In this document: one piece after another, positions 1-47,851 of the stretch | How the letters are laid out: each line of letters starts with the position of its first letter | Position numbering within the stretch: the first letter of the stretch is position 1 | Assembly: GCA_937871165.1 (NCBI GenBank) | Contig: CALMXK010000170.1 | Coordinates: 1 to 47,851 of the forward strand | From: an uncultured Actinomycetes bacterium | Lineage (GTDB): Bacteria > Actinomycetota > Thermoleophilia > Miltoncostaeales > Miltoncostaeaceae | Length of the DNA: 47,851 nt | Reading direction: 5' to 3' | The notes under the pieces: generated by a model | The model's input: the letters and a program-made list of their open reading frames with translations, nothing else | Databases searched by the model: none | Told to the model about the DNA's origin: nothing | Position numbers and translations under genes: made by a program

Positions 1-201
1 CTGTTTGGCTGTGCGCTCGTTGCCTCGACGGTAGTTGCCCGTCACGCGCGCCATCAGCTCCTGAGGGTCGCCGGTCAGGACGTCCTCCAGGAAGTTTGCC
101 GCGGCGCGGCCGCGCAGGGTGGTGGCGTCACGGCCGTGGTGACGGATCCGGACCTCGCCGGTCGCCGTCACGTCATATTCGAAGCCCTGGGGTGTGCCCA
201 T
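1..201 (-). CDS. Hypothetical protein, 3' end cut by window edge
   Basis: An open frame on the reverse strand starts with ATG at 201 ([17 protein letters not shown]...) and runs 67 codons without a stop to base 1, so only the N-terminal part is present. Visible features are a polar N-terminus, an R-I-R-H-H-G-R stretch and a helical segment rich in Ala, Leu and Glu ([10 protein letters not shown]). There is no signal peptide and no motif that I recognise. It is transcribed divergently from icd, across about 180 bases. A small conserved actinobacterial protein of unknown function is possible. The absence of a stop over 201 bases is weak evidence in such GC-rich DNA, but the reading is protein-like. 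Confidence 0.5.
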
Positions 202-288
202 CGATTCATCGTACGCCGGATCAGTGTGGCGGCGTCGACGAGGGCGACTGCCGCGCGATCCGAAAATGGTGGAAACCTTTCCCATTTC

Positions 289-317
289 CGGGCCAAGCGG
301 CGCGAAGCCGGTATAAT
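289..317 (+). promoter_or_regulatory. Candidate icd promoter
   Basis: A perfect TATAAT lies at 312-317, about 65 bases before the icd start, in otherwise GC-rich DNA. The hexamer 17 bp upstream is not a good TTGACA, so only the -10 element is convincing. The region 202-381 separates icd from the divergent partial gene and holds nothing else I can identify. Confidence 0.4.
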
Positions 318-381
318 CCCTCGGCTTTTCGGCCGCCCACCGCGGCCGGTTTTCTGTAAGCGTCCAAGGAGTCAAGCAGCC

Positions 382-1464
382 GTGGCCTACGATGTCACCT
401 TTATTCCCGGCGATGGGACTGGTCCTGAGATCGCCGAAGCCACCAAGCGGGTGCTGGACGCGACTGGCGTCGCCTTCAACTGGGATGTCCAGGAAGCCGG
501 CATCGACATCATGGAGACCGCAGGCACACCGCTTCCGGATTCTGTGCTCGAGTCGATCCGTCGTACCAAAGTCGCCATCAAGGGTCCGATCACGACTCCT
601 GTCGGGACCGGGTTTCGCAGTGTCAACGTGGCGCTCCGCAAGGCGATCGACCTGTACGCATGTGTTCGTCCCTGCAAGTCGTACGAGGGCGTACGCAGCA
701 AGTACGACAACATCGATCTCGTCATTGTGCGCGAGAACACCGAAGATCTGTACGCGGGCATCGAGTTCGAGAAGGACACGCCCGACGCCAAGAAGATCAT
801 CGCCGAGATCGAGGCGCTCACCGGCGAGAACATCCGTGAGCACTCCGGCATCTCCATCAAGCCGATCTCCGTCGAGGGCACGCGCCGCATCGTGCAGTAC
901 GCCTTCGATTACGCCCGCGAGTTCGGCCGCAAGAAGGTCACGGCCGTCCACAAGGCCAACATCATGAAGTACACCGACGGTCTGTTCCTTGCCGTCGCCA
1001 CTGAGGTCGCGGCCCAGAACCCGGACATCGAGTTCGAGGAGCGCATCGTCGACAACATGTGCATGCAGCTCGTGCAGAAGCCTGAGCTGTACGACGTCCT
1101 CGTGCTGCCGAACCTCTACGGCGACGTGCTGAGTGACCTGTGCGCCGGCCTTGTCGGCGGTCTGGGTGTCGCCCCGGGCGCCAACATCGGCACCGAGGCC
1201 GCTCTGTTCGAGCCGACCCACGGCAGCGCACCGAAGTATGCCGGCCTGAACAAGGTCAACCCGATGGCCATGATGCTGTCGGGCGTGATGATGCTCCGGT
1301 ACCTGAAGGAGACCGAGGCAGCCGACCGCATGGAGAATGCGATCGCCGAGGTCATCCGCGAGGGCACGGACGTCACGTACGACATGAAGGAAGACCGCAA
1401 CGATCCGACCGCCGTCGGTACGAGCGGTGTGGCCGATGCGCTCGTGAAGAAGCTGCAGGGCTAG
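382..1464 (+). CDS. icd: NAD-type isocitrate dehydrogenase
   Basis: This 360-residue protein oxidatively decarboxylates isocitrate to 2-oxoglutarate in the TCA cycle. It belongs to the isocitrate/isopropylmalate dehydrogenase family: N-terminal [11 protein letters not shown], substrate region [31 protein letters not shown], catalytic Lys in [12 protein letters not shown], metal-binding Asp region [12 protein letters not shown], and cofactor loop [12 protein letters not shown]. Its short length and the LYACVRP motif fit the NAD-dependent class better than the longer E. coli NADP type, though cofactor choice is inferred. The GTG at 382 is chosen as start because AAGGAG lies 10 bases upstream (366-371) and homology begins there. 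The same frame is open back to 136, but that part does not resemble the family. A terminator follows, then mdh. Confidence 0.93.
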
Positions 1465-1487
1465 CCCCCAGCATCGCGTGTGGTTCA

Positions 1488-1518
1488 GGCCTCCGGGGTT
1501 CGCCCCGGGGGCCTTTTT
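1488..1518 (+). terminator. Rho-independent terminator of icd
   Basis: An 11-bp GC stem (1488-1498 with 1503-1513, one G-U pair) closes on a TTCG loop and is followed by TTTTT at 1514-1518. It lies 24 bases after the icd stop, so mdh probably has its own promoter. Confidence 0.9.
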
Positions 1519-1537
1519 GTTGGTCGACGATCGCGAA

Positions 1538-1591
1538 TTGTCCCTCTGGTGCCGGGCACCACATACACAATTCATACCGTTTTCATACCGA
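1538..1591. repeat. 54-bp dispersed repeat, family 2, copy A
   Basis: These 54 bases recur exactly, in reverse complement, at 19447-19500. One end holds the palindromic core GGTGCCGGGCACC (1548-1560). The other end holds two near-tandem TTCATACCG units (1571-1579 and 1581-1589). It lies between the icd terminator and mdh. The core resembles the centre of the family-1 palindromes (TTCTGGTGCC-T-GGCACCAGAA in the 13927 copy). Confidence 0.9.
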
Positions 1592-1749
1592 AGGTCGGCC
1601 CGGCGCCAGTTCGGTCACCTTGGCCCTGCCCCATAAATCACGCAGATGCGGGCAAAGTTGCCCTTGCCGATTCAGTGGGTGCTCGCGAGGATACGTCTCC
1701 CGTTGTGAGTCAGACCCAGCGTCTGCCGAGGACGACCCGAGAGGAATCA

Positions 1750-2736
1750 ATGAGTACCCCCATTCGTGTTGCTGTGACCGGCGCGGCCGGTCAGATCGGC
1801 TACAGCCTCCTGCCCCGGATCGCGGCGGGTGAGATGTTCGGCAAGGACCAGCCCGTGATCCTCCAGCTGCTTGAGATCCCGGTCGAGGGTCCGCAGAAGG
1901 CGATGAAGGGTGTCGCCATGGAGCTCGACGACTGCGCCTTCCCGCTGCTGCAGGGCATCGAACTGTGTGATGACCCCAAGAAGGCGTTCGCGGACGCCAA
2001 CTGGTGCCTGCTCGTCGGCTCGAAGCCGCGTGGACCGGGCATGGAGCGTGCCGACCTGCTTCGCGACAATGGAAAGATCTTCATTGAGCAGGGCAAGGCC
2101 ATCGACGAGGTCGCCGCCGACAATTGTCGCGTCGCCGTCGTCGGCAACCCGTGCAACACCAACGTCATGATCGCCGCAAGCCAGGCCAAGCGCCTCGGTG
2201 CGGAGCGGTTCACCGCCATGACGCGCCTCGACCAGAACCGCGCGGTCACGCAGCTCGCCCAGAAGTCCGGCACCACGGTGCAGGACGTCAACAACCTGGT
2301 CATCTTCGGCAACCACTCGCCCACGATGTACGCCGACTTCACGAACGCGACCATCGGTGGCAAGAAGGTCAGCGACGTCATCACGGACGAGACGTGGCTC
2401 AAGGAGGAGTTCCTCCCGACTGTCGGCAAGCGCGGCGCAGCGATCATCGAAGCGCGTGGCCTCTCAAGCGCCGCATCCGCTGCGAACGCATTGATCGATC
2501 ATGTGCGTGCGCTCGTCACGGTGAGCGACACGGTTCATTCCATCGCAGTCAACTCCGAAGGCCGCTACGGCTTCGCCGAGGGCGTGTGGGCCTCGATGCC
2601 GGTCCGCACCACCGGTGTCGGCGAGTACACGGTGGATACCAGCTGGGAGCACGACGACTTCTCCAAGGAGAAGATCGCCGCAACCAACGCAGAGCTCGTC
2701 GGCGAGCGCGAGACCGTCGCCGAAATGCTCGGCTAG
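1750..2736 (+). CDS. mdh: Malate dehydrogenase
   Basis: This 328-residue cytoplasmic enzyme interconverts malate and oxaloacetate with NAD(H). Evidence: N-terminal Rossmann motif [16 protein letters not shown], the mobile substrate loop with arginines ([15 protein letters not shown]), the asparagine motif [16 protein letters not shown], and the catalytic histidine in [11 protein letters not shown]. Length and motifs fit the lactate/malate dehydrogenase branch common in actinobacteria and proteobacteria. The ATG at 1750 follows GAGGAA (1741-1746). The frame is open from 1480, but that stretch covers the icd terminator and the 54-bp repeat and cannot be coding. Placement after icd groups two TCA-cycle dehydrogenases, but the terminator between them argues for separate transcripts. 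Confidence 0.95.
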
Positions 2737-2749
2737 TTCGTCGCTGTTC

Positions 2750-2783
2750 GTGGGCGTCGACCGCCGCTGCGGTCGGCGCCCAC
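2750..2783 (+). terminator. Strong hairpin after mdh
   Basis: GTGGGCG pairs with CGCCCAC and, inside it, GACCGC pairs with GCGGTC around a CGCT loop, with a 2x2 internal mismatch. It starts 14 bases after the mdh stop. No T-run follows, so it may be a U-less terminator or an mRNA 3'-end stabiliser. Confidence 0.6.
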
Positions 2784-2916
2784 CGCTTCACCCCGTGGTG
2801 GGGCAGCACCTCATGGCCGATCGGTGCGCAGCCGACGTCCGAGGGTCGCATCCTCGTGACACGTTGTCGCCGCAATGGTCGGTGCGATTTTGGCGGCGCA
2901 TCACTAGCGTTGGCAT

Positions 2917-3663
2917 ATGACGCACCGTCAGCCGTACCTCTCAATCGTCCTGCCCGCATACAACGAGCAAGACCGGCTGCCGGCGACGCTCGACGCCTGG
3001 ATGGCGTACCTGTCCGAGCAGCACTACATCTGGGAGATCGTCATCTCGGATGACGGCAGCAGCGACCGCACCAGCTCCGTCGCCATGGTTCGCGCCGTCT
3101 CCGATCCGAGGATCATCGTCGTGAAGGCGCCGGAGAACCAAGGCAAAGGTGCTGCCGTTCGCCGCGGAATCGTCGCCGCGCGCGGGGAGGTGGTGTTGTT
3201 CAGTGACGCCGACCTGGCAGTGCCGCCGCACTTCACCGCGGATGCGCTCGCCGTTGTCGAGGCCGGCGCGGACCTTGCCGTCGGCCAGCGCAGTCTGCGG
3301 GAGTATGCGCGCACCGAGCGAAGCATCGGTCGCTTGCTGGCGGGCGCGGCGGTTCAGGTGGGGCGCCGTGTGCTCGGTCTCACATTCGTGGCGGACAGCC
3401 AGTGCGGATTCAAGGCGCTTCGGCGTGAGGCAGCGCTGGACATCGTTCGACGCGCGACGGTCAACGGCTTCGCATTCGACATCGAGCTGCTGTTTCTCGC
3501 GCGGCGGAGCGGCGCCACGGTCGTGCCGTTCCCAGTTGACGTCGACTTCCGGTCAGGGTCGACATTCGACGTGGCCAAACATCTGCCAAGCCTCCTGCGT
3601 GACATCGTTCGGATTCGCCTGAATGCGCTGCGGGGCCGCTACGCGGTGGGCATCAATCCGTGA
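2917..3663 (+). CDS. Family-2 glycosyltransferase, polyprenyl-phosphate type
   Basis: This 248-residue GT-A glycosyltransferase probably transfers a hexose from a nucleotide sugar to a polyprenyl phosphate at the membrane surface. Evidence: LSIVLPAYNEQDRLP at the N-terminus, ISDDGSSDRT, ENQGKGAAVRRGI, the metal-binding DADL in VLFSDADLAVPP (around residue 93), and the acceptor-side motif DSQCGFKALRREAA, which is typical of dolichyl-phosphate beta-glucosyltransferase (Alg5)-like proteins. FDIELLFLARR and an Arg-rich C-terminus complete the domain. There are no C-terminal membrane helices. No sugar pathway genes lie next to it, so donor and product are unknown. The ATG at 2917 is the only sensible start. 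Confidence 0.85.
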   Translation: MTHRQPYLSIVLPAYNEQDRLPATLDAWMAYLSEQHYIWEIVISDDGSSDRTSSVAMVRAVSDPRIIVVKAPENQGKGAAVRRGIVAARGEVVLFSDADLAVPPHFTADALAVVEAGADLAVGQRSLREYARTERSIGRLLAGAAVQVGRRVLGLTFVADSQCGFKALRREAALDIVRRATVNGFAFDIELLFLARRSGATVVPFPVDVDFRSGSTFDVAKHLPSLLRDIVRIRLNALRGRYAVGINP

Positions 3664-3733
3664 TCGGCGGACGCCGTGAGCGACGTCCCAACTCTTCCGC
3701 TTCACCTCACCAGGACGCTGGTGCTGGAACGAT

Positions 3734-3765
3734 CACTTCCGTGTGGGCACGCCCGAGCGGAAGTG
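3734..3765. terminator. Nested hairpin downstream of the glycosyltransferase
   Basis: CACTTCCG (3734-3741) pairs with CGGAAGTG (3758-3765) and an inner GGGC-AC-GCCC stem stacks inside. It lies 70 bases after the stop in the convergent gap before the palindrome at 3811. There is no T-run. Confidence 0.5.
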
Positions 3766-3810
3766 CACACGCCAGCGCCGCGCGCGAAGCGGTCCTTCCG
3801 GCCGTCCGGT

Positions 3811-3849
3811 AGTTAACCGTTTTGGTGTCTGACACCAGAACGGTTAACT
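3811..3849. repeat. REP-like palindrome, family 1, copy 1
   Basis: A 39-bp palindrome with 19-bp arms around a single T. The left arm reads AGTTAACCGTTTTGGTGTC and the right arm GACACCAGAACGGTTAACT, with one T/G position. It ends one base before the stop codon (3851-3853) of the beta-helix gene, in a convergent gap. Other copies: 13927-13967, 36845-36887, 45095-45137 and 45987-46029; the last two flank a RAYT gene. Confidence 0.95.
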
Positions 3850-3850
3850 G

Positions 3851-4951
3851 TCAGGGGCGCCGCTCGAACGCGCCGATGTCATTGCGCAGCCCAAGTTTGA
3901 CCCGCGCCACGCGGCGCGTTCCCGGCAGGTAACGGGGTGTCAGGACGGTCGCCACGGTGAGCGCGCGGTTCACGAGCGGCGAGCCGATGTACGGCTTGTA
4001 GCGCAGCATCGAGACGCGTCGATTGGCCGCCAACGTCCACTTGGCTGCGCCGGAGACGAGCACCCCGTCGCCCGCCAAGGCGGTGTTGACCACAACCACC
4101 TGGGCACCGGCCGGCGCCTGAACCATTGTTCCCCGACCGACGATGCGGTTGACGATCGTGTTGTGCGACAGCCACAACCGCTTCGACGCCAAGCTGAGGC
4201 CCTCGAACCCGTACGAGACGACCGCCGTGTTCTCGGAATTCGGGCCCTGCACGATCAGGTTGCCGACCACCCTGCTCTCCCCGCCATTTGGCAGATCGAT
4301 GGAGTAGCTGGTGGCGGCCGACCCGTCGTCGAGGACGTTGTAGCGAATGTCGTTCACCGCGGCACGCGACTTCACCTCGTGGCCGACCTTGGCGCGCACG
4401 CTGCGACTGAAGCGCATGCGAAACGTCCGGATCGCTCCGATGTAGATGTTGTGTGTTTGGCCGTCACCGATGCCGTTGTCCGCAAAGGTCGAATACTCGA
4501 TCAGGATGTCGCTGAGCGGGTTCGCTCCCGTCAAAATCCCGTTCTGGTTGTTGTGGAAGTAGCACCAGCGAAGGACCAGCCCGGCACCCTCTTGGCGGAT
4601 TCCCGCGCCATTGGCGTCCGGCACCGTGGCGCCCGAGAACTCGATGTTCTCGACGGTCGTCCGATTGCCGGCGATCACCCAGATGGCCTTGCCTTGCGCC
4701 GATCGGCCGTCGGCGCGCAGGTGCGCACGGCCACCCGCGCCGCGAATGATCAGCCGGTTCGCACGCCACGTCGCCGTGTCACCCACATAGGTACCCGCGT
4801 CGATCAACACCACGTCGCCGTCTCGGGCGATCGCGGCGGCCGCGCTCGGCGCCTTGAGTGCGCGCGTCGGCCCCACACGCAACGTCGCCGCGTCCGCGCT
4901 GGAGACGAGACCAAGGCCGAGGGCACAGGAGACCATCAGCCTTCGCATCAT
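3851..4951 (-). CDS. Secreted right-handed beta-helix protein
   Basis: This 366-residue protein has a Sec signal peptide (MMRRLMVSCALGLGLVSSADA) followed by repeated short beta-coil units: IARDGDVVLIDAGTY, RLIIRGAGG, TTVENIEFSGA, LVLRWCYFHNNQNGI, DILIEYSTFADNGI, DIRYNVLDDG, RVVGNLIVQG and RLWLSHNTIVN. The pattern is that of pectate-lyase-like parallel beta-helices with NosD/CASH-type repeats. Such folds bind or cleave polysaccharides, but I see no catalytic triad that fixes a reaction. Start: tandem ATGs at 4951 and 4948 preceded by AAAGG; the longer frame to 5023 adds Arg-rich sequence before the signal peptide. It follows the SpoIID-NlpC gene on the same strand, so both are probably cell-envelope proteins. 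Its stop abuts a palindrome. Confidence 0.8.
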   Translation of the reverse strand: MMRRLMVSCALGLGLVSSADAATLRVGPTRALKAPSAAAAIARDGDVVLIDAGTYVGDTATWRANRLIIRGAGGRAHLRADGRSAQGKAIWVIAGNRTTVENIEFSGATVPDANGAGIRQEGAGLVLRWCYFHNNQNGILTGANPLSDILIEYSTFADNGIGDGQTHNIYIGAIRTFRMRFSRSVRAKVGHEVKSRAAVNDIRYNVLDDGSAATSYSIDLPNGGESRVVGNLIVQGPNSENTAVVSYGFEGLSLASKRLWLSHNTIVNRIVGRGTMVQAPAGAQVVVVNTALAGDGVLVSGAAKWTLAANRRVSMLRYKPYIGSPLVNRALTVATVLTPRYLPGTRRVARVKLGLRNDIGAFERRP

Positions 4952-5029
4952 GAGACGCCTTTCACCGCGGGCACCGTCGATCCAGCGCTCACGGTGGTGA
5001 CGACGCCGAAGCGCCGCCACCATCGCCGT

Positions 5030-6325
5030 TTACGAGTATCGACGCCCACCGGCGAACTGCCGGAGGTAGTAGCCGGTGTTGATGATGCTGATCTTCACGA
5101 CATCGCCGGTGTGCGGGGAGTGCACCATCCGGCCGTTGCCGATGTAGATGCCGATGTGGTGGACGTAGCCTGAGCTGTCGGCGAAGAACACCGCGTCACC
5201 GAACTGCAGCTCGGCCTGCGTGCGGATCGGCTTGCCGGCCTTGGCCTGATCGGCCGCCACACGCGGAATGTTGATGCCCTGCTGGCGGAAGACGTACCAC
5301 AGCAGTCCGGAACAGTCGAAGCCACCGGGCGCTGAACCACCCCAGCGGTACGGGGTGCCGCGGAACGACAACGCAAGCTGCGTCGCCTGGACCACGCGCT
5401 GATTGACCGTGCCGGTGCCAATTGTGGTGTCGATCGGAACCGGCTTCTCCGGCCCGAACGCGACCGGCACCGGAGAGCCCGGCTTCGGCTGGAACGCTGA
5501 GGAGCCCATTGCAGGCAAGCCGTTGAACGACGCCGGGTAGGGCCATCCCGACCGCTTCAACGTCAGGTTGCGGGTGCGGATGACCGCCTGGTTCGTGCGT
5601 GGTCGCTCACCGTCGAGGCCCAGGTACCTCGGGTCGTTCGCAGTAAAGTCATACGGCGCCGTCGAGAGCTTGCGCTGCGCGAGCGCGCGGGAGCGAAGTG
5701 CAACCGCACCGGCGCGCAACGTGTTGGGAGCGTGCACGCCCCATGCGGAGGGCATGTCACCGGGAAGCGTTCCCTTGAGATAGGGCTCCACGTCCAGCAC
5801 GTTGATGACCTGCAGCAGCGTCGTCAGCCGTCCGGTCTGAATGCGAAGCACTCCGCGGTAGCGGCGGTCGATGGTGCGCGGCTCGGCCAAACGGATGCCG
5901 GTGCCGGCGCCCTGGGAGTCGAATACCGGCGGTGCGCTCATCCGCTTCACTTCGAGGCCGGTTTCGACATCCTTGATGGTGAACGTCGCGCCCTGACGGG
6001 TGATGCTGAAGCGGTGACCGCGCGGAAGTGCGATCGGCGGGACGGTGTCGTCGTTGCCGTTGCGAAGCAGGATCGTGCCCTGTCCCATGACGACGGCAAG
6101 CGGGATGTCCTCCGCGAGAAGGACGCGGATCGGCGCCTCCTTCTGTCGCACCAGTCGCACCCCGGGAAATGCCCTGCGCAGGATGTACGAGGTGGACTTG
6201 CCCTTCTTGCCAAGGGTGTAGGCGTACTGGCGAGTGATTGCGGCCGAGGCGCTCGAAGCCAGGGTGGCCAGTACGGCCCCGGCGAGCGCGATGTACGGCA
6301 GCCGCTTCGGCTTCGTGCGTCGCAT
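5030..6325 (-). CDS. SpoIID-domain / NlpC-P60 peptidoglycan hydrolase fusion
   Basis: This 431-residue exported cell-wall enzyme has a signal peptide (to about residue 28) and a SpoIID/LytB-like region (about 155-255: RYRGVLRI, INVLDVEPYLKGTLP, NTLRAGAVALRSRAL). The C-terminal NlpC/P60 endopeptidase domain (about 310-431) carries the catalytic Cys in GGFDCSGLLWYVF, the His in VHHIGIYIG and the polar residue in MVHSPHTG. SpoIID domains cleave peptidoglycan glycan strands and NlpC/P60 domains cleave stem peptides, so the fusion could act on both. The SpoIID acidic motif reads PGDMPSAW: the family's usual catalytic Glu is Asp here. There is no sporulation context. It lies upstream of the beta-helix gene on the same strand, with a 78-base gap. 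Confidence 0.85.
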   Translation of the reverse strand: MRRTKPKRLPYIALAGAVLATLASSASAAITRQYAYTLGKKGKSTSYILRRAFPGVRLVRQKEAPIRVLLAEDIPLAVVMGQGTILLRNGNDDTVPPIALPRGHRFSITRQGATFTIKDVETGLEVKRMSAPPVFDSQGAGTGIRLAEPRTIDRRYRGVLRIQTGRLTTLLQVINVLDVEPYLKGTLPGDMPSAWGVHAPNTLRAGAVALRSRALAQRKLSTAPYDFTANDPRYLGLDGERPRTNQAVIRTRNLTLKRSGWPYPASFNGLPAMGSSAFQPKPGSPVPVAFGPEKPVPIDTTIGTGTVNQRVVQATQLALSFRGTPYRWGGSAPGGFDCSGLLWYVFRQQGINIPRVAADQAKAGKPIRTQAELQFGDAVFFADSSGYVHHIGIYIGNGRMVHSPHTGDVVKISIINTGYYLRQFAGGRRYS

Positions 6326-6388
6326 CAGGCGACCCTAGCACGCCCATACGGGCTGGCCGAGGACGGTCGCCCACCCTTAAAAGGGTTC

Positions 6389-6679
6389 TTACATCGTGCG
6401 GCGGCGTTCCCGGTACCGGCGGATCTGGCCTGGGAGCAGCCAGCCCGCGATGAAGCCGAGCACCAAGGACGAGAAGATCACCCAGATCAGTGAGGCGCGC
6501 TTGGTGAAGAAGATGAAGCTGACGGGCACGTCGCGGGTGTTGCGAAAGATGAAGGTCACCACAAGCAGTGCCACGATCACCAAAATCGCCACGCGTGTCA
6601 GCTGCTGCCGTTGCTTCTCGTCCAGTCGCTCGGGTTTGGGCGACTGGTTGGGCAGCACGCGGGTTGGCTCGTCGTTCAT
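6389..6679 (-). CDS. LapA-domain small membrane protein (DUF1049)
   Basis: This 96-residue protein has a polar N-terminus (MNDEPTRVLPNQSPKPERLD), a first membrane helix (VAILVIVALLVVTFIF), the short NTRDVPVSFIFF link, and a second helix (WVIFSSLVLGFIAGWLLP) ending in an Arg-rich tail. Two helices joined by an N-x4-V-x-F-x-F segment are the signature of LapA/YciS-like proteins, which in enterobacteria help control lipopolysaccharide assembly. In actinobacteria the role is unknown. The start at 6679 is chosen over the upstream codon at 6703 because the sequence becomes family-like there. The ribosome site is weak. It is divergent from mntH. Confidence 0.75.
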   Translation of the reverse strand: MNDEPTRVLPNQSPKPERLDEKQRQQLTRVAILVIVALLVVTFIFRNTRDVPVSFIFFTKRASLIWVIFSSLVLGFIAGWLLPGQIRRYRERRRTM

Positions 6680-6753
6680 GGGAACACGATAACCGGAAGC
6701 CACGGGAGCGGGTCGCGTCGACGCCGCGCCTGCGCTATCCTCACAAATTAGGC

Positions 6754-8076
<1,323 letters not shown>

Positions 8077-8081
8077 TCACC

Positions 8082-8107
8082 GTGCCGCCCGCGGAAGCGG
8101 ACGGCAC
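8082..8107. terminator. Bidirectional hairpin between convergent mntH and L,D-transpeptidase
   Basis: GTGCCGCCCGC (8082-8092) and GCGGACGGCAC (8097-8107) form an 11-bp stem with one mismatch around a GGAA loop, in the 46-base gap between the two stops. There is no T-run. Confidence 0.6.
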
Positions 8108-8122
8108 CGGCGCGTCGAACAA

Positions 8123-8827
8123 CTACACGACTTGGACGGGCGTCCCGATCTTGGCGAAGCGGGCGACGAAGGCGATGCCCGAGCGCGACATGCGCACGCA
8201 GCCATGCGAGACGGCCTTGCCGAGCACCGTCGACGACGGCCACCCGTGGAGTGCGATCTCGCCCTGCCCGCCACCGAACGTCTTCAGCACGTTGCTGTGG
8301 GAGGTCAACACCAGGATGTACGGGCCAAGCTGGCCGGAGGTCGCAACCGCATCCTGCACGGCGGCGAGTCCTGTCGGCGTTGGCGTCCCACCGGTGCCAA
8401 CGGCGGCACGAAAGCGCTTCTTCAACACGCCACCGGAGTACACCTCAACGGTGCGCTTCCGGGTTGAGACACGGATCCAGCTTGTGATGCGCTTTGTCGC
8501 GACGGCATCGGCGGCGACCCAGCCCTGCCTGCCGTTCGGGCGGCCGGGCAGCAACACCCGCACCCAGCGCTTGCCATCCGGGAGCACCGTGGTGCCGGTG
8601 ATCAGGTAGACGGCGGGCGCCTCCGACCACTTTGTGGTGGCGCGCAGGGCGCCGATCTTGGTGCGCGCAGGAGTCTTGAAGACGGGCGCCGGGTAGTACG
8701 CGCGCGCCGTCCAGGACGCGGCAACAGTCGGCGGTGCCGGCTCGGCGGCAACGGCGGAACCTGCGAACGGCAGCGTGACGAAAAGCGCCGCGGCCGTGAG
8801 TGTGCGGGAGCGGTGGGGTAGGCGCAT
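8123..8827 (-). CDS. L,D-transpeptidase, YkuD family
   Basis: This 234-residue exported enzyme would make 3-3 cross-links in peptidoglycan or attach proteins to it. It has a signal peptide (RTLTAAALFVTLPFAGSAVA), an SH3-like N-terminal segment (about 40-115, ending RQGWVAADAV), and a YkuD catalytic domain (about 120-234). The domain holds TGGTPTPTG, the conserved His in EIALHGW and the nucleophile motif SHGCVRMS with Cys near residue 209. The ATG at 8827 directly precedes the basic part of the signal peptide; the longer frame to 8866 is unlikely. It stands alone between mntH (convergent) and sucD. Confidence 0.9.
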   Translation of the reverse strand: MRLPHRSRTLTAAALFVTLPFAGSAVAAEPAPPTVAASWTARAYYPAPVFKTPARTKIGALRATTKWSEAPAVYLITGTTVLPDGKRWVRVLLPGRPNGRQGWVAADAVATKRITSWIRVSTRKRTVEVYSGGVLKKRFRAAVGTGGTPTPTGLAAVQDAVATSGQLGPYILVLTSHSNVLKTFGGGQGEIALHGWPSSTVLGKAVSHGCVRMSRSGIAFVARFAKIGTPVQVV

Positions 8828-8863
8828 AGTGGGCCACCATAGCGCCACCACCCCGGGGGGCGT

Positions 8864-8904
8864 CAACCACCGGGCTCGCCATGTGAGACAAGACCCGGTG
8901 GTTG
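8864..8904. terminator. Hairpin downstream of sucD
   Basis: CAACCACCGGG (8864-8874) pairs perfectly with CCCGGTGGTTG (8894-8904) over a 19-base loop. It begins 10 bases after the sucD stop on the reverse strand. There is no T-run. Confidence 0.55.
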
Positions 8905-8913
8905 TTGCACGTT

Positions 8914-9783
8914 CTAGCCCAGGTGTTCCTTGACGAACTGGGCGACCTCGGTCGGATTGGTTCCGACGCGGATCCCCTTGGCCTCAAGGGCTTCCTTCTT
9001 GCCCTGGGCGGTACCTGACGAGCCGGTGATGATGGCGCCGGCGTGACCCATCTGCTTGCCGGGCGGTGCCTGGAAGCCGGCGATGTATGACACCACCGGG
9101 GTCGTGACGTTCTCGGAGATGAACTGTGCGGCCTTCTCCTCCTCGTCGCCACCGATCTCGCCGACCATGACGATCAGGTCCGTGTCGGGGTCCTTGTCGA
9201 ACTCCGAGACGATGTCGATGAACGAGCTGCCGACGATCGGGTCGCCACCGATGCCGACCACGGTGCTCTGACCAATCCCAAGCAGCGCGAGCTCCTTGGA
9301 GATCTGGTAGGTCAGGGTGCCGGAGCGGCTCACGAGGCCGACGCGGCCGGGGGTGAACACCTGCGTGGGCATGATGCCGACGCTCGCCTTGCCGGGGCTG
9401 ATGATGCCCGGGCAGTTCGGGCCGACCAGGCGCTGGTTGCCGCGCTTCAGGTTGGTGTAGACCTGCAGCATGTCGTGGGCGGGGATGCCCTCGGTGATGC
9501 AGATGATGAGCTCCACGCCGCTCTCGATGGCCTCGTAGAGCGCATCGGTGGCAAAGCGCGGCGGCACGAACACCATGGCGGTGTTGGCCCCGGTCTGCTG
9601 CACGGCGTCGTGAAGGGTGTTGAACACCGGGATACCTTCGACATCCTGGCCACCCTTGCCCGGCGTCACGCCGGCGACCACGTTGGTGCCGTAGTGCTTG
9701 TTGCGGGTGGCGTGGAACGCACCCTCACGACCGGTGATGCCCTGCACCACAAGACGGGTGTTTTGATCGACGAGAATGCTCAT
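8914..9783 (-). CDS. sucD: Succinyl-CoA synthetase alpha subunit
   Basis: This 289-residue subunit binds CoA and carries the phosphohistidine in the reaction succinyl-CoA + NDP + Pi = succinate + CoA + NTP. Evidence: N-terminal VVQGITGREGAFH with a CoA-binding Rossmann fold, GGQDVEGIPVFN, the ITEGIPAHDML region, NCPGIISPGKASVGIMP, SRSGTLTYQ, GIGGDPIVGSSF, and the active-site histidine in QMGHAGAIITG. Length is normal for the family. Its ATG overlaps the sucC stop (ATGA at 9780-9783), so the two subunits are translationally coupled. Confidence 0.96.
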   Translation of the reverse strand: MSILVDQNTRLVVQGITGREGAFHATRNKHYGTNVVAGVTPGKGGQDVEGIPVFNTLHDAVQQTGANTAMVFVPPRFATDALYEAIESGVELIICITEGIPAHDMLQVYTNLKRGNQRLVGPNCPGIISPGKASVGIMPTQVFTPGRVGLVSRSGTLTYQISKELALLGIGQSTVVGIGGDPIVGSSFIDIVSEFDKDPDTDLIVMVGEIGGDEEEKAAQFISENVTTPVVSYIAGFQAPPGKQMGHAGAIITGSSGTAQGKKEALEAKGIRVGTNPTEVAQFVKEHLG

Positions 9784-10931
9784 GCTGCGGCCTCCTTCGC
9801 AAGCTCGACGGCACGCTTGGCCGCAGACAGCATGGTCGGCTCGACCACGACGTTCTTCGGTGCGCGTTCCTTGATGATCGCGCGACCCTCTTCTTCGTTG
9901 GTTCCGTCCAGGCGAACGACGATCGGCAGGGTGCTGCCGAGCTGGTCGATCGCGGTGAGCAGACCCTCGGCCACCTCGTCACAGCGCGTGATGCCGCCGA
10001 AGATGTTGATGAGCAAGGACTTGACCTTCGGGTCCGACAGCAGCACCTCGAGTGCCGCAACAACCTCGTCGGCCTTCGATCCGCCGCCGGCGTCCAGGAA
10101 GTTGGCGGGGCGGCCACCGGCCAGTGCGACCACGTCGAGCGTGCTCATGACCAGGCCTGCGCCGTTGCCGAGAATGCCGACGTCGCCGTCGAGCTTGACG
10201 TACGTGACGCCCTTCTCCTGCGCCATCCGCTCCTGCGGGTCGGAGGTCGAGGCCTCCTGCAGCGCAAGGATGTCCGGGTGGCGGTACAGCGCGTTGTTGT
10301 CGATCGTGACCTTCGCGTCGAGCGCGATCACGTCGCCGCTCTTGGTGACGATGAGCGGGTTGACCTCGAACAGCATGGCGTCGAGTTCGATGAAGCCCTT
10401 GTAGAGCTTCAGCAGGATGTCCTGCACGCCGCGCATGGCGGCGTCGTCGATGCCGGCCTCGTAACACAGGCGACGTGCGTGGTGCGGGTGAAAGCCCGAC
10501 AGCGGGTCGACGTGAAGACGAGCGAGCTTCTCGGGATGCTCCTCGGCGACGGCCTCGATGTCGACGCCGCCCATCGCGGACAGCATGACGAGGGGCTTCT
10601 TGTTGCTGCGATCAAACGTGATCGAGGCGTAGTACTCCTTCTCGATCTCGGACGCGGCCTCGATCCACACGCGGTGGACGGTGTGGCCCTTGATGTCCAT
10701 GCCGAGGATCTGCTCGGCGGCTGCTTCGGCCTCGGCGACGGTGTTCGCCACCTTGATGCCGCCGGCCTTGCCGCGACCGCCGACCTGAACTTGTGCCTTC
10801 ACGGCGACGGGTCCGCCGATGCGCTCGGCGGCGGCCTTCGCCTCGGCTGGAGTCTCTGCAGCCTCGCCTGACGGCACCGGAATGCCGTGGCGGGCGAACA
10901 GCTCCTTGCCCTGATACTCGAAGAGGTCCAA
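9780..10931 (-). CDS. sucC: Succinyl-CoA synthetase beta subunit
   Basis: This 383-residue ATP-grasp subunit of succinyl-CoA synthetase starts DLFEYQGKELFARHGIPVP and has the nucleotide-binding VKAQVQVGGRGKAGGIKVA, FELDAMLFEVNPL-like metal region (IELDAMLFEVNPLIV), the GLVMSTLDVV segment and FGGITRCDEVAEGL near the interface. I chose the TTG at 10931 as start: GGAAGGGAAGGG lies immediately upstream, homology begins at the next residue, and no ATG or GTG suits. The frame continues to 11105 but without family resemblance. It forms an operon with sucD and is divergent from the small ORF at 11108. NTP specificity cannot be fixed from motifs alone. Confidence 0.94.
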   Translation of the reverse strand: MDLFEYQGKELFARHGIPVPSGEAAETPAEAKAAAERIGGPVAVKAQVQVGGRGKAGGIKVANTVAEAEAAAEQILGMDIKGHTVHRVWIEAASEIEKEYYASITFDRSNKKPLVMLSAMGGVDIEAVAEEHPEKLARLHVDPLSGFHPHHARRLCYEAGIDDAAMRGVQDILLKLYKGFIELDAMLFEVNPLIVTKSGDVIALDAKVTIDNNALYRHPDILALQEASTSDPQERMAQEKGVTYVKLDGDVGILGNGAGLVMSTLDVVALAGGRPANFLDAGGGSKADEVVAALEVLLSDPKVKSLLINIFGGITRCDEVAEGLLTAIDQLGSTLPIVVRLDGTNEEEGRAIIKERAPKNVVVEPTMLSAAKRAVELAKEAAA

Positions 10932-10988
10932 ACCCTTCCCTTCCCATTCGCTGGAACGGATGTGCCCCTGGTTGGGGTCAACCATAAA

Positions 10989-11000
10989 ATAGTACGTACT
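10989..11000 (-). promoter_or_regulatory. Candidate sucCD promoter with overlapping palindrome
   Basis: On the reverse strand TACTAT (10994-10989) is a fair -10 in an AT-rich patch about 60 bases before the sucC start. It overlaps the perfect palindrome AGTACGTACT (10991-11000), which could be an operator. No -35 element is recognisable. Confidence 0.3.
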
Positions 11001-11107
11001 TGCTGGCGTCCCGGCGCGGGACGAACGGGCCAAACCATTGGGCGGAAGGGGCCGAGGGGGCCGGTCCGGGGGCGTAAGTCGGGGGTGTCGACGGATACGC
11101 TGCACGC

Positions 11108-11407
11108 GTGGACGACCTCGCCAAACGCCTTGAGATGCTCGTCGTGCTGCAGTGGCTTGACGAAGGTCGTCCCGACGACGGCGCCATCCGCATGTCGGTC
11201 ACCACCGCGGCCGCGGAACTCGAGGCCGGGGAGGGGCGGGCCGGGGTGCTGGCGGTGATGAGTGCGCTCACCGACCTGGACGAGCGCGGGCTGGTGCGCG
11301 TTTCGCTCAGCGCAGCGGGTCCCCGTGAGCCGCTGGTGACACTCTCGGACGGGTTGCGTCGCGACGCGAATCGGCTGTTCGGCGCCGACCGCCGGACCCC
11401 TTCATAA
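11108..11407 (+). CDS. Small uncharacterised protein, winged-helix-like
   Basis: This 99-residue protein starts with GTG at 11108 (MDDLAKRLEMLVVLQWLDEGRP...). It is mostly helical, with an internal stretch (SALTDLDERGLVRVSLSAAGPREPLVTLSDGL) that reads like the recognition helix and wing of a small winged-helix domain: a helix, RGLV, then two beta strands. No other motif is seen and I cannot name a family. It is divergent from sucC. A 233-base gap separates it from the next gene. A role as a local regulator is only a guess. Confidence 0.55.
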   Translation: MDDLAKRLEMLVVLQWLDEGRPDDGAIRMSVTTAAAELEAGEGRAGVLAVMSALTDLDERGLVRVSLSAAGPREPLVTLSDGLRRDANRLFGADRRTPS

Positions 11408-11640
11408 GACTGGACTCCCGGGCACTTCACTCACGAAGACTGTGCCTCCGGATGCAGGTGAACTAGCCGAAAGTCCAGGGGATACGGTGAAAGACTCCAT
11501 CACGCATGAACAGCGGGCATCACGTGGTGTTCCGTGCACGTCATGCGCTCGTATCTCCGTCGCGTCAACCGCTCCGGCAAAGCAGGTACTGCAACGTGAT
11601 CTTGGGGTCTTCAAATCGTGCCATCGCAGGAACCGGTGGC
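11408..11640 (+). other. Gap with a hairpin and a structured-looking stretch
   Basis: No convincing gene. GGCAC (11421-11425) can pair with GTGCC (11442-11446), with TTC/GAA inside, just after the preceding stop. The following stretch (about 11451-11535) contains purine-rich GAAAG and GTGAAAG loops and a CATCACGTGGTG hairpin (11519-11530). It resembles a leader RNA but matches no riboswitch consensus I know. Confidence 0.3.
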
Positions 11641-13020
11641 ATGCCAGACGTCCGCATCGAAGAGGCAATGCGCAGCGGTATGCGTGTTCGCCGATTCCGG
11701 ACGGTCGGCCCCGACGATCCGATCCCGCAGGACGCCGGCACCGTTGCGGCGTATCCGGCGGATACGTCAGTCGCGGTGGTGGGGCTCAGTGACAACGGTC
11801 TCGCCACCGCGCTTGCCTTCCACCGGGCCGGTCTTCGCGTCGCCGGTGTGGACTTCAGTCGTGAGCGCCTGGCGCAGATCTCGTCCGGGCGCGTGTCGCT
11901 TCCTCAACAGGGCCGACAGCACCTTCGTGAAGCGCTCGTCGACCCGGACTTCGGACTGTCGGCCGAGCTGCGCGCGATCACGTCGACGGACGTGGTGGTC
12001 ATCTGTGTGCCCACCGCCCTCGACGACCACATGCTTCCGGACCTTGCGCCGCTCGCCAACGCGTGTGCCGACGTGGTGCGCCTGGCACGCGAGGGGCAGC
12101 TCATCATCTTGACGAGCACGACCTACGCCGGAACCACGACGGACCTGCTCGTCCGTCCGCTTGAGTCCCTCGGCTTCACCATCGGTGTCGACGTGAATGT
12201 GGCATTCAGCCCGGAACGTCTCGGCTCGGTCAGCGACCAGTCGGCCGACCAGATGCCGCCGCGGATCGTCGGCGGTGCCAGCCCCGCCTGCCTCGCCCGT
12301 GCCCAACGTGTGCTCGGCGGGGTCTGCTCGCAGGTGCACTCTGTCAGTACCACTGAAGCCGCCGAGATGACACGCCTGTTGGAGAACACGTTCCGGGCGG
12401 TCAATATCGCGCTCGTCAACGAGTTCTCGTCCGCATGTCACGAGATCGGTGTGGAGCCGATGGAGGTGATCGATGCGGCGGCCACCAACCCCGGAGGATT
12501 CACGCGATTCACTCCTGGCCCCGGCGTCGGTGGGCACAGTCTTCCGTACGACCCGTACCACCTGACCTGGCAGATGCGCCGGTACCGTCGCCGCATGCCG
12601 GTCGTCGAGTCGGCAATGAACGCGATTGCCGATCGGCCGGCGCAGGTTGTGAGTCGCATCCAAACGCTCTTGTCCGAGTCTGGTGTCGCGACCCGGTCTG
12701 CGCGCGTGCTGGTGGTCGGCGTCGCCTACAAGCCGAACGTCGGTGACACGCGTGAGTCGTCGGCCATCGAGATCGTCAGCCGGTTGATGAGCATGGGTGT
12801 GGATGTGGAGGTCGCGGACTGCCGCGTCAATGTGCTCCCCCTTCCTGAGGGGGGTGTGGTCGGAGTGCAGCCACTGGGGACGGTCGACGTCACGTCGTAC
12901 GACGTCGTGCTCGTTCACACGCTCCACGACGATGAGGATCTTGCGCCGCTCAGCCACGCACGAGTGCTGCTCGACGCCACCTACCAATTGGACGCGCAGC
13001 CCCAGCGGGTCACCCTCTAA
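11641..13020 (+). CDS. Nucleotide-sugar dehydrogenase-like protein lacking catalytic residues
   Basis: This 459-residue protein has the full three-domain fold of UDP-glucose/UDP-ManNAc dehydrogenases: N-terminal Rossmann domain (VAVVGLSDNGLATALAFHRA), TSTTYAGTTTDLL, FSPERLG, the central helix (LLENTFRAVNIALVNEFS), GVGGHSLPYDPYHLTW, and the C-terminal domain (VLVVGVAYKPNVGDTRESSA). Three key positions are changed. The NAD motif G-x-G-x-x-G is G-L-S-D-N-G. The catalytic Lys before LLENT is Arg (codon 12373-12375). The catalytic Cys of GGHC is Ser (codon AGT, 12538-12540). The frame is intact, so this looks like a maintained non-canonical paralogue rather than a decayed gene. The start is uncertain: ATG 11641 is preferred; the frame is open to 11506. 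Confidence 0.8.
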   Translation: MPDVRIEEAMRSGMRVRRFRTVGPDDPIPQDAGTVAAYPADTSVAVVGLSDNGLATALAFHRAGLRVAGVDFSRERLAQISSGRVSLPQQGRQHLREALVDPDFGLSAELRAITSTDVVVICVPTALDDHMLPDLAPLANACADVVRLAREGQLIILTSTTYAGTTTDLLVRPLESLGFTIGVDVNVAFSPERLGSVSDQSADQMPPRIVGGASPACLARAQRVLGGVCSQVHSVSTTEAAEMTRLLENTFRAVNIALVNEFSSACHEIGVEPMEVIDAAATNPGGFTRFTPGPGVGGHSLPYDPYHLTWQMRRYRRRMPVVESAMNAIADRPAQVVSRIQTLLSESGVATRSARVLVVGVAYKPNVGDTRESSAIEIVSRLMSMGVDVEVADCRVNVLPLPEGGVVGVQPLGTVDVTSYDVVLVHTLHDDEDLAPLSHARVLLDATYQLDAQPQRVTL

Positions 13021-13046
13021 GTCGCGTCGTCGCTATTGTCGGTCGT

Positions 13047-13562
13047 GTGATCACGACGGCCAGGCTGGTGCTTCGTCCACTGCGCAGTTCCGATGCGCGG
13101 GCCCTTGCCGCGAACGCGGACGATCCGCTGATCGCCGAGAATCTGCGGGACGGTTTTCCGAACCCGTACTCCGTGCGCGACGCGCGACGGTTCATCGCGT
13201 CGGTTCGCGACGCCGCCCCGTTCAGCGTGCTCGCCATTGTGCGTGACGGTGAGCCGATTGGCTGCGTCGGCCTGACGCCGGGCAACGACGTCTACAGGTT
13301 GAACGGCGAGATCGGCTACTGGATCGGCACAGCCCACTGGGGACAGGGGCTCGTCACCGAGGCGGTCGGCGCGTTCGTGCGGACGGTGTGGGAACAGACC
13401 GGTATGGAGCGTCTCCACGCGGGGGTGTTTTCGGGCAACCCGGCGTCGGAGCGGGTACTAGAGAAGTGCGGCTTCATGCTGGAGTCGGTGCAGCGACGCG
13501 CGGTGATCAAGAACGGCCGGTTTCGTGACCTGTCGGTGTGGTTCCAGTTGCGCGAGCGCTGA
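13047..13562 (+). CDS. GNAT N-acetyltransferase, RimJ/RimL type
   Basis: This 171-residue acetyl-CoA-dependent acetyltransferase starts ITTARLVLRPLRSSDA, as is typical of RimJ/RimL-like enzymes. It holds IGCVGLTP, GEIGYWIGTAHWGQGLVTEAV (motif A, with the Q/R-x-x-G-x-G/A acetyl-CoA loop represented by HWGQGLVTEA), and the C-terminal FSGNPASERVLEKCGF. Substrates may be protein N-termini or small molecules and cannot be told from sequence. The GTG start at 13047 lies in a small hairpin (GTCGTG-TGAT-CACGAC, 13042-13057). Its last 56 bases overlap the 3' end of the convergent VanZ gene. Confidence 0.85.
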   Translation: MITTARLVLRPLRSSDARALAANADDPLIAENLRDGFPNPYSVRDARRFIASVRDAAPFSVLAIVRDGEPIGCVGLTPGNDVYRLNGEIGYWIGTAHWGQGLVTEAVGAFVRTVWEQTGMERLHAGVFSGNPASERVLEKCGFMLESVQRRAVIKNGRFRDLSVWFQLRER

Positions 13563-13926
13563 GCACGCGGCGGGCGACGACGACTGCGATGGCCACGCCA
13601 AGCATGTCGATCAGTACATCCACGGGTGTTCCACGGCGGTCGCGCACGTAGGTCTGGTGCACTTCGTCGGAGATCGCGTAGAGCGCTGTGATCAACACCG
13701 CGGGCCACGGACTTCGCACGGGCATGGCGCGCCACCAAAGCCACCACAGCAGGCCGTACTCGGCCATGTGGGCGAGCTTGCGCAGGACCAGATCCCAGGT
13801 GCCGAGGCCCGTGCCGAGTCCCGGTTGGGCGGACAGGGCGAAGATCACCGCCATCAGGATGAGCGGCGGGATGAGTCGGGTTGCGGAATGCACTTCGGGA
13901 GATGGTGGCACACCGCGCCGGTTCAC
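13507..13926 (-). CDS. VanZ-family membrane protein
   Basis: This protein of up to 139 residues has about four membrane segments and the VanZ signature: FALSAQPG, RKLAHMAEYGLLWWL, and SDEVHQTYVRDRRGTPVDVLIDMLGV. VanZ proteins are associated with teicoplanin resistance or envelope functions, but the mechanism is unclear. The start is ambiguous: GTG at 13926, or GTG at 13893 just before the first helix; neither has a good ribosome site. A family-1 palindrome lies immediately upstream. A paralogue with an amber codon lies at 16487-16903 on the other side of the ABC exporter pair. The 3' end overlaps the convergent GNAT gene by 56 bases. Confidence 0.8.
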   Translation of the reverse strand: MNRRGVPPSPEVHSATRLIPPLILMAVIFALSAQPGLGTGLGTWDLVLRKLAHMAEYGLLWWLWWRAMPVRSPWPAVLITALYAISDEVHQTYVRDRRGTPVDVLIDMLGVAIAVVVARRVLSARATGTTPTGHETGRS

Positions 13927-13967
13927 TACTTAACCATTCTGGTGCCTGGCACCAGAATGGTTAAGTA
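13927..13967. repeat. REP-like palindrome, family 1, copy 2 (covariant form)
   Basis: A perfect 41-bp palindrome: 20-bp arms around one T. Relative to the other copies the arms carry ACTTAACCATT for AGTTAACCGTT and GGTGCC for GGTGTC, and the opposite arm carries the matching changes, so pairing is preserved. It sits five bases from the stop of the ABC permease and just before the VanZ gene. Confidence 0.95.
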
Positions 13968-13971
13968 CCAG

Positions 13972-15564
13972 TCAGCCGATATCACGCCGCCGGAAACCTG
14001 CCGCCCCCACGAGCGCCACGGCTCCTGCGATGGCGATGAGCACCAGCTGCGCGAGTGGAGCAACGTCTCCGCCCGGGAGCGTCGGCGCGTGTGCGAATGG
14101 CGACAGGTCCCGCATCCACAACGGCAGCTCCAGGAGCGCGCCGAACTCGCCCAGCGTCAGGAAGCCGACAAGCAGTGTCCACGCCACCGCACCCGCGTGG
14201 CGCGGCGCCCACCCGACGAGGAGCACCGTCAGTGCGACACAGACCCACATCGCCGGGACCCGTGCGAGCGCTGCACCGAGCAGTTCGCCCACGCTTGGGC
14301 CTGCCGCGTCGGAACTCGTCAGCCCGATCGTGACGCCGACAAGCGCCATCAGCACCGCGCTCCCCACGAATGCGATCAGCCCCTGCGCACCGAGCACTCG
14401 ACGTCGGGTGGACGCGGTGGCGAGCACCATCTCGGTGTGCCCCGCCACCTCCTCGGTGCGGGTGCGAAGAATCGTGGCGACCCCGTAGGCGGCCGCCACG
14501 ACAGCGGCGACACCGAGCTCCGTCGCCAGATACAGGTCGGCAATGTCCGCCGTTTCGCCGCCGAACATGCGAAGGAGTTCGGCCACGTCCGGATCCTTCA
14601 ACATGTCGGAGGCGCCGGCCGCCAGAGCGCCCACCACCGCGCCGAGCCCCATGAACAGGATGGCCCAGACGACGGCACCGGCACGGTGGAGTCTGATGGC
14701 AAGTCCCAGTGACGAGCTCAGCAAGCGGCCGCCACGCGCAGGGCCGGCGTGCTTCGGCAACATGCCGGAGCCGCGGTCACGGTGCTCAAGCATCACGAAG
14801 GCGAGGACAACGCAGACGCACATGAAGGCTGCGCCGACCCCAATGACCCACCAGCGGTCGGCGGCGAATGCATCTGCGCGTTGGCTCCATGCCAGTGGCG
14901 ACACCCATTCAAGCCAGGCCGGGGTGGAGGCGCGGGTGTCCGTGACGGCCCGCGTCGCGAACGCCGCGGCAACGACCGTCGTCGTCAGGCCGGCGCACCC
15001 GCGGCCGGTGCTCGTGATCTGTGCCGCGAGCGCGCTGACCCCGATGAATGCACACCCGACGGCGGCCCAGCCGCACACCGACGCGATTGCTCCGACGGGA
15101 TCGGCGCCCACGGCGACGTAGCCGATGGCCGTGGCCGCACAAGTGGCTGTCACGGCGAGTGTTGCAACGACCACCGCCGCCCACAGCGGGGCGCGGCGGC
15201 CGAGCACGGTGGCACCGAGCAAGTCGAGCCGACCCTGTTCCTCCTCCACGCGCGTATGGCGTCGCACGATCGCGGCCCCGAAGAGCGCCAGGAACACCGC
15301 GCCCATCATCGTGGTCTTGTAGACCGCGAACGCGTCGGGATCATTCAGGTCGCTGACCGGTCCGTACAGCGCCTTTGACGCCGGGTTGGTGAGCACGGCT
15401 CGAACGGCCGGACCCAACGATGCGGTGTCGGGATACAGCGCCAGGGTCGCTTGGACGCTCGCCACCGCCAGCACAGTCATCGCGACGACACCGACCGGAA
15501 TGAAGATGCGGTCGCGGCGCCACGCCAGACGAATCAGCGTGCGGCTGCCGGCCAGTTGGGTCAT
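13972..15564 (-). CDS. ABC exporter permease, polyketide-antibiotic exporter type
   Basis: This 530-residue integral membrane protein has about twelve predicted helices in two similar halves. Loops contain [22 protein letters not shown]-like and [17 protein letters not shown] segments: the repeated R-x-E-E-x-G-x-x-E/D-x-x-L element is typical of putative exporters of polyketide antibiotics in actinobacteria. Both half-repeats are visible ([10 protein letters not shown] near residue 103 and R-T-R-T-E-E-V-A-G near residue 368). It pairs with the ATPase encoded upstream (overlap ATGA, 15561-15564). The substrate is unknown; drugs or lipids are possible. A palindrome lies just past its stop. Confidence 0.88.
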
Positions 15565-16448
15565 GGTGCGTAGCTTCGGAGAAAGAGCTCCTCGAGTGTC
15601 GGTGGCCGGCTTGTGAGTGCCTGGATGCCGTGTTTGCCGAGCACGTCGAGCACGACTGCGAGGGATCCACTGTCAACCGCGGCACTGACGACATTGCCGT
15701 CCACGTCGCCGTCGTGGACACCGGGGGTCGCCGTCAACTCGTGCACCGTCATCGGCCGCGCAAGGGTCGCGGTGACTCGGGTGCGCGTCAGGTGGCGAAG
15801 CTCGTCGAGGGTTCCGGACTCCAACGTCCGGCCATCTTTGATGATGCTCACCCGGTCGCACAGCGCTTCCACCTCCGACAGGATGTGGCTCGACAGCAGC
15901 ACCGTGCTCCCGTTGGCCGCGATCTGCGCCACACATTCGCGAAAGGCGTGCTCCATGATCGGGTCGAGCCCGGCGGTCGGCTCATCCAGGATGTACAGGT
16001 CGACGTCGCTTGCGAGCGCCGCGACGAGCGCCACCTTCTGGCGGTTGCCCTTGGAATAGGTGCGACCGGCCCTGGTGGGGTCCAGGTGAAAGCGCGCGAT
16101 CAGGTCGTCGCGCCGTCCCTGGTCGAGCCCACCTCGAAGGCGCCCGAGCAGATCGATCACTTCGCCGCCTGTTAGGTTGGGCCACAGGTTGACGTCGCCG
16201 GGCACATACGCCAGTCGCCCATGGAGCGTCTGAACGTCACGCCACGGGTCGCCTCCGAGCAGTGTCGCCGAGCCGCCGTCTGCGCGAAGGAGCCCTAACA
16301 GGATGCGAATGGTCGTGGATTTGCCAGCGCCGTTTGGTCCGAGAAATCCGTGAACCTCACCGGTTGCGACGTCCAGGTCGAGGCCGTCGAGTGCGATCGT
16401 CGAGCCGAACGATTTGCGAAGCCCGCGGATTGTGATCGCGGATCCCAT
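15561..16448 (-). CDS. ABC exporter ATPase subunit
   Basis: This 295-residue nucleotide-binding protein powers the adjacent permease. It has Walker [10 protein letters not shown] (about residue 39), the Q-loop region, the signature [15 protein letters not shown] (a variant of LSGGQ found in the drug-exporter subfamily), Walker [13 protein letters not shown], and the H-loop SSHILSEVE. The C-terminal 80 residues (from about 215, RVTATLARP...) form the extra domain common in DrrA/CcmA-type exporters. It is the first gene of the ATPase-permease operon and the overlap implies translational coupling. Confidence 0.92.
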
Positions 16449-16486
16449 ACCTCAACGATACGCCGTCGTAGCGACTCAAGTTCCAG

Positions 16487-16903
16487 TCAGTGACGCCCTG
16501 CGACAGCCGCTCGAGGTGTGGTCACCGCACCGGTGAGGATGATCGCGAGCGCGACGCCGAGGGCGTCGATCGCCACGTCGCGGACTGTGCCGGTGCGCCC
16601 CGGAACGTGGTGTTGATGGAACTCGTCGATGGCGCCGTAGGCGACGGTGAGCGCCGCCGCCACCGCGACAAGTCGCCGGCCGAACGCCGCCCACTACACC
16701 ACCCACAGCGCGCCGAACAGCACCACGTGGGCCGCCTTTCGTTCAAGGAAGCGCACGAGTTCGGTGTGCGGGCTCGGCCCGGCACCGGGACGTGACGAGA
16801 ACCACCAGATGATCGCCATCAACGCGACAGCGACCAGGAGTGCGCCGACCCGTGCGGCCCGCGAGGCGACACGCGCCGAGCCAGATTCTGCATCCGTGCA
16901 CAT
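16487..16903 (-). pseudogene. Second VanZ-family gene interrupted by an in-frame amber codon
   Basis: The reverse-strand frame from ATG 16903 gives IIWWFSSRPGAG, RKAAHVVLFGALWVV, then TAG (16694-16696). It continues in the same frame with WAAFGRRLVAVAAALTVAY and AIDEFHQHHVPGRTGTVRDV to a TGA at 16487. Both halves match the VanZ pattern seen at 13507-13926 (RKLAHMAEYGLLWWL; SDEVHQTYVRDRRGTPVDV). A single TAG in 138 sense codons with no frameshift suggests a recent nonsense mutation, or a sequencing error. Many neighbouring genes end in TAG, so amber is a normal stop here and general suppression is unlikely. It lies just upstream of the exporter operon. Confidence 0.8.
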
Positions 16904-16978
16904 TCAGGACGATGGTAGCGCGACACCGCGTGGCTACGATGCATGAGGACGGTCGACGACTCGACGGAAGGTGCGCAC

Positions 16979-17398
16979 GTGAGCGATACGGTTGGTACGG
17001 CGCTGGTCATGATCGGGATCATCGGGCCGTCGGCCGTGGCCGCGTGGTTGGGCGCGATCCTCATTCGGGAAGACGCCGAGGTTCGCGCTGCCGCCCGGCG
17101 TCGACGGGTTCCGCTGGTGGTCGGGGGGCTTGCCCTCGTGATGACGGCGCTCATCATCCCGGTCGGGTTCGTGGCGGCGGGGATACTTGCCTTCAAAGTC
17201 CGTGGCCACGGTGCGCTGAAAGTCGGCGCCGCCTCGCTGTTCGCAGTGGTGGGACTGCTGGGATTTCGTGAGGAGCGGTTGTACTGCGAACAGCAGACCG
17301 GGTGCATCGCCCTCGGGATCGTGATGCTTTGGATCCCGCTCATGCTGTTCGCGCTCGTCCTCGCTGCGGGCGCGATCGTTGGCCGAAAAGCCCGGTAG
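16979..17398 (+). CDS. Four-helix membrane protein of unknown function
   Basis: This 139-residue protein starts with GTG at 16979, seven bases after GGAAGG (16966-16971). Four hydrophobic segments are visible: TALVMIGIIGPSAVAAWLGA, VPLVVGGLALVMTALIIPVG, VGAASLFAVVGLLGF and LGIVMLWIPLMLFALVLAAG. Between segments three and four is a short loop with two cysteines (LYCEQQTGCIA), which could form a disulfide on the outer face. No family recognised. It is divergent from the interrupted VanZ gene and converges with the TfoX gene; the gap to TfoX is 10 bases. Confidence 0.6.
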   Translation: MSDTVGTALVMIGIIGPSAVAAWLGAILIREDAEVRAAARRRRVPLVVGGLALVMTALIIPVGFVAAGILAFKVRGHGALKVGAASLFAVVGLLGFREERLYCEQQTGCIALGIVMLWIPLMLFALVLAAGAIVGRKAR

Positions 17399-17408
17399 CA
17401 CGAGGCGT

Positions 17409-17741
17409 CTACCGCTTCGTGCGCGGGCGCTTCGGTTTCGCAGCGGGGAGTGCATCGGCAGTCAGACGGACGAGCACCTGCAGCCACTCGTGGTTTTCGA
17501 TCAGGTCGCCGTCGACCTGCATGTAGTCCTTGGCGCCCGGATACGGACGTCCCGCCGGCAGGTCCGGTGCGTGGGTGGTCCCGGCGGGTGTCGGCTTGAT
17601 CAGCAGGGTGTCGTCACAGATGAAGCCGACGACCTTGTCGTCGCAGTACAGGGCGTACTCGCCGAACATCGGATGGACGCGCACATTCATGTCAGCCAGC
17701 TGATCCAGGATGAACGTTGCCGTCTGCTTGTCGCTCGCCAT
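17409..17741 (-). CDS. TfoX N-terminal domain protein
   Basis: This 110-residue protein matches the TfoX/Sxy N-terminal domain: helix DKQTATFILDQLADMNVRVHPMFGEYALYCDDKVVGFICDDTLLIK, then the beta-strand region ending NHEWLQVLVRLTADAL, and a basic tail (KPKRPRTKR). In gamma-proteobacteria TfoX/Sxy activates competence genes. Stand-alone N-terminal domains in actinobacteria have no known function. I start at ATG 17741 (MASDKQT) rather than 17783, since family similarity begins there. The basic tail may bind nucleic acid. Confidence 0.85.
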   Translation of the reverse strand: MASDKQTATFILDQLADMNVRVHPMFGEYALYCDDKVVGFICDDTLLIKPTPAGTTHAPDLPAGRPYPGAKDYMQVDGDLIENHEWLQVLVRLTADALPAAKPKRPRTKR

Positions 17742-17855
17742 GGACGGATCGTACGCCGACGGCCGTCTGACTGCGCGCGACAACTCCCGCCCGACCGACT
17801 CTCCCCCCAGAGGCGTCGGCGGGCGGGAACTCGTTGGCGCACAGTTGACCGAACG

Positions 17856-17975
17856 TCAGTCTGTGGCGTCGCAGAGTTGGCAGTCCGGTGTGGTGCCCGA
17901 CGACCGCTGCGGTGTGACCGTCGTCTGTCGGACGATGTTGTGGAGCTGACTGTCAGCCCACATGACGTCACTCAC
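17856..17975 (-). CDS. Possible 39-residue small protein with a C-x-x-C tail
   Basis: GTG at 17975 overlaps the TGA of the preceding small ORF (GGGTGAG). It encodes a 39-residue peptide starting MSDVMWADSQLHN and ending PDCQLCDATD. Of its 39 codons, 31 end in G or C by my count, consistent with coding. It has no ribosome site of its own, so translation would depend on coupling. No homologue recognised. Confidence 0.25.
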   Translation of the reverse strand: MSDVMWADSQLHNIVRQTTVTPQRSSGTTPDCQLCDATD

Positions 17976-18049
17976 CCGGACGCGCGCCGCGTGGAATGCC
18001 TCCCACCCCGCTCGGGTTGATACTCCCAGGTTGTCTCAACACGCCTCAT
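17972..18049 (-). CDS. Possible 25-residue leader-like peptide
   Basis: ATG at 18049 is preceded by AAGGAG (18061-18056) at a 6-base spacing, one of the best ribosome sites in the window. It encodes MRRVETTWEYQPERGG... and stops at 17972, where a GTG start for a second small ORF overlaps the stop. It could be a leader peptide, a genuine small protein or chance. Confidence 0.3.
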   Translation of the reverse strand: MRRVETTWEYQPERGGRHSTRRASG

Positions 18050-18299
18050 GATCGACTCCTTGTTGCTGCGTGCGCGCACCCTACGATGGTTGTATCTGTA
18101 CTGAACCGGTGATAACCCCAGGGCTTTTCACAGGTAGGAAGTGCTGCAAACTCGGCCGACGTTCGCATATCGACAGGTTTGGCTTTGCGAGTCAGGTTCG
18201 CTCGGGAGCAAACGTGCTCGGAGTGAGGTTCGGGTCCGGCGATCCGCGAGTGCCACTTCCTCCACAAATTCTTTGCAAATACAGCGGTGTGGGGACTAG

Positions 18300-18965
18300 G
18301 TTTCGCGCATCCTGATCGGCCGATCGTCCGAGCGGCAGCAAGTCGCCGCACTCTTGGCGCACGCTCGCGCTCGACGAAGCTCGGCATTGGTCGTCGTCGG
18401 CGATCCTGGCGTCGGCAAAAGCACGCTCCTTGACGATGCTGTGGAGTCGGCGGGCGGGTTCCTCGTACTGCGCACCACGGGATTCGAGATGGAGTCGGAC
18501 CTGCCGTTCGCGGGTCTGAGCGCGATCCTGGCTCCGGTGGCGAACATCATTCCGACGATTCCCGCCCCACAGGCGGCAGCGCTCACCGGCGCGCTCGGGC
18601 TCGGGGATCCCGCGCCGGCAGGCGACCGGTTCACGGTCTACGCCGGTGCGCTCAGCGTGCTGGCGGAGGCGGCACTGAAGCAACCGCTTCTGGTGATCGT
18701 CGACGATGGGCACTGGGTCGATCCGGCATCTGTCGATGCGCTCTGCTTCGTCGCCCGCCGGATCGTGGCCGAAGGCATCATGATCTTGATGGCATCTCGC
18801 GACGACCCGACGACCCTCCTGCGGCGGGCCGGCGGTCTCACCCAACTGCGCCTGGAAGGTTTGTCGGGCGACGCCGCCGCGGAACTGGTGGCGGGTACCG
18901 CAGGCCGCATCGTCAGCGCGTCAACCGTCGCTCGCTTGATCGCAGAGACCGGCGGCAATCCCCTC
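18300..18965 (+). pseudogene. Truncated LuxR-family AAA ATPase remnant
   Basis: The frame reads ILIGRSSERQQVAALLAHA, Walker A VVVGDPGVGKSTLLDDAV, PFAGLSAILAP, Walker B LLVIVDDGHWVDPASVDAL, MASRDD and LIAETGGNPL. This is the N-terminal ATPase of a large LuxR-type transcriptional regulator, usually about 900 residues long. Here homology stops after GGNPL (18965), where the normal protein would continue for some 600 residues to a C-terminal HTH. The frame then runs antisense into the thioesterase gene. There is no good start codon before ILIGR: the stop TAG at 18297 precedes GTT TCG CGC ATC CTG. So both ends are damaged. A GGTGCC-C-GGCACC palindrome (18973-18989) lies at the break. Confidence 0.8.
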
Positions 18966-18972
18966 ATGTCGG

Positions 18973-18989
18973 CGGGTGCCCGGCACCCG
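18973..18989. repeat. Isolated REP-like core palindrome
   Basis: CGGGTGCC-C-GGCACCCG, 17 bp, perfect. Its 13-bp centre GGTGCCCGGCACC equals the centre of the 54-bp repeat at 19447-19500 (19478-19490). It lies at the truncation point of the LuxR-type gene and 19 bases past the thioesterase stop, so the two cores bracket the thioesterase gene. Confidence 0.7.
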
Positions 18990-19007
18990 GGTGGACAGCG
19001 GCTGCGC

Positions 19008-19409
19008 TCAGCTGTGGTCGAGTACCGGGATCGGCTGCTTGTGCTCGTCGACCGCCACGAACGTGAACGATCCCTCGATCGCCTTCTCGCGACCCTCCTC
19101 GTACATCTGCTCGACGAAGATGTCGACGTTCACTTTGAGGCTGGTCCGTCCGACGTGGACGACGTGGGCAACCAGTTCGATGATGGTTCCCGCCGGGATC
19201 GACTTGTTGAAGTCGATCTGATCCGATGACACGGTGACCACCCGCTTGCGGGCGAAGCGCGTGGCCGCGATGAACGCGACCTCGTCCATCAGCTGCATGG
19301 CGTGGCCGCCAAACAGCGTGTCGTAGTGGTTGGTCGTGTTCGGGAACACCGCTTTGAAGATGCGGGTCTCGGACGCGGCCATGCGCTCGTCGAGTGACGG
19401 TGGGGTCAT
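19008..19409 (-). CDS. Acyl-CoA thioesterase, hotdog fold (YciA/BACH type)
   Basis: This 133-residue single-hotdog thioesterase hydrolyses acyl-CoA to free acid and CoA. It has the family pattern FPNTTNHYDTLFGGHAMQLMDEVAFIAATR, including the N-x-x-x-x-x-F-G-G segment and the catalytic Asp in LMDEV. It continues with VTVSSDQIDFNKSIPAGTIIELVAHV and VGRTSLKVNVDIFVEQ. A short tail ends the protein. It lies downstream of the propionyl-CoA carboxylase operon on the same strand, but a 54-bp repeat fills the gap, so co-transcription is uncertain. Substrate may be short or medium-chain acyl-CoA. Confidence 0.9.
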   Translation of the reverse strand: MTPPSLDERMAASETRIFKAVFPNTTNHYDTLFGGHAMQLMDEVAFIAATRFARKRVVTVSSDQIDFNKSIPAGTIIELVAHVVHVGRTSLKVNVDIFVEQMYEEGREKAIEGSFTFVAVDEHKQPIPVLDHS

Positions 19410-19446
19410 CGGGGTCCTGTCGTCGGGAGAGCTTGTCGCGCGGCCC

Positions 19447-19500
19447 TCGGTATGAAAACGGTATGAATTGTGTATGTGGTGCCCGGCACCAGAGGGACAA
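19447..19500. repeat. 54-bp dispersed repeat, family 2, copy B
   Basis: Exact reverse complement of 1538-1591, with the palindrome GGTGCCCGGCACC at 19478-19490 and two CGGTATGAA-type units at 19448-19467. It occupies most of the gap between the biotin carboxylase stop (19508) and the thioesterase start (19409). Confidence 0.9.
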
Positions 19501-19507
19501 AATGCGA

Positions 19508-21274
19508 TTACGCCTCGTCGGCGACAACCTTCGCCAACGCCTGTCCCGGCGTGACCGAATCGCCTTCGGCCACCAGCAGCTCCTTCACCACGCCGGCCTG
19601 ATGGGCCGTGATCTCGTTCTCCATCTTCATGGCTTCCACGATCACCAGCACGTCACCGACAGCCACCGTCTGACCCACCGCCACCGGCACCTTGAACACC
19701 GTGCCCTGCATCGGAGTCACCACGGTGTCGCCGCTTGCGACGCCACCCGCGGAGCCGGCACGCTTCTCGCGCTTCTTCTTGGCCGGTGCGGCGGCACCAA
19801 GGGTGGACGGGTCGAGGAACAACTTGACGTCGAACCGCTTGCCGTTCACCTCGGCCGTCACCGCACGCTCTACCAGCTCCACCGCATCGACACCCTCAGT
19901 CGCGGCGGGGGCAGGGGCGTCGCCGAGCGGGGTCGGTGACTCGCTCATGGCCTCGAGCGCGTCGTGGCACGCGCCACCGTCGATGAACTCCTGCTGCTCA
20001 AGCAGCCAGATGTGGAACGGGATCAGCGTGGTGGTGCCCTCGAACGTGAACTCCCGCAGCGCACGCAACATGCGCTTGCGCGCCGACTCGCGATCCACGT
20101 CCCAGACGATCAGCTTCGCCACCATCGGGTCGTAGATGTCGGCGATCACCGACCCCGCCGCCACGCCAGAGTCCACCCGCACGCCGGGGCCTGACGGCTC
20201 GCGGTAGGCGGTCACGGGGCCGGGTGTCGGCAGGAACTTGTGGGAGGCGTCCTCGGCGTTGATGCGGCACTCGAACGCATGGCCACGCGCGGCGACTTGG
20301 TCCTGGGCCACGGACATCGCCTCGCCAGCGGCGATGCGGATCTGCTCGCGGATCAGGTCGATGCCGGTCACCATCTCCGTGACCGTGTGCTCCACCTGGA
20401 TGCGCGTGTTCATCTCCAGGAAGAAGAAGTCCTCGCCCGAGACGAGGTACTCGCACGTGCCGGCCGAGCGGTAACCGACCGCCACGGCTGCGCGCACCGA
20501 CGCCTCACCCATGCGTCGGCGAAGGTCGTCCGACACGACCGGGCTCGGGGTCTCCTCGACCAGCTTCTGATGGCGCCGCTGCACCGAGCAGTCGCGCTCA
20601 CCCAAATGGATGGCGTTGCCGTGCGCGTCGGCCAGGATCTGGATCTCGACGTGGCGCGGGTGGGGCAGATACCGCTCCAGGTACACCACCGAGTCGGCGA
20701 AAAACTTCTCGGCCTCGCGGCGCGCCCCCTCGAACGCGTCCTCGAGCTCCGCCTCGGTGAGTGCCACGCGAAAGCCCTTGCCGCCACCACCGGCGGCGGC
20801 CTTGACCGCAACCGGGAAGCCGATGGCGTCGGCGATCGCGCGCGCATCGTCGATGGTGTCGACCGCCTCGCGAACACCGGGCACGATCGGCACGCCCGCG
20901 TCATGCATCAGCGCACGCGCGCCGATCTTGGATCCCATCGCGTCGATGGCCTCCGGCGGCGGACCGATGAAGACGATGCCGGCGTCGGCACATGCACGTG
21001 CAAACGGCGCGTTCTCCGCAAGGAACCCGTAGCCGGGATGGATCGCGTCCGCACCGGCGCGCTGGGCGGTCTCGATGATCGTGTCGATCTTGAGGTAGCT
21101 CTGGGTCGCCGGTCCGGGACCGATCAGATAGGCCTCGTCGGCGTGGCCGACAAACAACGCGTCGCGGTCGGTCTCGCTGTAGACGGCGACCGAGGCGATC
21201 CCCATCTCGCGCAGGGTGCGAAACACACGGATTGCGATCTCGCCACGGTTGGCGACAAGCACCTTCGAAAACAC
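19508..21274 (-). CDS. Acyl-CoA carboxylase alpha subunit (biotin carboxylase-BCCP)
   Basis: This 588-residue subunit carboxylates its own biotin using ATP and bicarbonate. Biotin carboxylase (about 1-450): FSKVLVANRGEIAIRVFRT, HPGYGFLAEN, AAAGGGGKGFRVA, ERDCSVQRRHQKLVEETPSP, FFFLEMNTRIQVEHTVTE. A linker rich in Ala, Lys and Arg precedes the biotinyl domain (about 515-588) with the biotin-lysine motif VEAMKMENEI. The GTG at 21274 is preferred as start: GGAGG lies five bases before it, while the ATG at 21289 lacks a ribosome site. Grouped with a carboxyltransferase, an epsilon subunit and a methylmalonyl-CoA mutase, it most likely works on propionyl-CoA. Confidence 0.93.
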   Translation of the reverse strand: MFSKVLVANRGEIAIRVFRTLREMGIASVAVYSETDRDALFVGHADEAYLIGPGPATQSYLKIDTIIETAQRAGADAIHPGYGFLAENAPFARACADAGIVFIGPPPEAIDAMGSKIGARALMHDAGVPIVPGVREAVDTIDDARAIADAIGFPVAVKAAAGGGGKGFRVALTEAELEDAFEGARREAEKFFADSVVYLERYLPHPRHVEIQILADAHGNAIHLGERDCSVQRRHQKLVEETPSPVVSDDLRRRMGEASVRAAVAVGYRSAGTCEYLVSGEDFFFLEMNTRIQVEHTVTEMVTGIDLIREQIRIAAGEAMSVAQDQVAARGHAFECRINAEDASHKFLPTPGPVTAYREPSGPGVRVDSGVAAGSVIADIYDPMVAKLIVWDVDRESARKRMLRALREFTFEGTTTLIPFHIWLLEQQEFIDGGACHDALEAMSESPTPLGDAPAPAATEGVDAVELVERAVTAEVNGKRFDVKLFLDPSTLGAAAPAKKKREKRAGSAGGVASGDTVVTPMQGTVFKVPVAVGQTVAVGDVLVIVEAMKMENEITAHQAGVVKELLVAEGDSVTPGQALAKVVADEA

Positions 21275-21292
21275 GCGTCCTCCACCCATTCG

Positions 21293-21511
21293 TTATCTGC
21301 CTGCCTTGCGAGTTGCCGCCGAGTCGGCGTACAGCAGCGGCGCCCGGTCGGCGGCCTGCTGCAATGCGGCGATCCGCCACGGCGAGCGGTACACCGCCGG
21401 CCGCGGATCTCCGCGTTCCGCCCCACCCGACATGAACGCGCTGACCGCTGCGACGATCGCCGCAGCCTCCTCGTCGGTGGGATCACCGCCGATGTGGACG
21501 GCTTCACTCAC
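21293..21511 (-). CDS. Acyl-CoA carboxylase epsilon subunit
   Basis: This 72-residue protein has the AccE/PccE pattern: a polar start ([25 protein letters not shown]), a Gly/Pro-rich middle, and an aromatic basic stretch ([11 protein letters not shown]). In actinobacteria this small subunit stabilises the alpha-beta carboxylase complex and stimulates activity. It starts with GTG at 21511, overlapping the carboxyltransferase stop (GTGA, 21508-21511), and its stop is 18 bases before the alpha-subunit start. The position between beta and alpha genes, and the size, support the call more than the sequence alone. Confidence 0.8.
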
Positions 21512-23067
21512 AGCGGAATGTTCCCGTGCTTGCGCTTCGGCCCCGGCTGACGCTTGGAGAGCGACAGCTCAAGCGCCTTGATGAGCCACGGCCGGGTCTC
21601 CTCCGGGTTGATCACGTCGTCCACGTAGCCGCGCTCGGCCGCGAGGTACGGGTTGGAGAAGCGCTCGGTGTAGTCGGCGATCAGCTCCGCGCGCTTGACG
21701 GCCGGATCCTCTCCAGCGGCCTCGGCCGCGGCGATCTCCTTGCGGAAGATGATGTTGACGGCACCCTCGGCACCCATCACCGCGATCTCCGCCGTCGGCC
21801 ACGCCGCGTTGAAGTCCGCGCCGATGTGCTTGGAGTTCATCACGTCGTAGGCACCGCCGTACGCCTTGCGGGTGATGATCGTGAGCTTCGGCACGGTCGC
21901 CTCGGCGAAGGCGTACAGCAGTTTGGCGCCGTGCAGGATGATGCCTCCGTGCTCCTGGTCGGTGCCGGGAAGGAAGCCCGGCACATCCTCGAACACGAGC
22001 AGCGGGATGTTGAACGCGTCGCAGAAACGCACGAAGCGCGCGCCTTTGATCGACGCGTCGATGTCGAGCACGCCGGCGAGGGCCTGCGGCTGGTTGCCGA
22101 CGATGCCGACCGAATGCCCGTTCAGACGGGCGAAGCCGACGATCAGATTCTGGGCGTACATCGGAGCAACTTCGAAGAAGTACTCGTCGTCGACGATGGC
22201 GCGCACGACGGTGCGCATGTCGTACGGCTTGGTCGGCTGCTCGGGCACGATGGTGGCGAGCGCGGGGTCTTGGCGGTCCGGGGTGTCGTCAGGTGCCTCG
22301 TATGGCGGGGACTCCAGGTTGTTCTGGGGAATGAACGACAGGAGCTCGCGCACCATTCCGATGCACTCGTCTTCGCTTTCAGTGGCGAAGTGCGCCACCC
22401 CGGACTTGGTCGCGTGAGCGACCGCTCCGCCAAGCTCTTCGAACGTGACGTCCTCACCGGTGACGGTCTTGATGACCTCCGGTCCGGTGATGAACATGTG
22501 GCTGGTTTCCTTCACCATGAAGATGAAGTCGGTGATCGCCGGGCTGTACACCGCGCCGCCGGCGCAGGGACCCATGATCACGCTGATCTGTGGAACGACG
22601 CCGCTGGCGCGAACGTTGCGGTAGAAGATGTCGGCGTAGCCGCCGAGGCTCACCACGCCTTCCTGGATGCGCGCGCCACCGGAGTCGTTGATGCCGATCA
22701 CCGGGCAACCCATGCGCTCGGCCAGATCCATCACCTTGCAGATCTTCTCGGCGAACACCTCACCCAGGCTGCCGCCAAAGACGGTGAAGTCCTGGCTGAA
22801 CACGCACACGTGGCGGCCGTCGATGGTGCCGTGGCCGGTGACCACGCCGTCGCCCCACGGGCGCGTGTCCTCAAGGCCGAAGCCGTGGGCGCGGTGGCGG
22901 GTGAAGACGTCGAGCTCCTCGAACGAACCGGGATCGAGCAGCAGGTCGATGCGTTCGCGGGCGGTCTTCTTGCCGCGGGCGTGCTGGCGGTCGACTGCGG
23001 CCTGGGAGCCGGCGTGGACCGCTTCGTGATGCAGGCGCTCAAGGCGCGCGCGCTTGTCCTCGCTCAG
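21508..23067 (-). CDS. Propionyl-CoA carboxylase beta subunit (carboxyltransferase)
   Basis: This 519-residue carboxyltransferase transfers CO2 from biotin to acyl-CoA. N-terminal and C-terminal crotonase-like halves are clear: [79 protein letters not shown], then [11 protein letters not shown]-like [38 protein letters not shown] and ending KKHGNIPL-like KRKHGNIPL. These are typical of PccB/AccD proteins. No ATG, GTG or TTG fits; a CTG at 23067 lies six bases after GAGGAG and overlaps the mutase stop as CTGA, so a rare CTG start is likely. The alternative is GTG 23100, inside the mutase. Confidence 0.92.
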
Positions 23068-24656
23068 TGTCCGCTCCTCACGCGGTCGTATTCGCCCCAC
23101 TCGTCGCGGAGCACGTTGCACACCTCGCCGATCGTGGCGCGGGCGCGAAGGGCCTCGCGGATCGGGTACAGCAGATTGCCGTCGCCGCGTGCGGTCTCAC
23201 GGACCTCGGCCAGGTGGCGCTCCACGGCCGCGTTGTCGCGACGTGCGCGGAGCTCCACCAGGCGGGCGACCTGTGCGCGCTCCACGTCCGGATCCACTTT
23301 GAGGATCTCCGGCTGCACCTCGTCGTTTTCGCGGTAGACGTTGATGCCGACGATCGGACGCTCACCCGAGGTCACGAGCTGCTCGTGCTCGTAGGCGGCG
23401 TCGTGGATCTGCTCCTGCATCATCTCGATGCAGCGGACTGCGCCACCCTGACGATCGATCTCGGCGATCAGCTCCGTGGCGCGCGTCTCGAGCTCGGCCG
23501 TCAGCGCTTCGATGTACCAGCTGCCGCCGAGCGGGTCGACCGTGTCGCGAATGCCGCTTTCGGCGGCGATGGTCTGCTGTGTGCGAAGCGCGAGCTTGGC
23601 GGCACGCTCGGTGGGCAGCGCGAGCGCCTCGTCGAAGCCGTTGGCGTGCACCGACTGGGCGCCGCCGAGTGCTGCCGAGAGCACCTGGATCGCCACGCGC
23701 ACGATGTTGTTCTCGGGTTGCTGGGCGGTGAGGGTGGACCCGCCTGTCTGCGAGTGGAAGCGCAGGGCCATGGCGCGTTCGTTGGTGGCGCCGAACCGGT
23801 CGCGCATGATCGTCGACCACATGCGCCGTGCCGCGCGGAACTTGGCGACCTCTTCGAACAGGTCGTTGTGCGCGTTGAAGAAGAACGACAGGCGTGGGCC
23901 GAACTCGTCGACCGCGAGGCCCGCGTCCATGGCCGCCTGCACGTATGCGATGCCGTTGGCCAGAGTGAAGGCGATCTCCTGCACGGCAGTGGAGCCGGCT
24001 TCGCGGATGTGGTACCCGCTGATGGAGATCGTGTTCCAGTTGGGCACCTCGGCCTTGCAGTAGGCGAAGGTGTCGACGGTCAGCCGCATCGACTGCTCGG
24101 GCGGGAAGATGTAGTTGCCGCGCGCGATGTACTCCTTGAGCACATCGTTTTGGATTGTGCCGCGAAGCTCGACGGTCTCGGCCCCCTGCTCCTCGGCCAC
24201 CAGTTGGTAGAGCAGCAGCAACACGCACGCCGGAGCGTTGATCGTCATGCTGGTGGAGACCTTGCCCATGTCGATGCCGTTGAAGACGCGTTGCATGTCC
24301 TCGATGGAGTCGATGGCGACGCCCACCCTGCCGACCTCGCCGAGTGCGCGTGGATCGTCGCTGTCCATGCCGAGCTGCGTCGGCAGGTCGAAGGCCATCG
24401 AGAGGCCGGGCGCACCGTGCTCAAGCAGATAGCGAAACCGCTCGTTGGTCTCCTCGGCGGTGGCGAACCCGGCGTACTGGCGCATGGTCCACGGACGCTT
24501 GCGGTACATGGTGTCGTGCACGCCGCGCGTGAACGGGAACGCCCCCGGCTCGCCAAGGCGTTCGGTCAGGTCCAGATCGGCGACATCGCTCGCGTCGTAG
24601 ACGCGCTTGATGTCGATTCCGGACACGTTGGTGCGCGAATCGTCTGAGGTCCCCAT
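23064..24656 (-). CDS. Methylmalonyl-CoA mutase, catalytic chain without B12 domain
   Basis: This 530-residue TIM-barrel chain isomerises methylmalonyl-CoA to succinyl-CoA using adenosylcobalamin. Evidence: [117 protein letters not shown]. Counting from the barrel motifs, the Tyr of RQYAG, the Arg of ARGNYIFPP and the His of SGYH match Tyr89, Arg207 and His244 of the Propionibacterium enzyme. That favours methylmalonyl-CoA over isobutyryl-CoA (Phe/Gln). It lacks the C-terminal D-x-H-x-x-G cobalamin domain, so a separate small subunit is needed; none is in the window. First gene of the operon. Confidence 0.9.
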
Positions 24657-24674
24657 ATCACCGGCACGATATCG

Positions 24675-24688
24675 AAGTGTCGACACTT
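24675..24688. promoter_or_regulatory. Candidate GntR operator, site 1
   Basis: Perfect 14-bp palindrome AAGTGTCGACACTT in the 46-base gap between the divergent mutase and GntR genes. An 11-bp match recurs at 24738-24748, about six helical turns away. Its location suggests autoregulation and control of the carboxylase-mutase operon. Confidence 0.6.
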
Positions 24689-24702
24689 TTGCTTGATTCC
24701 GG

Positions 24703-25431
24703 ATGCAACAGTGGGCAAACTGGCAACTCGTGCCAGAAAGTGTCGACAACTCCACGCCCGACCCGTCGGATGACCGCACCCGGGCGGATCAGCTGACGGA
24801 GCTGCTGCAGCGTGCGATCTTCACCGGTGAGCTTGCTCCCGGCGACAAGCTGAGCGAGCCGGAACTCGCGCTGCGGTTCGGCGTCGGCCGCGGGTCGATG
24901 CGCGAGGCCCTGCACCGGTTGGAGGGAATGCGTCTGGTGGAACGCCGCCCGCGTCAGGGCGCGCGCGTCGCGGAGGTGGGACAGGCCGAGCTGATCGCGC
25001 TCTACGACGTGCGCGAAGCGCTCGAAGGCATGGCCGGCCGACTGGCCGCGCAGTCGATGGCCGACGAGGACATCGCCAAGGTTCGTCACCTGCTCGAAGA
25101 ACACGAGCAGCGCGAGGACGTGCAGGCCGACACCGGCTACTTCCAGGAGGCCGGTCCCGCCGACTTCCACTTCCGCATCGTGGAGGGCAGCGGCAACGCC
25201 GAGCTGATCGCCATGGTGGATCAGCTCTCACACCGCGTGCAGATGTTTCGCTACCGCTCAAGTCACCTGGAGCACCGCCCGTTGCGTGCGCTCAAGGAGC
25301 ACAGCAACATCCTGGATGCCATCGAGGCCCGCGACGGCGAGCTGGCGGAGCTACTCATCCGCCGCCACATCCGCGCGGCGCGCCAGAGCATCGAGGCGGC
25401 GATGGCCGCCGACGCGCGCGAGCGGGGGTAG
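24703..25431 (+). CDS. GntR-family regulator, FadR/FCD subfamily
   Basis: This 242-residue transcription factor has an N-terminal winged helix (about 25-90: [62 protein letters not shown]). A C-terminal all-helical FCD ligand domain follows (about 95-235: [61 protein letters not shown]), whose His/Asp residues usually bind a metal and an organic acid. It is divergent from the propionyl-CoA operon and probably senses an acyl-CoA or dicarboxylic acid from it. Start is uncertain: ATG 24703 or GTG 24730. The second candidate operator lies within the first codons in either case. Confidence 0.88.
24738..24748. promoter_or_regulatory. Candidate GntR operator, site 2
   Basis: AAGTGTCGACA, an 11-of-14 match to site 1 (24675-24688), inside the first codons of the GntR gene. 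Binding here would block the regulator's own transcription. Confidence 0.5.
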
Positions 25432-25696
25432 CGCCACACGGCTCCAAAGCGCCGCTCGACACGCGCACTGGCCGGTGCTACCCTCCCGCGTCCTATGGTG
25501 ATCCGGCGCACAGACACGTATGCGACTCGAGAGCGGAAAACGTTCTCGTCGCCGTCTGCTGCCCGGCAACTGACCTAGGCACTGCTCGTCTCACCGTCCG
25601 ACTGACCGCCAGGTCTGTCGGTGGCCGCGGCGGCGCATCCCGCGTGCGGCCGACCGGTCGTGCGCATCATCATGTACACGAAGGAATGTGAGGACA

Positions 25697-27025
25697 GTGA
25701 GTGACATTCAGGACATCCCGATCGTCGTAGTTGGCGATCACGACGACCGTACCGTGGAGCAGCTCATGCGCTGCGTGCAGGCCACCGACGACGCCCGCGG
25801 CGCACTGTGCGCAGACGGACACGTGGGCTACAGCCAGCCGATCGGCGGCGTGGTCGCCTACACCGAGCACATCAGCCCGTCCGGCGTCGGGTACGACATC
25901 GGCTGCGGCAACACCGCCATCCGTCTCGCCCTGAACGCCGACGACATCCGTACCGACATGCGCGCCATCATGGACCAGGTCTGCGCCACCGTGTCGTTCG
26001 GCGTCGGCCGTCAGGCAAACGCGCAGGTGGACCACGCGGTACTCGAGGCCATCGCCCAGAGCCCCGTCGGGGGACAGCGGCAGATGACGGACCTGGCGGC
26101 CAAGCAACTCTCGACCGTCGGCTCGGGCAACCACTACGTGGACATCTTCAGCGACGAAGATGGACTGGTGTGGGTGGGCGTGCACTTCGGGTCGCGTGGC
26201 TTCGGCCACCGTACCGCGTCCGGGTTCCTGTCACTTGCGGAAGGCAAGCGGTTCACCGATCGCGCAACCGACGGGGAGATGGACAGCCCGCCGGTGCTCT
26301 TCCACGTCGACAGCCAGCTTGGGCAGGACTACATCGCTGCGATGACGCTTGCGGGTGACTACGCCCGCGCCGGGCGTCAGATCGTGTGCGACCAGGTGCG
26401 CCGGATCCTCGGAGCCGACGTCATCGATACGGTCGAGAACCACCACAACTACGCATGGAAGGAGGAGCACAACGGGCAGTCGATGTGGGTGGTGCGCAAG
26501 GGAGCGACTCCGGCGTGGCCGGGTCAGCGCGGCTTCGTGGGCGCCTCCATGGGTGAGGACGCGGTGATCATCGAGGGTGTCGACGGTGCGCAGGCGGCGT
26601 CGCTGATGTACTCGACGGTGCACGGCGCGGGCCGTGCCATGTCGCGTACCAAGGCGGCTGGCAAGGTCCGTTCGGTTCGCTCCTGCGGTGTGCGCGACTG
26701 TGACTTCTGGATGACCGGTGGGCAGTACCACGCCGCCATCAAGGAGGGAGCGACGCCACACTGCCCGGAGCACCCGGACGCACGGCTCAACAAGTCGATG
26801 CGTCAGGTCTCGCCGGGAGCAATCGACTACACGAAGGTCACCGACGAGCTGGCGCGCAAGGGCATCGAGTTGCGTGGCGGCGGGGCCGACGAGGCGCCCG
26901 CGGCGTACAAGCGGCTGGACCAGGTGCTCGGCTGGCACGACACGTCGGTGCGGGTTCTGCACCGGTTGACCCCGATCGGGGTCGCAATGGCGGGACCGGG
27001 GGTCGCGGACCCGTACAAGGACTGA
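25697..27025 (+). CDS. rtcB: RtcB-family RNA ligase
   Basis: This 442-residue protein belongs to the RtcB family, which joins RNA 3'-phosphate or 2',3'-cyclic phosphate ends to 5'-OH ends using GTP and Mn(II). The active-site set is complete: Asp and Cys in GYDIGCGNTA, His in GSGNHYVDI, His in VHFGSRGFGH, the pair in VENHHNYAW, and the guanylated His in YSTVHGAGRAMSR. A later Cys cluster (CGVRDCDFW, HCPEHPDARL) is unusual and might hold metal. I choose the GTG at 25697, ten bases after AAGGAA; GTG 25688 is too close to it. No RNA repair partner such as RtcA or archease lies nearby. The gap 25432-25696 shows no other gene. Confidence 0.9.
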   Translation: MSDIQDIPIVVVGDHDDRTVEQLMRCVQATDDARGALCADGHVGYSQPIGGVVAYTEHISPSGVGYDIGCGNTAIRLALNADDIRTDMRAIMDQVCATVSFGVGRQANAQVDHAVLEAIAQSPVGGQRQMTDLAAKQLSTVGSGNHYVDIFSDEDGLVWVGVHFGSRGFGHRTASGFLSLAEGKRFTDRATDGEMDSPPVLFHVDSQLGQDYIAAMTLAGDYARAGRQIVCDQVRRILGADVIDTVENHHNYAWKEEHNGQSMWVVRKGATPAWPGQRGFVGASMGEDAVIIEGVDGAQAASLMYSTVHGAGRAMSRTKAAGKVRSVRSCGVRDCDFWMTGGQYHAAIKEGATPHCPEHPDARLNKSMRQVSPGAIDYTKVTDELARKGIELRGGGADEAPAAYKRLDQVLGWHDTSVRVLHRLTPIGVAMAGPGVADPYKD

Positions 27026-27031
27026 CGATCG

Positions 27032-27059
27032 GTGGAGGGGTTCGAGGGAGCCCCTCCAC
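27032..27059. terminator. Hairpin between convergent rtcB and lipoprotein genes
   Basis: GTGGAGGGG (27032-27040) pairs with CCCCTCCAC (27051-27059) over a 10-base loop, seven bases past the rtcB stop. There is no T-run; it can serve both convergent genes. Confidence 0.6.
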
Positions 27060-27082
27060 TCCCGCTCAGGTCCGCCGCGCGG

Positions 27083-27781
27083 CTACGGGGCGATCACCAC
27101 CGGGATGGCGCCGACCTCGCCCGAGTCGGTCTCAAGTCCCACGCCCCCGCGAACCAGGATGACAACGGTGTCGCCGGGGTGGGCGGCGCTCAAGTCGAGC
27201 GTCACGGTGTACGGCTTCGGTGTGGCGAGCGAGCCGCCCATGGCAAGGGCGGTGTCGAGTTCGGTCCCCGCGTCGCCCGCGACGAACGCCGTCACGTTCA
27301 CCGCGCCTTCGAAGCCTCGGGCCGTGCCGCGCACCGTCACCGGTCCGGCGGGCACGGTCGCTCCGGCGGCCGGGACGGTGATCGAGGCGTTGTCGTTCGC
27401 GGCGCCGATCAGGTACCACGAACCGGTTGAGCCGAGCTGACGAAGCAGCAGTGTGCTGCGCACAATCGGCGGTCCGCTGCCGCCCTCGCCCATGAACTGC
27501 AGCGCGATCTCGCCGCTTCGGGCGTCGCCTGCCTGGAAGGCGCCGAGGCTCACCGGCACGTCGAGCGCGTTGGTGACGAAGTCCTCAGCTGCCAGCTCCG
27601 GACTTGCGAACTGCACATCCACCGCCGGCCAGATCGCCGGCTGCTCCAAGGCGGGTGTCGTGGGAGTGGTGGTCGTCGGTGTCGTGGTCGACCCGCTCGG
27701 CGACGAGTCCCCGCATCCGACCGCGAGTCCAAGGGCTCCGACGACGATGACGCATGAGCGTGCGAGGCGACGGGAGATCAT
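27083..27781 (-). CDS. Lipoprotein with Gmad2-like immunoglobulin domain
   Basis: This 232-residue lipoprotein has a signal peptide with lipobox LAVGC (Cys near residue 23), then a Thr/Pro-rich spacer (TTTPTTTTPTTP). Two globular parts follow: about 50-130 (VQFASPELAAEDFVTNAL... STGSWYLIGA, a germination-protein-like region) and 135-232 (NASITVPAAGATVPAGPVTVRGTARGFEGAVNVTAF), which reads as a Gmad2 immunoglobulin-like domain. Such domains sit with GerMN in spore-germination or envelope lipoproteins; no sporulation genes are here. Start ATG 27781 follows GGAGGAGT. It probably lies on the outer face of the membrane; the function is unknown. It is followed by an rtcB-convergent hairpin. Confidence 0.75.
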   Translation of the reverse strand: MISRRLARSCVIVVGALGLAVGCGDSSPSGSTTTPTTTTPTTPALEQPAIWPAVDVQFASPELAAEDFVTNALDVPVSLGAFQAGDARSGEIALQFMGEGGSGPPIVRSTLLLRQLGSTGSWYLIGAANDNASITVPAAGATVPAGPVTVRGTARGFEGAVNVTAFVAGDAGTELDTALAMGGSLATPKPYTVTLDLSAAHPGDTVVILVRGGVGLETDSGEVGAIPVVIAP

Positions 27782-27851
27782 GACTCCTCCTTTGATGGTC
27801 GGGCGGGTGCATCGCACCCGCCCCGCCATCCCTCATTGTGTCACTGCGTCG

Positions 27852-30800
27852 CTACGGTTTCGCCCCCGCTCGATCCGCGAGCGCTTTGGCCCGGGCGAGT
27901 GCGGTGCGGAAGGCCTTCAGGTGCTTGGCCGCGGCCTCGAAGTCTCCGGCGCCGAACGCCTTCTGGTAGGCGTCGAACTCGGCGCTCGCCTGCTGCACCA
28001 GCTGGCTGATGGTCGCCGACGAACCACCGGTCGACGGCTCGGTCGGCGTGACGATCGGTGCTTCACCGCTGCCGCCAAGGGCCAGATCGAGCGCCTGCGC
28101 AAATGTCGGCGCCGAGAACACCTGGCCGTCGCCGAAGCTCACGATCACCTTCCAGAGGGTCGGAAGTGAATCGTTCGTCGAATCCAGATACAGGGGCTGG
28201 ACGTACAACAACCCGTTGCCAACGGGCACCACGATCGTGTTGCCGCGAACGACCGAGTCCTTGCGAATGCCGATCTCGCTGGACAGCGATTCGTTCTTCG
28301 CAACGTTGCCGGTGAAGGTGTCGAGGGAATCGAGCGGATCGGTCTGGTCGTTTCGGAAACGCAGCAGGATGGTGCGGCCGAACTGCGCGCCCTTCGCATC
28401 ATCCGGATCGTTGATCACGGCGAGCCATCCGGAGAAGCCGATGCCGCGACCGCTGACCGCCGGTTTGTACGACTGCACCGCGACGAAGCGCTCCTCGGTG
28501 TCGCCGGGAAGGACCGCGTAGGTGTAGCGGATCGGCGACACGATGCTCTCACCCTGGACGCCGGGCCCGTATGCCTCTTCCGTGGGTGCCCATGCCTCGT
28601 CACCGTTGTAGAAGGCGTCCGTGTCGGTCACGTGGAACCGTTGCGTGGCTTCGGCCACCACGTTCAGGCCAGTCTCCCCGAGGCGAAGGTGCTTGCGCAA
28701 CGACTGCGGAAGCTTGTCGCCGGGGGTGAACAGGTTCGGGTACACCGCCCGCCACGCCTTCGTGATCGGCTCTGCGTCATCCAGCACGTACAGGTGCGTC
28801 TCGCCGGAGTACGCGTCCATCACAGCCATCGCCGACTGGCGGATGTAGCGGACCCCGCCCGAGAAGGCGACCGCGTACGGGTACTGGTCGGTGGAGGCGT
28901 AGACGGGCGCCATGACAAACAGGCGTCCCTCTTCGGCCACGAAGTACGGGTCCTCGTCGATCGTCAGGAACGGAGCGATCTCCTTGAGACGGGAGGTGAT
29001 GTCCCGGTACAGCAGCAGCCCGGAATTCTCATCCGCCGGGTCGCCGCCGGTGGCGTTCCACACCTTGCGGCCACCGCCGATGTAGGGAAGTCCGCCAAGG
29101 TACTGAGTGATGGCGAGACGTCGCCAGCCGGAGCCGATGCGAACCGCGGTGTCGCCCGACCATGTCACGGGCTTGGTGCTGTCGAGGCGGTTGAAGACCG
29201 ACTGTCGGGTGTTGACGATCGACCACGGCATGTCGGATTGCGCGCCGAAGTAGATGGCGCCGTTGTCACCTTCGAACGTCAAGCCGCGCTGTGGGATGCC
29301 GCCCGCGGCCCACAGGGGACGGCCGGTGTTGCGCTCGATCTCGTTGACCGGCGCGAGCACAAGGCCATAGCCGTGCGTGTAGGTGAAGTGCCGTCGCTGG
29401 AAGTCGGTCAGCTTGGAGTAGTCGATCTCACGCCCGATGCTGAAGACGGTCCGCCGCTTGCCGTCCAGGGTGTAGCGGTCCACGTCGACGTCCTGGCAGC
29501 GGTAGAACTGGTTGAAGCTCTGCAGGCGTGAACAGGCCTCGCCGGTCGGCGGGATGTCCAGGAAGCGGATGCTGCCGACCGATGCCGGAGCGGCGGCGAT
29601 CGCCTGCTGTGTGACCGCGGCGCGCTTGTACGGCGCGTCCACGATCTGCGCCGATGCAAGGCCGGTCGCGGCTCGCGTCGCCTCCAACGTTGCGGTGATG
29701 TTCGGGCGTTCGACCTGCAGCCGCGTGCCGCGCAGCACGACGGCGTCGTTGATCGCGGCGCCAACCGGTCCGAGGATCGCCATCAGCGCACAGGTGGCGA
29801 AGGCGGCGACCGGGAGTGCGGTGGACGGTGCGCGGTGGGCCAGGTCGCTGCTTTGGATACCGCCACGGCCCAGGCCGAAGGCGAGCAGCGCGGCGGCGGG
29901 AAGCAACAGCACCAGGAACATCGGTGACGCAACGACGGTCAGGATGACCGCCAGGATCGCCCAGACGCCTCCGACTGCGAGCAGCACCTGCCGTCGGCTC
30001 AGATTGCCGAGCGCCCGGCGCACTGCCGGAATTGCGCTTGCCACCACGCACACACCGATGAGCACGATGACCACCGTGGCGATGCCTCTGGCGGGGATGT
30101 CGATGCTTCGCGTGGCTTTGCCGGCGCCGGCGACCAGTTGGTCACCTCCGATGACGAGGGCGTAGCGGCCGAACCAGTACCGAATGCCGAGCGCGATGAC
30201 GAGCAGCCCGCCGATGATCAACAGGAGCGCACGCACGCGAGTGACGACCAGTTGCGCCGAGCGGTGGTAACCGCCGCCGACCAGGGTCAGCCAGCGAACC
30301 GCGCCGGCGGCTGCGGTGCTGATGAGCGCGAACACGAGCCCTGCGGTGATGATGGCGAGCAGCCCGACGATGGCCGGCTGATCGAACACGTAGAACCCGA
30401 TGTCCTTCTGGAAGACCGGATCCTTCGCGCCGAACGACGTCGCGTTGAACAGCGCGAACAGTTGGTCGCGCATCGCGACGAACTGGCTGATCATCGTGGC
30501 CGCGAACATGCCGAACGCCAGCAGAAACAGGACCAGCGGAAGCGTTCGGTTCCCGCCGAGGGACTTCAATGCGCCGGCGTTTGCACCCAGACGCGCGATC
30601 AGCCACTGGTGAAGCGGAACGTCCACCGCACCGGACTTGGCGGCGCGACGTGCCTTGGGGACGCGCCACGCAAGCAGCATGGGAATGGCGAACACGAGGG
30701 CGGTGAGAATGCCGACCACGCCGAGCCACACGTTGGTGTGCCAGCGCTTCGCATAGACGTCGGCGATGCCGATTCCGTCATAGAACGCCGACTTGACCGT

Positions 30801-30935
30801 GATCTCCGCCCCCACCTGCAACGCGATGCGCCCGAGGATGAGTGCGACGATGATCCAGACCACCAGCGTCGCCGGCGAGCGGCGGTGTTTGCCTGGCATT
30901 GGCATGTCGATGACGGTATCCGGGTCGTTGTTCAT
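27852..30935 (-). CDS. UPF0182 giant membrane protein
   Basis: This 1027-residue protein has about seven membrane segments in its first third (for example TLVVWIIVALILGRIALQVG and LPLVLFLLAFGMFAATMIS), followed by a large extracytoplasmic region. Family hallmarks are DPVFQKDIGFYVFDQP, RPNITATLEATRAATGL, RFLDIPPTG, YRCQDVDVDRYTLDGKRR, FTYTHGYGLVLAPVNE, SIVNTRQSVFNRLD, YSGETHLYVLDD and RGNTIVVPVGNGLLYVQPLY. The C-terminal 90 residues form a Ser/Thr-rich linker plus a helical tail (FDAYQKAFGAGDFEAAAKHL). UPF0182 proteins are widespread in actinobacteria and cyanobacteria; their function is unknown. Transcribed towards the lipoprotein gene (70-base gap), so they may share a transcript. Confidence 0.92.
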   Translation of the reverse strand: MNNDPDTVIDMPMPGKHRRSPATLVVWIIVALILGRIALQVGAEITVKSAFYDGIGIADVYAKRWHTNVWLGVVGILTALVFAIPMLLAWRVPKARRAAKSGAVDVPLHQWLIARLGANAGALKSLGGNRTLPLVLFLLAFGMFAATMISQFVAMRDQLFALFNATSFGAKDPVFQKDIGFYVFDQPAIVGLLAIITAGLVFALISTAAAGAVRWLTLVGGGYHRSAQLVVTRVRALLLIIGGLLVIALGIRYWFGRYALVIGGDQLVAGAGKATRSIDIPARGIATVVIVLIGVCVVASAIPAVRRALGNLSRRQVLLAVGGVWAILAVILTVVASPMFLVLLLPAAALLAFGLGRGGIQSSDLAHRAPSTALPVAAFATCALMAILGPVGAAINDAVVLRGTRLQVERPNITATLEATRAATGLASAQIVDAPYKRAAVTQQAIAAAPASVGSIRFLDIPPTGEACSRLQSFNQFYRCQDVDVDRYTLDGKRRTVFSIGREIDYSKLTDFQRRHFTYTHGYGLVLAPVNEIERNTGRPLWAAGGIPQRGLTFEGDNGAIYFGAQSDMPWSIVNTRQSVFNRLDSTKPVTWSGDTAVRIGSGWRRLAITQYLGGLPYIGGGRKVWNATGGDPADENSGLLLYRDITSRLKEIAPFLTIDEDPYFVAEEGRLFVMAPVYASTDQYPYAVAFSGGVRYIRQSAMAVMDAYSGETHLYVLDDAEPITKAWRAVYPNLFTPGDKLPQSLRKHLRLGETGLNVVAEATQRFHVTDTDAFYNGDEAWAPTEEAYGPGVQGESIVSPIRYTYAVLPGDTEERFVAVQSYKPAVSGRGIGFSGWLAVINDPDDAKGAQFGRTILLRFRNDQTDPLDSLDTFTGNVAKNESLSSEIGIRKDSVVRGNTIVVPVGNGLLYVQPLYLDSTNDSLPTLWKVIVSFGDGQVFSAPTFAQALDLALGGSGEAPIVTPTEPSTGGSSATISQLVQQASAEFDAYQKAFGAGDFEAAAKHLKAFRTALARAKALADRAGAKP

Positions 30936-31029
30936 GGCGCGATTGTGGCAGAACCGCCATCCCAGACGGCCGACGCCTGTCAGGTGCGCTCACGCATCCG
31001 GTGAGCGGCCGGTCAAGTACGCTCGGACG

Positions 31030-31602
<573 letters not shown>

Positions 31603-31713
31603 GGCGCCACGAAGTCCGCAACGTGCGTCATTTCGGTCGCCGGTATGAACCCTGCCGGCCGGTTCGGGCAATACCGTTCGTATGGACATGGGCGACCACG
31701 CGGGATCGATGAG

Positions 31714-32988
31714 ATGAGCGGGCGGCGACCGCCACCGCGGGGCGCTGGCCGAGCTCGCCAAACGCGCGCCCCAACGTCGCCGCGGTCGTCGAGTCGCTCC
31801 ACCGGCAGGCCTCCGCCACGGTCCACTGCGCGGCGCAGGCGGCCAAGTCGAGCGCGGGTTCGGCTGCGAAGGCTCGGCGCAGCGGCGTTCATCGCCGTCG
31901 TCGCGATGCTCACCGCGAGCCTGCTCACGCGTGGGGGCTCGGTCGGTGAGGCGACCACGGCGACCGTCACAGCGCCACTTGGGGTCACGCCCCCGCCGGC
32001 CAAGGGCACCCCAATCGCGCTCACGCGTGAGATCGAGGTCGCCGCGGTTGGCGATCTGGTGATGGGGGCTTCCCCGTACGGGCTGCCGAGCGACGGTGGA
32101 GCGTCGCTGTTTTCGTCGGTCAAGTCGCTCCTGGTCGGTGACGTCGTGATGGCGAACCTGGAGGGCACCCTCTCGACCGGTGGCGCGTCAAAGTGCGGTG
32201 ACACCCCGTCGACCAACTGTTACGCGTTCCAGACCCCGCCCGGGTACGTGCGGTGGCTGCGCGAGGGCGGCATCACGCTCGTCAACTTGGCCAACAACCA
32301 CTCGGCCGACTTCGGCGAGGCTGCACGTCAGCAAACGCACACGGTGCTGCACGACGCCGGGATCGCCGCGGCGGGCCAGCCGGAAGGAACGATCACCTAC
32401 ATGCAACGGGCCGGTGGCACGGTGGCGGCCATCGGTTTCGGGTTCAACCAGCAGATGAACTCGCTCCTTGATCTGGATCGGGCCCGCGCGATCGTGGAGG
32501 AGGCTGCCCGGCACGCCGGAGTCGTCATCGTGACGATGCACGTCGGCGCCGAGGGCAGCTCCGCGCAGCACCTGACCTTCCAGACGGAGATGTTCCTGGG
32601 TGAGAACCGGGGCAACCCCGTGCAGTTCGCCCGCGCCATGGTGGATGCCGGCGCTGACCTGGTCGTCGGTCACGGTCCGCACGTGATGCGTGCGATGGAG
32701 GTGCGGAAGGGACGGCTGATCGCGTACAGCCTCGGCAACTTCATGGGATACGCCACGTTCAACCTGAGCGGGCCGAGCGGCCAGAGCGGTGTGCTTCGCG
32801 TGCGACTTGCCACGGACGGTCGTCTGCTTGGCGGCAAGCTCACGTCGCTGGGGCTGTACGGCAAGGGCGTGCCGGCTCCGGGCGGGCAGTCGGTCGCCAC
32901 TGTGCGTGCGCTGACGGCCGCTGACCTCGATGTGAGCGGTGTGACGATGACTGCCGACGGCACAATCGCGGAAGCGGCAGCGCAGTAG
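31714..32988 (+). CDS. CapA-family exported metallophosphatase-fold protein, copy 1
   Basis: This 424-residue protein has a long Arg/Pro-rich cytoplasmic N-terminus (about 1-65), one membrane anchor (LGAAAFIAVVAMLTASLL) and an extracellular CapA/PGA-synthesis domain. The domain shows AAVGDLVMGASPYGLPSDGG, DVVMANLEGTL, LVNLANNHSADFG, IGFGFN, VIVTMHVGAEG, ADLVVGHGPHVMRAMEV and LIAYSLGNFMGY, which supply the Asp, Asn and His metal ligands of the calcineurin-like fold. CapA proteins act in poly-gamma-glutamate capsule making or release. No capB/capC synthase genes are near, so another role is possible. It is followed directly by a related gene. The start is uncertain among several in-frame codons. 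Confidence 0.82.
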   Translation: MSGRRPPPRGAGRARQTRAPTSPRSSSRSTGRPPPRSTARRRRPSRARVRLRRLGAAAFIAVVAMLTASLLTRGGSVGEATTATVTAPLGVTPPPAKGTPIALTREIEVAAVGDLVMGASPYGLPSDGGASLFSSVKSLLVGDVVMANLEGTLSTGGASKCGDTPSTNCYAFQTPPGYVRWLREGGITLVNLANNHSADFGEAARQQTHTVLHDAGIAAAGQPEGTITYMQRAGGTVAAIGFGFNQQMNSLLDLDRARAIVEEAARHAGVVIVTMHVGAEGSSAQHLTFQTEMFLGENRGNPVQFARAMVDAGADLVVGHGPHVMRAMEVRKGRLIAYSLGNFMGYATFNLSGPSGQSGVLRVRLATDGRLLGGKLTSLGLYGKGVPAPGGQSVATVRALTAADLDVSGVTMTADGTIAEAAAQ

Positions 32989-33020
32989 GCCGTTCCGTGG
33001 CGCAGTGTTCGTCTGCAAGT

Positions 33021-34136
33021 ATGGCGCGCATGGTTTGCGTGACCACACGCGGGCGCCGTTGCACATCCGCGATCGTCATTGCGATGATCGTGGCGGCTGT
33101 GGCACCGGCGCGCGTGGTGGCGAGCACGACAGTGACGCCACCGCCACCTGCAGGCACGCCGATCCAGTTGACGCGCGATCTAACCGTCACGGCGGTGGGC
33201 GACCTGGTGATGGGCAGTCGACCGTATGGTCTTCCCAGCGACGGTGGACGATCGCTGTTCACGCGGGTCAAGCCGCTCCTTGTCGGCGACATCGTGATGG
33301 CGAACTTGGAAGGCACGCTCGCAAGCAGCGGTCGATCCAAGTGCGGGCCGTCGTCCGGACCGTACTGCTTCGCCTTCCGTACCCCGTCGAGCTACGCCCA
33401 GTGGCTGCCCAAGGCTGGCATCGACGTGGTGAACGTCGCAAACAACCACATCGACGATTTCGGCCTGATCGGTCGTCGCCAGACGCGTGCCAACCTCAAC
33501 CGCGTCGGGGTGCGCCATACCGGCTGGCCGGGGTCGATCGCCTACATGCAAACAGCCGGCGGCACGGTGGCGGTCATCGGCTTCGGATTCGAGCGCAAGA
33601 ACCAGAACACGATCTTGAATCTGCCGGCGGCTCGGGCGCTTGTTGCCGAGGCTGCTGCGCACGCCGGGGTCGTGATCGTCACCATGCATAGCGGCGCCGA
33701 GGGGCGAACCGCACAGCACCTGACTTTTCGCCGTGAGATCTTCCTGGGCGAAAACCGCGGCAACCCGACGGCCTTCGCACGCGCGATGGTCGACGCGGGT
33801 GCGGACCTGGTGGTCGGGCATGGCCCCCACGTGATGCGCGCGATGGAGCTCTACAAGGGACGACTGATCGCCTACAGCATGGGCAACTTCATGGGCTACG
33901 CGGTGTTCAACATCAGCGGTGTGAGCGGCCAAAGCGGCGTCTTGTCGGTCACCCTGGCGCCGGACGGGCACCTGGTCGGCGGAAAGTTGCGCCCGATCAG
34001 GCTCGTGGGACGCGGTGTGCCGGTGCCGGGCGGAACCTCGGTCGCGAAGGTGCGGGCACTCACTGCGCAGGACCTCGGTGGGCGTGGCGCGCGCATCGCG
34101 GCCGACGGCTCCATCGCAGGTGCGCCGACTCCCTAG
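33021..34136 (+). CDS. CapA-family exported metallophosphatase-fold protein, copy 2
   Basis: This 371-residue paralogue of the preceding protein has a signal peptide (SAIVIAMIVAAVAPARVVAS) instead of a membrane anchor with a long basic tail. All domain motifs are kept: VTAVGDLVMGSRPYGLPSDG, DIVMANLEGTL, VNVANNHIDDFG, IGFGFERKN, VIVTMHSGAEG, LVVGHGPHVMRAMEL and LIAYSMGNFMGYAVF. The two differ mainly in their N-termini and in the loop after the Asn motif, so this looks like a tandem duplication with separation into anchored and secreted forms. It lies 32 bases after copy 1 on the same strand, probably one operon. Confidence 0.82.
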   Translation: MARMVCVTTRGRRCTSAIVIAMIVAAVAPARVVASTTVTPPPPAGTPIQLTRDLTVTAVGDLVMGSRPYGLPSDGGRSLFTRVKPLLVGDIVMANLEGTLASSGRSKCGPSSGPYCFAFRTPSSYAQWLPKAGIDVVNVANNHIDDFGLIGRRQTRANLNRVGVRHTGWPGSIAYMQTAGGTVAVIGFGFERKNQNTILNLPAARALVAEAAAHAGVVIVTMHSGAEGRTAQHLTFRREIFLGENRGNPTAFARAMVDAGADLVVGHGPHVMRAMELYKGRLIAYSMGNFMGYAVFNISGVSGQSGVLSVTLAPDGHLVGGKLRPIRLVGRGVPVPGGTSVAKVRALTAQDLGGRGARIAADGSIAGAPTP

Positions 34137-34182
34137 CGTCGTGCGCCGCGGCGCGCGTCACGGTTTGCGGGTCGCCGGACGC

Positions 34183-34437
34183 TCAGCAACCGGTGCCGCA
34201 TGCCATGGCCTTGGAACGCACGCGCCGCCTGACGATCACCACGGCGATGGCCGCTGCGGCGAAGACCCCGGTCGCCACCCAGGCGCCATTCACGGCCGAA
34301 CCGATTGCTGCAAACGTTCCAAGCACGATGAGGTTCGCAAGCACACAAGGGGCACAGACAAGCCCGGACAGCGCAGCCCTGCGCACCTCACGCGCGCGCC
34401 CGGGCTGCTCGGTGTCCTTGGCAACGGGTTCGTTCAA
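34183..34437 (-). CDS. Small two-helix membrane protein with cysteine pairs
   Basis: This 84-residue protein has a TTG start at 34437. It has a charged N-terminus (MNEPVAKDTEQPGRAREVRR), a first membrane helix opening with C-A-P-C (LVCAPCVLANLIVLGTFAAIG), a second helix (GAWVATGVFAAAAIAVVIV), and a basic tail ending A-C-G-T-G-C. Cysteine pairs at the membrane face and the C-terminus suggest metal binding or redox chemistry, as in small Mer-type proteins, but I cannot assign a family. The start has no clear ribosome site. It converges with the second CapA gene. Confidence 0.55.
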   Translation of the reverse strand: MNEPVAKDTEQPGRAREVRRAALSGLVCAPCVLANLIVLGTFAAIGSAVNGAWVATGVFAAAAIAVVIVRRRVRSKAMACGTGC

Positions 34438-34530
34438 CGCGGGTCCGGATCAACGACGGGTGTTGCGACCGTGTGACACTCGATCATCGTCGGTGTCACG
34501 GGCACCACCAATGCAACCGCTTCGCCATCG

Positions 34531-34713
34531 TCACAAACCGCGGGTCGTGCGGCGGACCGTCTGCAGCAGCTGCAATCCGGTGAACCCGAGACGCGTGATC
34601 TTGCGTGCGGTTTTGCGCCGTACCTTCCAACGTCGCGCCAGTACCCAACTCGCCGGAGCTTCGACGAGTGGGCGCAGCACGAGCAGCGTGGCAGTCACGA
34701 ATCGATTTGGCAT
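34531..34713 (-). CDS. Very basic 60-residue protein
   Basis: This small ORF reads MPNRFVTATLLVLRPLVEAP, then WVLARRWKVRRKTARKITRL and LQLLQTVRRTTRGL, with about a quarter of residues Arg or Lys. It follows the 150-residue ORF by 17 bases on the same strand. It may be a small membrane-associated or nucleic-acid-binding protein, but no homologue is recognised and the reading is not secure. Confidence 0.4.
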   Translation of the reverse strand: MPNRFVTATLLVLRPLVEAPASWVLARRWKVRRKTARKITRLGFTGLQLLQTVRRTTRGL

Positions 34714-34730
34714 CGGCGGTGGCCTGAGAC

Positions 34731-35183
34731 TCAGATTCGGATCGAACGCTCGGTACTGGTGACAGCACCGTTGAGCGGCTCCGTCACTTCTTCAGTGTGC
34801 TCCTCGACGACCACAATCGACTGTGCATTCTTGCGCCGACGGCGTGCAACGACGGCGCCAATGGCCACTGCCACCGCAGACAGCACTCCGACCCGGCGCA
34901 ACAGCGAACGGTTGGAGCGTCGTGTCAGGCTGGTGTCAATCGTTTGCGCGACCGAGCGCACCAGTGCACCCACGTCTTCCTGCGCTTTCGCATCGCGAGC
35001 GAGCTTCGCCAATCCGCTCTTCGCATCCTCGTGGGCGAACCGGGCGTAGGTGGCGCGACCCTGGGCGACGGTCTGTGCGAACGCGTCGCGCGTCTTCTTG
35101 TCGCTCAACGCGCGGCGCGTCACATCTGCGAAACGGTCAACGTCAACACTGGGCGTCTTGTCGACAATCCGACTCCAGATCAT
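34731..35183 (-). CDS. Hypothetical protein with one membrane segment
   Basis: This 150-residue protein has a long polar helical N-terminus (MIWSRIVDKTPSVDVDRFAD... FAQTVAQGRATYARFAHEDAKSG), one membrane helix (VGVLSAVAVAIGAVV, about 97-111) followed by an R-R-R-R-K stop-transfer sequence, and an acidic C-terminus (VVVEEHTEEVTEP). A helical, tail-region-anchored protein of this sort could be a stress or envelope protein. No family recognised. It precedes the 60-residue ORF and lies on the same strand as glyA, 188 bases downstream of it. Confidence 0.55.
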   Translation of the reverse strand: MIWSRIVDKTPSVDVDRFADVTRRALSDKKTRDAFAQTVAQGRATYARFAHEDAKSGLAKLARDAKAQEDVGALVRSVAQTIDTSLTRRSNRSLLRRVGVLSAVAVAIGAVVARRRRKNAQSIVVVEEHTEEVTEPLNGAVTSTERSIRI

Positions 35184-35371
35184 TGCGAACCCCTTTCCTG
35201 TGTCAGTGGCCCAACCATAGGCTCAGGAACGGGGAAGAAAAGCCGACAGGTCGCGACGGGACCCGGCGCGTGCATCTTGTGCCGCAGAACATCCACAAGC
35301 CTGTCAAACAGGCGGTACGCGGCGGCTCACCGTCCGCGACCGTGGTCGACAGACGGTGAGCCGAACCTGCA

Positions 35372-36640
35372 TCAGGCGGGCGTCGGCGCCCAGCCGGGCA
35401 TCGGGTAGGCGGCGAGCAGGTCCTTCACCTCGCCGGCGATCGCGGCGAGCTTGACCTCGTCGTCGATCGCTCCGACGGCGCCGTCGATCCATGCGGCGAC
35501 CTGGGGCATCTGATCCGGCGTCAGTCCGCGCGTGGTGATCGAACTTGCGCCGAGGCGCAGGCCCGAGGGGTCGAACGGCTTGCGCGTATCGAACGGCACC
35601 GAGTTGTAGTTGAGCTCGATGCCGGCCTTGTCGAGCGCCTGGGCGGCGGGCTTTCCGGCCACGCCCTTGTTGGTGAGGTCGATCAGGATCAGGTGGTTGT
35701 CCGTGCCGCCGGTCACCAGGTCGTAGCCGCGCTCAACGAGTGCCTCGGCGAGCGCCTTGGCGTTGGCCACGATGCCGTGGGCGTATGCGGAGAACTCCGG
35801 CGTGGCCGCCTCTTTGAGCGCCACGGCGATGCCGGCCGTGGTGTGGTTGTGCGGACCGCCCTGAAGTCCCGGGAACACCGCACGGTCAAGGGCCGCGGCG
35901 TGCTCCTCGGTGGACATCAACATGGCACCGCGCGGACCGCGCAGCGTCTTGTGGGTTGTGGTGGAGATGATGTCGGCGTGACCGGCCGGGCTCGGGTGGG
36001 CGCCACCGGCGATCAGGCCGGCGATGTGGGCGATGTCGGCGGCGAGGACCGCGCCGACCTCACGGGCGATCTCGGCGAACGCCGGGAAGTCGATGGTGCG
36101 CGGTACCGCGGTGCCGCCGCAGAAGATCAGCTTCGGGCGTTCCTTCTTCGCCAGGTCACGGACCTCGTCCATGTCGATGCGTCCGTCTTCACGGCGCACG
36201 CTGTACTGCACCGAGCGAAACCACTTGCCGGTGGCCGACACCGGGTGCCCGTGTGTCAGGTGCCCGCCCATCGGCAATGCCAGGCCCATCATGGTGTCGC
36301 CCGGCTGGAGCAGTGCGAGGTAGATGGCGAGGTTCGCCGGCGATCCGGAGTAGGGCTGCACGTTGGCGTGCTCCACGCCGAACAGCGCCTTGGCCCGGTC
36401 GATGGCGAGCGTCTCGATGGGGTCGATGAACTGCTGGCCTTCGTAGTAGCGCTTGCCTGCGTACCCTTCCGAGTACTTGTTGGTCAGGACCGAGCCGGTG
36501 GCTTCAAGTACCGCAGGTGAGACGTAGTTCTCGGATGCGATCATCCGGATCTTTTCGAACTGGCGCTTTGCCTCGGACTCGACCAGTTCTGCGATCTGCG
36601 GATCTTGGGCGGTCAGATGGGGGATGGCGGGCTCGTGCAC
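35372..36640 (-). CDS. glyA: Serine hydroxymethyltransferase
   Basis: This 422-residue PLP enzyme interconverts serine and glycine with tetrahydrofolate, feeding one-carbon metabolism. Motifs: EKIRMIASENYVSPAVLEATGSVLTNKYSEGY, KRYYEGQQFID, NVQPYSGSPAN, LPMGGHLTHGHPVS, AADIAHIAGLIAGG, the PLP-lysine motif STTTHKTLRGPRG, and ending with the SSITTRGL folate/active-site region. GTG at 36640 is chosen: GGAGG lies six bases upstream and homology starts there. The frame extends to 36874, but that part is the leader holding a ZTP riboswitch. Regulation by the riboswitch links glyA expression to purine/folate status. Confidence 0.95.
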   Translation of the reverse strand: MHEPAIPHLTAQDPQIAELVESEAKRQFEKIRMIASENYVSPAVLEATGSVLTNKYSEGYAGKRYYEGQQFIDPIETLAIDRAKALFGVEHANVQPYSGSPANLAIYLALLQPGDTMMGLALPMGGHLTHGHPVSATGKWFRSVQYSVRREDGRIDMDEVRDLAKKERPKLIFCGGTAVPRTIDFPAFAEIAREVGAVLAADIAHIAGLIAGGAHPSPAGHADIISTTTHKTLRGPRGAMLMSTEEHAAALDRAVFPGLQGGPHNHTTAGIAVALKEAATPEFSAYAHGIVANAKALAEALVERGYDLVTGGTDNHLILIDLTNKGVAGKPAAQALDKAGIELNYNSVPFDTRKPFDPSGLRLGASSITTRGLTPDQMPQVAAWIDGAVGAIDDEVKLAAIAGEVKDLLAAYPMPGWAPTPA

Positions 36641-36672
36641 GGGTGGCCTCCTGGACGGGTGGTGGCGTGTGA

Positions 36673-36762
36673 GTCCCGGCACCCAGGCGTGCGGTGTCCG
36701 GCGATGGAAGTCGCTCCCCGGTGGTTTCGTCCACCTCATGACGCCAGTCGCGACACGGGGAT
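36673..36762 (-). promoter_or_regulatory. ZTP (pfl) riboswitch in the glyA leader
   Basis: Reading the reverse strand, the leader contains GTCGCGACTGGCG, then GGTGGACGAAACCACCGGGG followed by AGCGAC, and further on CCGCACGCCTGGGTGCCGG. These are the conserved pieces of the pfl/ZTP motif: P1 with (G)ACUGGCG, the GGUGGA...CCACCGGGGAGCGAC stem, and the CCGCCUGGG pseudoknot loop, in the right order. Position, about 30 bases before the glyA ribosome site, fits known use of this riboswitch to turn on one-carbon genes when ZMP/ZTP accumulates. Confidence 0.9.
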
Positions 36763-36844
36763 GGTATCGCGCGGCGAAGCGGCGGGGTCGGCGGCCACGT
36801 CCGGGTGGCACAAACGCCGTAGTCACGGCATTCTGCGGCGTCTT

Positions 36845-36887
36845 GCAGTTAACCGTTCTGGTGTCTGACACCAAAACGGTTAACTGC
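36845..36887. repeat. REP-like palindrome, family 1, copy 3
   Basis: 43 bp with 21-bp arms: GCAGTTAACCGTTCTGGTGTC, T, and a right arm ending AAACGGTTAACTGC; one C/A mismatch. It lies 17 bases past the macro-domain gene's stop and upstream of the glyA riboswitch. Its reverse complement differs from copy 1 only at the centre and flank. Confidence 0.95.
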
Positions 36888-36903
36888 GATCCGCCGGAAA
36901 CGG

Positions 36904-37419
36904 TCAGCTCGCGGCGTCGCTCAGCAGCTGCTCGTAGATGGCATGGTCATCCCACGAAAAGCAGCAGAACACGACGCGACCGATGGACGTGGTGGTCTGC
37001 AGACTGTCGCGGACGGCCGCAACCGCGACCTGGCCGGCGGCCTGCACCGGGTAGCCGTACACGCCGGTGCTGATGCAGGGAAACGCGATGCTCTGTGCGC
37101 CGAGCGCATCGGCGATCGCCAGACTCTCGCGATAACACGAGCCCAGCAGGTGCGCGTCGCGGGCGTCGCCGCCTCGCCAGACCGGGCCGACGGTGTGGAT
37201 CACGTAGGACGCCGGCAGTCCGTGCCCCGCGGTGTGTTTGGCTTGGCCCGTTCGGCAGCCGCACAGCGCGCGGCATTCCTCAAGCAACCCGGGGCCCGCG
37301 GCCCGGTGGATCGCACCGTCCACGCCGCCGCCGCCGAGCAGTGTCTCGTTGGCTGCATTGACGATCGCATCGACGTGCAGCGTCGTAATGTCCGCGACCA
37401 TGGCTTCGACTTCCGCCAT
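36904..37419 (-). CDS. Macro-domain ADP-ribose hydrolase-like protein (YmdB type)
   Basis: This 171-residue single macro domain probably removes acetyl from O-acetyl-ADP-ribose or ADP-ribose from proteins. It has [23 protein letters not shown] near the start, [33 protein letters not shown], and [17 protein letters not shown] around the phosphate-binding loop. The catalytic Asn/Asp and the [14 protein letters not shown] loop match the MacroD/YmdB subgroup. I start at ATG 37419 ([13 protein letters not shown]), the family's usual beginning; a GTG at 37437 is in frame. It is divergent from selA. A REP-like palindrome follows its stop. Confidence 0.9.
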
Positions 37420-37558
37420 GGACGTACGGTAGTCCACAATGCGCTCGTTGTCACCCCGTCGCGAACGGCAGGTTGCGTGTCCTGCTTCACAGGACCGTCA
37501 CGGCGACTCGGAGTTGGCACAATGGGCCCGTGCGCGCACCGGTCATCAGGACACACGA

Positions 37559-38887
37559 ATGAGCGACGAGCTTGCCGACACGCCGGATCCGCGCCGCGGC
37601 CTGCCCTCGGTTGACCAGGCGCTTCGCCGGCCGGTGATTGCCGCTGCTTTGGAGCACCATTCGCGGGCCGCTGTCGTTGCGGCCGTCCGTCAAACACTCG
37701 AACGGCGACGTCGGGACGACCCGTCGGTGGGCGGATTTGACGACGAGGTGGTGCGGGCACTGAGCCCGTCTCTTCGCAGGGCGATCAACGCGACCGGCGT
37801 GATCTTGCACACCAACCTGGGCAGAGCGCCACTTGCCGACGCGGCGATCGCCGCGGCCGTCGAAGCGGCCGGGTACGCCACCTTGGAATGGGACAGCACG
37901 ACCGGCCACCGCGGCTCACGGCACTCCCACGTACAGCTGTCGCTTCGGGCGCTGACCGGCGCCCCGGCCGCCTGCGTGGTCAACACCAACGCCGGTGGAA
38001 TCCTGCTTGCGCTCGTCAGCCTGGCCGCCGGTGGCGAGGTCATCGTCTCCCGCGGGGAGCTCGTCGAGATCGGCGGTGGATTCCGGGTGCCCGAGGTGCT
38101 TGCGGCGTCCGGGTGCAGGCTGGTGGAGGTCGGCACCACGAACAAGACCCGTCTGGACGACTTCGCGCGCGCCATCACGCCACAAACCCGCGCCATTCTG
38201 CGCGTCCATCCGTCCAACTATCGCGTGGTGGGGTTCACCGAGTCGACGCCACTGGCCGACCTGGTGCGCCTTGCGGCCGAGCATGACCTGATGATGATCG
38301 ACGACCTTGGCTCCGGGGCGCTCGACGGCGACTGGGTGTTCCACGGTGAACCCGACGCCCGAACAGCGATCGCAACCGGTGTGGATGTGGCCGCATTCAG
38401 CGGCGACAAGCTGCTCGGTGGGCCGCAGTGCGGCATCCTGGTCGGCACGTCCGACGCGATCGCACGATGCGCCGGCCATCCGCTCATGCGTGCGCTGCGG
38501 CCCGACAAACTGACGATGGCGGCCCTGGACGCCACCCTTCGTCTGCACCAGGACCAGCAGACGCGACGCACCATCCCGACCATTCGGATGCTGGGCTCCA
38601 CGGCGGCCGAACTGCACGACCGGGCCCAACGTCTGGCCCGCGCTGTCGGCGGCGAGGTGGTGGCGACGGTCGGCCGTGTGGGTGGCGGCAGCCTGCCGCT
38701 TGAAGAGATCGCGAGCTACGCCGTCACGGTCCCCGCACCCGAGGGCCCGGACGTCTGCGCGGCGCGGCTTCGGGCGCTCGATCCGCCCATCGTCGCGCGC
38801 GTGGCCGACGGCAAGGTGCTACTGGACGTCCTGGCCATGGACGACCGAGACCTCTCCGACGTGGCGGCGGGGGTGTGCGGCACGTGA
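37559..38887 (+). CDS. selA: L-seryl-tRNA(Sec) selenium transferase
   Basis: This 442-residue PLP enzyme converts seryl-tRNA(Sec) to selenocysteinyl-tRNA(Sec) using selenophosphate. Motifs: INATGVILHTNLGRAPLADAA, TGHRGSRHSHV, CVVNTNAGGILLAL, VIVSRGELVEIGGGFRVPEV, EVGTTNKT, VHPSNYRVVGFT, DDLGSGALD, and the PLP lysine in VDVAAFSGDKLLGGPQCGI, all typical of SelA. ATG 37559 is chosen because family-like sequence (SVDQALRRPVI) begins soon after. The stop overlaps the GTG of selB (GTGA, 38884-38887), so SelA and SelB are coupled. No selD and no tRNA(Sec) gene is visible in the window. Confidence 0.95.
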   Translation: MSDELADTPDPRRGLPSVDQALRRPVIAAALEHHSRAAVVAAVRQTLERRRRDDPSVGGFDDEVVRALSPSLRRAINATGVILHTNLGRAPLADAAIAAAVEAAGYATLEWDSTTGHRGSRHSHVQLSLRALTGAPAACVVNTNAGGILLALVSLAAGGEVIVSRGELVEIGGGFRVPEVLAASGCRLVEVGTTNKTRLDDFARAITPQTRAILRVHPSNYRVVGFTESTPLADLVRLAAEHDLMMIDDLGSGALDGDWVFHGEPDARTAIATGVDVAAFSGDKLLGGPQCGILVGTSDAIARCAGHPLMRALRPDKLTMAALDATLRLHQDQQTRRTIPTIRMLGSTAAELHDRAQRLARAVGGEVVATVGRVGGGSLPLEEIASYAVTVPAPEGPDVCAARLRALDPPIVARVADGKVLLDVLAMDDRDLSDVAAGVCGT

Positions 38888-40455
38888 GCGCCATCGTGCT
38901 CGGCACGGCCGGGCATGTGGATCACGGGAAGACGGCCTTGGTGATGGCGCTCACCGGTGTCGACACCGACCGGTTGCCCGAAGAAAAGACGCGCGGCATC
39001 TCCATCGAGCTTGGCTTCGCACAGCTGCAGCTCGGCGAGCGAAGCGTCAGTCTGATCGACGTCCCCGGTCATGAGCGATTCGTGCGACACATGGTCGCCG
39101 GCGCCGGTGGCATCGATGCGTTCCTGCTGTGCGTCGCCGCCGACGACGGCGTGATGCCCCAGACGCGCGAGCATGTGGCGGTGCTGCGGCTGCTCGGTGT
39201 GCACCAGGGTGTTGTGGCGATCACCAAATGCGACCTGGCCGACCCTGCGCGCGCTGTGGCACAGGTGCGTGAGCTGGTGGGCGGCGCGGTCCCCATCGTC
39301 CCGGTCAGCGCGCCGAACGGCATCGGCCTGTCCGAGCTGTCAGATGCGCTCGACACCCTCGTCGATGCTGTGACACGGCGGCGTGCCGACGGTGCGGCGC
39401 GCTTGTTCGTTGACCGCGCGTTCACGGTTCACGGTTCCGGCACCGTGGTGACCGGGACGCTTTGGGGCGCACCGATCGTGACCGGCGACCGAGTGACCGT
39501 TCACCCCGGGGGCGTCGCGGGCCGCGTCCGACAGATTCAGGTGCACGACAGCGGCGCGCCGCAGGCAGACGGGGGGCGTGTGGCGCTCAACCTGGCCGGC
39601 ATCGGTCGTGACCAGGTTCCTCGCGGCAGCGTTGTCGTTCGTGCCGATGACCGCTGGGAGCCGACTGCAATTGTGGATGTTGCGCTGGAATGGCTCGCCG
39701 ACGAGGCGGGGCCGCTCACCAGCCGCCGTCGTCTGCAGGTGTTCCATGGGACCAGCGAGGTGAGCGCCACCTGCATCGTGCTCGAAGCAACCGCGATTGC
39801 GCCGGGTGCGCGCGGGTACGTTCAGCTTCGGCTCGACGGACCGATTGTCGCCGCCCGTGGTGATCGCCTGGTGCTGCGCTCCGCGGAGCGGCGTACCGTC
39901 GCCGGCGGTGTGATCGTCGATGCGGCTGCCGAGCGGCATGGCCGCTCACCGGCGGTCCGTGACCGACTGGGTGCCTTGGAGCGCGGGGAGGATTCGCCCA
40001 TGCCCGTTCATGCGTCGCCCAGCCGCGCCGCCGATGCACCGGCGGCGGCCACGTCGGCACGAGCCGTGGCGCCCATCGGGGTGGACGGGCAACGCGTGCG
40101 GGACCAGTTGGTCAGGGCGGGCGTCCGGCCGCCGTCGCTGCACCAGCTGGCGGCGGACCTCGGGATGAGCGAGCGCGACGTCCAGGCCGCGCTTACGGCA
40201 CTCGCCGACGCCGGCCTCGTCACCCATGTGGCGGACGTGTGGTTCTCCTCAGACGCCCTCAGCGACGCCGTGTCGGCCGCTGTCGGTGTACTGACCGAGG
40301 GGCCACGGGGCATCGGAGAACTGCGCGACCTGTGGGGTGTCGGACGCAAACATGCGCTTGCCATCGCAGCCCAAATGGACCGGCTGGGACTGACCCGCCG
40401 GGTCGGCGATCAGCGTGTGCTCCGCCGCTCGGCAATCAATACAGAAACCTCATAA
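38884..40455 (+). CDS. selB: Selenocysteine-specific elongation factor
   Basis: This 523-residue GTPase brings Sec-tRNA to UGA codons marked by a SECIS hairpin. G1 [17 protein letters not shown], switch [15 protein letters not shown]3 [13 protein letters not shown] and G4 ITKCDLAD are present, followed by domains II-III ([23 protein letters not shown]). The C-terminal winged-helix region (about 395-523) ends with the SECIS-binding type motif [21 protein letters not shown] and RRVGDQRVL. SelB proteins are commonly about 600 residues with four winged helices; this one seems to hold only about two. It starts with GTG overlapping the selA stop. Confidence 0.93.
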
Positions 40456-40476
40456 TCATCTCCGTACGCTTGCGGT

Positions 40477-41496
40477 ATGTCGCTGATCGTTGATCTCCCC
40501 TTCGGTGCTCGTGCGCGCCGCCGCGCAGGTGTCGTCGTCGCCGGTCTTCTGGCCGCCGCGGTCGTCGGCGCCGCGCCGGCCACCGCCCAGAGCGCCGAGC
40601 TCGTCATCACCTGCACCGACGCGGGCACACAACTTTCCTCGCCCACAGTCGCCGCAGCGTCCGATGGCGTTCACGTCCGCGTCGTACTGAGCGGATCAGT
40701 GGCGCACGACGTGCAGATCGACGATGTTCGCGGTGAGGTCTACCTGACCACCGACCAGAGCGTGCCGTACGTCGTCGACGTGGCACCCGGCTCACGGACG
40801 GTCACCTGCTTCGATCCTGCGGTGCACCAGCCGGGCACGGCAGTGTTTGCCGCGCGCACGGTCCCGGTCGAGGTGACCGACCCCACCGCGGTGTACGTGT
40901 CTCCACAGCTGCAGTGCGCAGGGTCCTCCGTCTCGATCTTCGCCGATCCTCCGGCGGTCATCGATCGGCGTCGGCTGCGGTTCGCGCTGCGTGCGCGCAC
41001 GTGGGGGATCCGGTCGACGGACGTCGCCGAGGTGGCGGGCTACCCCACCGCTCGCAACCGGAACGTGCGCATCCGGCGGGGGTCGACCACCATCGCGACC
41101 GCGCAGTACAGCCCCGACGGACATGGCCGCTACATCATGGGCGAGGTGCGCGAATGTTGGTCGCTGCATACCCAGGCGGTCGGTCGGGCGGGCAGCGCGA
41201 ACGGGCTCACCGCTCGCATCTACGTGCGCCCGACCCTGGATCGCACTCCCGTCATCCTGTCGGTCAACCCGGCCCGCGCTCGCGTGGGAATGCTTCGGAC
41301 ATTGCGGGCTCGTCATTCAATCGTGTGCCGGACTCCGCGCGGAACCCTCGTCGGCACCACCAGCATGAGTTGGATCGACACGATGGAGCTGACGTTCCTG
41401 CGCAAAATCGATTCACGTCGCGCGTCGGGATGGCGTTGTGAGGTGCGCTCGCGCGGTCAGGTGATGGGGCGGATCGGACTCGCGATCATTCGGTGA
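40477..41496 (+). CDS. Secreted protein of unknown function
   Basis: This 339-residue protein has a signal peptide (RRRAGVVVAGLLAAAVVGAAPATAQS) and a body of beta-strand-like sequence: ELVITCTDAGTQLSSP, VHVRVVLSGSVAHDVQIDDV, VYLTTDQSVPYVVDVAPGS, ARTVPVEVTDPTAV, RTPVILSVNPARARVGML. Cysteines occur in spaced pairs (about residues 46, 112, 147 and later), consistent with exported disulfides. The pattern suggests one or more immunoglobulin-like or similar beta domains, but no family can be named. It starts 21 bases after the selB stop, so it may share the selAB transcript, though a link to selenium is not implied. Confidence 0.6.
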   Translation: MSLIVDLPFGARARRRAGVVVAGLLAAAVVGAAPATAQSAELVITCTDAGTQLSSPTVAAASDGVHVRVVLSGSVAHDVQIDDVRGEVYLTTDQSVPYVVDVAPGSRTVTCFDPAVHQPGTAVFAARTVPVEVTDPTAVYVSPQLQCAGSSVSIFADPPAVIDRRRLRFALRARTWGIRSTDVAEVAGYPTARNRNVRIRRGSTTIATAQYSPDGHGRYIMGEVRECWSLHTQAVGRAGSANGLTARIYVRPTLDRTPVILSVNPARARVGMLRTLRARHSIVCRTPRGTLVGTTSMSWIDTMELTFLRKIDSRRASGWRCEVRSRGQVMGRIGLAIIR

Positions 41497-41532
41497 GGTC
41501 CGGATCGGCCCCGCGATCATTAGGATCGTGGC

Positions 41533-41916
41533 ATGGAGGACGAATCAACATCGGGTCGGCCGCAGATCGGTGTCATCGAACCAGGCGTCATTCGGATCGA
41601 ACAGCCGCCCGCTGAGGAGCTTTGGACCGATGATTCGGGCATCGACTACAGCGGATGGTTCTGCGTTCGCACCGACCCGTGGCCCTGCCCGGCGGATGGC
41701 TGTCCGTTTGTCGCGTCCCACCTGACCGCCGCACACCTGGTGATCGTGTGGCCGGAAGGCGACGACCCGAACCTGCTTCGCCACTGCGCGGTGGCGCGCG
41801 ACGTAGGGCGCAACCCGCGTGTGGAGAACTACGAGGCGGCGTTCGGCCCAGCGTGCTCCTATTACCAGTGGGAAGCGGCCGGCAACCCGGTGCACGGAGT
41901 GCGCGCACAGGAGTAG
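41533..41916 (+). CDS. Hypothetical protein with a possible zinc-binding motif
   Basis: This 127-residue protein has an acidic start (MEDESTSGRPQIGVIEPGVI) and a compact Cys/His-rich section, WPCPADGCPFVASHLTAAHL, with spacing C-x4-C-x5-H-x4-H. A later C-A-V-A-R-D and ACSYYQW add two more cysteines. This may bind zinc, but the spacing is not that of a classic finger. No family recognised. It ends 11 bases before the YbdK-like gene on the same strand, suggesting an operon. Confidence 0.55.
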   Translation: MEDESTSGRPQIGVIEPGVIRIEQPPAEELWTDDSGIDYSGWFCVRTDPWPCPADGCPFVASHLTAAHLVIVWPEGDDPNLLRHCAVARDVGRNPRVENYEAAFGPACSYYQWEAAGNPVHGVRAQE

Positions 41917-41927
41917 ACAGGGGCGAC

Positions 41928-43037
41928 GTGGAGCAGAACTTCAATTCCGGTGGCTACACGGTCGGCGTCGAGGAGGAGCTCATGATCCTCGACGGTCAGA
42001 CCCTTGATCTGACCAACGCCATTGAAGACATGCTCGGCAGCCCTGAGCGCGGGGAAGTCAAGCCGGAGTTGATGGAGTCGGTCCTCGAGATCTCGACGGA
42101 TCCGTGCACATCCATCGCCGACGCTGCCAGCCAGCTGTCTGAGCTGCGCCATGACGTGTCCATGCGGGCCGCGGCCAAGGGCTATGCAATCGGTGCGGCC
42201 GGCACCCACCCGTTTGCGCGGTGGGAGGCCCAGCGCATCGCCAAACGTTCGCGGTACCGGGATCTGATCAGCGCCCTGCGGTTCGTCGCTCGACAGGAGC
42301 TGATCTTCGGCATGCACGTGCACGTGGGGTTGGACGATGCGGACACGGCGATCGCGGTGTCCAACGGGATGCGCATGTACTGCCCGATGCTGCTGGGCCT
42401 GTCGGCCAACTCACCGTACTGGCGCGGGGACGCGACGGGGCTCGCGTCAACGCGCATGCCGATCTTCCGGGCGTTTCCGCGTGTCGGCATCCCGCCGTAC
42501 TACGAGGACTGGCAGGAATATGCGGCCCGCATCCAGTTCCAGATCGCCTCGGGCGTGATCGAGGACTACACGTACCTGTGGTACGACGTGCGACCCCATC
42601 CGCGGCTTGGAACGGTGGAGATCCGTGCGATGGATGTCCAGACGCGCGTCGAGCACACCGCGGGGATCGCCGCGCTTGTGCAGTCGCTGGTTCGCAAGAT
42701 CGCCACCGAGTTCCAGGCGGGGAAGCCACCGGTCAAGTTGCATCACGAGATGTTGGATGAGAACCGGTGGCTTGCTGCTCGCCACGGATTGAAGTCCGAC
42801 GTTGTGGATCTGCCGAGCTTTGAACGGATCGCGATGAAGGCGCTTGTTCGGCGTGTGCTGGACGAGGTGGCCGACCACGCGATCGACTTGGGCTGTCGTG
42901 ACGAGCTCGACGGGGTGCGCGACTTGCTGGAGCGCGGCAACGGGGCGCAGCGTCAGGTGGTGGTGTTCGAGGCCAACCGCGACATGCGGGAGCTGATGGC
43001 TGAGATCGTGGAGGCCACCGACACGGTGGTCGCCTGA
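41928..43037 (+). CDS. ybdK: YbdK-type carboxylate-amine ligase (GCS2 family)
   Basis: This 369-residue protein belongs to the glutamate-cysteine ligase family 2 fold. It has TVGVEEELMILD, ELMESVLEIST, AAGTHPFARWEAQRI, RFVARQELIFGMHVHVGL, LLGLSANSPYWRGDATG, MPIFRAFPRVGIPP, YLWYDVRPHPRLGTVEIR and the closing EIRAMDVQTRVEHTAGIAALVQSL. These are typical of YbdK, which has weak glutamate-cysteine ligase activity; the true substrate pair is not known. GTG 41928 is preferred, since AGGGG (41919-41923) lies four bases upstream; the frame open from 41655 is an overlap with the previous gene. Confidence 0.9.
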   Translation: MEQNFNSGGYTVGVEEELMILDGQTLDLTNAIEDMLGSPERGEVKPELMESVLEISTDPCTSIADAASQLSELRHDVSMRAAAKGYAIGAAGTHPFARWEAQRIAKRSRYRDLISALRFVARQELIFGMHVHVGLDDADTAIAVSNGMRMYCPMLLGLSANSPYWRGDATGLASTRMPIFRAFPRVGIPPYYEDWQEYAARIQFQIASGVIEDYTYLWYDVRPHPRLGTVEIRAMDVQTRVEHTAGIAALVQSLVRKIATEFQAGKPPVKLHHEMLDENRWLAARHGLKSDVVDLPSFERIAMKALVRRVLDEVADHAIDLGCRDELDGVRDLLERGNGAQRQVVVFEANRDMRELMAEIVEATDTVVA

Positions 43038-43062
43038 CGAGGCCGTCCGGTGCGCCGGCTCA

Positions 43063-43093
43063 GGTCAGACCCCGGCGTCGCTGGGGTCAGACC
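43063..43093. repeat. Third REP-like inverted repeat
   Basis: GGTCAGACCCC (43063-43073) and GGGGTCAGACC (43083-43093) are 11-bp arms around a nine-base loop, with one central A-A mismatch. The second arm contains the stop codon of ltrA (43087-43089), and the first lies 26 bases past the ybdK stop. It can act as a convergent-gene terminator hairpin. Confidence 0.75.
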
Positions 43094-44304
43094 GTCGGGA
43101 TGTTCTCCAATTTCGCTTGTCCTTCTGCAGTACGCCACCAACCTCGGATCGCGAAGGACCATTGCACTGCCATGGCGACCACCAACAGGCTGGCCAAGAC
43201 CAGGCCTGACGGGTGAGTCAGCGGAAGCAGCAGTGCGAGTGCGACAACCGGCACACTGAAGGTCAGCGCCGGTCGCAGCATCTCGGCGAGTGCCGCCCGG
43301 TCGCGCAACTGCCACGCAAGGAAATCGATCGACACAATGGCCAGGCACAGGAAGCCCGAGAACGTCCAACTCGCCGCCGAATCGGGATGGCCCGTGTGTT
43401 CGATCAAACTGACCGTGGCACCGCCGACACCTGCGATGGCCATCGCCAGCGGCAGCTGAGCGATGTTGGAAAGGATGCGTGGGCGGAACGCCTCGCGTAC
43501 CGGACGCATCGCCACCAGGTCGAAGTAGGTCCACCACAGAGCGATGGCAACTGCCAGGCCGGCAAATCCGGTCAGGAACGCCGACGTGGTGAGATCGTGC
43601 ACCGATCCGATTCCGTTCACAACCCCTGCCACGACCTCGCCGAGAACGATGATGACGAAGAGTCCGAAGCGTTCGAGCAAGGATTCGGAGCCCATGGCTT
43701 CTCCCGACGCCGGCGATCCCGGTCGGAGACCCATGATCACCATGCCGATGACGAACTGGGCTACGAACGCAGCCCACATCCAAAGTCGGACCGAGGGTGG
43801 GACGAAGATGGAGGCGGCAGTCCAAACGGTCATTAGCGCCATCATCCGCGTGTAGCGCAGCGCGATCGGCCCGTACAGCGGGTCGTCTCGTTCGGTGTTC
43901 GTCACCGCGGCCCATTGTGCGGTCAAGAGGATGAGAAACACGACGTACGACACCGCGAACCCGGTGCCGCCATCGGCATCGGCGGTGGGTGCGAACACCG
44001 CCATTGCGGCGATGGCGAACATCTGGAGGAAGGTCAGCGCGCGGTTGCGCATGTCCGGACGGCCGTGCGCGTCGTGCAGCAACGTGCCGTTGTACCACCC
44101 GATCCAAAGCAGCCCGAAGAGGATGACGAAGGTCGCGAGCTTCTCTCCGGTGATGGCGCCGTGCAGATACTCGGCGACCCTCGCGATCAGGACCACGTAG
44201 ATCAGGTCGTAGAAGAGTTCGAGGAAGCTCACGCGGCGGTCGGTCAGGACTTCGCGATGGGTGCGTGGCCGTTGCCACAGATGGGCCCAGATCCGTGCAT
44301 CCAT
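43087..44304 (-). CDS. Low temperature requirement protein A (LtrA) family
   Basis: This 405-residue integral membrane protein has about twelve hydrophobic segments and the family start motif VSFLELFYDLIYVVLIARVAEYL, as well as MGSESLLERFGLFVIIVLGEVV and FAGLAVAIALWWTYFD. LtrA was named for a Listeria mutant unable to grow in the cold; its biochemical function is unknown. ATG 44304 gives the usual N-terminus with WQRPRTHREV. Its stop lies inside an inverted repeat, in the convergent gap with the ybdK-like gene. The 302 bases between it and the next gene (44305-44606) hold no recognised gene. Confidence 0.88.
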   Translation of the reverse strand: MDARIWAHLWQRPRTHREVLTDRRVSFLELFYDLIYVVLIARVAEYLHGAITGEKLATFVILFGLLWIGWYNGTLLHDAHGRPDMRNRALTFLQMFAIAAMAVFAPTADADGGTGFAVSYVVFLILLTAQWAAVTNTERDDPLYGPIALRYTRMMALMTVWTAASIFVPPSVRLWMWAAFVAQFVIGMVIMGLRPGSPASGEAMGSESLLERFGLFVIIVLGEVVAGVVNGIGSVHDLTTSAFLTGFAGLAVAIALWWTYFDLVAMRPVREAFRPRILSNIAQLPLAMAIAGVGGATVSLIEHTGHPDSAASWTFSGFLCLAIVSIDFLAWQLRDRAALAEMLRPALTFSVPVVALALLLPLTHPSGLVLASLLVVAMAVQWSFAIRGWWRTAEGQAKLENIPTV

Positions 44305-44606
44305 CGTGTCATCCCTTCGTGATCAGGTGGCCGCGTGATCCCCGCAGTCCCGCAGCGGGCGTAACGGTGGTCTGGTCGTCCCGGGATCGACCGCGCTCAT
44401 CGTCTCAAATCGCGTGGGTGGCACGTCGGTGACCCCCTGCACGGTCGTACGGCACGGGTGTGGCTGGTCCGGCGGTTGGAGCGCCGCCGTGCTCGTCAGG
44501 CCGATATTGGATGCTGGTCCGATGCGGCGCTTGAGGTTGGCCCCGCAGCCGTCGGCGGTTGCGTTGCCTGTGGGCCTGTCGGCCGGCGGTCAGCGATGAT
44601 CGGGGT

Positions 44607-45098
44607 ATGCAGCTTGCAGAGATCAATGTGGCGACGCTTCGCGCGCCATTGGATGATCCGATGATCGCCGACTTTGCGGCGGGGATCGCGCCGCTCAACC
44701 AGTTGGCTGAGGCTGCGCCGGGGTTTGTCTGGCGCCTTGTCGATGAGCCGGGTCGTGTCGACACCGTGGTGGTGGGCGCGTCGCCGTTTGATCCCCGCAT
44801 CATCGTCAACATGTCGGTGTGGGAGTCGTTGGAGGCGCTTCGGGCGTTCACCTACAGCGGGGTGCATCTGGACTTCATCAAGCGGCGCCGGGACTGGTTC
44901 TCACGGATGGATGTGTTTCTTGCGATGTGGTGGGTGGCGGATGGTGAGCGGCCGACGCTGGCGCAAGGGCAGGCGCGTCTGCGGTTGCTTGAGCGCAACG
45001 GTTCGACGGCTCGGGCGTTCACGTTCTCAAGCACGTTCGATGCGGACGGTTCGCCGTCCGTGCCGCGGCAGTGGCCTCCGCACAAGCCTCGGAAGTAG
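44607..45098 (+). CDS. DUF3291-type protein
   Basis: This 163-residue protein reads MQLAEINVATLRAPLDDPM, FAAGIAPLNQLAEAAPGFVWRL, IIVNMSVWESLEALRAFTYSGVHLDFIKRRRDWFSRM and MWWVADGERPTLAQGQARLRLL. This is a dimeric alpha-beta-barrel-like pattern known as DUF3291, related to heme-binding/monooxygenase folds. No ligand residues are assured. ATG 44607 is chosen because family similarity begins there; the frame opens earlier, at 44559. The last three bases (45096-45098, TAG) lie inside a REP-like palindrome shared with the convergent RAYT gene. Confidence 0.8.
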   Translation: MQLAEINVATLRAPLDDPMIADFAAGIAPLNQLAEAAPGFVWRLVDEPGRVDTVVVGASPFDPRIIVNMSVWESLEALRAFTYSGVHLDFIKRRRDWFSRMDVFLAMWWVADGERPTLAQGQARLRLLERNGSTARAFTFSSTFDADGSPSVPRQWPPHKPRK

Positions 45099-45137
45099 TT
45101 AACCGTTCTGGTGTCAGACACCGAAACGGTTAACTAC
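45095..45137. repeat. REP-like palindrome, family 1, copy 4
   Basis: 43 bp with 21-bp arms around one A: GTAGTTAACCGTTCTGGTGTC and the opposite arm GACACCGAAACGG plus TTAACTAC, with two mismatches. It contains the stop codons of both convergent genes: TAG of DUF3291 (45096-45098) and the reverse-strand TAG of the RAYT gene (45134-45136). The outer bases read GTAG at each end, as in classical REPs. Confidence 0.95.
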
Positions 45138-45886
45138 CGTCGTCGCTGATCGCGGGCGTATCCGTTGCGTTTCCATGCCCGGATGGCTCCAACCGATGCT
45201 CCCGTGAGTCGCGAGGCTTCGGCGACCGTCATGCCCCCTTCTTCGATGAGGATCGCGCACGCTTTGCGCGGTTCCATGACTTGAGCGATGGCCGACGGCG
45301 GGGAGTGCCCGGCTCGTGGCTGGAACTCGTGGGGGTGTGGCTCGGGCAGTTCCACCAGCTGGCGCAAGAGCGTTCGGGCATGCAGGGGGCGCCTGTGAAA
45401 GAGCTCGAGAAGATGTTGGACATCGATCGGCACTGGTCCGCTCGTGCCGAGAAGCACGCTCGTGTAGCTGGACCACTCCCATTCTTCGGGATGCTCGACC
45501 AGGCCCGCGCGCACGGGATTGCGGGCCACGTATCGAATGACGGCGAGAAGTTGCTCATCCGAAGTGACTGTCACCGAGTGGTACCTCGACCGAAAGAGGT
45601 GATCAGGCTGGCTGTACTTCCAGTTGAAGAAGCGTGCGTACTGGCCAAAGAGATCACGCAACCCGTCACTCAGATTCGGTTCCGGGGTCGTAAAGCACAG
45701 GTGGACGTGGTTGCCCATCAGACACCAAGCCCAACCGATCCAGGATCGGGTCTGGACGACGTCGCGAAGAAGGGCACAGAACTTCCGGCGATCCTGATGG
45801 TCGAGAAATATCGGGACCCTTCGGTTGCCCCGCATCGTGACGTGGTACGTCAGATCTGCGCCAATCAGGCGCGGCGCTCTGCCCAT
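45134..45886 (-). CDS. REP-associated tyrosine transposase (RAYT)
   Basis: This 250-residue protein belongs to the Y1/IS200-like transposase superfamily and would nick and join single-stranded REP hairpins. It has MGRAPRLIGADLTYHVTMRGNRR at the start, the HUH metal motif MGNHVHL (His60, Val61, His62), and a candidate catalytic Tyr (Tyr83) in FGQYARFFNWKYS. LFRSRYHS and the RAYT hallmark YVARNPVRAGLVEHPEEWEWSSY follow. Residues about 205-245 (GMTVAEASRLTGASVGAIRAW) form an HTH that could aid DNA binding. The ATG at 45886 is preferred (GGAG at 45896-45893, spacing six). REP-like palindromes lie on both sides and its stop is inside one of them. Confidence 0.93.
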   Translation of the reverse strand: MGRAPRLIGADLTYHVTMRGNRRVPIFLDHQDRRKFCALLRDVVQTRSWIGWAWCLMGNHVHLCFTTPEPNLSDGLRDLFGQYARFFNWKYSQPDHLFRSRYHSVTVTSDEQLLAVIRYVARNPVRAGLVEHPEEWEWSSYTSVLLGTSGPVPIDVQHLLELFHRRPLHARTLLRQLVELPEPHPHEFQPRAGHSPPSAIAQVMEPRKACAILIEEGGMTVAEASRLTGASVGAIRAWKRNGYARDQRRR

Positions 45887-45986
45887 TGCTGTCTCCATGT
45901 TCGAAAAACCGTTCATGGATATAAGGGCTGGGGAGACAGTTTCGACCCCCCTTTGCGGGCAGCAATTTCGCGCTTTGCGGCGGCCG

Positions 45987-46029
45987 CTAGTTAACCGTTC
46001 TGGTGTCTGACACCAGAACGGTTAACTAG
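45987..46029. repeat. REP-like palindrome, family 1, copy 5
   Basis: Perfect 43-bp palindrome with 21-bp arms, CTAGTTAACCGTTCTGGTGTC on the left, around a single T. It lies about 100 bases upstream of the RAYT start and 28 bases past the stop of the ABC permease gene. It is the most regular copy and may be the newest. Confidence 0.95.
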
Positions 46030-46057
46030 ACTCCCTGCAAACGCCAGGAAAAACGGC

Positions 46058-47248
46058 CTAGTGCCCGCCTCGTGCGTACGGCTTTCCGTCTGCCGCCGGC
46101 GGCGTCGCCCGTCCGATGAAGCCCACCAAGGCGACCAGTGTCACCACGTACGGCAGACTCTTCAGCAGGTCCGGGCTCACGCCTTCGATCCGGTCCGCGA
46201 GTGCACTCGCAAGACCGAATACCAGGGCCGACCCAAGGATCGGCACCGGCTTCCACTTGCCCAGGATCATGACGGCCAACGCGATGAAGCCGCGCCCGTT
46301 GGTCATGTTCTCCGTGAAGCCGCCGACGAACGCGATCGACAGATACGCGCCGCCAAGCGCCGCCAGCATCCCCGAAATCATCACCGACAGATAGCGGACG
46401 CCGTACACGTTGATGCCCACCGTCTCGGCCGCCCGCGGATGCTCGCCGACCGCGCGGATCCGAAGACCGATCGGCGTCCTCCACAACACCCACCACGACA
46501 GCGCCACCAGCCCGATCGTCATCCACACCATCAGGTTCAAGTCACCGATGACGGTACCGACGAACGGAATGTCGCGAATGCCCGGCAACGACACGTTCGG
46601 GACCTGCGAGATGTTCGGCGGACTGCCGTCAAACCCGTAGACGGCGCGAAATAAGAAGGCTGTGGCGCCGAGCGCAAGGATGTTGATGCCGGTACCGACC
46701 ACGATCTGGTCGGCTTGAAGATGGATGCAAAACACGCCGTGCAACAGTCCCACGAGCGCACCGCACACCACGGCGCCAATCAGCCCAAGCACCCAGCTTC
46801 CCATCTTGTCGGCCACCAACATGCCGAAGAACGCCCCGAACAGCATGGTGCCCTCGAGACCGATGTTCACCACGCCCGCCCGCTCCGAAAAGAGCCCGCC
46901 AAGCGCGGCCAACGTGAGCGGAGTGGCAAAGCGCAACATCGCCGCCAACAGTCCCGCGGTCATGATCTTCTTCAGCGAATCCGGGTCGGCCTCCGTGGCG
47001 CGCAGGGCGATGAACCCGCACAGGACGGCGGCCGTCACCGACCACCACCCTTGCGTCTTGACGCCGCCGCGGATCGCGACGATGCCGATACCGAGGCCCA
47101 CCAGGCACAGCACGATGGCGGGGATCGCCGTCCGCACGATGAACGGTGGGAGCGTCGTCCAAAGCCCGAGCAGCGACACCACGATGCCGAGCCACGGCAA
47201 CCAGCGGGGAGGGACAAACGTGCGTTCAGAAGTGGGCGCCGTCGTCAT
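46058..47248 (-). CDS. ABC importer permease, nucleoside/branched-chain type
   Basis: This 396-residue inner-membrane permease (BPD_transp_2 family) has about ten helices. Sequence signs: FATPLTLAALGGLFSERAGVVNIGLEGTMLFGAFFG (the conserved ERAGVVNIGLEG motif), LHGVFCIHLQADQIVVGTGINILALG, the ATPase-contact loop TPIGLRIRAVGEHPRAAETVGIN, and LAVMILGKWKPVPILGSALVFG. The N-terminal 70 residues hold extra helices. It fits NupQ/YufQ-type permeases, which work with a second permease and a basic membrane lipoprotein (BmpA) to import nucleosides or similar compounds. Overlap ATGA (47245-47248) couples it with the next-upstream permease. Confidence 0.9.
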   Translation of the reverse strand: MTTAPTSERTFVPPRWLPWLGIVVSLLGLWTTLPPFIVRTAIPAIVLCLVGLGIGIVAIRGGVKTQGWWSVTAAVLCGFIALRATEADPDSLKKIMTAGLLAAMLRFATPLTLAALGGLFSERAGVVNIGLEGTMLFGAFFGMLVADKMGSWVLGLIGAVVCGALVGLLHGVFCIHLQADQIVVGTGINILALGATAFLFRAVYGFDGSPPNISQVPNVSLPGIRDIPFVGTVIGDLNLMVWMTIGLVALSWWVLWRTPIGLRIRAVGEHPRAAETVGINVYGVRYLSVMISGMLAALGGAYLSIAFVGGFTENMTNGRGFIALAVMILGKWKPVPILGSALVFGLASALADRIEGVSPDLLKSLPYVVTLVALVGFIGRATPPAADGKPYARGGH

Positions 47249-47782
47249 TTCGGTGACTCCGCCGTCGCTGCGGCAACCGGTGGATGGTGATGGCGATGTT
47301 TGCGCCGCTCCGAGAGCCAGCGGATCAACAGGTCACCGCTCACCATCAAGACGATCACGCCCTGGACGATGTCGCTGAGCGGGACCGCAAGGTCGGCGGC
47401 GAACGCCCCCTGCAGCTGCTGCGAACCTGAGCGAAGCGCCCCGAACAAGAAGGCTGCGAGCACCGACCCGATCGCGGTGTTTCGCCCGAGCAGAGCGACT
47501 GCGATTCCGATGAATCCGATCTGCTCCACCCCGAAGGTGTTGGACGAGATGCGGTACCGCACGCCGAGGACCTCGATGGCGCCGGCAAGTCCGGCGAAGA
47601 TCGCACTCGTCGCGAGGGTCAAGATGAGCGTCCGCTTGACGTTGATCCCGCCTGCGCGCGCGGCTTCCAGGTTGAACCCGGTCGCACGCACCTCGTAGCC
47701 GAACGACGTGCGACGGAAGATCAGCGAGAACACGACCGCGGCGGCAAGCGCCAGAAACAGTCCCACGTGGAGCCCTTGGATG
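47245..47782 (-). CDS. ABC importer permease, N-terminus lost at contig end
   Basis: The C-terminal 178 residues of a second BPD_transp_2 permease, resembling NupP/YufP: LRVRATGFN-type loop as SFGYEVRATGFNLEAARAGGINVKR, AIFAGLAGAIEVLGVRYR, GFIGIAVALLGRNTAIG and DIVQGVIVLMVSGDLLIRWL. Genomic sequence ends at 47782. Beyond it the bases are adapter, which would add the artefactual start MCIRDS to a predicted protein. With the permease downstream it forms a heterodimeric channel. The ATPase and substrate-binding lipoprotein should lie upstream, outside the contig. Confidence 0.88.
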
Positions 47783-47851
47783 CTGTCTCTTATACACATC
47801 TGACGCTGCCGACGAGCGATCTAGTGTAGATCTCGGTGGTCGCCGTATCAT
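47783..47851. other. Nextera/Tn5 adapter contamination
   Basis: CTGTCTCTTATACACATCT (47783-47801) is the Tn5 mosaic end, GACGCTGCCGACGA (47802-47815) the Nextera read-2-side linker, GCGATCTA (47816-47823) an 8-base index whose reverse complement is TAGATCGC, and 47824-47851 the reverse complement of the i5 flow-cell sequence. It is not biological. Any protein predicted across it is an artefact. Confidence 0.97.

Follow-up and report, generated by a model that had tools for sequence, protein, structure and literature searches.

A Y1 transposase gene flanked by dispersed palindromes in an uncultured actinobacterium: a probable TIRtron-type system

The window discussed here is the whole 47,851-nucleotide stretch that was analyzed, a contig of a freshwater-type actinobacterium. 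RAYT1, a Y1/HUH tyrosine transposase of 250 aa counted from a conserved MGR start, was located at 45134–45886 on the minus strand. The ORF list gave a longer frame (45134–45916, minus strand); as the alignment showed M[GAP]R at the N-terminus of RAYT1 homologues, the start is probably at 45886, which is Met11 of the long ORF. The gene was flanked by two unstranded copies of a 39-bp palindrome, AGTTAACCGTTCTGGTGTC-W-GACACCAGAACGGTTAACT, hereafter palindrome A. The left copy (45097–45135) lies downstream of RAYT1, and the right copy (45989–46027), a perfect 19-1-19 palindrome, lies upstream. An inverted repeat of 41 bp surrounded RAYT1. Dispersed copies occurred at 3811–3849, 36847–36885, and 13928–13966, the last being a variant with TTAACCATTCTGGTGCC arms and compensated changes. 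A search of the window with the arm TTAACCGTTCTGGTGTC gave 10 matches at up to three mismatches, which correspond to these five palindromes; dinucleotide shuffles expect 0.04. The earlier note on this DNA had described a Y1-type gene between two palindromes of the same family and three further copies, and both observations were borne out.

All five window copies formed near-perfect hairpins as single strands, with z values of −6.5 to −10.2, and a search of Rfam found no family at the palindromes. One foot of the left-flank palindrome is the TAG stop of a DUF3291 gene (45096–45098), and its other foot is the TAG stop of RAYT1 (45136–45134). A ZTP/ZMP riboswitch (RF01750, 52 bits) was observed at 36674–36761 on the minus strand, about 85 bp from the palindrome A copy at 36847–36885.

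With residues numbered from the MGR start, RAYT1 showed the HUH motif as NHVH at 59–62 and the Y motif as YVARNP, in which Tyr119 is the predicted catalytic tyrosine. The HVH motif of the earlier note was thus found, and the Tyr83 that it named is a different residue. Searches matched RAYT1 to Pfam Y1_Tnp (2.3e-10) and to PDB 4er8 (E=2.6e-6). Its AlphaFold model had a mean pLDDT of 84, and the top Foldseek match of this model was again 4er8, the E. coli TnpA_REP–hairpin complex (E=6e-8), followed by IS200/IS605 enzymes. The C-terminal third is helical (helices 199–249 in the model), and sub-threshold Pfam matches to HTH_29 and HTH_23 at residues 217–250 suggest that the C-terminus may be helix-turn-helix-like. 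At the position of the FQ motif RAYT1 has FR.

The genome (G000) is a metagenome-assembled genome of 2.64 Mb, fragmented into 205 contigs, 94% complete, and the one genome of its species in the analysis. The enrichment of the palindrome on which the earlier note had made its reading depend was clear: genome-wide, 128 arms (63 and 65) were found at up to two mismatches, and the reversed-pattern control gave 0. These arms form about 65 copies, mostly single, and 74 GGTGYC-W-GRCACC cores were counted, this core being near-invariant. When the 65 copies were read, stem positions were paired in 48–65 of 65 and positions just outside the stem in 22–25 of 65; as pairing falls directly outside the stem, the palindrome ends are sharp. 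The TTAACCATTCTGGTGCC variant forms a subfamily whose differences are paired. On the left the flanking base was usually a pyrimidine and on the right usually a purine, with all combinations occurring, so that the palindrome foot reads YAG. At the start of contig C14 (L037), an adapter was fused to a palindrome copy. In another region (L063 2941–4353, contig C135), a VapBC-like toxin–antitoxin pair and a rhodanese-like gene, identified by eye, were bracketed by two imperfect GGTGYC palindrome pairs, 46 bp apart within a pair and in inverted orientation.

A polar tail, AGA-N3-CCTGCAAATC-N5-6-AAW, followed 21 of 63 copies at the same distance, and conservation stopped about 44 bp from the palindrome centre. 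The right-flank palindrome carries such a tail, AGA-N3-CCTGCAAA..., at 46028–46052 on the plus strand, pointing away from RAYT1. The motif CCTGCAAA occurred 22 times in 325 kb of stretches picked around palindromes, and 16 of these were found 29–31 bp away from the centre of a palindrome, always on one side of it; elsewhere in these stretches the motif was nearly absent. Given these positions, the possibility that CCTGCAAA is an ordinary intergenic motif beside which palindromes land was not supported.

RAYT1 is a single-copy gene, and G000 contains only two Y1 genes, which are divergent and about 44% identical over the aligned part. The second, RAYT2 on contig C34, gave no HTH match in Pfam. 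It was likewise surrounded by a 41-bp inverted repeat, and its bracketing sequence, TTTGTCCCTCTGGTGCCGGGCACCTCMTACACAATTCATAC, differs from palindrome A. This repeat is itself dispersed in the genome, for example as 68-bp copies; in the window, this 68-bp terminal inverted repeat of RAYT2 stands alone at 1530–1597 on the plus strand and again, inverted, at 19441–19508 on the minus strand. Two enzymes are therefore paired with two repeat families in G000.

For comparison, 42 genomes were used, namely G000 and 41 others of the same family and of mixed completeness, the order adding none. Equal numbers of the palindrome in RAYT-free relatives, which the earlier note had named as evidence against its reading, were not found: palindrome A gave 135 arms in G000, whereas none of the 41 others rose above the control level, with 0–4 arms each. 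The sister species of the same genus, G005, had 0. It lacks the RAYT1 lineage: its RAYTs cluster with RAYT2 (support 100/99), and RAYT1 stands alone on the tree. G005 carries instead CGTGTCATNNNYGGTGCCWGGCACCRNNNATGACACG palindromes, mostly as dimers 99–101 bp apart (stretches L205–L219), with a spacer that is unconserved except for CCTGCAAAT in its middle; the CCTGCAAATC tail motif also sits between these dimers. As G005 has CGTGTCATNNNYGGTGCCWGGCACCRNNNATGACACG with CCTGCAAAT, the palindromes differ between the sisters while a small motif stayed. In the G005 stems, 40 double-changed cells were counted compared with 15.3 in shuffles (0/500), and this excess of compensatory changes indicates that hairpin pairing was kept. 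With the strikingly constant spacing of its dimers and with CCTGCAAAT, the G005 arrangement resembles a constrained element that is either structured or bound.

RAYTs were found in two of the twelve genera of the family, and GGKGHC-W-GDCMCC cores were abundant only in these two. Counts of this wide core were 23–140 (median 56) in the 13 genomes with a RAYT and 0–68 (median 5) in the 29 without, so the relation between copy number and RAYT presence that the earlier note had proposed to count was obtained, with p=8e-7 across the family and p=0.002 inside genus g12, both values ignoring phylogeny. The 20 genomes of the ten other genera, all without RAYT, had 0–9 cores. In five genomes of g12 (G022, G025, G026, G029, G032) no RAYT was detected, yet they had 30–68 cores, which indicates that the repeats can survive or be maintained where no RAYT is detected; loss of the RAYT, or a miss in incomplete assemblies, may account for these five. 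Co-variation of palindrome and RAYT held in part. The class of core beside the RAYT was the abundant class in seven genomes with palindrome-flanked RAYTs (G000, G005, G024, G027, G033, G035, G040), but in G034 and G038 the flank class is not the abundant one, and G037 is mixed. Because A arms are confined to G000, RAYT2 has its own repeat, and cores track RAYTs, palindrome and RAYT belong together on the evidence of the sequences. Since its gene is flanked by a palindrome present about 65 times in G000 and in none of the 41 relatives, RAYT1 very probably spread the copies of palindrome A. Dispersed tandem 17-bp arrays (up to seven units, each a 13-bp palindrome with 4 further bp) were observed in G024, G033, and G035, where they also flank the RAYT.

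Gene calls for G000 were made in this analysis by codon usage and gave 82% coding. Sixty-four of the 65 copies lay outside called genes. Their neighbour genes were convergent in 23 cases, tandem in 28, and divergent in only 5, a gene 3′ end was within 100 bp for 49 of the 65, and nine copies had a stop codon at or inside the palindrome. New details are that the palindromes adjoin the 3′ ends of genes and that stop codons can come from them. One G000 gene ends with the TAG of the palindrome and its G005 orthologue continues to another stop, as an insertion would do. An empty-site comparison of G000 with G005 had few orthologous intergenic regions, of which one case was informative and the others uninformative. 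This placement, the strong hairpins, and the stem compensation in G005 would also be expected if the palindromes were bidirectional terminators or 3′-end mRNA stabilisers under selection, with RAYT1 merely lying between two of them. We regard this explanation as improbable, since the stems lack a following T-run and neither RAYT1 flank was reported as terminator-like, related species end their genes without palindrome A (0 copies in G005), and RAYT2 also lies between copies of a dispersed repeat of its own. That a given gene would by chance have copies in the gaps on both of its sides has a probability of about 6e-4. A RAYT origin of the palindromes does not conflict with their use as terminators.

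The reading of the earlier note amounts to a GTAG-REP/RAYT system of the classical kind, known from Escherichia coli and Pseudomonas. The REP-associated tyrosine transposase model of NCBIfam scored 79.2 bits for the RAYT1 ORF, near its cut-off of 80, and 80.9 bits for RAYT1 in the genome search; the best structural neighbour is 4er8, and the intergenic palindromes are dispersed and also flank the RAYT gene. Known REP enzymes cut the single-stranded hairpin at CT, and the AG of the guide is proposed to choose the site (PMC8266576); in some group-3 systems the AG bases are the most important two of the guide (PMC8266576). Palindrome A has AG at about 85% of its 5′ feet and CT at most 3′ feet. 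The REP hallmark, however, is a conserved 5′ GT[AG]G tetranucleotide at the hairpin foot, and GTAG was present at 19 of the approximately 127 palindrome ends scored, which share only YAG (or YAC). The stem is also symmetrical, double-footed, and without a bulge, the protein has a C-terminal extension with weak HTH matches, and its sequence relatives belong to a TIR-flanked branch. Membership of the classical REP class was therefore largely refuted, and we consider this explanation very unlikely. The claim of a complete RAYT/REP system in the enterobacterial and pseudomonad sense was not upheld, and a new palindromic TIR family describes the repeats better than the proposed new REP class. The suggestion that the palindromes are RAYT targets kept its support from their amplification in G000 and their lineage-specific presence, which matches RAYT1, and lost the REP-type membership.

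Least likely of all, in our estimate, is that the 39-bp dyad serves as a dispersed operator, to which a regulator, a nucleoid protein, or the putative RAYT1 HTH binds in duplex form without any relation to transposition: the near-perfect dyad symmetry, the near-invariant core, and the possibly HTH-like tail would suit it, but the copies lie behind genes and not in divergent promoter regions, and the palindrome sequence is confined to one species, whereas the neighbouring genes are not.

A TIRYT-type classification was adopted because GTAG is not conserved, the C-terminus may be HTH-like, and the homologues are TIR-flanked. In the TIRYT/TIRtron group, Y1 transposases are flanked by long inverted repeats instead of GTAG REPs (Di Nocera, De Gregorio and Rocco 2013, PMC3733652), and most of the group was assigned by Quentin et al. 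2018 to TnpA_Y1 subclass 2.1 (PMC6006769). This subclass (Bertels group 1) has about 250 aa, NHVH or NH[YF]H, Y---NP, an HTH tail, and W[EQ] or FQ; no REPs were found for it and no repeats beside its genes, and only subclass 1.1 was reported from Actinobacteridae (PMC6006769). The 80 named homologues compared here came mostly from Bacillota, and also from Coriobacteriia, several proteobacteria, and others. Inverted repeats flanked 52 of 79 homologue genes; in 37 cases they belonged to the GGGACGG type and in 10 to a GGKGWCAG type. The actinobacterial RAYT set formed one side of a weakly supported branch (81/21). FQ was replaced by FG, FR, or FA in 19 of 19 family members and was present in 72 of the 79 other homologues; the Y motif of the family is YVA[LR]NP and similar, in place of Y[IV]H-NP. 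C-terminal tails were shorter in the other RAYT genus of the family. IS200/IS605 elements (subclass 1.1) are marked by multiple near-identical transposase copies, YxxxQ, and tnpB; on the first two of these marks membership does not apply, as G000 has two divergent Y1 genes and Y---NP.

The best explanation, which we consider probable, is a TIRtron: a single-copy TIR-associated Y1/HUH transposase with palindromic ends and about 65 dispersed solo ends. As in known TIRtrons, the flanking inverted repeats of a single-copy Y1 transposase form a moderately abundant dispersed family, the closest case being the self-complementary TIR family of Stenotrophomonas maltophilia ORF 1152 (PMC3733652). The TIRtron motif GGGGWSAS resembles the core GGKGHCAG of the present family; GGTGTCAG of palindrome A is off by one base, and GGGGTCAG of G024/G035 fits. 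Unlike those systems, the present one is actinobacterial, with perfect 39-bp palindromes, a GGTGTC core, species specificity, and a CCTGCAAATC tail on a third of the copies. It shares NHVH, Y---NP, a length of ~250 aa, and the lack of GTAG REPs with subclass 2.1, and its C-terminal extension may be HTH-like as in that subclass, but it has F[GRA] in place of FQ, repeats that adjoin the genes, and an actinobacterial host (PMC6006769). With the REPtrons of E. coli and Stenotrophomonas (TnpA_REP, 4er8; PMC8266576), it has in common the HUH/Y1 fold, predicted hairpin targets, intergenic dispersal, and a single-copy enzyme; it differs in having no fixed GTAG, an extra C-terminal domain, and a double-footed, bulge-free stem. 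Like REPINs (Bertels and Rainey 2011, PMC3116915), the G005 palindromes form dimers, with a distance of about 100 bp, but their spacer is unconserved except for CCTGCAAAT, and the G000 copies are mostly single. We filed the system as a TIRYT-type (TIRtron, subclass-2.1-like) variant with altered motifs, F[GRA] for FQ, and not as a GTAG-REP RAYT. The likeness of the palindrome A arm to TIRs of other phyla was marginal, and one striking match to the Clostridia-type TIR was seen (L121 GGGACGGTTCTGATGTC). Direct descent of the arm from GGGGACGGTTCT..TGTC is not claimed, because scores as high against 52 TIRs were reached by 9 of 300 shuffles and by 8 of 300 genomic 19-mers.

In such a TIRtron, the palindrome would become single-stranded on the lagging-strand template or in a supercoil-extruded hairpin, to which RAYT1 would bind. 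Tyr119 may then nick at the foot, where 5′ AG would pair with 3′ CT, by analogy with the guide/CT pairing described for REPs. Once freed, the palindrome could be joined into single-stranded DNA elsewhere, either bare or together with its CCTGCAAATC tail. Copies would be tolerated mostly just behind genes, the foot sometimes becoming a stop codon, and the ends would multiply while the enzyme gene remains single copy.

Some constraint from function, in addition to selfish spread, is suggested by the tail and by the conserved distance within the G005 dimers. We tentatively extend the TIRtron explanation to a broader reading, possible but the less expected outcome, in which a distinct TnpA_Y1 lineage (F[GRA], YVA-NP) made separate palindrome families by genus or species around a shared core. 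A second recognition or functional site, CCTGCAAAT at fixed spacing, would have outlasted the turnover of palindromes between sister species, and the mobile unit would be more than a REP, combining palindrome and site in one element with a host or enzyme function.

TIR-associated Y1 transposases are a large, barely studied half of the RAYTs, for which our literature search found no assigned function and no proven targets. The present family provides a test set of 19 related enzymes, several palindrome classes, and genomes that either have or lack the enzyme. Earlier reports of the superfamily from this phylum, as far as Actinobacteridae are concerned, were limited to ordinary IS200 enzymes. 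It permits asking whether target and enzyme co-evolve and what role a domesticated transposase has in the cell.

Two further observations concern the window. Nextera adapter and index read-through (CTGTCTCTTATACACATCTGACGCTGCCGACGA...AGATCTCGGTGGTCGCCGTATCAT) was present at the contig end (47783–47851), and the ORFs MCIRDS... and ...SSAASDVYKRQ in this part are artefactual. At 31984–33904, two tandem paralogous stretches with 73–86% identity were observed, 1145–1148 bp apart.
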